Shown: positions 1-40,561, numbered from the stretch's first letter. The stretch is 40,561 nt of DNA from Gammaproteobacteria bacterium (GCA_019747795.1 JAIEQK010000031.1:1-40561); one strand, 5' to 3'. Numbers and translations: made by a program. Notes: a model not told the origin generated them from the letters alone.

Positions 1-1
1 G

Positions 2-259
2 ACGGCCGGGGTGCGGCTGCGCGCGCGCCTGCGCCGCCAGCCGCCGCGCGCGGCGCTCTCGGCCCTTCCCGGGGTGACGGGCGTCGAGGAGAACGAGGCC
101 GGCTGGCTGCTGGCGACGACCGTCCCCGAGGACGCGGCCGTCGCCCTGGTCGCGGCCGCGGCGGCCGGCGACTGGGGGCTCGTCGAGCTCGACCCGGCGG
201 ACGATGACCTCGAGCGCCTGTTCCTGGCCGTCACCGGCCAGCGCGCGCAGGCCGCCTGA
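2..259 (+). CDS. ABC transporter ATP-binding protein, C-terminal fragment
   Basis: The reading frame is open from the left window edge, so this is the 3' end of a longer gene; the ATPase motifs lie outside. The visible part is a regulatory-tail type domain (alternating hydrophobic strands, then a terminal LERLFLAVTG helix) as found at the end of ABC-2 ATPases that end in LEDVFLxLTG. It sits 15 bp before an ABC-2 permease and a GldG-like protein, so it is most likely the ATPase of that exporter. The assignment rests on context plus the tail motif only. Confidence 0.7.
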   Translation, partial: TAGVRLRARLRRQPPRAALSALPGVTGVEENEAGWLLATTVPEDAAVALVAAAAAGDWGLVELDPADDDLERLFLAVTGQRAQAA

Positions 260-274
260 GGCTCGGCGCGCGGC

Positions 275-1009
275 ATGGGCGCGATCTTCGCGATGGAATT
301 CGAGCGGCTGTTCCGGCGGCCCTTCGCCTGGTACGCCCTGGCGCTCGCCACCGCGACCATGGCGGCGTTCTTTCTCTTCAACCTGCTGCGCTACGACGTG
401 CGCTACGCGCAGCTCCGCGACGCGGGCGTGACGGCCGAGATCCTGGTGCGCTACTTCGGCAGCGCGGCGCTGGTGACGCTGGTGCTGATGCCCTTCGTGA
501 CCATGCAGACCCTGGCGGCCGACCGCCGCGACGGGCTGCTGCGCTTTCTCTTCTCGACGCCGCTGTCGAGCGCGGCCATCGTCGGCGGCAAGCTGGCGGC
601 GGTGCTGAGCCTGGCCGCCGCGCTGTGGCTGGTGATGGGGCTCATGCCTCTGACGCTCGCCTGGGGCGCGCCCATCGATCTCGGCGTGTACGCGATGAAC
701 CTGCTCGGGCTCGCGCTCTTCATGTTGCTGCACGTGTGCGTGGGACTCATGACCTCGGCCCTCACCGGGCAGCCAGCGCTGGCGGCGGTGCTCGCGCTCC
801 TCGTATCGCTCATGCTGTGGCTCGCGGCCATCGTGCAGCAGCTCGACCGCGAGGCGACGCTGCTCGGCGCGCTGTCCACCATGGCGCGCCTGCGCGGCTT
901 CGCACTTGGCGTCTTCAACCTGGCCGACCTGGCCTACTTCGCGGTCGGCGCGCTGGTATGCGCCGTCATCGCAGTGTGGGCCGTGGAAGGCCAGCGGCGT
1001 TTCGACTGA
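275..1009 (+). CDS. ABC-2 type exporter permease (GldF-like)
   Basis: A 244-residue integral membrane protein with about six hydrophobic segments. It has the ABC-2 permease layout: a short cytoplasmic start (FAMEFERLFRRPFAWYAL), a first membrane helix, a loop, then the conserved MQTLAADRRDGLLRFLFSTP coupling region near residues 75-95. It would form the membrane channel driven by the ATPase just upstream. The stop codon overlaps the next start (TGATG at 1007-1011), which suggests translational coupling with the GldG-like protein. The substrate is unknown. GldF is a name by family resemblance; gliding is not implied in this kind of organism. Confidence 0.8.
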   Translation: MGAIFAMEFERLFRRPFAWYALALATATMAAFFLFNLLRYDVRYAQLRDAGVTAEILVRYFGSAALVTLVLMPFVTMQTLAADRRDGLLRFLFSTPLSSAAIVGGKLAAVLSLAAALWLVMGLMPLTLAWGAPIDLGVYAMNLLGLALFMLLHVCVGLMTSALTGQPALAAVLALLVSLMLWLAAIVQQLDREATLLGALSTMARLRGFALGVFNLADLAYFAVGALVCAVIAVWAVEGQRRFD

Positions 1010-2325
1010 TGGCGCGCCGCCTGCGTCATGCGCTGGTGCCGCTGCTGCTGCTGGCGGCGTTGGTGACGCTGGTACGCACGCTCGATCAGCACAACCTGGT
1101 GCGCGACGTGTCGCGCGACGCGCGCAATTCGCTGGACCCGCGCTCGGTGGCGGTGCTCGCCGAGCTCGACGGCCCGGTGGAAGCGGTCGCGCTGCTGCCC
1201 GACCAGCCGGCCATCCGCCGCGCGGTCGGCGATTTCTACGCGCGCTACCAGCGCGCCAAGCCCGATCTCAGCTTGCGCTTTCTCGACCCGCGCAAGCACG
1301 GCGATGCGCCGGAGCTGAAGCGCGCGCGCATGGGCGAGATCCTGCTCAGTCACGGTGAGCGCTTCGAACGCGTCGACGAGCTGACCGAGAGCGCGACGAC
1401 CAACGCGCTCGCGCGGCTCGCGCAGAGTGGCGAGCGTTACGCGGTGTTCCTCGCCGGCAACGGCGAGCGGCGCGTGCTGCGCGAGGCGAACCACGACCTG
1501 TCCGAGTTCGCCAAGCGCCTGCGCGATCGGGGCTTGAAGCTCCGCGAGTACGCGCCGGGACGCACGGCCGAGATCCCGGACAACACCGCGGTGCTGGTGC
1601 TCGCGTCGCCCGCCATTCCCTACGCGCCCTCGGAGCTCGACCAGATCGCGCGCTACCTCGCGCGCGGCGGCAACCTGCTGTGGCTGACCGAGCCCGATGC
1701 CAAGCCGGAACTCGCGGCGCTCGCCGGCCTGCTCGGCGTGCACGCGCTGCCCGGCACGGTGGTCGATCCGGTCGGCGCGACCAAGTTCAAGGATCCGACC
1801 TACGCGGTCGCGCTCGACGTGGCGCCGCACGCGCTGCTCGCGGGCTTCAACCAGACCGTCGCGTTTCCCTATGCCGCGGCGCTCGAAGCCGCGCCCAGGC
1901 CGCCGTGGCGCGCAGCGGTGCTGGCCCATACCGGCGCCGCGGCGTGGAACGAGACCGGGCCGTTCAGCGGCAACGTCGGACACGATGCGGCCGACGAGCA
2001 TGAAGGCGAACTGACGCTCGGTCTCGCGCTCACGCGGCCTCGTGGCGACGGCGGCGAGCAGCGCGTGGTGGTGCTCGGCGACGGTGACTTCCTGTCCAAT
2101 ACCTACGGCGCTTCCCTCGGCAACTTCGAGTTCGGGCGACGCGTGGTGGAATGGCTGGCGGGCGGTGACGCGCTGCTGGAACTCGCGCTGCCCAAGGCGC
2201 CGGATGCGGATCTCGATCTCGCGCTGTGGCAGCGGCTGACGATATTCCTGTTCTTTGGCCTGGCCCTGCCGCTCGCGTTCGCGGCCAACGGGCTCATCCT
2301 GTGGTGGCGCAATCGCAATGCCTGA
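1009..2325 (+). CDS. GldG-like ABC transporter auxiliary protein (DUF4350-type)
   Basis: 438 residues. The frame is open further upstream, but the ATG at 1009 overlaps the permease stop codon and begins a normal membrane anchor (LVPLLLLAALVTLVRT). One N-terminal membrane helix is followed by a large extracytoplasmic domain and a C-terminal helix near residues 407-432 ending in WWRNRNA. The stretch around residues 160-260 (VFLAGNGERR, LVLASPAIPYAPSELDQI, LARGGNLLWLTEPD) is typical of the GldG/DUF4350 family that accompanies ABC-2 exporters. It overlaps mutM by 8 bp. The molecular function is not established; it is probably a periplasmic partner of the exporter. Confidence 0.75.
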   Translation: MARRLRHALVPLLLLAALVTLVRTLDQHNLVRDVSRDARNSLDPRSVAVLAELDGPVEAVALLPDQPAIRRAVGDFYARYQRAKPDLSLRFLDPRKHGDAPELKRARMGEILLSHGERFERVDELTESATTNALARLAQSGERYAVFLAGNGERRVLREANHDLSEFAKRLRDRGLKLREYAPGRTAEIPDNTAVLVLASPAIPYAPSELDQIARYLARGGNLLWLTEPDAKPELAALAGLLGVHALPGTVVDPVGATKFKDPTYAVALDVAPHALLAGFNQTVAFPYAAALEAAPRPPWRAAVLAHTGAAAWNETGPFSGNVGHDAADEHEGELTLGLALTRPRGDGGEQRVVVLGDGDFLSNTYGASLGNFEFGRRVVEWLAGGDALLELALPKAPDADLDLALWQRLTIFLFFGLALPLAFAANGLILWWRNRNA

Positions 2326-3133
2326 ACTGCCCGAAGTCGAAACCACGCGCCGTGGCGTGATGCCGCTGCTCGCCGGTCGCCGCGTCACGCGCGTCACCGT
2401 GCGCGATGCGCGCCTGCGCCGCCCGGTCACGCGCGACCTGGCCGGGATCCTCGCGGGTCAGAAGCTCCTCACCGTACGCCGACGCGCGAAGTACCTGCTG
2501 TTCGACTTCGAGCGCGGCACGCTCATCGTGCATCTCGGCATGTCGGGCAGCCTGCGCGTGGTGGCGGCCAGTGCGCCGACGTTGCCGCACGATCACGTCG
2601 AACTCGCTTTCGGTGAGGCACGCACGCTGCGCCTGCGCGACCCGCGGCGCTTCGGCCTCGTGCTGTGGACCGAGGCGCCGCCCGAGGAACACGCGCTGCT
2701 CGCACACCTCGGTCCCGAGCCGTTCGACGAGTCCTTCACCAGCCGCTACCTGTTCGAGCGCTCGCGCGGCCGCGCGCTGGCGGTGAAGAATTTCGTGATG
2801 GACGCGAAGATCGTGGTCGGCGTCGGCAACATCTACGCGAGCGAAGCGCTGTTTCGTGCCGGCGTGCATCCCGCGCGACCTGCCGGGCGCGTGAGTCTCG
2901 CGCGCTACGAGGGCCTGGTGGGGCACGTGCGCACGGTGCTGGCGGAATCGATCGAGGCGGGTGGCACGACGCTGCGCGACTTCATGCGCAATGACGGCGA
3001 GCCCGGCTATTTCAGCCAGGCGCTCAAGGTCTACGGGCGCGAGGGGGAGGCCTGCGAGGTCTGCGGCGGCGCGATCGCGATGCGCGTGATCGGACAGCGT
3101 TCGAGTTTCTTCTGTCGCACGTGTCAGCGTTGA
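2318..3133 (+). CDS. mutM: Formamidopyrimidine-DNA glycosylase (Fpg/MutM)
   Basis: 271 residues, normal family length. It is a bifunctional base-excision repair enzyme that removes 8-oxoguanine and formamidopyrimidines and nicks the abasic site. The mature N-terminus is the diagnostic PELPEVET (catalytic Pro2 and Glu3). The C-terminal zinc finger has C246, C249, C266 and C269 (CEVC...CRTC). The helix-two-turn-helix region with VGVGNIYASEALF is intact. The start is fixed by MPELPEVET at 2318, inside the end of the upstream gene. It is probably co-transcribed with the ABC exporter genes, though the link looks positional rather than functional. Transcription from here runs into the palindrome at 3151-3211. 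Confidence 0.97.
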   Translation: MPELPEVETTRRGVMPLLAGRRVTRVTVRDARLRRPVTRDLAGILAGQKLLTVRRRAKYLLFDFERGTLIVHLGMSGSLRVVAASAPTLPHDHVELAFGEARTLRLRDPRRFGLVLWTEAPPEEHALLAHLGPEPFDESFTSRYLFERSRGRALAVKNFVMDAKIVVGVGNIYASEALFRAGVHPARPAGRVSLARYEGLVGHVRTVLAESIEAGGTTLRDFMRNDGEPGYFSQALKVYGREGEACEVCGGAIAMRVIGQRSSFFCRTCQR

Positions 3134-3150
3134 TGCGGGCTAAACGAGGA

Positions 3151-3211
3151 CACGCTAAACGGGGACAGACCACGGTTTCTACGAAACCGTGGTCTGTCCC
3201 CGTTTAGCGTG
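3151..3211. repeat. Perfect 29-bp-arm palindrome with GGGGACAGACC motif (REP/RAYT-like)
   Basis: The left arm 3151-3179 is the exact reverse complement of the right arm 3183-3211, with a 3-nt loop (TAC). Each arm contains AAACGGGGACAGACCACGG. A partial direct repeat of the arm (GCTAAACGAGGACA, 3139-3152) precedes it, 15 bp before the matching part of the left arm. It fills the gap between convergent mutM and ggt, where it could act as a bidirectional terminator. I recall GGGGACAGACCACG palindromes as dispersed elements mobilised by REP-associated tyrosine transposases in Proteobacteria; that link is inference here. Confidence 0.85.
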
Positions 3212-3222
3212 CCGTCTGACGA

Positions 3223-5174
<1,952 letters not shown>

Positions 5175-5191
5175 TCAGCGCCGGTGGGTGA

Positions 5192-5719
5192 TCAGGACTT
5201 ACCTGGCGCGGCGGCGGCGGCTGCCGCGGCGGCGCGCCGCGCACTCACGCGATCCATCAGCACCTGCTTGACGTGGGGATGGACGAAGTCGCTGATGTCG
5301 CCGCCGAGCGCGGCGATTTCGCGCACCAGCGACGACGAGATGTAGGTGAACTTCTCCGAGGTCGGCAGGAACACGGTGTCGGCCTCGGGCATGAGCTTGC
5401 GGTTCATGCCGGCGAGCTGGAACTCGTATTCGAAATCGGTGACTGCGCGCAGACCGCGCAGGATCAGCGACGCCTGGTTGGCGCGCGCGAAATCGACCAT
5501 GAGACCATCGAAGCGCTTGACCTCGACGTTCTTGTACTGCGAGAGGATCGCGGCGGCGATCTCGACACGCTCGTCGACCGAGAACACGGTGTTCTTGGCC
5601 GTGCTGCCGGCCACGGCGACGATCAGCCTGTCGAACAGCGGGGCGGCCCGGCCGACGATGTCGGTATGCCCGTGGGTGATCGGGTCAAAGGTACCGGGAT
5701 AGATGACGGTGATGCCCAA
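5192..5719 (-). CDS. coaD: Phosphopantetheine adenylyltransferase
   Basis: Catalyses the fourth step of coenzyme A synthesis: ATP + 4'-phosphopantetheine to dephospho-CoA. The nucleotidyltransferase motif YPGTFDPITHGH is at the N-terminus, ISSSLVREIA lies near residue 130, and there is a single domain. I chose the TTG at 5719 (MGITVIYPGTF) because the family starts 2-5 residues before YPG and GGGGAAG lies about 5 nt upstream. An ATG at 5755 or GTG at 5761 would add 12-14 residues not typical of the family. The tail is unusual: a run of nine alanines followed by PGKS after the normal end of the fold. Confidence 0.93.
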   Translation of the reverse strand: MGITVIYPGTFDPITHGHTDIVGRAAPLFDRLIVAVAGSTAKNTVFSVDERVEIAAAILSQYKNVEVKRFDGLMVDFARANQASLILRGLRAVTDFEYEFQLAGMNRKLMPEADTVFLPTSEKFTYISSSLVREIAALGGDISDFVHPHVKQVLMDRVSARRAAAAAAAAAPGKS

Positions 5720-5781
5720 GGCGCTTCCCCAGAGGTGTGCTGAAGTCGCGGGCATGATCACGATTCCCGCCGGCTTAGTCC

Positions 5782-5830
5782 AGCCTGGATATCTCGCAGG
5801 TCCGCAAGAGACCTGCGAGATATCCAGGCT
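5782..5830. repeat. Perfect 21-bp-arm palindrome between rsmD and coaD
   Basis: The left arm 5782-5802 is the exact reverse complement of 5810-5830, with a 7-nt loop (CGCAAGA). The arms read AGCCTGGATATCTCGCAGGTC. The right arm overlaps the rsmD stop codon (5829-5831). There is no T-run, so it is a dispersed REP-like palindrome or a transcript-stabilising hairpin rather than a standard terminator. It shares no sequence with the palindrome at 3151-3211, so the genome appears to carry at least two palindrome families. Confidence 0.8.
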
Positions 5831-6386
5831 AGCCCGAGGCTTCGAGCAGCCGGTACGTGACCTGTTGGGTATGGCCTTCGCGATACGGCGTCAGCGTGCC
5901 GGTGTCGATCTCGAGCCCACGCTCGCATTCCACGTAGACTCGTGCTCCCGGCGCGAGCCAGCCGGCCGCGAGGCGCGGGAGGACGTCCGCGACCAGGCCC
6001 TGGTGAAAGGGCGGATCGATGAAGACGATGTCGCAGGGTGTCGGTGCGCCACGCAGGTGCTCGCGCACGTCGGCGCGGCGAATGTCGGCGCCGTCGGCGG
6101 CGAGCCGGTCGCGCAGCGCTTCGAGCGCCATGACCGCGCGCGGGTCGCGCTCCACGAACGTGCAATGCGCGGCGCCACGCGAAAGCGCCTCGAAGCCGAG
6201 CACGCCCGTGCCCGCGAATAGATCCAGGCAGCGCGCGCCGGGCAGCCAGGGCGCGAGCCAGTTGAACAGTGTCTCGCGCACGCGGTCGCCGCTCGGGCGC
6301 AGCTCGTCCCGCGTGGCGACCGGAATGCGCGTGTTGCGCCAGCGTCCGCCAATGATGCGCACGCTGTGCGCCGCGCCGCGCGCCAT
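5829..6386 (-). CDS. rsmD: 16S rRNA (guanine(966)-N(2))-methyltransferase RsmD
   Basis: 185 residues. SAM-dependent methyltransferase that modifies G966 of 16S rRNA during small-subunit assembly. SAM-binding motif I is LDLFAGTGVLGFEALSRGA (from residue 54) and the catalytic motif IV is FIDPPF (about 122-127). The N-terminal RIIGGRWRNTRI with RPSGDRVRETLFNWL is the family signature. It starts 3 bp after the stop of the M16 peptidase gene, so it belongs to the same minus-strand transcript. The neighbour coaD is the classical rsmD partner. Confidence 0.96.
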   Translation of the reverse strand: MARGAAHSVRIIGGRWRNTRIPVATRDELRPSGDRVRETLFNWLAPWLPGARCLDLFAGTGVLGFEALSRGAAHCTFVERDPRAVMALEALRDRLAADGADIRRADVREHLRGAPTPCDIVFIDPPFHQGLVADVLPRLAAGWLAPGARVYVECERGLEIDTGTLTPYREGHTQQVTYRLLEASG

Positions 6387-6389
6387 GGC

Positions 6390-7709
6390 TCAGGGCGCGG
6401 CGTCGGCCTTGGCGCGGCCGACCACCACGGTGGTCAACCGCTCGGGGGGCAGGCGGCGCGCGAAGGCGTCCTTCACCGCGTCCGGCGTGACCGCCGCGAC
6501 CTGCGCGGGAAAGGTCTCGAGATAGTCGAGCGGCAGGCCGTAGAAGCCGAGCATCGCGATGTACTCGGCGATCTGCCGGTTGCTGGCGACGCGCAGAGGA
6601 AAGCCGTCGATGAGATTGCGCTTGGCCGCGTCGATGGCGGCGGGCGGGGGACCGTCGTACACGAACTGGGTGATGGTGGTGCGCAGCACGTCGAGCGCTT
6701 CGTCCTGCTGCTTGCGATCGGTCATCAGACTCGCGACGAAGGGTCCCGCCTCGGACATCGCGACGAAGGCGCTCGACACACTGTAGGACAGGCCGCGCTT
6801 GTTGCGCACTTCCTCGAAGAGGATGGACACCAGCCCGTTGCCCCCCAGCGCGTGGTTGCCGACCAGGAGCGGAAAGTAGTCCGGGTCGCCGCGGCGCATG
6901 CCGGTCAGTCCGAGCATCACGTGACTCTGGATGGAGGGAAAGTCGACGTGATGCAGACCCCCCTCGGCCGGCGTCACGGCGGGCAGCGGCGGCGCTGCCT
7001 CGCCGGCCGGCAGCGCCTGGCTCAGGCGCTCGGCGAGCGCCTCGGCGCCGGCCCTGTCGAGCGCACCGACCACGGCGATGACTGCGTTCCGCGCGACGTA
7101 GTAGCGCTGGTGGAAGGCGACGATCGCCGCGCGGTCGATGGCCGCGATGCTGGCCGGCGTGCCGTCGGGTGGCGTGCCGTAGGGGTGCCTGGGATAGAGG
7201 CTCGCGTAGAAGGTCTCCTCGGCCAGCGCGTCGGGCGACTGCTGGCGATGCTTGAGACCCACCAAGGTGCGCGCCTTGTCGCGTTGCACCGCGCTCTCGT
7301 CGAAACGCGGCTTGCCGAGCGCGAGCGCGAAGAGCTCGAGCGCGTGGGTGGCGTAGCGCGGCTCGCTCAGCGTGCGCAGACTCGCGAAGGCCATGTCGCG
7401 CTCGGCGCCCAGGCCGAACATCGCGCCGGTGGCGCCGAGCCTCTCGCTGAAGGCGTCGGCATCGAACTCGCCCGCGCCCTCGTTCATCAGGCCGTTGGTG
7501 AGACTGGCGAGACCGGCGTGCTCGCCGTCGCGCGCGCTGCCGGCGGCGAACACCACGCGCACGTCGAGCATGGGATTCTCGTCGGCGGCCACGAAGTAGA
7601 CCCGTGCGCCGTTGGCGGTCTGCCAGTGTTCGATGCGTGGGGCGGCGGCGGCCATCGCACTCGCGAGCAGCAGGCCGACGGTCAGCAGGAGGTGCGCGGC
7701 GCGGTTCAT
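6390..7709 (-). CDS. M16 family peptidase-like protein, non-catalytic partner
   Basis: 439 residues beginning with a signal peptide (LLLTVGLLLASAMAAAA). Two M16 domains are recognisable, including the substrate-binding region LSYSVSSAF followed by ASLMTDR in the C-terminal half. The HxxEH zinc site is absent: the corresponding segment reads GLASLTNGLMNEGA. The preceding gene has the intact motif, so the two proteins probably form a heterodimer like the processing-peptidase type in which only one subunit carries zinc. It overlaps the upstream partner by ATGA. Predicted to be periplasmic. The frame is open far upstream, but the ATG at 7709 is fixed by the signal peptide and overlap. Confidence 0.9.
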   Translation of the reverse strand: MNRAAHLLLTVGLLLASAMAAAAPRIEHWQTANGARVYFVAADENPMLDVRVVFAAGSARDGEHAGLASLTNGLMNEGAGEFDADAFSERLGATGAMFGLGAERDMAFASLRTLSEPRYATHALELFALALGKPRFDESAVQRDKARTLVGLKHRQQSPDALAEETFYASLYPRHPYGTPPDGTPASIAAIDRAAIVAFHQRYYVARNAVIAVVGALDRAGAEALAERLSQALPAGEAAPPLPAVTPAEGGLHHVDFPSIQSHVMLGLTGMRRGDPDYFPLLVGNHALGGNGLVSILFEEVRNKRGLSYSVSSAFVAMSEAGPFVASLMTDRKQQDEALDVLRTTITQFVYDGPPPAAIDAAKRNLIDGFPLRVASNRQIAEYIAMLGFYGLPLDYLETFPAQVAAVTPDAVKDAFARRLPPERLTTVVVGRAKADAAP

Positions 7710-9052
7710 GGCTTCTGCTCCGGCAGCAGCCAGGCCACCGTGAGCTGGTCGGGCACCAGGTATTTGCGCGCGACGGCGAGCACCTGGTCGGCGGTCACCG
7801 CCTGGATGCGGGCGACGTAGTCGTCCTTCACCCGCCAGCCGAGGCCGACCGCCTCGAGCGCGCCCAAGGTCATCGCCTCGTGCAGCATGGAATCGCGCTG
7901 GAAGACGTTGTCGGCCACGACCTGGGTCTTGATGCGTTCGAGTTCCGCCGCGGTGGGCGGCTTGGCCTCGAGCGCGTCGAGTTCCGCGACGATGGCGTGC
8001 TCCAGTTTCTCGAGGCCGACGCCGTCGGCGGGCACCGCGTTGACGAAGAACAGCGAGGGCAGCAGGCCACCGGTATCGACGCCCGCCGACAGCTCGGCGG
8101 CGAGTTCCTGCCCGCGCACCAGGTGCTTGTCGAGGCGCGAGGACTCGTCGCCGCTCAAGGTCGCAGCCAGCACGTCGAGCGCATAGGGCTCCCAGGCCTC
8201 GACACCTTCGCCGGCGCGGGCCGCGAGCAGGTTCGGCGCCTTGTAGCCCATCACGAGGTAGGGCACGCGCGCCTTGTCGCTCTTCAAGGTCACGCGCCGC
8301 TCGCCCTGCTGGGGCACTTCGGGACGCGGCTTGGGCGGCGGGATGTCGCTCTTGGCGAGCGGCCCGAAGTGCTGCTTCGCGAGCGCGAGCACCGCGTCGG
8401 GCTGCACGTCGCCCACCACCACCACGATGGCATTGTTCGGCGCGTACCAGCGCTGGTACCAGGCGGCGAGATCGGTGGCGGTCATGCTCTTGATGTCCGC
8501 CTCCCAGCCAATCACGGGCTGGCGATAGGGACTGGTGGTGAAGGCCACGGCCTGCGCGGCCTCGACCGCGAGCGACTGCGGGGCGTCGTCGGTGCGCATG
8601 CGCCGCTCCTCGAGCACGACGTTGATCTCCTTCTTGAACTCGGCCTCGTCGATGACGAGGTTGCGCATGCGATCGGCTTCGAGTTCGAAGGAGAGCGGCA
8701 CCTTGTCCGCCGACCATTCCTGGTAGTAGGCGGTGTAGTCGGTGCTGGTGAAGGCGTTGTGGCGGCCGCCGTTGGCCGCGACGAGCGTGGAGAACTGGCC
8801 CGGGCCGCGGGTCTTGGTGCCCTTGAACATCATGTGCTCGAGCGCGTGCGACACGCCGGTGATGCCGTCGTGCTCGTAGGCCGAGCCGACCCGGTACCAG
8901 ACCTGCACCACGGCGACGTGGGCGCGGTGGTCTTCCTGCACGATGAGCTTGAGGCCGTTGTCGAGCGTGTATTCGTGTACCGGGCCGCCGGCCGAGGCAG
9001 AGGCGCCACACAGGGCGCCGCACAGGGCGACGCCGAACATCAGGGATCGCAT
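7706..9052 (-). CDS. M16 family zinc metallopeptidase, catalytic subunit
   Basis: 448 residues. The ATG at 9052 was chosen because it starts a signal peptide (MRSLMFGVALCGALCGASAS); the open frame extends further up but without family sequence. The inverted zinc motif HALEH is at residues 69-73 and the third zinc ligand Glu lies in NVVLEER near residue 148. The second half carries the M16C domain (SGDESSRLDKHLV). It is a periplasmic or exported protease acting with the non-catalytic partner encoded directly downstream. Pairs of this kind beside rsmD and ftsY are common in Gammaproteobacteria, although the substrate is unknown. It is transcribed divergently from ftsY across a 130-bp gap. Confidence 0.93.
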   Translation of the reverse strand: MRSLMFGVALCGALCGASASAGGPVHEYTLDNGLKLIVQEDHRAHVAVVQVWYRVGSAYEHDGITGVSHALEHMMFKGTKTRGPGQFSTLVAANGGRHNAFTSTDYTAYYQEWSADKVPLSFELEADRMRNLVIDEAEFKKEINVVLEERRMRTDDAPQSLAVEAAQAVAFTTSPYRQPVIGWEADIKSMTATDLAAWYQRWYAPNNAIVVVVGDVQPDAVLALAKQHFGPLAKSDIPPPKPRPEVPQQGERRVTLKSDKARVPYLVMGYKAPNLLAARAGEGVEAWEPYALDVLAATLSGDESSRLDKHLVRGQELAAELSAGVDTGGLLPSLFFVNAVPADGVGLEKLEHAIVAELDALEAKPPTAAELERIKTQVVADNVFQRDSMLHEAMTLGALEAVGLGWRVKDDYVARIQAVTADQVLAVARKYLVPDQLTVAWLLPEQKP

Positions 9053-9182
9053 GGAGATGAAGACGCTCCGAAGGACTGGTGCGAGGCCGGGTGAGCCGGG
9101 ACGCGAACGATGGTCGATGTTAGGATAACGCATTCCACCGCGGCGCATTTCGCCGCCATTCGCGCGGGATTTTCGGTTCCAC

Positions 9183-10121
9183 ATGTTCAGTCGACTCAAA
9201 GCAGGCATCGCGCGCACGCGGGACAGCCTGGTCAACAGCGTCACGCGCCTGTTCACCGGTCGCACGCGGCTCGATGCCAGCGCGCTCGAGTCGCTCGAAA
9301 CGCTGCTGCTGTCGGCCGACGTCGGCGTCAACGCGACGGCGCGCATCGTCGAGCGGGTGCGCAAGATCCCGGTCGGCCAGTCACCCGCCGAGGCGGTGCA
9401 GGAGGAGATGACCGCCATCCTCGCACCCTGCCAGGTGGCCTTCGACTACGCCGCGACGCCGGACGGTCCCTACGTGATCCTGGTGGTGGGCGTGAACGGT
9501 GCCGGCAAGACCACCACCATCGCCAAGCTCGCGCAGCGCCTGAAGAACGAGGGCAAGAGCGTGATGCTGGCGGCGGGAGATACGTTCCGCGCGGCTGCCG
9601 TGGACCAGCTGAAGCGCTGGGGCGAGCGGCTGAACGTGCCGGTCATCGCCCAGGGGCCGGGCGCGGACCCGGCCTCGGTGATCTTCGACGCCTGCGCCGC
9701 GGCCAAGGCGCGCAAGGTCGACGTGCTGATCGCCGACACCGCGGGTCGCCTGCACACCCAGGACAACCTGATGGCGGAGCTCGCCAAGGTGCGCCGGGTG
9801 GTGGCCAAGCACCAGGCCGACGCCCCCCACGAGACCTTGCTGGTGCTGGACGCGACCATGGGCCAGAACGCGCTGAACCAGGCGCAGGAGTTCCTGGGCC
9901 AGGTCGCGGTCACCGGTCTCGCGCTGACCAAGCTGGATGGCACGGCCAAGGGTGGGGTCATCTTCGCGCTCGCCGAGCGTCTGCGCCTGCCCATCCGCTT
10001 CATCGGCATCGGCGAGCAGGCCGACGACCTACAGCCCTTCGATGCGCGGGAGTTCACTCGCGCCCTGCTCGGCGATTTCACCGGCTCGACCGTCGAAGTC
10101 GACGCCGACACCGACGCCTGA
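9183..10121 (+). CDS. ftsY: Signal recognition particle receptor FtsY (short form)
   Basis: 312 residues. SRP-type GTPase that docks ribosome-nascent chain complexes at the inner membrane. The N domain starts almost at once (FSRLKAGIARTRDSL). G1 is GVNGAGKTTT (about 103-112), then DTFRAAAVDQLKRW, DTAGRLHTQ and LTKLDGTAKGG. The long acidic A domain of the E. coli protein is missing, leaving only the amphipathic membrane-binding helix before N; this is normal in many lineages. In many Gammaproteobacteria ftsE and ftsX follow, but here rpoH comes directly. Confidence 0.97.
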   Translation: MFSRLKAGIARTRDSLVNSVTRLFTGRTRLDASALESLETLLLSADVGVNATARIVERVRKIPVGQSPAEAVQEEMTAILAPCQVAFDYAATPDGPYVILVVGVNGAGKTTTIAKLAQRLKNEGKSVMLAAGDTFRAAAVDQLKRWGERLNVPVIAQGPGADPASVIFDACAAAKARKVDVLIADTAGRLHTQDNLMAELAKVRRVVAKHQADAPHETLLVLDATMGQNALNQAQEFLGQVAVTGLALTKLDGTAKGGVIFALAERLRLPIRFIGIGEQADDLQPFDAREFTRALLGDFTGSTVEVDADTDA

Positions 10122-10136
10122 GTCGGTCGGCACCGA

Positions 10137-10151
10137 CCGGGCGTCGCCCGG
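10137..10151 (+). terminator. GC hairpin after ftsY (weak terminator candidate)
   Basis: CCGGGC (10137-10142), loop GTC, GCCCGG (10146-10151), just after the ftsY stop. There is no T-run, so it could only be an attenuating or RNA-stabilising hairpin. Confidence 0.3.
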
Positions 10152-10209
10152 ACGCCGACCTGCATACATCGGGACAGCCTGACTCAAGTCAAGGGAACCG
10201 GCGCCGCTT

Positions 10210-10236
10210 TTAGCACTCTACCCATTCGAGTGCTAA
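10210..10236 (+). promoter_or_regulatory. CIRCE element (HrcA operator) upstream of rpoH
   Basis: TTAGCACTC (10210-10218), nine-base spacer, GAGTGCTAA (10228-10236): a perfect match to the canonical CIRCE inverted repeat bound by the HrcA heat-shock repressor. It ends 34 bp before the rpoH start codon. A sigma-70-like pair overlaps it: TTAGCA at 10210-10215, then 18 nt, then TAAGAT at 10234-10239. HrcA bound here would block initiation at that promoter. hrcA itself is not in the window. It implies that sigma-32 synthesis is repressed by HrcA in this organism. Confidence 0.92.
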
Positions 10237-10270
10237 GATTCGTCCAACGAACCCGTGAGGTATCCAGACC

Positions 10271-11143
10271 ATGTCCCATGCCTTGAACTTGAGCCTGCCG
10301 CTCGCGGCCGGCTCGCTCGAGACCTACATCGATGCGGTCAACCGGATCCCGCTGCTGGCCGCCGAGGAAGAGCGCGAGCTGGCACGTCGCTACCGCGAGG
10401 AAGACGATCTCGAGGCCGCCCGTCGGCTGGTGCTGGCCCATCTGCGCTTCGTGGTGCGGGTGGCGCGCGGCTACGCGGGCTATGGGCTGGCCCAGAGCGA
10501 CCTCATCCAAGAGGGCAACATCGGCTTGATGAAGGCGGTGAAGCGCTTCGACCCGTCGGTCGGCGTGCGCCTGGTGTCCTTCGCCGTGCACTGGATCAAG
10601 GCCGAGATGCACGAGTTCATCCTGCGCAACTGGCGCATCGTCAAGGTCGCGACCACCAAGGCCCAGCGCAAGCTGTTCTTCAACCTGCGCAGCGCGAAGA
10701 AGGCGCTGGGCTGGATGGGGGCGAGCGAAGTGGACGCGCTGGCCGACGAGCTCGGCGTCGAGAGCCGCGACGTGATCACCATGGAGCAGCGGCTGAACGC
10801 CCATGACGTGTCCTTCGACGTGAGTCCCGACGCCGAGGAAGAGCAGCAGTTCGTGCCGGCGGCCTACCTGGTCGACCAGCGCTTCGAGCCGACCCGCCAG
10901 CTGCAGCTGGAGGAGGACGAGGACAACCGCGTCGAAGGCCTGCGCGACGCGCTGGCACGGCTCGACGAGCGCAGCCGCGACATCGTCACCAGCCGCTGGC
11001 TGACCGAGCCCAAGCTGACCCTGCACGATCTCGCCGCGCGCTACCAAGTGTCGGCGGAGCGCATCCGGCAGCTGGAGAAGAACGCCTTCGAGAAACTGAA
11101 GAAGGCCCTGCCGGACCTCGAGCCGGAAGCCGACGGCGTCTGA
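10271..11143 (+). CDS. rpoH: RNA polymerase sigma-32 (heat-shock) factor
   Basis: 290 residues. Region 2 contains [16 protein letters not shown] and [19 protein letters not shown]. The RpoH-specific box QRKLFFNLR near residues 135-143 separates it from housekeeping and stationary-phase sigma factors. Region 4.2 ends with [20 protein letters not shown]. It directs transcription of chaperone and protease genes. It lies 149 bp after ftsY with its own regulatory region holding a perfect CIRCE element, so repression by HrcA is expected. It converges on the minus-strand gene ending at 11147. Confidence 0.97.
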
Positions 11144-11146
11144 GAC

Positions 11147-11878
11147 TCAGCGTGGGTCCTGACCGGGCGGGTGCTCCCGCCCGTTCAGGCGATACCAGAG
11201 CGAGGCCAGGAACAGCGCCAGGAACAACGCGAAGTAGAACTCCTGCGGCTCGCTCCAGCGGATCTCGATGGGCAGCTGCTGAATGCCGAACAGGTGCTTC
11301 ATGCGCTGGGGCGCGCGACTCAGCTCCGCCCACACCGCGGTCGGCAGGCAGTCCGCCGTTGGCCACAGCCAGTACCCGCGCGTGCCAGGAAGGTAGCGCG
11401 TGCCGCGCACCTTCTCCCGCACCGGGATCACTATCCCGCCGATCACCACCCAGATCTCGAGCAGCGTGCGCGGCTTCTGATCGAGCCAGCTGCTCATGTT
11501 GTGCAGGTTGGTCTCGCCCTGGTCGTTGAGGGCGTCGATGGCCTCGGGGGTCTGCCAGTGGAAGAGCTGCTGGCCCCAGGACAGTTCTTCACCCGCCAGG
11601 TAGAAGCAGGCGAGCGTCACGCCCAGCACCCAGCCGCCGAGCAGCCAGTCCCGCGAACCGCTGCGCTTCAGGTGGCGCAGGACACGCACCCCGAACATCA
11701 GGCCGACCAGCGCCGCGACCGGCGTCGCGAGTTCGACCAGGCCCTGCTCGGAGATGATCCACTTGAAATAGAAGTCGCGGTCAATGACCCGGGCGGCCAG
11801 CACCACCAGGATCATGAGCGGCGGGAACCACAGCCGCCACCAGGCGGAGATGACCGGGCCGGGCCGCTGGTAGGCCAT
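11147..11878 (-). CDS. Conserved membrane protein of unknown function (GEELSWGQ...NLHN family)
   Basis: 243 residues with about six predicted membrane segments: around 12-28, 46-65, 79-96, 140-152 (weak), and a final one near 213-230. The conserved-looking acidic/aromatic stretch GEELSWGQQLFHWQTP followed by QGETNLHN (about residues 97-126) is a pattern I recognise from a widespread uncharacterised bacterial membrane family, with invariant Glu, Trp, Gln, Asn and His that could be catalytic or ligand-binding. It begins 2 bp after ctaB, so it is the last gene of the SURF1-ctaA-ctaB transcript. A role in haem or oxidase biogenesis is possible from position only. Confidence 0.75.
   Translation of the reverse strand: MAYQRPGPVISAWWRLWFPPLMILVVLAARVIDRDFYFKWIISEQGLVELATPVAALVGLMFGVRVLRHLKRSGSRDWLLGGWVLGVTLACFYLAGEELSWGQQLFHWQTPEAIDALNDQGETNLHNMSSWLDQKPRTLLEIWVVIGGIVIPVREKVRGTRYLPGTRGYWLWPTADCLPTAVWAELSRAPQRMKHLFGIQQLPIEIRWSEPQEFYFALFLALFLASLWYRLNGREHPPGQDPR
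11164..11183 (+). terminator. GC-rich hairpin between convergent rpoH and membrane-protein gene
   Basis: CGGGCGGG (11164-11171), loop TGCT, CCCGCCCG (11176-11183), followed by TT only. It lies 20 bp after the rpoH stop and inside the 3' end of the opposing gene. The stem is strong but the U-tract is nearly absent, so termination strength is doubtful. Confidence 0.4.
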
Positions 11879-11880
11879 GC

Positions 11881-12798
11881 TCAGGCGCCGGTCAGGAAGC
11901 CGACGAGCCCGTTCCAGTAGTGATCGAGGAAGAAGAAGAAAAAGAGACCCGTCAGGTAGACGATGGAATACTTGAAGGTCTTCCAGGCGATGATGTCGTT
12001 ATCGTCGCGCAGCATCGCGATGGCGTAATAGAGGAACACCGCGTCCAGCGCCAGCGCGCCGATGAGGTAGACCATGCCGCTCATGTAGGTGACATAGGGC
12101 AGCACGGTGCAGATGGTCAGGATCACCGTGTACAGCAGGATCTGCAGCCGCGTGTACTCCACGCCGTGGGTGATCGGCAGCATTGGGATCTGCGCCTTGG
12201 CGTATTCCGCCCGGCGGTAGATGGCGAGCGCCCAGAAATGCGGCGGGGTCCACGCGAAGATGATGAGGAAGAGCAGCAGCGAGTGCGGGTCCACCGTGCC
12301 GGTGACCGCGGTCCAGCCAAGCACCGGCGGCGCGGCGCCCGCGGCGCCGCCGATCACGATGTTCTGCGGCGTCGCGTACTTGAGATACATGGTGTAGATG
12401 ACCGCGTAGCCGATGAGGGACGCGAAGGTCAGCACCGCGGTCAGCACGTTGACGAAGGCGACCAGCAGGTACATCGCCAGCGCGCCGATGATCAGCGCGA
12501 ACACCAGCGCCTGGGTACGGTTGAGACCGCCCTGGGGCAGCGGACGGTTCTTGGTGCGCGCCATCAGCGCGTCGATGCGGTGTTCGGCCACGTGGTTGAT
12601 GGCGGCCGCCGACGAAGCAGCCAGGCCTATACCTACGGTGGCGGGCAGCAGGATGCTGAGCGGCACCGCGCCAGGGGTGGCGAGGAACATGCCGATCACG
12701 GCGGTGAACACGATGAGTCCGACGACCCGCGGCTTGCACAGCTCAGCGTAGTCGCGCCAGTGACCGAGCGCAGAGGGGTTCAGACTTTCCGTCAGCAT
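11881..12798 (-). CDS. ctaB: Protoheme IX farnesyltransferase (haem O synthase)
   Basis: 305 residues, polytopic UbiA-type prenyltransferase. It attaches a farnesyl group to haem B to give haem O. The N-terminal [17 protein letters not shown], the metal/diphosphate-binding motif [21 protein letters not shown] near residues 68-88 (with D and H in place of the usual first Asp-rich positions) and [17 protein letters not shown] are typical of CyoE/CtaB. It lies 12 bp downstream of haem A synthase, so the two steps haem B to O to A are encoded together for the aa3-type oxidase next door. Confidence 0.95.
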
Positions 12799-12810
12799 GA
12801 TGGCAGCGAT

Positions 12811-13797
12811 TCAGGTACGTCGCGTGGCGAACACGAGGGTCAGACAACTGAGCAGCAGCAGCGCGGCGACGCCGTTGTGCGCGACCGCGACCGGCAGCGG
12901 CAGGCCGCCGACCACGTTGGTGATGCCGAGGCCGACCTGCAGCAGCACGGCGGCGAGTATACATGATGCGATCTGGCGCAGTCGCGGCTCGGCCCGAGTG
13001 AAAGCCGCGGCGACGGTGAGCAGCACGACGAGACTGGTGACGAGCGCCCCGAGCCGATGGGTGAAGTGCACCGCGGTGCGCGCCGGCGTCTCGAGCACGC
13101 CGAACTCGTAGTTCACGCCGAGTCCGCGCCACAGCACGAAGGCCTCGCGGAAATCGGTGTCGGGCAGCCAGCGGCCCTGGCAGGTCGGGAAATCGGTGCA
13201 GGCCAGCGCGGCGTAGTTCGCGCTGGTCCAGCCGCCGAGAAAGATCTGCAGCACCAGCACGCAGGTTGCGACCCTGGCCAGCGTCCCCACCATGCCGGCA
13301 CGGCCGACGGGGCGCAGACCGCGCACGCAGAGCAGGTTCCACCAGAGCAGGGCCAGCGTGCTGAGCCCGCCCAGCAAGTGACCGCTCACCACCAGGGGTT
13401 TCAGCAGCAGGGTCACGGTCCACATGCCGAGCAGTCCTTGGAACACGACCAACGGCACCAGCAGGAACACCACGCGGGACAGGCCGACCGCGCGCCGACG
13501 CTCGGCGTTCAGCGCGCCGGCCGCCAGGACGACGATGCCGAGTCCGAGCGTGCTCGCCAGGTAGCGGTGGACCATCTCGCGCCAGGCCTTGCCCGCTTCC
13601 AGCGGCCGGCTGTGCCAGTCCGGGTCCTGCAGGTGGATGTCCGGTTGGTCGCTCGGCACGCCGAGATGGCCGTAGCAGCCCGGCCAGTCGGGGCAGCCGA
13701 GGCCGGCGTCCGACAGGCGCACGTAGGCGCCGAGCACGATCACTCCCAACGCGAGCAGGGGCAGGACATGGGACAGGAGGCGGAGCAGGCGTGGCAT
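12811..13797 (-). CDS. ctaA: Haem A synthase (CtaA/COX15)
   Basis: 328 residues, eight predicted membrane helices. Oxidises the C8 methyl of haem O to a formyl group. Diagnostic stretches are LGAYVRLSDAGLGCPDWPGC (about 22-41), an EMVHRYLAS haem-ligand helix near residue 75, WTSANYAAL with CTDFPTCQG in the middle, and FTHRLGAL later, which supplies the second His pair. The two cysteine pairs in periplasmic loops (LGCPDWPGC, CTDFPTC) match the type with redox-active cysteines. It is encoded 4 bp after the thiol protein at 13802-14386 and before ctaB. Confidence 0.96.
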   Translation of the reverse strand: MPRLLRLLSHVLPLLALGVIVLGAYVRLSDAGLGCPDWPGCYGHLGVPSDQPDIHLQDPDWHSRPLEAGKAWREMVHRYLASTLGLGIVVLAAGALNAERRRAVGLSRVVFLLVPLVVFQGLLGMWTVTLLLKPLVVSGHLLGGLSTLALLWWNLLCVRGLRPVGRAGMVGTLARVATCVLVLQIFLGGWTSANYAALACTDFPTCQGRWLPDTDFREAFVLWRGLGVNYEFGVLETPARTAVHFTHRLGALVTSLVVLLTVAAAFTRAEPRLRQIASCILAAVLLQVGLGITNVVGGLPLPVAVAHNGVAALLLLSCLTLVFATRRT

Positions 13798-13801
13798 GGC
13801 A

Positions 13802-14386
13802 TCAACGTACCGAGGAGGCGCGCAGCAGACGCTTCAGATCTTCCTTGATGTCGCCGGGCGGCGCGTCGGACGGGAAGAACATCATCGCGAGATGGCGCGC
13901 GTCGAGAAAGACGTAACCGGCCATAGGCGGGGCGCCCAGGCGGCGGCCGAGTTCGGCGGCGAGCGCCGCCCGCGCCGCGGGCTGGTCGAGGACTTTGACC
14001 AACGGTGGCGCCGCGGCGGGCGCTTGGTCCAGCAGCGCGAGCAGTTGGACGCGCTTGCCCTGCGCGCCGATGAGCGCGCGTATGGTGCCAGCGAGGTCGA
14101 GCTGCGCGGCACAGCGCGCGTCGCAGGGACCGGCGGTGAAGTAGAGCAGGCTCCACTCGTCTGGCTGGCGCGCCATGGCCTCGAAGTCGGCGCGCGCCGG
14201 CCCCTGCAGCAGGGCCACCGGCGGCTCGAGCAGGGTGCCACGGTTCACGAGTTTCCGCGGCACGGCTTCCGGGTGCAGGATGGCGAACCAGTAGGCGATC
14301 ACGATGGGCGCGACGAAGGACACCAGCACCAGCAGCGGGATCCAGGGTTTGCGCTTCGGCGCCGGTGACGGTGCGGCGTCAGGCAT
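13802..14386 (-). CDS. Membrane-anchored Sco/thioredoxin-like oxidase assembly protein
   Basis: 194 residues. One N-terminal membrane helix (about 15-34) is followed by an extracytoplasmic domain whose WSLLYFTAGPCDARC has the beta-strand plus CxxxC arrangement (C88, C92) of Sco copper chaperones. A later YVFLDARHLAMMFFP resembles the C-terminal Sco strand that normally carries the copper-binding His. The ATG at 14386 overlaps the SURF1 stop (ATGCCTGA) and has AAGGA about 10 nt upstream; an in-frame ATG at 14404 is less likely. It probably delivers copper to, or reduces, the CuA site of the neighbouring oxidase. It is shorter and more divergent than true Sco1. Confidence 0.8.
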   Translation of the reverse strand: MPDAAPSPAPKRKPWIPLLVLVSFVAPIVIAYWFAILHPEAVPRKLVNRGTLLEPPVALLQGPARADFEAMARQPDEWSLLYFTAGPCDARCAAQLDLAGTIRALIGAQGKRVQLLALLDQAPAAAPPLVKVLDQPAARAALAAELGRRLGAPPMAGYVFLDARHLAMMFFPSDAPPGDIKEDLKRLLRASSVR

Positions 14387-15119
14387 GGCCGCGTTTCCTT
14401 CCATATAGATTCCACAGTCCCAGGGCGGCGAGCGCCGCCGCCATCGCGAACCACTGCACGGCGTAGGAGCGATTGCGCGCCGAATCGTCGCCGGGCAGGG
14501 GCCATTTGACGCTGAGCGCGCCGAGCGCGTCAGCGTCGAGGTATACGACCGCCGGCCACAGCTTGCGCGCCAGCAGTCGCTCGACGCCCGGCAGGTGCAC
14601 GCGTTGCACGCGGAACACCTGCGGACTCATGAGTTCCGCCTCTGCCGCGGCAGGACCGAGGTCGATGCCGACCGTCGGCTCCGGGCCCAGGTAGCCGGTC
14701 AGCGTGGTCGGATCCGCCGGGGCCAAGGTGTCGGGCACGGCGCTGCGATCGTCCGGCAGCGGGACCCAGCCGCGGTTCACCAGCACGACCGGTCCCGCGT
14801 CGGTCTCGAACGGGGTCAGCACTTCGTAGCCCGCGCGGCCATCGAAGATGCGGTTGTCGAGCACCACGTGGCTGTCGAGGTAGTGCCCGCTCACTGTCAC
14901 CCGGCGCCACTGCCAGTCGGCAAGGGACGCGTCCCGCGGCAGGGTGGCTAGGTCGACTGGCGCCGCCGCCTGGCGCTCGGCGAAAGCGCTGAAGCGGGTG
15001 TGCTTCTCCGCAGCGCGGTGGAGCTGCCAGAAGCCGAGGCTCGCAAGACCCGCGCAGGCCAGGGCGAGCAGCGCGGTCAGCGCCGTCCGGACCCAGGGAT
15101 TGATTGTTAGGCTTCGCAC
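14379..15119 (-). CDS. SURF1-family cytochrome c oxidase assembly protein
   Basis: 246 residues with one helix at each end (about 12-30 and 222-238) and a periplasmic middle, the SURF1 topology. LGFWQLHRAAEKH near the N-terminus, the VTVSGHYL strand, LDNRIFDGRAGYEVLTPF and VLVNRGWVP are family hallmarks, and NRSYAVQWFAMA opens the last helix. It helps insert haem a into subunit I. First gene of the run SURF1, Sco-like, ctaA, ctaB, membrane protein; divergent from the DUF2909 gene across 47 bp. Confidence 0.95.
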   Translation of the reverse strand: MRSLTINPWVRTALTALLALACAGLASLGFWQLHRAAEKHTRFSAFAERQAAAPVDLATLPRDASLADWQWRRVTVSGHYLDSHVVLDNRIFDGRAGYEVLTPFETDAGPVVLVNRGWVPLPDDRSAVPDTLAPADPTTLTGYLGPEPTVGIDLGPAAAEAELMSPQVFRVQRVHLPGVERLLARKLWPAVVYLDADALGALSVKWPLPGDDSARNRSYAVQWFAMAAALAALGLWNLYGRKRGHA

Positions 15120-15166
15120 GAATGACCGATAATCACGGCTCGCCCACCCGCCCGGCTGTTCGTCCC

Positions 15167-15382
15167 ATGACCGAATCTCCCCTCGTCAAGTCCGCGATCA
15201 TCGTGGTGTTCGTGATGATCCTGCTGTCCCTGGGAACGGCCTTCTTCAGCCTGTTCCGGCGGCGCGGCGAGGGTGACAGCAAGCGCACCGTGAAGGCGCT
15301 CACCGTGCGCGTGGTGCTGTCCGTGGGATTGGTGCTGACCATTCTGGTGCTGAACGCGCTCGGCATCATCTCGCCGAACTGA
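15167..15382 (+). CDS. Small twin-transmembrane protein (DUF2909)
   Basis: 71 residues, two membrane helices (about 8-27 and 47-66) joined by a basic loop, FRRRGEGDSKRTVKALTVR. This layout and the ending of the loop are typical of DUF2909, which is found beside cox genes in many Gammaproteobacteria. Upstream in-frame codons exist (ATG at 15122), but the family starts just before the first helix, so the ATG at 15167 is preferred. Function unknown; association with cytochrome oxidase assembly is by context. Confidence 0.85.
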   Translation: MTESPLVKSAIIVVFVMILLSLGTAFFSLFRRRGEGDSKRTVKALTVRVVLSVGLVLTILVLNALGIISPN

Positions 15383-15396
15383 ACCGCGCAAAGAAA

Positions 15397-15419
15397 AGCG
15401 CCACCGCGAGGGTGGCGCT
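15397..15419 (-). terminator. Rho-independent terminator of the ctaCDGE operon
   Basis: Read on the minus strand: AGCGCCACC (15419-15411), 5-nt loop, GGTGGCGCT (15405-15397), followed by TTTCTTT. It lies 24 bp after the ctaE stop. The 9-bp perfect stem plus T-tract is convincing. It can also work for the converging DUF2909 gene. Confidence 0.88.
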
Positions 15420-15442
15420 CGTCCCTGGGCGCTGTCGTGTAC

Positions 15443-16330
15443 TTACAGCCAGTACACGAAGATGAAGAGCCCGATCCACACCACGTCGACGAAGTGCCAG
15501 TACCACGCCACGGCCTCGAAGGCGAAGTGGTGCTTGGGCGTGAAGTGGCCCTTGATCGAACGACCGAGGATCACGGCCAGCATGATGGTGCCCATGGTGA
15601 CGTGGAAACCATGGAAGCCGGTCAGCATGAAGAAGGTCGCGCCGTAGATGCCGGAGTTCAGCGTCAGGCCGAGCTCGTGGTAGGCATGGCCGTACTCTTC
15701 CGCCTGCATGAACACGAACAGCGCGCCGAGCGCCACGGTGGCCGCGAGGCCGAGAATCAGCTGGCCGCGGTTGCCCTTCTGCAAGCCCCAGTGCGCCCAG
15801 GTGACGGTGCCGCCGGAGGTGAGCAGGATGCAGGTGTTCCAGAAGGGCACGCCCCAGGCGCCGATGGTTTCCTTGAACTGCTCGAAACCGTAGTTCGACG
15901 GCGGGTTGAACAGCGGCCAGGCGGCGGTGAACTGCGGCCACAGGAACTGGTTGGTCGCGACCTTAGCGCCTTCGCCACCGAGCCACGGCACCGAGTACAT
16001 GCGGGCGTAGTACAGCGCGCCGAAGAAGGCGGCGAAGAACATCACCTCGGAGAAGATGAACCAGCCCATGCCCATGCGGAAGCTGACATCGACCTGCTCG
16101 TTGTACTTGCCGGACTCGCTCTCACCGATGACGGCGCCGAACCAGCCGAACAGCATGTAGACGAACAGCAGGAAGCCGGCGCCCAGCACCATCGGCCCCG
16201 CCGAGACGTGGTTCAGCGAGAGCGCGCCACCGACGAACATGGTGAAGATCGCGATCGTGGCGGTGATCGGCCAGCGGCTCGGATCCGGTACGTAGTAGGC
16301 GCCGTGATCGGCGTGTGCTGCGCTGCTCAT
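15443..16330 (-). CDS. ctaE: Cytochrome c oxidase subunit III
   Basis: 295 residues, seven membrane helices. The long first loop and MGMGWFIFSEVMFFAAFFGALYYAR near residues 90-115 contain the conserved Glu of subunit III. LTSGGTVTWAHWGL, FMQAEEYGHAYHE and TGFHGFHVTMG complete the family pattern. The N-terminal YYVPDPSRWPI is typical of the aa3 type. Last gene of the ctaC-ctaD-small-ctaG-ctaE run, followed by a good terminator. Confidence 0.97.
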   Translation of the reverse strand: MSSAAHADHGAYYVPDPSRWPITATIAIFTMFVGGALSLNHVSAGPMVLGAGFLLFVYMLFGWFGAVIGESESGKYNEQVDVSFRMGMGWFIFSEVMFFAAFFGALYYARMYSVPWLGGEGAKVATNQFLWPQFTAAWPLFNPPSNYGFEQFKETIGAWGVPFWNTCILLTSGGTVTWAHWGLQKGNRGQLILGLAATVALGALFVFMQAEEYGHAYHELGLTLNSGIYGATFFMLTGFHGFHVTMGTIMLAVILGRSIKGHFTPKHHFAFEAVAWYWHFVDVVWIGLFIFVYWL

Positions 16331-16388
16331 AGTTTGGGTTCTCGCTTGAGTGAAATCCTGAATGACATCGCCGGGGCCGTTTTCGGCC

Positions 16389-16967
16389 TCATGAACGCGG
16401 CAGGGCCGCGGCTGCGTTCTCCGCCACTGGCTTCAGTGACTGGAAGAACGTATAGCCCAGGGTCAGGACCTTGACCTCGGGCGGCAGGCGCGGGTCGACG
16501 ACGAAGCGCACCGGCATGCGGCGCGTCTCCCCCGGGGCCAGCGTCTGCTGGGTGAAACAGAAGCATTCGGTCTTCTTGAAGTATTTCGCGACCGTGTTCG
16601 GCGCCACGCTCGGCACGGCGTTGCCGTCGATGCGCCCGGCGTCCCAGTTGTGTACTTCGAACTCGACCTGGGTCTCGACCCCGGGATGCACCACCACCTT
16701 GTTGACGATGGGCTTGAAGTCCCAAGGCATCTGCGCGTCGACGTTGGTGACGAACTCCACCGTGACTTCGCGCGACAGGTCGACCGGCAGTGCCGCCGCC
16801 TGGGCCTCGGTCATGCGGCCGGTCTTGCCGTTCAAACCGGTGATCGTGCAGAACACGTTGTAGAGCGGCACCAGCGCATAGCCGAAGCTGAACATCACGC
16901 AGGTGGCGAGCACCAGCTTGATGACGGTCCGGCGAGTGGCCCGCTGCTGGGTGTCCGTGTCGCTCAT
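16389..16967 (-). CDS. ctaG: Cytochrome c oxidase assembly protein CtaG (Cox11)
   Basis: 192 residues. N-terminal membrane anchor (about 15-35) ending in LVPLYNVFCTITGLNG, whose Cys near residue 40 is conserved in Cox11. The periplasmic copper-binding CFCFTQQTL lies near residues 139-147. It delivers copper to CuB of subunit I. The ATG at 16967 is preferred; the frame is open upstream into the neighbouring small gene but without family sequence. It lies 7 bp after the 40-residue gene. Confidence 0.96.
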   Translation of the reverse strand: MSDTDTQQRATRRTVIKLVLATCVMFSFGYALVPLYNVFCTITGLNGKTGRMTEAQAAALPVDLSREVTVEFVTNVDAQMPWDFKPIVNKVVVHPGVETQVEFEVHNWDAGRIDGNAVPSVAPNTVAKYFKKTECFCFTQQTLAPGETRRMPVRFVVDPRLPPEVKVLTLGYTFFQSLKPVAENAAAALPRS

Positions 16968-16974
16968 ACCGCTC

Positions 16975-17097
16975 TCAGAGGCGCGAGATGAACACCCAGG
17001 CGTAGAGCGCCACCGCCAACACCGCAAGGATGATGGCGGTGCGCGTCGCCGCCCGCTGCTGGGCGGCGCGCTGCTCGTCGACCTTGAGATCGCTCAT
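16975..17097 (-). CDS. 40-residue single-helix membrane protein of the cox operon
   Basis: ATG at 17097, stop TGA at 16977-16975. The peptide begins MSDLKVDEQRAAQQRAATR and ends with one membrane helix (IILAVLAVALYAWVFIS). It lies 15 bp after ctaD and 7 bp before ctaG. Very short proteins with this layout sit at this position in many gammaproteobacterial cox operons and are annotated as small cytochrome oxidase assembly or hypothetical proteins. It is easily missed by gene finders. Confidence 0.8.
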   Translation of the reverse strand: MSDLKVDEQRAAQQRAATRTAIILAVLAVALYAWVFISRL

Positions 17098-17112
17098 CGA
17101 CACCGCCGGGCC

Positions 17113-18714
<1,602 letters not shown>

Positions 18715-18774
18715 GGCTTCAACCTCGTAATCGGAAACTGGATGGAACGGCGGGCGACGACGCGCTGCGACCGC

Positions 18775-19632
18775 TTACTTCTCGGCGACCGCCGCGACCG
18801 GCGCGGTCGAGGCTTCGGCATGCTGCGTAGCGGATTTCATCTTCGCCACCCAGGCCGCGTAGTCCTGCTCGGACAGCGCGTCGACCACGATGGGCATGAA
18901 GCCATGGTCCTTGCCGCACAGTTCCGCGCACTGGCCACGGTAGGTACCGGGCTCCTTGATCTGCGCCCAGGACTCGTTGATGTAGCCCGGGATCGCGTCG
19001 CGCTTCCAGCCGAGGGCAGGAACCCACCAGGCGTGGATCACGTCACCAGCGGTGGTGAGGAAGCGGATCTTCTTGCCGACCGGCACCACCAGGTGGTTGT
19101 CGACTTCGAGGAGATAGTTGGGCACCGACTTCGGGTCCACGCCGGAGTCGAGCTGACGGGCGACGTTGCTGTCGTTGGCCAGCGTCGAGAAGTAGTTGAT
19201 GCCTTCATCGACGTACTGGTAGTGCCACTTCCACTGGTAACCCGTGACCTTGATGGTCATGTCGGAGCCGCCGGTGTTCTCCATCATGATCAGCGCATGG
19301 GTCGCGGGGACGGCCATGCCGATGAGGATGAGAAACGGGACCAGGGTCCAGAGCACTTCGACCTTGGTGCTCTCGTGCCACTGGGCCGGCTTGGCGCCGT
19401 TGGATTTACGGAACGCGAAGATCGAATAGAAGATGAGGCCGAAGACCACCACGCCGATCACCACGCACACGCCGAGAATGAGCATGTGCAGGTCGTACAC
19501 GGTTTCGCTGTAGGGGGTCACGCCGCGCGTGAGGTTGAGTCCCCAGTCGGCCATGGCTGCGGCCGGCACGCCGAGCAGCGCGCTCGCCGTGGCAAGAAGG
19601 CGCCATGGATTCTTGTGCTTGGAAAACATCAT
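18775..19632 (-). CDS. ctaC: Cytochrome c oxidase subunit II
   Basis: 285 residues. Signal sequence (LLATASALLGVPAAAMA), two membrane helices (about 52-72 and 92-112) and a periplasmic CuA domain. CuA ligands are visible: C235, C239, H243 and M246 in QCAELCGKDHGFM, with the upstream His in VIHAWWVP. YQWKWHYQY is the electron-entry aromatic patch. The ATG at 19632 (or the adjacent 19629) is chosen because it precedes the signal peptide and has GGGAG about 10 nt upstream. There is no C-terminal cytochrome c domain. First structural gene of the operon. Confidence 0.97.
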   Translation of the reverse strand: MMFSKHKNPWRLLATASALLGVPAAAMADWGLNLTRGVTPYSETVYDLHMLILGVCVVIGVVVFGLIFYSIFAFRKSNGAKPAQWHESTKVEVLWTLVPFLILIGMAVPATHALIMMENTGGSDMTIKVTGYQWKWHYQYVDEGINYFSTLANDSNVARQLDSGVDPKSVPNYLLEVDNHLVVPVGKKIRFLTTAGDVIHAWWVPALGWKRDAIPGYINESWAQIKEPGTYRGQCAELCGKDHGFMPIVVDALSEQDYAAWVAKMKSATQHAEASTAPVAAVAEK

Positions 19633-19767
19633 TGCTTGAAACTCCCGAAACAGCGCGTGCGGGTTTGGTCCGTAGTACCGGTTAGGTGCTTTTGCTTTGT
19701 CTGAACCTTGGTCACCTGTTGCGGCAACCTGAAGCTGGCAACTATCCCCGAGCCAGGCTTCGATCTC

Positions 19768-19796
19768 TCGGTCTGTGACCGAATGACACGTCATTC
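19768..19796. promoter_or_regulatory. Two overlapping small palindromes upstream of ctaC
   Basis: TCGGTC-TGT-GACCGA (19768-19782) overlaps GAATGAC-AC-GTCATTC (19781-19796). The second is a 16-bp operator-like palindrome about 150 bp upstream of ctaC and touching the stop codon of the DUF2244 gene. No T-run follows on either strand, so these are better candidates for a regulator site than a terminator. The rest of the 163-bp gap shows no convincing promoter. Confidence 0.4.
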
Positions 19797-20287
19797 TATA
19801 GGTTTTTCTTCAAGGCGTTAATCAGGGAACGCGAGAATGTTTCGCGCTCGCCGTCGGTCAGGAAACGGCCCAGTTCCACCGACCGCCCATGGCTGCCGAC
19901 GAACAGCCGGGTGGGGTGATGGCGATGGCGGGACCGACGCAGGTCCACCCGCACCCATGGGCAATTGAACTCGTAGCGGCGCTCGACCTTGCGCAGGCCC
20001 ATCTCTATGACCAGGGTGTCGCCCTCGATGCGCACGTACTCGCGGCGCTCGCCCTCGCGCAGCACGACGTAGAAGGCGGCGGCCACGGCCAGCGCTTCGA
20101 GACCCGAGAAGGGCGCCACAAACCACAGTCCGTACCAGGCCGCGACGCCACCGATGGCCGCGCACATGGCGGTGACGAGCAGCAGGAAACGCTTCGCTTC
20201 CGCCCAGGTCATGGAGCGCGTGGGGCGCAGCAACCAGGCCGCGTCACCGTTTCTACGCTCGTCCAGTGCTTGCAGTTCTTGCACCAT
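19796..20287 (-). CDS. DUF2244 family membrane protein
   Basis: 163 residues. Two close membrane helices near residues 35-70 are followed by a soluble beta-rich tail with WVRVDLRRSRHRHHPTRLFV and GRSVELGRFLTDGERETF. The last motif, a basic sheet then GxFLTDxER, is the DUF2244 signature. ATG 20287 has GGGGGTG upstream and starts just before the family region. It lies 38 bp after bioD and upstream of ctaC; this DUF2244-cox order recurs in Gammaproteobacteria, which hints at a role in oxidase biogenesis. Function unknown. Confidence 0.85.
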   Translation of the reverse strand: MVQELQALDERRNGDAAWLLRPTRSMTWAEAKRFLLLVTAMCAAIGGVAAWYGLWFVAPFSGLEALAVAAAFYVVLREGERREYVRIEGDTLVIEMGLRKVERRYEFNCPWVRVDLRRSRHRHHPTRLFVGSHGRSVELGRFLTDGERETFSRSLINALKKNL

Positions 20288-20325
20288 CCACACCCCCGAA
20301 AGTGTAGGTCTCTTGCGCGATCGGC

Positions 20326-21015
20326 TCAGGGCCGCCGCAAGGCCTCCACCACGGCTTGCAAACGCGGGGCCACGCTGGCGGGGGTGGCGCCGGGCGCCCA
20401 CTCGAGGGTCGCCAGGCGCGGCGCGTCGAGGTGGCGCGAGAGAGTCTGGATCACCGCCTGCATCTCGAGGGTCGCCGGGTCGACGATGTTCGCGACCCAG
20501 CCGAGCAGGGGCAGACCCGACTCGATGATGGCCCTGGCGCTCAGGATGGCGTGGCTGATGCACCCGAGCCGGACGCCGACCACCAGCAGAACGGGCAGCG
20601 CCAGGGCACGCGCGAGGTCTTCGATCAGGAGGTTGTCGGCAAGCGGTACGCACCAGCCGCCGGCGCCCTCGACCACCACGGCATCGGCCCGTTCCGCGCA
20701 GGCCTGGTAGGCCTCGAGCACGGTCGGCAGTTCGATCGGCACGCCCGCGCGCTGGGCCGCGATGTTGGGCGAACAGGGCGGGAGGTAGAGATAGGGGTTC
20801 ACGTAGCGACGCGGCAGGGCGACGTTGGACGCGGCAATCAGTGCGCGTACGTCCTCGTGGACCAGCAGCTGACCCTGGTGGGTCGCGCCGGTCGCGACCG
20901 GCTTCATGCCGGTCACCGTGAGGCCGCTGCGCGCCAGCGCCTCGATCAGCGCGCTGCTGACCCAGGTCTTGCCGACCCCGGTGTCGGTGCCCGTGACGAA
21001 GACCGAGGCGTTCAT
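20326..21015 (-). CDS. bioD: ATP-dependent dethiobiotin synthetase
   Basis: 229 residues. It carboxylates 7,8-diaminopelargonate to close the ureido ring. P-loop GTDTGVGKT (residues 8-16), the MKPVATG substrate loop (about 37-43) and VVEGAGGWCVPL (about 113-124) are all present. The start overlaps the bioC stop (ATGA), so it is translationally coupled. Last enzyme gene of the bioBFCD run; bioA, needed for the preceding step, is not in the window. Confidence 0.96.
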   Translation of the reverse strand: MNASVFVTGTDTGVGKTWVSSALIEALARSGLTVTGMKPVATGATHQGQLLVHEDVRALIAASNVALPRRYVNPYLYLPPCSPNIAAQRAGVPIELPTVLEAYQACAERADAVVVEGAGGWCVPLADNLLIEDLARALALPVLLVVGVRLGCISHAILSARAIIESGLPLLGWVANIVDPATLEMQAVIQTLSRHLDAPRLATLEWAPGATPASVAPRLQAVVEALRRP

Positions 21016-21884
21016 CGCCGCCGCAGCGCCGTCAGGGGAAAGGTGTGGACGTCGCTCGGCTGCCGGCGGCGGCCTTCGACCGCCCAGGCGTGACCGTAGA
21101 CCACCTCGTAGGTCGCCGGCAGCTTGCCGGCAGGGTCGCGAAAGGCCTCATAGGCGGCCGAGAGGGTGGCGAGCGCCCGCCGCCCGAACATGCCGCGGGC
21201 GCGGTCGACCGCGCTGTTCGAGGCGCCGATGCCTTTCAGATCCCGCATGAGCGTGGTGACGTCTTCGTAGGGCACGGTGAGGTACTCCGTCTCCATCACC
21301 GGGTCGCCAAAACCCGCAGAGACGAGCGTATCGCCGATGTCGTGCATATCCAAGAAACGGTTGACATGGGGCGAGTCGGACACGGCCGACCAGGCGCTGC
21401 GCAGTTCGCGCAGGGTGTCCGGTCCGAGCGTAGTGAACATGAACAGGCCACCTGCGCGCAAGGTTCGACGCGCTTCGGCGAAGGCGCGGCCAAGGTCCTG
21501 GCTCCACTGCAGCGCCAGGCTCGAGAACAAGAGATCGAAGGTGCCGTCGTGGAATGGCAGGGCTTCGAGGTCGGCCGCGACGAAGCGCTGACGCGAGAAG
21601 AAGCGCGGCTCGCGGGCGCGCGAGGCGCGCAGCATGCCGAGCGCGAGATCGCACTGCACGACTTGTGCGCGTCGGTAGCGCGCGCCGAGCGCGCGGGCGC
21701 AACGCCCGGTACCGGCGCCAATGTCCAGCACCCGCGCCGGCACCAGGCTGACGTAGTCCAGTCGCTCGAGCGCGCGGGCGGCGACTTCGCGTTGCAGGAA
21801 ATCATGCGCTTCATACGTCTGTGCGGCGCGATCGAAACTTGCGGCGATGCGACGCTTGTCGAGCAGCTCGTGTGGGCGGTTCAT
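21012..21884 (-). CDS. bioC: Malonyl-ACP O-methyltransferase
   Basis: 290 residues. SAM-dependent enzyme that methylates malonyl-ACP so that it can be elongated to a pimeloyl ester for biotin. Motif I VLDIGAGTGRCA (about 52-63) and a following acidic strand (QCDLALGML) bind SAM; FDLLFSSLALQWSQDL is the BioC-typical segment. The N-terminal KRRIAASFDRAAQTYEAHDF is diagnostic. Overlaps both bioF and bioD by ATGA. The matching esterase gene bioH is not in this cluster, so it must be elsewhere or replaced. Confidence 0.95.
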   Translation of the reverse strand: MNRPHELLDKRRIAASFDRAAQTYEAHDFLQREVAARALERLDYVSLVPARVLDIGAGTGRCARALGARYRRAQVVQCDLALGMLRASRAREPRFFSRQRFVAADLEALPFHDGTFDLLFSSLALQWSQDLGRAFAEARRTLRAGGLFMFTTLGPDTLRELRSAWSAVSDSPHVNRFLDMHDIGDTLVSAGFGDPVMETEYLTVPYEDVTTLMRDLKGIGASNSAVDRARGMFGRRALATLSAAYEAFRDPAGKLPATYEVVYGHAWAVEGRRRQPSDVHTFPLTALRRR

Positions 21885-23047
21885 GGATTCAGGGCCGGGA
21901 CCAGGGCATCGACCAGCGCGTCGATGTGAGCGTCCTCGTGATCATGGGTGAGGGTGATGCGTAGACGGGCCGTGCCTGCGGGTACGGTCGGAGGTCGGAT
22001 GGCGCGCACGTAGAAGCCCTCGGCGAGCAGGCGCGCCGCGACCGCGAGCGCGCGTGCGTCATCACCGATCATCACGGGTTGGATGGGCGTCGGGCTGTCA
22101 CTGAGCCGCAGACCGGCAGCCGTCGCACGGGTTCGAAAACGCGACACGCGGTCGTGCAGCCTGCCGACACGCTGCGGCGCTTCGCGCAGCATCGCGAGCG
22201 CCTCGAGGGCCGCGGCCGCGCATACCGCGGGCAGTGCGGTGTCGTAGACATAGGTGCGGGCATGCTGCACCAGGTACTGCACGAGTTCCGCGCTGCCGAG
22301 GACTACGCCACCCACGGAGCCCAGGCACTTGCCGAGGGTCATCACCAGCACCATCGAGCGGCGTGAGTCCGCCGTCAGGCTCGCGGCCGCGCCACGACCG
22401 TCGTTCAGAACACCGAAGCCATGCGCATCGTCGACGTACAGCGTGGCGCCATGCTCGGCGGCGAGCATCTCCAAGGTGGCGAGCGGCGCCACGTCGCCGT
22501 CCATGCTGAATACCGATTCGGTGACGAGCCAACGCAGACCGTCGCTCTGCTCGCCGAGACTCGCGGCGGCGCGCGACACATCGGCGTGGGGATAACGGCG
22601 ATGATGGGCCCCACTCGCCAGTACGCCATCGATGAGCGAGGCGTGGTTCAGGCGGTCGTGCACCACGAGGTCGCCGCGTTCGAGCAAGCCGCCCAGTGCG
22701 CCGAGATTGGCCAGGTAACCCGAGGAGAACAGCAGTGCCGCGGGCATGCCGGTGTAGTCGGCCAGGGCGCGCTCGAGTTCGTCGTGCAGGCTGGACCGAC
22801 CCGAGAGCAACGCCGCGCTGCCGCTGCCGAAACCCTGTCCACCGAGCTCATGACGCACGCGATCGAGCACACGGGGATGAGCGGCCAGTCCTAGGTAGTC
22901 GTTGCTGGTGAAATTGAGATAGCGTCGCCCATCGATGCAGCATTCCACGCCCTGGGCGCCGCTCCTGGCGTCGCGGCGGCGCAGGCGGTGCTGGGCCTCC
23001 GCTCGCGCCAATCCGGCCGACAGCCGCTGCGCGAGCGGAGAATCCAC
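21881..23047 (-). CDS. bioF: 8-amino-7-oxononanoate synthase
   Basis: 388 residues from a GTG start at 23047. PLP enzyme that condenses pimeloyl-ACP with alanine. FTSNDYLGLAAHP (about 46-58), GFGSGSAALLSGRSSLH (72-88), DDAHGFGVL (206-214) and the PLP lysine K240 in VMTLGKCLGSVGG are all in place. The frame stays open upstream, but GTG 23047 gives family length and lies 14 bp after the bioB stop. It overlaps bioC by ATGA. Confidence 0.95.
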   Translation of the reverse strand: MDSPLAQRLSAGLARAEAQHRLRRRDARSGAQGVECCIDGRRYLNFTSNDYLGLAAHPRVLDRVRHELGGQGFGSGSAALLSGRSSLHDELERALADYTGMPAALLFSSGYLANLGALGGLLERGDLVVHDRLNHASLIDGVLASGAHHRRYPHADVSRAAASLGEQSDGLRWLVTESVFSMDGDVAPLATLEMLAAEHGATLYVDDAHGFGVLNDGRGAAASLTADSRRSMVLVMTLGKCLGSVGGVVLGSAELVQYLVQHARTYVYDTALPAVCAAAALEALAMLREAPQRVGRLHDRVSRFRTRATAAGLRLSDSPTPIQPVMIGDDARALAVAARLLAEGFYVRAIRPPTVPAGTARLRITLTHDHEDAHIDALVDALVPALNP

Positions 23048-23061
23048 GACAGTCCGCCGTG

Positions 23062-24060
23062 TCAGGCGTGGGCGTGCTGCGAGTCGGCCGACAGACCGAG
23101 CCGCTCGAACAACTGGCGATCGTTGTCCGCCACCGGGTTGGCGGTGGTGAGCAGCTGCTCGCCGTAGAAGATCGAGTTCGCGCCGGCGAAGAAGCACAGC
23201 GCCTGCAGTTCGTCCGTCATGTTGGTGCGGCCGGCGGACAAGCGAACATGGGACTCGGGCATGAGCACGCGCGCTACGGCGATGGTGCGCACGAAGTCGA
23301 TGGGGTGCACGGCCTCGGCGTCCGCCAGGGGCGTGCCTTCCACTCGCACCAGCAGGTTGATCGGCACCGATTCCGGATGCTGCGGCAGGTTGGCGAGCGT
23401 ACGTAGCAATTCGCCCCTGTCACCGACGCCTTCACCGAGACCGACGATGCCACCACAACAGACTTTGATGCCCGCATCCCGGACCCGCGCCAGGGTGTTC
23501 AGGCGATCATCGTAGGTGCGCGTGGAGATGATGTTGCCGTAGTACTCGGGCGACGTGTCCAGGTTGTGGTTGTAGTAATCGAGTCCGGCGTCGCGCAGGC
23601 GGTCGACCTGCGGCGCGGTCAGCATGCCCAAGGTGACGCAGGTCTCGAGGCCCTGGGCCTTGACGCCTTCGATCAACGGCAGGACCTGGTCGAGGTCACG
23701 ATCCTTGGGCGCGCGCCATGCGGCGCCCATGCAGAAGCGGGTCGCGCCGGCAGCTTTCGCCTTCGCGGCGGCCGCGAGCACCTGCTCGAGCGGCAGCACC
23801 GGCGCCGCCTCGACGTTGGTGTCGAAGCGCACGCTCTGTGGGCAGTAGGCGCAGTCCTCGGGACAGCCGCCGGACTTGATGTTCAGCAGGGTGCTGAGCT
23901 GAACCTGGTTCGGGTCGAAATGGGCGCGATGGATGGTGTGCGCCTTGAACAGCAGGTCGTTGAACGGCAGTTCGAACAAGGCGCGCACTTCAGCTTCACG
24001 CCAATCGTGTCGCAGGGCCGAGGTCAGCGGGGCGGAGAAATGGGCGGGTTGCGTGGCCAT
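23062..24060 (-). CDS. bioB: Biotin synthase
   Basis: 332 residues. Radical SAM enzyme that inserts sulfur into dethiobiotin. CxxxCxxC is C66, C70, C73 (CPEDCAYC). [23 protein letters not shown] and the Arg of [10 protein letters not shown] (auxiliary cluster ligand) are present. The ATG at 24060 is preferred over upstream open frame because the family begins shortly before the [16 protein letters not shown] helix. First gene of bioBFCD, divergent from comF over 49 bp. I saw no convincing BirA operator. Confidence 0.97.
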
Positions 24061-24109
24061 GTGCGCTATCCTCGTCGATGGTCGCGGCGATGTCAGGGAG
24101 AGACTGCGT

Positions 24110-27243
<3,134 letters not shown>

Positions 27244-27252
27244 TCACCATGG

Positions 27253-28326
27253 TTAATGGGTCGGGTGTTCCACGTGGAACTCCGAGGTAGCTTCAGGCAG
27301 AAACGACCTAAGGTCTGCGGGCTTTATAGCAGTAAAGAAACACTGCGTCTCCAAAGCGAGGACAGCCTCCACTGCAAGGCGCATCATGCCCTCGTCCATC
27401 TCTGCGGCCAGGTCGTCTACCAACATCACTGGGCACGCCTGCGACTGAACTCTTATGAATTGCGCAATCGCGACCATCACGAGACAGACGACCGCCTTGG
27501 CCTGTCCACGAGACAAGCGGCGAGCTGCCGCACGTCCTTCAAGCTGCAAGGACAAGTCGGCACGGTGCGGTCCGGCGAAGGTATATCCGAGGGAAGTGTC
27601 CCGTTCACGGTTGGCGACCAACTGGGCAGCCAGGCCCTGTTGACGGTCCCACCCCGGCGAGTAATGAAACCTGAGAGTCTGGTTTACGAAGGATGGGATG
27701 CCATGATCGCCAAGGCGTGCATTGATGGCATCGACCAGCGCCGACCTTTGCTCATCGATGGTCACACTCAGGGTGGCGAGCACGCTCTCCCAATAATCCG
27801 CTTGGGCGTTCCCTCTTCCACCGCTCTGGAGCAATTCGTTTCGTTGCCTGAGCGCGTGTCGATAGTGCTTCCAGGTATCCACGTAACTTGGTTTCACGTG
27901 GAACAACGACCGATCCACCAAGGCTCGCCGATTCGCAGGATTCTCGCCAAGAAGATCGGGCGCTCGGGAGTTCACCACTAATAAAGGCATGTGTCGCGCC
28001 AGAGCAGAAGCTGACGTCACGGCTTGGCCATCGAAACGGATATCCGTATCGCTCCGGGACTTGCGCACCGTAATGCCCGCAGGACCGTAGTTCGTGATGT
28101 CCTGCACCTGTGCCTCTATCCACAGAACTTCTTCGCCCTGCTTGAGGAGATCCCCGGCCTTGGGCGTTAGAAAGGACTTGCCAAAGGAGACCAGGTGCAT
28201 GGCCTCCAGCAAGGAAGTCTTGCCGCTGCCATTCGGCCCATGGATGAGATTGACGAGCGGCACAGGCGCGTAATCGACCGAAGAGAAACACCGAAGGCCA
28301 CGCGCACGCAAGGAAGAGAACCGCAT
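27253..28326 (-). CDS. recF: DNA replication and repair protein RecF
   Basis: 357 residues. SMC-like ATPase that loads RecA at gaps with RecO and RecR. Walker A is GPNGSGKT (30-37), the ABC signature region reads RRLSRGQAKAVVCLV, and Walker B is VMLVDDLAAEMDEG. It lies 103 bp after dnaN; nothing notable was seen in that gap. The usual origin gene order is retained. Confidence 0.97.
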   Translation of the reverse strand: MRFSSLRARGLRCFSSVDYAPVPLVNLIHGPNGSGKTSLLEAMHLVSFGKSFLTPKAGDLLKQGEEVLWIEAQVQDITNYGPAGITVRKSRSDTDIRFDGQAVTSASALARHMPLLVVNSRAPDLLGENPANRRALVDRSLFHVKPSYVDTWKHYRHALRQRNELLQSGGRGNAQADYWESVLATLSVTIDEQRSALVDAINARLGDHGIPSFVNQTLRFHYSPGWDRQQGLAAQLVANRERDTSLGYTFAGPHRADLSLQLEGRAAARRLSRGQAKAVVCLVMVAIAQFIRVQSQACPVMLVDDLAAEMDEGMMRLAVEAVLALETQCFFTAIKPADLRSFLPEATSEFHVEHPTH

Positions 28327-28429
28327 CGATTCAAGCGAACCCGATGGGGCCGGACGGTTCCTCTTCAGACCTCTGCCGCATGCCGCGCTACGCGAATAGC
28401 CAGTGAAACCCTGCGTGAAACGTCACGAC

Positions 28430-29530
28430 CTACAGTCGCATGGGCATCACGACATAGCGCGATTCAGCATCCTCCGGCACCTGCATCAGGCAGCTGCTCT
28501 GCGCATCCACCAGGTCGAGTCTTACGGTCGGTGAACGCATGACACCCAGGACATCCAGCAAGTAGGAAACATTGAAGCCCACTTCCACCGGCGCACCGCT
28601 GTACTCGACCTCGATCTCCTCTTCCGCTTCTTCCTGTTCCGGGTTGTGTGCTACCGCCGTAAGAAGATTCTTCTTTAGAATCAAACGGATACCCCGGAAT
28701 TTCTCATTCGAGAGGATAGACGCGCGGCTAAGTCCTGCGCGCAAGGCCTCGCGGTCGGCTATCACCCGGTTCTCCGTTTCACGCGGGATGACCCGCTCGT
28801 AGTCGGGGAAGCGCCCATCTACAAGTTTGGTAGTAAGCGACTGATTTCCTGAGGAAACCCTGAAGTGATTCTCGCCCACAGAGAGATGAGCCGTCGGTTG
28901 GGAGGGGTTCAACAAGCGAACGATTTCCAGTACGCCCTTACGCGGCACGATGCACTGGCGTGGCGCCTCCAGCTGGATCTCGACAGGTTTGTCGGTGAGC
29001 GCGAGACGATGACCGTCAGTGGCCACGGTGCGGATTCGACTCCCGTCCATCTCCAACAACAGACCGTTCAGATAGTACCGGACGTCCTGGTGCGCCATGG
29101 CGAAGCTCGTACTTTCGAGCAGATCGGACAGAGTCTCGGTTGCGATATCGAGGTCTATGCTGGTCTCGAAAGCGCCGATGCTCGGAAATTCATCGGCATT
29201 CATCGCCGCGAGGGAGAAACGACTCCGCCCCGAGGAAATCTTGGCCTTGTTGCCATTGGCCTCGATGGTGAGTTCCGAATCAGCGGGCAGGGCTCGGCAG
29301 ATGTCGAAGAGTTTGCGCGCGGGTAACGCGACACTCCCGGCCTCGGCTACGGGGTTCTCGAGCCGGCTGACCAGTTCCACTTCCATGTCCGTGGCTGTCA
29401 CCTGGAGACCATCGTTGCCCGCCACAATGAGGACATTACTCAAGATTGGCAGCGCCTGTCGGCGTTCCACCACGTTGTTGGCAGCCTGGAGTACTGGCAA
29501 CAGTATTTCTCTTGTGATTTTGATCTTCAT
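28430..29530 (-). CDS. dnaN: DNA polymerase III beta sliding clamp
   Basis: 366 residues, full length, three clamp domains. It begins MKIKITREILLPVLQAANNV and ends with the hydrophobic-pocket tail SRYVVMPMRL, the end typical of active clamps (MPMRL). SGRSRFSLAAMNADEFPS and ARKLFDICRALP are familiar DnaN segments. It tethers polymerase III to DNA. It lies downstream of dnaA across a 179-bp gap that holds DnaA boxes. Confidence 0.98.
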   Translation of the reverse strand: MKIKITREILLPVLQAANNVVERRQALPILSNVLIVAGNDGLQVTATDMEVELVSRLENPVAEAGSVALPARKLFDICRALPADSELTIEANGNKAKISSGRSRFSLAAMNADEFPSIGAFETSIDLDIATETLSDLLESTSFAMAHQDVRYYLNGLLLEMDGSRIRTVATDGHRLALTDKPVEIQLEAPRQCIVPRKGVLEIVRLLNPSQPTAHLSVGENHFRVSSGNQSLTTKLVDGRFPDYERVIPRETENRVIADREALRAGLSRASILSNEKFRGIRLILKKNLLTAVAHNPEQEEAEEEIEVEYSGAPVEVGFNVSYLLDVLGVMRSPTVRLDLVDAQSSCLMQVPEDAESRYVVMPMRL

Positions 29531-29709
29531 TGTTGTGTCTGTTATTGATGGCCGAGAATTCCGGGGATAACTTTCAAGTATCTGAAAAACAGGAACTTAA
29601 ACACGATTGAGGAGTGCTCTGCAGCGCTCGCCAGGTGTGGATAAGCGGTGGAGCGAATCGCTCCATTTTAACGCCTGGATTTGTCCACAGCTTGTTCCCG
29701 TGTCCATGT
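29531..29709. other. dnaA-dnaN intergenic region with DnaA boxes (oriC candidate)
   Basis: A perfect DnaA box in reverse orientation (TGTGGATAA, 29636-29644) and a one-mismatch box in forward orientation (TTGTCCACA, 29681-29689) are present. GGGGATAA near 29566-29574 is a two-mismatch candidate. Between the first two lies a perfect hairpin TGGAGCG-AAT-CGCTCCA (29649-29665) followed by ATTTTAA. An AT-richer stretch (GAAAAACAGGAACTTAAACA) sits at its dnaN side. This may be part of a bipartite origin with the box at 31130; the number of boxes is low for a sole oriC. Confidence 0.55.
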
Positions 29710-31062
29710 TCAGGTTGTGAGTATCCTTTCCAGGTTGGCGTAATCCTCCTGGATCCGCGTGTCGCTGGCCTTGAGTTCGGCCACTTTGCGACACGCATGA
29801 ATGACCGTCGTGTGGTCGCGACCGCCGAAAGCGTCACCGATTTCCGGCAGGCTGTGATTGGTCAATTCCTTGGCCAAGGCCATGGCCACCTGGCGAGGAC
29901 GGGCAATGGACCGTGTTCGACGTTTGGACAAGAGGTCCGCTACGCGCACCTTGTAGTACTCGGCCACCGTCTTCTGGATGTTGTCCATGGTGATCAGGCG
30001 GTCCTGCAACGCGAGCAGGTCACGCAGGGCTTCCTTGGCGAACTCCAGCGTGATCGCATTGCCGGTGAAATGAGCGTTGGCCACGACTCGATGCAACGCG
30101 CCCTCGAGTTCGCGAATGTTCGAGCGGAAGCGTTTACCAATGAAGAAGGCGACCTCGTGCGGCAGATCCACGTGACTCTGTTGCGCCTTGCGCATGAGGA
30201 TGGCAACCCGGGTTTCGAGCTCCGCGGGTTCGATGGCGACCGTGAGTCCCCAGCCGAAGCGCGACTTGAGCCGCTCTTCGACGCCCGAAACCTCCCGCGG
30301 GTAGCGGTCGCAGGTCAGTACGATCTGTTGCTGACCCTCAAGCAAGGCATTGAAAGTGTGAAAGAATTCTTCCTGCGAGCGTTCCTTGCCGGCAAAGAAC
30401 TGGATGTCGTCGATGAGTAGAGCATCGACCGAGCGGTAGAACCGTTTGAACTCGTTGATGGCGTTGTGCTGCAGCGCTTTCACCATGTCGGCGACGAAGC
30501 GTTCCGAGTGCAGGTAGACCACCTGTGCCGACGGCTTCTGCGCCATGATGAGATTGCCGACCGCGTGCATGAGATGGGTCTTGCCCAGGCCCACACCCCC
30601 GCAAATGAACAGTGGGTTGTAGGCTTTCCCAGGATTTTCAGCCACCTGCAGCGAAGCGGCGCGAGCGAGCTGGTTGGATTTGCCTTCGACGAAGGTATCG
30701 AACGTGAAGTCCTGCTTGAGCCCGTGCGCGCGCTTGGCGGCGGGTTCTGCCTTCCTGGTCGCGAGGGGTGCCGGTGTGGCAGCGGGCGGTTCGACCTTGG
30801 GCGGCGCCGGTGGCGGGCTGCTGGTGCCGATGCCGAGCGACAGCTCGACGCCGTTCGACCCGGACAACTGTTCGACGATGGCCCGAATGCGTGTGCCGTA
30901 CTTGTCGCGAATCCAGTCCAGGACGAAACGATTGGGCGCCAGGATCTCGAGCGCATGATCGACCTCGACCGCCTGCAAGGGTCGAATCCAGGTATTGAAC
31001 TGCTGGGGCGTCAACTCGCGTTCGAGCTGGACCAGGCACTGCTGCCAGAGAGAGTGCTGCAC
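29710..31062 (-). CDS. dnaA: Chromosomal replication initiator protein DnaA
   Basis: 450 residues from a GTG start at 31062, beginning [20 protein letters not shown] like other gamma DnaA proteins. Domain I is residues 1-70; a Pro/Ala-rich linker follows (about 80-112). AAA+ Walker A is GGVGLGKT (155-162) and Walker B is LLIDDIQFF (216-224). The domain IV signature [15 protein letters not shown] binds DnaA boxes. The open frame extends further upstream without homologous sequence, so an ATG at 31200 is rejected. Little Shine-Dalgarno is seen before the GTG. A DnaA box lies in its promoter region. Confidence 0.97.
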
Positions 31063-31109
31063 GTCGTTATACTTATTTTGCTGCTTGGGAAGCGAAGGGG
31101 CGGAGCGAG

Positions 31110-31138
31110 TGTATACGCCTGGCCGGGGCTTATCCACA
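31110..31138 (-). promoter_or_regulatory. DnaA box overlapping a candidate dnaA promoter
   Basis: A perfect DnaA box TTATCCACA at 31130-31138 (plus orientation). On the minus strand a -10-like TATACA (31115-31110) lies about 17 nt downstream of the box, which would cover the -35 region. This fits the usual autorepression of dnaA, or an origin element between dnaA and rpmH. The -35 itself is poor. Confidence 0.6.
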
Positions 31139-31171
31139 GGCCCGCGGCGCGTGTCGCGAACACGCCGAACA

Positions 31172-31200
31172 TTGACATAATTCCGGCACTTACTTAGCAT
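31172..31200 (+). promoter_or_regulatory. Sigma-70 promoter for rpmH
   Basis: Perfect -35 TTGACA (31172-31177), 17-nt spacer, -10 TAGCAT (31195-31200; four of six consensus bases). It would give a leader of about 70 nt before the rpmH ATG at 31279. It drives rpmH-rnpA and possibly yidC-mnmE. Confidence 0.75.
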
Positions 31201-31278
31201 CACGCGCCTTCCAACCGCCGGCGTCACCCGCGCGTTCCGCACGGTCAGGCGCATGCCCGAAACACAGACGGATTAGAA

Positions 31279-31413
31279 ATGAAAAGAACGTTCCAGCCTG
31301 GCCGCCTGAAGCGAGTCCGTACGCACGGCTTTCGCGCCCGCATGAAGACCAAGGGTGGTCGTCGCGTCATCAAGGCGCGTCGCGCTCGCGGCCGGCGGCG
31401 TCTGACTCCCTGA
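31279..31413 (+). CDS. rpmH: 50S ribosomal protein L34
   Basis: 44 residues, [19 protein letters not shown] at the start and the highly basic [11 protein letters not shown] at the end. This is the standard L34 length and sequence, with only the usual variations. Its TGA stop (31411-31413) overlaps a CTG that is the best start for rnpA. Confidence 0.98.
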
Positions 31414-31820
31414 CCGGTCATTCCCCAGGGCCGGTAGAGCAACCGACGGGCACACGCTTCCGACCAGAGCACCGCATACGTGCTTCGGCGGACTACGCGG
31501 CGTTGTTCAAGAACGGACAGCGCCTCACCGCGCCGCAATTCGTCATCTACTACCGACCCAACGCGCTCACGACGGCGCGCCTGGGACTCGCGGTCAGCAA
31601 GCGCGTTGCGCGCCGAGCCACAGTTCGCAACCGGCTGAAGCGGCTGCTGCGCGAAACCTTTCGCCATCACCGCGCCTTGCTGCCCGCCCTGGATTTCGTC
31701 GTCCTGCTCAAGCCCGAGGCGAGCGTCACGGGTATGAGACCGCTGCGTGAGGCCTTGCAACGGGCATTGCTCAGCATCGGCAACCCGTCTTCGAACCAAC
31801 GCCGCGCTTCGCGTCCCTGA
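31410..31820 (+). CDS. rnpA: Ribonuclease P protein component, apparent CTG start
   Basis: The protein subunit of RNase P, which matures tRNA 5' ends. The conserved N-terminal part reads [19 protein letters not shown] and the RNR core is [20 protein letters not shown]. No ATG, GTG or TTG occurs in frame before that conserved start. The first is a TTG at 31503, which would remove the N-terminal helix and leave 105 residues. The CTG at 31410, overlapping the rpmH stop as CTGA, gives 136 residues and translational coupling, so I use it. A sequencing error upstream is the alternative. The core identification is secure; the start is not. Confidence 0.9.
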
Positions 31821-31840
31821 CCTACCCGACACCGAGCAAC

Positions 31841-33487
31841 ATGGAACACATTCGACTGCTACTCATCGTGGCGCTTGCCTTCACCGGGTTTCAGCTCTTC
31901 GAAGCGTGGCAAAAGGATTACGCCCCGGCGCCGATCGTGAGCGCCGCCACGGAGTCGCCAGCGCCGTCTGCCCCGCCCGCCTCCCCCTCCACCGCGGCAC
32001 CTGTGCCAACGGCCGACGTCGCTGCACCAAGCGAAGCTACGCCGGTCGGCAGCCCGGAAGCCGACGCGCCTGCGCGCATCGTGACGGTCACCACCGATCT
32101 CTTCGTGCTCAAGATCTCCACCGTGGGCGGTACGCTGGAAAGCGTGTCCCTGCTCGACTACCCCACCAGTGTGGCCAAGGGCGCGCCGCCGGTGGAACTG
32201 CTCGGCACTGACGCCGCGCGGATCTTCATCCAGGAGAGCGGCCTGACCGGCAGCGACGGTCTGCCCACCCATCACAGCCATTACACGGTCGAGAGTGACA
32301 GCTACGTCATGAAGGCCGGCGAGAACACCTTGGTGGTGCCGCTGCGCTGGACGGGTCCAACGGGCGTCAGCGTGGAGAAGCGCTTCGTGCTGACGCGCGG
32401 CGCCTACACCATCGGCCTCGAACACGAGATCCACAATGTCGGCGCGACACCGGTGCGCGCGCATGCTTACCAGCAGCTGAAGCGCAACGACGAGTCTTCA
32501 CGCCGTGGCATGGTCTACACCTATACCGGCCCAGCACTTTCCACGCCCGACAAGCGTTTCGAGAAGCACGCATTCAAGGATCTCAAGGAAAAGCCCATCG
32601 CGGTCACTGCGAGCGATGCGTGGGTCGGCATCATCCAGCACTATTTCGTCGCCGCCCTGCTGCCACCCGCTGGCGCGCCCTACAGTTTCTATTCCAAGGT
32701 TCTGGACGACAGCCACTACTTTGTCGGCTTCACGAGCCCGGAAACCCAGGTCGCGCCGCAAGGCAACGCCGTGCTGTCGGCCAGCATGTACATCGGGCCC
32801 AAGCGTCACGACATCATCGAAACGATCGCGCCCGGACTCGAACTCAGCGTCGACTACGGCATGCTGTGGTTCATCGCCAAACCCCTGTTCCTGACGCTGC
32901 GCTTCATGCACGACATGACCGGCAACTGGGGTTTCGCCATCATCCTCGTGACCCTGCTGCTGAAGCTCGCGTTCTTCCCGCTGTCCGCCGCAGGCTACAA
33001 GTCGATGGCCAACATGCGTCGTGTACAGCCGCGCATGGTTGCTCTCAAGGAACGCTTCGGCGACGACCGCGCGGCGCTCAACCAGGCCATGATGCGGCTC
33101 TACAAGGACGAGAAGATCAATCCGCTCGGCGGCTGTCTGCCTATCGTCATCCAGATCCCGGTGTTCATCGCGCTGTACTGGGTGCTGCTCGAGAGCGTGG
33201 AGATGCGCCAGGCGCCGTTCATCCTGTGGGTGCGCGATCTGTCGGAGAAGGATCCCTTCTTCGTGCTGCCGCTCCTGATGGGTCTCAGCATGTGGGGTCA
33301 GCAGAAGCTGAACCCCGCGCCCATCGACCCGATGCAGGCCAAGGTCATGCAGATCATGCCCATCATGTTCACCGTGTTCTTCGCGTTCTTCCCCTCGGGC
33401 CTCGTGCTCTACTGGTTCGTGAACAACATGTTGTCCATCGGCCAGCAGTGGCAGATCACCCGCGCCATCGAGGCCAAGGCCTCCTGA
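31841..33487 (+). CDS. yidC: Membrane protein insertase YidC
   Basis: 548 residues. N-terminal helix (RLLLIVALAFTGFQLFEAW), then a low-complexity Ala/Pro linker (about 27-75). A large periplasmic beta-supersandwich domain follows, and the insertase core of five helices starts near residue 350 (NWGFAIILVTLLLKLAFFPLS). GGCLPIVIQIPVFIALYWVL and FPSGLVLYWFVNN are core signatures; the Arg of the hydrophilic groove is present in the YKSMANMRRVQPRM part of the core. yidD, normally between rnpA and yidC, is missing (only 20 bp). Confidence 0.98.
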   Translation: MEHIRLLLIVALAFTGFQLFEAWQKDYAPAPIVSAATESPAPSAPPASPSTAAPVPTADVAAPSEATPVGSPEADAPARIVTVTTDLFVLKISTVGGTLESVSLLDYPTSVAKGAPPVELLGTDAARIFIQESGLTGSDGLPTHHSHYTVESDSYVMKAGENTLVVPLRWTGPTGVSVEKRFVLTRGAYTIGLEHEIHNVGATPVRAHAYQQLKRNDESSRRGMVYTYTGPALSTPDKRFEKHAFKDLKEKPIAVTASDAWVGIIQHYFVAALLPPAGAPYSFYSKVLDDSHYFVGFTSPETQVAPQGNAVLSASMYIGPKRHDIIETIAPGLELSVDYGMLWFIAKPLFLTLRFMHDMTGNWGFAIILVTLLLKLAFFPLSAAGYKSMANMRRVQPRMVALKERFGDDRAALNQAMMRLYKDEKINPLGGCLPIVIQIPVFIALYWVLLESVEMRQAPFILWVRDLSEKDPFFVLPLLMGLSMWGQQKLNPAPIDPMQAKVMQIMPIMFTVFFAFFPSGLVLYWFVNNMLSIGQQWQITRAIEAKAS

Positions 33488-33497
33488 CCTGACTCGA

Positions 33498-34859
33498 GTG
33501 ACGGCGACTGACACCATCGCCGCCGTCGCCACACCGCCTGGGCGCGGCGCGCTCGGCGTGGTGCGTGCGAGTGGTTCGCTGGTCCCGCGTCTCCTCGCCT
33601 CCCTGGTGGGCAGCGTGCCAGCGCCTCGCAGTGCCACGCTCCGGTCGTTCACGAACGGCCACGGGGAAGTGCTGGACCGCGGCCTGGTGCTGTACTTCCC
33701 TGCGCCGGCCTCCTACACCGGCGAAGACCTGTGCGAGTTCCATGCGCACGGCAATCCCCATCTGCTGCGCGCGTTGCTCGATTGCCTCTATGCGCTCGGC
33801 GCCCGTCCGGCGCGACCCGGTGAATTCACCGAAAGAGCGTTCCGCAACGGCAAACTGGATCTCGCCCAGGCGGAAGCCGTGGCCGACGTCATCGAAGGCA
33901 GTTCACTGCGTGCGACGCTGTCCGCCCTGCGCAGCCTGCGTGGCGAGTTCTCCCGCCAGGTTACCGAACTCGTCGCGCGCCTCACCGACGCCCGCGTCGC
34001 GCTCGAAGGCAGCATCGACTTTCCCGACGACCTGCCGCCCGCGGCCACGGCCGAGCGAGAATGCGCGCGCATCGTCGCCCTGCGAGATGGCCTGACGGCC
34101 CTGCTCGGCCGAGCTCGACACGGTGCGCGGCTCGCGGCGGGCGCGAGCGTTGCCATCATCGGCGCGCCCAACGTGGGTAAGTCGACGCTCCTGAACGCGC
34201 TCGCCGGAGAAGAGCGGGCCATCGTGAGCCAGGTGCCCGGGACCACGCGGGACGTCATCGCGGTAGACCTCGAACTTGGGGGCATGGCATTGCGGCTGCA
34301 CGACACCGCGGGTCTCCGCGCGAGCGCGGACGAAATCGAGCTGGAAGGCATGCGGCGCGCGGCCCAGGCGATGACGAGCGCCGACCTCATTCTCCTGGTG
34401 ACCGACGATCCGAAAGTGCGGTCGGTCGCGGCACACCTCGACGCGCTTGGCGATCCCTGTGTAACAGATGTAAGCAACGCAGCCGTCGTGATCGTGCACA
34501 ACAAGATCGATCGTGTGCCCCGCCAACCCGGCCGCGAGCGGTGCGTCGACGCCGAACACGTCTTCATCGCCGCGCGCGACGGACAGGGCCTCGAGCTGCT
34601 GCACGCGACCTTGCAGGACAGCCTGGCCCTCACGGTCGCCGACGAAGACGAGTTCACCGCGCGCGCCCGTCATCTCAGGGCCCTCGAGCTGGCGCGCGAC
34701 GAACTTGGCCACGTGGATCTCCAACGCTGCAACGACGCGCCAGAACTAGTAGCGGAGTCGCTGCGCCGCGCGGCCGAGACGCTCGCGACGATCACTGGCG
34801 ATGCCAGCAGCGAGGCGCTGCTGGGGGAAATATTCGCGCGCTTCTGCATCGGAAAGTAG
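33498..34859 (+). CDS. mnmE: tRNA modification GTPase MnmE (TrmE)
   Basis: 453 residues from a GTG start, 10 bp after yidC. It acts with MnmG to make 5-carboxymethylaminomethyl-uridine at tRNA position 34. N-terminal DTIAAVATPPGRGALGVVR binds the folate donor. G1 GAPNVGKST (222-230), TTRD, DTAGLR and NKID are intact. The C-terminal catalytic tail is FCIGK. The last 18 bp of the gene match the attachment-site position used by SGI1-like islands; the tail remains complete, so function should be kept. mnmG is not in the window. Confidence 0.98.
   Translation: MTATDTIAAVATPPGRGALGVVRASGSLVPRLLASLVGSVPAPRSATLRSFTNGHGEVLDRGLVLYFPAPASYTGEDLCEFHAHGNPHLLRALLDCLYALGARPARPGEFTERAFRNGKLDLAQAEAVADVIEGSSLRATLSALRSLRGEFSRQVTELVARLTDARVALEGSIDFPDDLPPAATAERECARIVALRDGLTALLGRARHGARLAAGASVAIIGAPNVGKSTLLNALAGEERAIVSQVPGTTRDVIAVDLELGGMALRLHDTAGLRASADEIELEGMRRAAQAMTSADLILLVTDDPKVRSVAAHLDALGDPCVTDVSNAAVVIVHNKIDRVPRQPGRERCVDAEHVFIAARDGQGLELLHATLQDSLALTVADEDEFTARARHLRALELARDELGHVDLQRCNDAPELVAESLRRAAETLATITGDASSEALLGEIFARFCIGK
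34842..34859 (+). other. Candidate attL: last 18 bp of mnmE
   Basis: TTCTGCATCGGAAAGTAG encodes FCIGK-stop. It differs from the known SGI1 attachment core (last 18 bp of thdF/trmE) only at degenerate positions, as I recall that sequence. An integrase gene starts 207 bp downstream and composition changes right here. I looked for a second copy (attR) downstream to 40561 and saw none, so the right end is beyond the window or degenerate. Confidence 0.65.
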
Positions 34860-34914
34860 AGAAAGGAATTCTGAGGAACGCTCAGGACTTCTCAGCATCT
34901 CCATTTCCCCATAA

Positions 34915-34938
34915 GTGCCTGCGATTTCGGCACCTTTT
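34915..34938 (+). terminator. Weak hairpin plus T-tract downstream of mnmE
   Basis: GTGCC (34915-34919), 9-nt loop, GGCAC (34929-34933), then CTTTT. The short stem makes it a weak terminator candidate for the rpmH-mnmE transcript. Two other small hairpins lie nearby: CTGAG-GAACG-CTCAG (34871-34885) and TGGCTTC-TTGAC-GAAGCCA (34957-34975). Confidence 0.4.
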
Positions 34939-34984
34939 CGTTCCTCTCCGGATCTATGGCTTCTTGACGAAGCCATTCCGAATC

Positions 34985-35043
34985 GTGACCATGGCTACGA
35001 CCACCGCCAAAATGGACACACTCGATGGAGGCGCCATGGTCAC
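34985..35043. repeat. 11-bp perfect inverted repeat upstream of the integrase
   Basis: GTGACCATGGC (34985-34995) and GCCATGGTCAC (35033-35043) are exact reverse complements separated by 37 bp. They lie directly before the integrase ATG at 35067. Candidate binding sites for integrase, excisionase (AlpA) or a repressor controlling int. No sequence similarity to known sites is claimed. Confidence 0.6.
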
Positions 35044-35066
35044 AACATGGACACAGGGACTCAGCA

Positions 35067-36281
35067 ATGGCACTCACAGATACCGCAATTAAGGCCCTGA
35101 AACCCCGCGTAACGGCCTACGCGAAGGCGGACGGCCACGGGCTGGTAATCGAGGTACTCCCAACCGGCTCGAAGGTCTGGCGGCTGCGCTACCGCCTCAG
35201 CGGGCGGCAAGAAAAGGTCACCATTGGCCCCTACCCTGAATTCACCTTGGCAGAGGCTCGTGACAAGGCAGCAGACATGCGCCGCCTAGTCGCTCGCGGG
35301 GAATCCCCAGCCGCAACCAAACGTCGCGAAAAGGCCGCCGCGCGTAACCCAGACATCGTCGCCGAATTCGCCAAAGTGTGGATGTCCGAAGTCGTTGCTA
35401 AGGACCGCAAGGACACCACACAGATCCAACGCTACATCGACAAGGACATCATCCCCGCGATCGGCAACCGCCGCCTTTCCGAGGTTAAACCTGCCGACGT
35501 ACTCGCTATCTGCGACCGTATCAAGAAGCACCGCGGGGCTGACCAGACCGCGTTACAGGTACGCGGCGTCATCAAGAGGATGTACGCGTATGCCGTTGCT
35601 CGCCAGCTAGTGCAATTCAACCCTGCTGCCGCCATTGAGGCTCGATACATCGCCACACCCAACGCACGGGAGCGTGTCCTTTCGGCGGCAGAGGTCGGCC
35701 GTCTGTTCCGAGCCATAGATCAATCCAACATGCGTCGCAGCCTCAAGCTGGCACTCCGCTTACTCATGCTAACGATGGTGCGCAAGTCCGACCTGATCCT
35801 AGCTCGCTGGGAGCAAATAGATTTCGATGCGGCCGAGTGGCACATCCCCACAACGAAAACGGGCGTTCCGCATATCGTTTACTTGTCTGTGCAAGCCATT
35901 GCGTTATTCGAAGAGGCGCGCAGACTTGCGTGCGGTTCGGAGTGGGTGCTGCCGTCACGTTCCACATTAGCAAAACCCATCGACCGAGCGACGCTTAACG
36001 TCGCCATCAAGGCTATGGACCACGATCTAGACTCGTTCGTCCTTCACGATTTCCGACGCACCGCGAGCACTCATCTGCACGAATCGGGGTTCGCCCCAGA
36101 CGTGATTGAAGCAGCACTCGCGCACACCATTGGAGGTGTCCGGGGCGTTTACAACCGAGCGCAGTACGCTACGCAACGTCGCGACATGTTGCAGGAATGG
36201 GCGAATATCGTCGATCGCTGGGCAGCTGGAGCCAAAATCATCCCCGCCAAATTCCCCTCCGTTCGAACGGGCACGAGGTAG
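35067..36281 (+). CDS. int: P4-type tyrosine recombinase/integrase
   Basis: 404 residues. N-terminal DUF4102 arm-binding domain (ALTDTAIKALKPRVTAYAK, YRLSGRQEKVTIGPYP). The core-binding domain covers about 95-195 and the catalytic domain follows. Catalytic residues visible: R239 (MVRKSD), probable K264, H327-x-x-R330 (HDFRRTAST), H353 (LAHTIGG) and the nucleophile Y362 (VYNRAQY). ATG 35067 was preferred over ATG 35025 because the family starts with this ALTD..I motif. Length and position beside the mnmE 3' end match the SGI1 integrase type, although I cannot confirm a specific subfamily. It should catalyse integration and excision at mnmE. Confidence 0.95.
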   Translation: MALTDTAIKALKPRVTAYAKADGHGLVIEVLPTGSKVWRLRYRLSGRQEKVTIGPYPEFTLAEARDKAADMRRLVARGESPAATKRREKAAARNPDIVAEFAKVWMSEVVAKDRKDTTQIQRYIDKDIIPAIGNRRLSEVKPADVLAICDRIKKHRGADQTALQVRGVIKRMYAYAVARQLVQFNPAAAIEARYIATPNARERVLSAAEVGRLFRAIDQSNMRRSLKLALRLLMLTMVRKSDLILARWEQIDFDAAEWHIPTTKTGVPHIVYLSVQAIALFEEARRLACGSEWVLPSRSTLAKPIDRATLNVAIKAMDHDLDSFVLHDFRRTASTHLHESGFAPDVIEAALAHTIGGVRGVYNRAQYATQRRDMLQEWANIVDRWAAGAKIIPAKFPSVRTGTR

Positions 36282-36394
36282 GACGCGCCCTCGAACGACA
36301 GCGATCTATATCGCTATTGAACTGCCCGAACTGGCTGGCTTGCAAAAATTCAATGGTGCGGCGCCCGTCGCGTTCATAGTCTAAGAAAGTCCAG

Positions 36395-37324
36395 ATGGAA
36401 GGCAGCGTTTCCGAAGAATCCAACGAAGCCACGCTTGGCAGTGGTGTCTGTCCATTCTGCGGCGCTGGCGGTGCCCATCCCTTCGATTGGGATTCTTGGC
36501 GCTGCGGAACCTGTAACCGCGAATACCCAACGAGCGCCTCGAAGTGCCGCTCTACTGGATGTTGGGAATTTGCGTCACATGAAAACTACTGCACTCGACA
36601 CCTGCCTCGGGGGTTACACCTGCTCGATCAAGAATCCTATTCGGTGCTAGTCACGGATCTCTTTCATTTCATGGACCAAGAAGGGCAAAAGCTGGAAACG
36701 GGATTTCCAACTTGGGAGGCGGCTCGCAATTATGCCCGCGCCAAAACATGGTCATCTGTCCAAGGGCATAAGAAAGCAGGCCTGAGCGCCGACGAAGTGA
36801 AACGGCTATGGATGGCGTTCGGCGAGTCCGCAATCGTCATCGGTGGCCCAAGCTACTCAGCGAAAGACGAAATCGACTACTTCCTTCATCATGACCCCCG
36901 CCCCGAGGACAGTGACGATTCACGAATCGTCCGCGCCACAGAACCGCAGCAGCAAAATCCTCAAAAAATTCAAATAACGGCATCTCTTCGACCCGCTCCA
37001 GAATCCTTGCTGAGCACTTCCCAGGCACGATTTTATTTCCCATCAATTCGAATTGAACCCGTCGGCGCCTGGGCACTTACCGGCCTGCTCTTGGGAATCG
37101 CGATTGGCCTCGTTCGTATAAACGTGCATCTGCCCCACTCAACCTACCAGTCGTTGTATTTGCTTGAGCAGCTTATCTGGTTTGTCGACGGTGGATTCTT
37201 GTTGCCGATTTGGGGAAGTACTGCCGGGAGGAAAATGGAGAGAAATCTAGCTTGGTTGCTGTTTTTCGCTCTATGGGGCATTGCCACCTGTGCCTTTATC
37301 GCGCTGGTGTTCCATTGGATTTGA
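36395..37324 (+). CDS. Unknown protein: N-terminal zinc ribbon, C-terminal membrane helices
   Basis: 309 residues. I do not recognise the family. CPFC (C19, C22) and CGTC (C37, C40) form a zinc ribbon; a second cluster C51, C56, C66 with H69 follows. A soluble middle (about 75-215) includes FPTWEAARNYARAKTW and KAGLSADEVKRLWMAFGES. Three hydrophobic segments end the protein (about 227-247, 258-280, 285-307). So the cytoplasmic part probably senses or binds something while the C-terminus anchors it. It sits between int and alpA, a common cargo position in P4-like elements, and its codon use is less GC-rich than that of the chromosomal genes. The ATG at 36395 has a modest ribosome-binding site. 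Confidence 0.7.
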   Translation: MEGSVSEESNEATLGSGVCPFCGAGGAHPFDWDSWRCGTCNREYPTSASKCRSTGCWEFASHENYCTRHLPRGLHLLDQESYSVLVTDLFHFMDQEGQKLETGFPTWEAARNYARAKTWSSVQGHKKAGLSADEVKRLWMAFGESAIVIGGPSYSAKDEIDYFLHHDPRPEDSDDSRIVRATEPQQQNPQKIQITASLRPAPESLLSTSQARFYFPSIRIEPVGAWALTGLLLGIAIGLVRINVHLPHSTYQSLYLLEQLIWFVDGGFLLPIWGSTAGRKMERNLAWLLFFALWGIATCAFIALVFHWI

Positions 37325-37396
37325 ACTAGCAGTTCGCTTAGCAAACCGCGTTTTGAAGTTGCCGTGTGACACGAAGAGCCATCCAGAGACGCTATT

Positions 37397-37924
37397 GTGG
37401 TCAAATCGAAATTTCCTATCCGTCATCCTCCATCTCGAAAATCGCCTATCGCGGTTTCTGGATGGGGCGCTGCCGCAGAATTTGAACGCTCCAGCGAATC
37501 CGCGGAGAAAGAACCGGGCACACTCTGGTTTCGCGACCCTGAGAAACTTTTAGCTGCTGTCGTCCAACACGCTATTTCGTCGCCCACATTCGCGCGAGAC
37601 TTCGTTACAGCGGCGGGAACTCTAGCTTCGGCCCCACACGCCAAAGAGCTTCGAACCGCGTTTAAGGCCGCTCTTATCGCGGACGCGCCGAAAACACCAG
37701 GACGAGCCACGAAAGAGCTCTGGTTCTGCACAATGCTAGAGAATGACTACGTTGTCTTGTGTGAGGTGCACGGGATGAAATCGGGAGACGCATACGCACT
37801 CGTCGGTAAACTCCGGCACCTCACCGCCAGCCGTGTTCGGCAGCTTGTTGCTCGCAGCAAGGCTCACTGGGCCGCTGCCAGGAAATCGACCATTTCCAAG
37901 CAAGACGATTTAAAGCAGGAATGA
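37397..37924 (+). CDS. Unknown soluble protein of the mnmE element
   Basis: 175 residues from a GTG start. No membrane helices and no recognised domain. The N-terminus (1-40) is basic and Ser-rich. The middle is helical (EKLLAAVVQHAISSPTF, KELRTAFKAALIAD). The last third (YALVGKLRHLTASRVRQLVARSK) could form a helix-turn-helix, so DNA binding is possible. It lies 72 bp after the zinc-ribbon gene and just before alpA. I give no function. Confidence 0.6.
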   Translation: MVKSKFPIRHPPSRKSPIAVSGWGAAAEFERSSESAEKEPGTLWFRDPEKLLAAVVQHAISSPTFARDFVTAAGTLASAPHAKELRTAFKAALIADAPKTPGRATKELWFCTMLENDYVVLCEVHGMKSGDAYALVGKLRHLTASRVRQLVARSKAHWAAARKSTISKQDDLKQE

Positions 37925-37930
37925 TTAGAT

Positions 37931-37954
37931 GTCCCTCCAATTATTGAGAGGGAC
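37931..37954 (+). promoter_or_regulatory. Inverted repeat covering the alpA ribosome-binding site
   Basis: GTCCCTC (37931-37937) and GAGGGAC (37948-37954) are perfect reverse complements around an AT-rich 10-nt loop. The right arm contains the GAGGGA Shine-Dalgarno of alpA (ATG at 37960). Either a DNA operator or an RNA hairpin that hides the ribosome-binding site. Confidence 0.6.
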
Positions 37955-37959
37955 TACCA

Positions 37960-38160
37960 ATGCTTGACCGTTTCCTTCGCCGCGACGCAGTCGAATCCCT
38001 GACTGGTCTTAGCCGCTCCGCAATCTATGCCGCTATGCGGGCTGGGACTTTTCCCTCGCCCGTTCGCATCGGCAAATCGGCCGTTGCTTGGCGTGCCTGT
38101 GAAATCGAAGACTGGCAAGCCGCGCGAATCGCCGCCACCCGCCTGCGTAACGCAGGTTAA
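37960..38160 (+). CDS. alpA: AlpA-family regulator (excisionase-type)
   Basis: 66 residues. MerR-like winged helix-turn-helix: FLRRDAVESLTGLSRSAIYA, then MRAGTFPSPVRIGKSAVAW and the terminal EIEDWQAAR, exactly the AlpA pattern. AlpA proteins activate or act as directionality factors of P4-type integrases. It lies in the same direction as int and directly before the Rep-like gene. The ribosome-binding site is inside an inverted repeat. Confidence 0.92.
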   Translation: MLDRFLRRDAVESLTGLSRSAIYAAMRAGTFPSPVRIGKSAVAWRACEIEDWQAARIAATRLRNAG

Positions 38161-38260
38161 GCCGAATTCTACCTAAACACGCTTCGCGACCCGTCTTTCC
38201 GCGAGATGGCCGTGAACGACGCAAACCTCGATAACAAAAGACAGGCGCTCGAGATCTGAT

Positions 38261-38764
38261 ATGTCAGCACGGTCGAGCAGACGAGGTCCGAAATCGGGCC
38301 AATCCCATGAACCCGGCCCTTTCGTTGCACTGAGCCGGCGCTTTCTCAGGAGCCGCACGATGCTCGAATTGAGCGCCCACGCAATGAAACTATTCTTCGA
38401 TGTGCTTGCGCAATACGACGGCTACAACAACGGTGACATGTGCCTAGCGTGGTCAGTGATGAAGACCCGTGGGTGGTCGTCGCGTGACACGTTGGCAAAA
38501 GCACGGGCTGAGTTGCTCGCCAGCGGTGTTCTCGAGATTTCCCGACAGGGAGGACGCCACAAGGCCACACTATATGCATTAAGCATATTCGCTGTGAACG
38601 ACTGCAAGGGGAAGCTGGACATCGCGGCCACTCGGGCACCTAAAAGCCTATGGCGGGAGACCGAAAATCCGCCGGAGCCCCTCTGTGCGCCCCAACCTGA
38701 CAAAAATCGTGACCCGCCTGGCGGGTCAATCAGCCATTCAATGACCCGCCCGGCGTGTCAATAA
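38261..38764 (+). CDS. Winged-helix protein resembling replication/plasmid initiator-associated proteins
   Basis: 167 residues. PFVALSRRFLRSRTMLELSAHAMKLFFDVLAQYDGYNNGD (20-59, as a block) followed by MKTRGWSSRDTLAKARAELLASGV is the pattern of a family of helix-turn-helix proteins encoded beside AlpA on P4-like islands and resembling plasmid Rep winged helices. The polar C-terminal tail (about 135-167) is partly encoded by the palindromic repeats at 38710-38760, so the gene and repeat array overlap. A role in replication or copy control of the excised element is inference. Confidence 0.7.
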   Translation: MSARSSRRGPKSGQSHEPGPFVALSRRFLRSRTMLELSAHAMKLFFDVLAQYDGYNNGDMCLAWSVMKTRGWSSRDTLAKARAELLASGVLEISRQGGRHKATLYALSIFAVNDCKGKLDIAATRAPKSLWRETENPPEPLCAPQPDKNRDPPGGSISHSMTRPACQ

Positions 38765-38845
38765 ATTCAACACTTCGTGCGATTGTCCCGGTTAGCGGGC
38801 CATATAGGGTACTTTTTCGACGCACTTTGACCCGCCGGCCGTGCA
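38710..38845. repeat. Iteron-like TGACCCGCC repeats (palindromic)
   Basis: Copy 1 (38710-38728): TGACCCGCC-T-GGCGGGTCA, a perfect palindrome. Copy 2 (38742-38760): TGACCCGCC-C-GGCGTGTCA, one mismatch, starting 32 bp (about three helical turns) after copy 1. Copy 3: half-site TGACCCGCC at 38828-38836 followed by GGCCGTGCA. They flank the 3' end of the Rep-like gene and lead into a more AT-rich stretch (around 38761-38830). Possible replication iterons or operator sites. Confidence 0.7.
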
Positions 38846-38955
38846 CCTTTCTAGATAGCCATTCCAGGCACCCAATTGCTCAGATTCGTTGAGAGGCATT
38901 GTGGTTAAGGCAATCCGGTTTCATTTGTCGATGTCGGCGACTGCGAGGAAGAAAA

Positions 38956-39192
38956 ATGGGCAAGCGAATTGAGCTCTCCGAGATTCCCAAATCTGGACGA
39001 GCGTCGATAAGGATTGCGCTTGATCACTTCAAGGGCCGAAAAGTGGTCGACATCAGACTATGGTTCCTGCCAAAAGGCTCGGATACCTTCGTGCCGAGCC
39101 AAAAGGGGATCACGGTCGATGCAAACCAGTTCCTCCATTTGGCTGACGCGATTAACGTTGCTTCAATCCGATTGATTGCGAATGACCTTTGA
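38956..39192 (+). CDS. PC4/p15-type single-stranded DNA-binding protein
   Basis: 78 residues. VVDIRLWFLPKGSDTFVPSQ then KGITVDANQFLHLADAI is the PC4 core: strands forming a ssDNA-binding sheet, then the KGI[ST] turn and the dimer helix. Bacterial and phage PC4-like proteins bind single-stranded DNA. The ATG at 38956 has AGGAAG 6-10 nt upstream and excludes an unrelated N-terminal stretch of the longer open frame. Position after the Rep-like gene fits a role in element replication or recombination. Function is inferred from the fold. Confidence 0.75.
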   Translation: MGKRIELSEIPKSGRASIRIALDHFKGRKVVDIRLWFLPKGSDTFVPSQKGITVDANQFLHLADAINVASIRLIANDL

Positions 39193-39509
39193 GCGCCGTA
39201 CCAGCCCATGGCAGCCAAGCATGTGGCCAATACTCGGATGCGACCCTGCAACCTACCGAAATAGGGGTGATTTTGACCTTTTGAGCTAACAAGGCGACGA
39301 ATTGACAACACAGGCCTCAAAGCACGTCGCGCGCGCGTTTTTATATATAGGGGGGAGCGGGAGTCCAGAATTTGAGGCCGCACGCGGTGGCACGTACCAA
39401 AAAAGGCACCTTTAGCTACGAACGTCGAAGCGGCAGCTCGAGCCCGCACTCAATCATTACTTGAGTATGAGCTTGGTTGAGAGCGCCGATCTCGAGGGAG
39501 GTGGAGACA
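39193..39509. other. Non-coding interval, nothing convincing
   Basis: About 317 bp. It contains an alternating CGCGCGCG tract next to TTTTTATATATA and a G-run (around 39329-39357), which could be an easily melted region, but no promoter pair, terminator or RNA gene can be supported. Composition rises again after about 39440. Confidence 0.4.
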
Positions 39510-39833
39510 ATGCGATCGATATACTGGATCAAGCCTGGAGCGTTGCCGGGCGACATACTGGCCTCGTTGCCGCCTGACGTGGCCTCGGCCGAGGATGTCC
39601 GGCTGTTCCGCTGGGAGGGAAGGCCCGCGGTTGTCATCGTGCCGTCGGGCGTCTCCGCGCCGGCGCCCGAGAGCTCTATGCTGGCTTGGGTTTCGAACGA
39701 TGCCGGGTCGAGCTGGATCCCTGTAGCGCCGAACGAGATCGGACGGGACGCCGCGCGAGGATACGCCGAGCCAATCGCTGTCTCTTCTATGCGGGAGCTG
39801 TTGAGCATCTCGAGCCCGTCGCGAGACGCATAA
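39510..39833 (+). CDS. Small unknown protein with very strong ribosome-binding site
   Basis: 107 residues. GGAGGT lies 8 nt before the ATG, which supports this strand over the open minus-strand frame across the same bases. It starts MRSIYWIKPGALPGDILASL and has a beta-rich middle (VRLFRWEGRPAVVIVPS, MLAWVSNDAGSSWIPVA). No known family or membrane helix. More GC-rich than the element genes to its left, so it may belong to a different segment. Confidence 0.55.
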   Translation: MRSIYWIKPGALPGDILASLPPDVASAEDVRLFRWEGRPAVVIVPSGVSAPAPESSMLAWVSNDAGSSWIPVAPNEIGRDAARGYAEPIAVSSMRELLSISSPSRDA

Positions 39834-39978
39834 CGCACCCCACGAATGTTGGCGCCGCCCCAAACATGCGGTGCCGCGTATCGTGGCAGCCCTTGCACGC
39901 GACTTTCTCAAGTGCAGCCTCGTGGGTTTTCGGCAGCCAGCGGGGCTGCTTGCACTCCTCGAGCCCCGTACACTCCAC
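39787..39978 (-). CDS. Doubtful small Cys-rich frame with CxxCH
   Basis: 63 residues from a GTG; the frame is open a little further upstream to a TAA. It contains ACKGCH followed by DTRHRMFGAAPTFVG, reminiscent of the haem-binding start of small class I cytochromes, plus ECTGLEECK. There is no signal peptide or clear Met ligand. It overlaps the 3' end of the plus-strand gene by 47 bp. It could be a remnant of a cytochrome c gene or chance. Listed for completeness. Confidence 0.25.
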   Translation of the reverse strand: MECTGLEECKQPRWLPKTHEAALEKVACKGCHDTRHRMFGAAPTFVGCVMRLATGSRCSTAPA

Positions 39979-40056
39979 TACGCCGCCGACGAAGCCCCGG
40001 ACGCGAGCGTGCGCCGCCGGCGACGCGAGTTAGGAAGCGAAGTCCGGGTACGCAAG

Positions 40057-40486
40057 CTAGGTCCACTCAAGTTGCCCGTCGAACAGAACCCTCACGCCCA
40101 CCGCCAGCCGCAGGAACAGCAGGCCGTCGTCGGCCCGCCCCTTGTCGAGCTCGAGCTCGATCTGGCCGGATGGCCCCTCCGTGGCCCAGTCGGGATTAGG
40201 CTTCCCGCGGGGTTCCTCAATGGACTGCGGCTCGTCAGGGAGCGGCTGCTCGAACGCCCCCTCAATCACCTGCGAGCGCGCGCCGAGCGCGTCGGCCGCG
40301 ACTACGTCGCCGGTCGCAGGGCGTGCGGTCGATCAGCGCCCCGCCGTCGGAGCACGCGCCCCGGTGCTCCAAGCCGCCGATCATGGCACCCACCAGCGCG
40401 TCGACCACTAGCGCCTCGCCGTCCGAAGGTCGATACATGCCGCTCATGTCTTCAGACCCGCCCTGGCCGCGCAGGAGCTCGCTCAC
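40057..40486 (-). pseudogene. Frameshifted unknown gene near the right edge
   Basis: Two adjacent minus-strand frames seem to be one protein. The first runs from GTG 40486 (MSELLRGQGGSEDMSGMYRP) to a stop at 40262. The second is open from 40332 to the stop at 40057 (IEGAFEQPLPDEPQSIEEP ... RADDGLLFLRLAVGVRVLFD). A single-base shift somewhere in 40262-40332 would join them at about 142 residues. The GTG overlaps the stop of another frame upstream (GTGA). Family not recognised. Either a real pseudogene or a sequence error close to the end of the sequence. Confidence 0.4.
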
Positions 40487-40561
40487 AGTGCCGCGGGCCG
40501 CAAGCCCTTGGGGGCGATGTTGGCCGCGCGCCCAACCTCACTCACCTCGCTAGGTAGGAGC
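40483..40561 (-). CDS. 3' fragment of a minus-strand gene at the window edge
   Basis: Open from the window edge to TGA at 40483-40485, ending VGRAANIAPKGLRPAAL. The stop overlaps the GTG of the next gene (GTGA), which is the usual arrangement of coupled genes. Only 25 codons are visible, so no identity is offered. Confidence 0.35.
   Translation of the reverse strand, partial: LLPSEVSEVGRAANIAPKGLRPAAL

Follow-up and report, generated by a model that had tools for sequence, protein, structure and literature searches.

Islands of the SGI1 type integrate at the 3′ end of trmE, also named mnmE (PMC7449626, PMC8409611). The PICI EcCICFT073 has the order int-alpA-pri-rep-ori, with a Pri-Rep protein and two sets of iterons flanking an A+T-rich region (PMC6092414). 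PICMI needs int, alpA and a primase, and integrates at fis (PMC10803314). The PLE satellite has a RepA_N initiator and semi-palindromic iterons, and needs a helper phage (PMC7145576). For satellites and islands that lack a helicase of their own, the way in which replication begins is an open question, on which the locus presented here bears. It is an island of ordinary type, with integrase, AlpA and restriction-modification cargo, at a known hotspot, and carries what seems to be an undescribed and widely shared replicon cassette composed of a winged-helix gene, iterons and a conserved box; no description of this cassette was found in the open full-text literature searched.

The window, that is, the whole stretch of 40,561 nucleotides analysed, is one entire contig (C300) of the 331-contig draft genome of a gammaproteobacterium (G000). 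In this contig mnmE comes after yidC, and dnaA is located on the opposite strand (29710–31254). The first-pass annotation had proposed that the 3′ end of mnmE harbours an integrative element with its right boundary at 39192, and had named the lack of an empty site, or of a second copy of the core on the right, as observations that would refute it; both the empty site and the second core turned out to exist. The core at the end of mnmE is present only once in the window, and a search with the attL pattern allowing up to 3 mismatches, in the window and the rest of the genome, returned unrelated matches only, e.g. inside an ORF on contig C291. The attR site was located through the downstream neighbour of mnmE in another genome of the same genus (G002), where a GT9 glycosyltransferase-type gene directly follows mnmE, representing the empty site. 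The corresponding gene of the window's own genome is at C241:10248–11150, and directly 5′ of it, at C241:10216–10233, is attR, TTCTGCATCGGCAAATGA. Read in the mnmE frame attR gives FCIGK*, with an ATGA that overlaps with the start of the GT9 gene, matching the expected original junction. The core directly before the GT9 gene, together with the gene order of the empty site, thus indicates that contig C300 carries attL and contig C241 carries attR. With a tyrosine integrase, a core at each end and the empty site of G002, the locus is, as judged from sequence, a genuine integrative element in the mnmE 3′ end, and its boundaries and empty site are established on the same basis. The 18-bp core proposed earlier stood in part: the 18-bp end of mnmE is present, but attL and attR share an identical stretch of only 11 bp, TTCTGCATCGG.

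The boundary at 39192 had to be abandoned, as had the idea of a minimal element of 4.3 kb. Since attR is on a separate contig, the island has at least about 16 kb; this is the total of its visible parts, and an assembly gap of undefined size lies between C300 and C241. No overlap was found between the ends of the two contigs, which are linked only through the two att sites, so that tandem elements or intervening contigs are possible. The lower G+C content claimed for the element was confirmed, with 56% for positions 34860–39192 against 65% on the left flank and 71% to the right of attR. The 118-aa ORF beyond the former boundary is probably still within the element, because no second att precedes it. 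The right end of the contig (39834–40561) is G+C-rich (about 68%) and ends abruptly at the assembly gap; a convincing gene is lacking there, and a comparison with plasmids returned no match.

Table 1. Features of the mnmE-proximal part of the island, with positions counted from the first letter of the window.
Feature	Position	Strand	Observations
mnmE (trmE), host gene	33498..34859	+	3′ end is the integration site; ORF with relatives over its full length in nearly all of the 40 genomes covered
attL core TTCTGCATCGGAAAGTAG	34842..34859	+	End of mnmE; first 11 bp identical to attR
Direct repeats CAAAATGGACACA / CAACATGGACACA	35008..35055	+	Between att and int; putative arm-type integrase sites
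Tyrosine integrase	35025..36281	+	PF13356 Arm-DNA-bind_3, 7e-26; PF00589 Phage_integrase, 1e-21
ORF1	36395..37324	+	Two CxxC pairs; C-terminal hydrophobic stretches near residues 222–246 and 284–309
ORF2, 175 aa	37397..37924	+	Open frame, no family matched
AlpA/Cox-type excisionase-regulator	37960..38160	+	PF05930, 1.2e-19; phrog_2790
Winged-helix putative replication initiator	38261..38764	+	Single domain, resembles N-terminal domain of RepA; AF2 model
Iteron 1 TGACCCGCCTGGCGGGTCA	38710..38728	+	Overlaps 3′ end of winged-helix gene
Iteron 2 TGACCCGCCCGGCGTGTCA	38742..38760	+	Repeat search
Iteron 3 (degenerate) TGTCCCGGTTAGCGGGCCA	38784..38802	+	Identified by position and similarity; in helical register
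Iteron 4 TTGACCCGCCGGCCGTGC	38827..38844 (start 38828 in the spacing count)	+	Abuts box
Conserved box ACCTTTCTAGATAGCCAT	38845..38862	+	Proposed melting/loading site of putative origin
PC4-like protein, predicted to bind single-strand DNA	38899..39192	+	PF02229, 3.9e-9; likely start ATG 38957
ORF, 118 aa	39477..39833	+	No second att before it

The integrase, ORF1, ORF2, the AlpA-type gene, the winged-helix gene with its repeats, the PC4-like gene and the 118-aa ORF are all on one strand, and the sequence supports the identities given in Table 1. These agree with the first-pass annotation for the integrase near the mnmE stop (the likely start, ATG 35070, is 210 bp past it), for the AlpA and PC4-like proteins, for the zinc-ribbon and membrane features of ORF1, and for ORF2 as a frame outside known families; the Rep-like winged helix is supported by the AF2 model, and the repeats are real, exceeding chance expectation. 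Homologues of ORF1 were absent from plasmids, viral contigs and the other loci, and those of ORF2 from viral contigs, 190 genomes and the other loci. Both had been regarded as the main cargo, a role that does not fit the present results: they are genes of unassigned function, and the cargo proximal to attR, on C241, is a type I restriction-modification (R-M) locus. There, HsdM, HsdS, a 295-aa gene, a Schlafen/AlbA protein gene and HsdR are followed by attR. The presence of HsdM, HsdS and HsdR together identifies, by sequence similarity, a type I R-M system, which is accompanied by the two further genes. The 295-aa gene (L083:3730–4617 in the locus from C241) has a weak match to PADLOC PDC-S32, and the Schlafen/AlbA protein (L083:4626–6269) has a RecG-C-like domain; both are unusual companions of HsdS and HsdR. 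The two halves of HsdS (L083:2670–3041 and 3261–3632) are 77% identical over 376 bp, and consequently both target-recognition domains may read similar half-sites.

In relation to the described systems, the island shares with SGI1 the integration site at the mnmE 3′ end, and to this extent the earlier comparison with SGI1-type islands holds. No SGI1 backbone or conjugation-helper gene (xis, rep, mps, traN, traG/H) is among the visible ORFs on either side of the assembly gap, and an AlpA-type gene and type I R-M cargo are present. As in PICIs, an integrase and AlpA are followed by a putative replication protein and a putative iteron origin; on the other hand, the protein here has a single winged-helix domain, and one set of iterons lies on one side of a conserved terminal box. 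A Pri-Rep protein with flanking iterons was not found among the visible genes, and a primase could sit in the assembly gap; the visible part of the island also lacks a divergent master repressor and a packaging gene of the PICI type. PICMI is distinguished by its site, fis instead of mnmE, and by its primase. The likeness to PLE lies in a putative RepA-like winged-helix initiator without helicase or primase, in semi-palindromic direct-repeat iterons and in the use of helper machinery, which is proposed here. PLE differs by a RepA_N protein with a C-terminal domain, a serine integrase and other gene content, and in the cited parts of its description (PMC7145576) no box like that of the island appears.

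Relatives of the winged-helix protein were found in 19 of 369 genomes of the class (the window's own included), in 15 viral contigs and in at least 80 genome contigs, the last almost all from beta- and gammaproteobacteria. These relatives, at least 95, occur in islands and capsid-encoding satellites of beta- and gammaproteobacteria. An integrase cluster is present in 76 of the 96 winged-helix loci, and AlpA-type genes in most. At least two of the capsid, portal, protease and terminase genes accompany the protein, downstream of it, in 11/96 loci, which approximates it to the capsid-forming satellites (cf-PICI type), whereas the visible part of the studied island has neither capsid nor packaging genes. 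In another element, a second gene of the PC4 family (L183:3827–4102) immediately follows the winged-helix gene, and by its position suggests that a single-strand-binding helper gene recurs beside genes of this family.

Almost all of the loci examined visually at the outset had repeats where the winged-helix gene ends and, after them, a single box, with consensus ACCTTTATAGATNTACCAT across the family; the last iteron abuts it. The iterons, mostly 3–4 per element and with element-specific sequence, come after the winged-helix gene; in most loci the 18-base stretch preceding the box is present in 2–5 direct copies per element. Their spacing has a period of 10.6 bp (R 0.75 against a null maximum of 0.26), corresponding to whole helical turns, the commonest distances being 43–44, 86–87, 95–97, 109 and 116–120; in the window the start-to-start spacings are 32/42/44. 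In a cross-validated test, in which the model was trained on half of 58 nonredundant loci, a box of at least 12 bits was found downstream in 41/58, whereas the three controls (reverse strand, upstream, shuffled) gave no such box. Many elements have a second conserved motif, CAGTCAGGCC followed by TTTT, between their last two iterons, at −44 to −29 before the box (about 38801–38816 in the window). The window therefore presents the arrangement of an iteron origin, with direct repeats in helical phase adjoining a putative initiator gene. The sequences thus support a conserved iteron–box architecture, for which Rfam returned no match.

The box was also considered as a general phage cos site and rejected as such, since most of the 19 exact box matches in viral contigs are without winged-helix gene or iterons. 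Two of the 19 have the gene, both with four iteron copies, and most of the others look like chance matches in A+T-rich DNA; at L226 and L216/L232 the repeats are short or of low complexity. One locus found by the box alone (L224) has a divergent winged helix and four iterons of new sequence. In L235, the winged-helix gene is annotated as ‘replication protein O’ and adjoins a primase gene, with four iterons and the box. This sequence (PP003913.1) is deposited as ‘Pseudomonas phage vB_Pae_U1’ and has 16187 bp, with int, cox, primase and Rhs-annotated genes; its annotation holds no capsid or tail genes, and it resembles an integrative island more than a phage. In L236, the winged-helix gene is located between toprim primase and helicase genes in a capsid-bearing element, which has no recognisable copy of the box although iterons are present. 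L236 is a satellite-like element inside a 569-kb Cupriavidus plasmid (NZ_CP032520.1, 388496–404795), and additionally contains a gene for a group II intron reverse transcriptase. The protein together with the box gives a practical marker for satellites and islands, including those filed as phages.

The evidence for an initiator comes from profiles, from covariation and from the primase or helicase neighbours in L235 and L236. The best matches of the family profile in the PDB are RepA plasmid initiators (best E 0.0045, 4pta), and relatives match phage DnaD-like loader and O-like initiator families, down to 7.6e-6. The likeness to RepA is weak by sequence: Pfam RepA_N (PF06970) was matched by 0/12 family members tested at E 0.1, and membership of that family was rejected. 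Structural comparison (4pql, Z 7.8) gave scores hardly above those of other winged helices, including TubR and repressors; as it names no single family, it was not relied on for identity. Between elements, mean identity is 43% for the iterons and 64% for the box. Iteron similarity follows that of the helix-turn-helix region when the rest of the protein is corrected for (partial Mantel r 0.32, p 0.001). Among the leading covariers with both iteron halves are residues 75, 76 and 79, located where the modelled recognition helix begins. Residue 134 also carries much of the iteron covariation, and its position outside the recognition helix indicates that part of the signal is shared descent. The covariation, supported by the sequences, is consistent with the pattern expected of a protein that reads these sites, with a contribution of shared descent. 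The winged-helix protein, the iterons and the box are therefore probably an initiator plus its origin.

From the gene content and this architecture we infer excision, iteron binding, origin activity, helper dependence and mode of transfer. The integrase would recombine the core of the element with TTCTGCATCGG at the mnmE end and supply a new 3′ end, so that MnmE still ends in FCIGK. AlpA is the probable excision factor, and the excised circle would use an origin of its own for replication. The winged-helix protein would bind the four semi-palindromic, helically phased iterons overlapping and 3′ of its gene, and the nucleoprotein array may open the DNA or load machinery at the A+T-rich box abutting the last iteron, where the PC4-like protein may cover single-stranded DNA. 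As no primase or helicase gene is among the visible island ORFs, replication proteins of the host or of a helper phage would be borrowed, as for RepA of the PLE satellite. This would be an undescribed and widespread type of replicon of proteobacterial islands and satellites, in which a helicase-free one-domain initiator and element-specific phased iterons are combined with a universal box as common entry for host or helper machinery, a proposal whose chances we hold to be evenly balanced. Within it, element-specific iterons would let incompatibility groups diverge while the universal box keeps the start site fixed. At about 600 bp the cassette is compact, and dozens of variants of it occur in nature; among them the putative binding sites vary with the protein and the box does not. 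That the locus as a whole is an element at mnmE with a replicating iteron–box cassette and R-M cargo appears likely to us.

The winged-helix protein could also be a transcription factor, with the iterons as operators and the box as the −10 of a promoter driving the downstream genes, i.e. capsid genes in satellites and PC4 here. The repressors CodY, MecI and LexA are among its best structural matches, the box contains TATAGAT, the capsid operon is directly 3′ of the box in some satellites, and helically phased palindromes suit regulators too. However, conservation of the box reaches ACCTT and ACCA on either side of the TATA core, no conserved −35 occurs at the right distance, and a sigma-70 scan gave no promoter at the box on this strand; sequence profiles favour initiators, and two relatives adjoin primase or helicase genes. 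We consider this regulatory role unlikely. A partition or incompatibility locus, with a TubR/ParR-like centromere-binding protein on the iterons, would agree with the TubR structures among the matches (4asn, Z 6.7) and with the binding of TubR/ParR-like proteins to iteron arrays, but it is highly improbable, as a ParA, ParM or TubZ partner is neither in the window nor evident among the recurrent neighbour clusters, and a centromere leaves the fixed box unexplained.

Two tandem elements could instead share the mnmE site: the window would hold the one from integrase to PC4, and C241 an R-M island of its own. The lack of overlap between the contig ends and the G+C content of the C241 island part, 63% against 56% on the window side, would agree with this arrangement. 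On C300 and C241, however, there are only one attL-type and one attR-type core, although an internal core could sit in the gap, and in 9/96 loci a type I methyltransferase gene is found no more than 8 kb from the winged-helix gene, so the combination is known elsewhere. A tandem is thus rather unlikely, and a single island with cassette and R-M cargo is the preferred reading.

A second genome of the same genus (G001) has the same layout split over contigs C263 and C304, with attL and attR at the same site; its left end is 79% identical and includes the beginning of a related integrase (76%). No winged-helix relative was found in the G001 assembly in spite of this integrase, which indicates that the cassette is not essential to integration and that modules probably mix. 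For the Thiohalobacter element, a search allowing 2 mismatches gave no attR. In a Chromatiaceae genome (L113/L164), mnmE holds a complete related element of 5.4 kb, whose two cores lie at positions 4932 and 10339 of L164. The integrases of L164 and L182, 56–57% identical to that of the window, are the two located beside mnmE among the loci examined, and this coincidence suggests, from sequence comparison, an integrase subclade specific for mnmE. The evidence on the site suggests that such a group of integrases, specific for mnmE, occurs in elements lacking SGI1-type genes.
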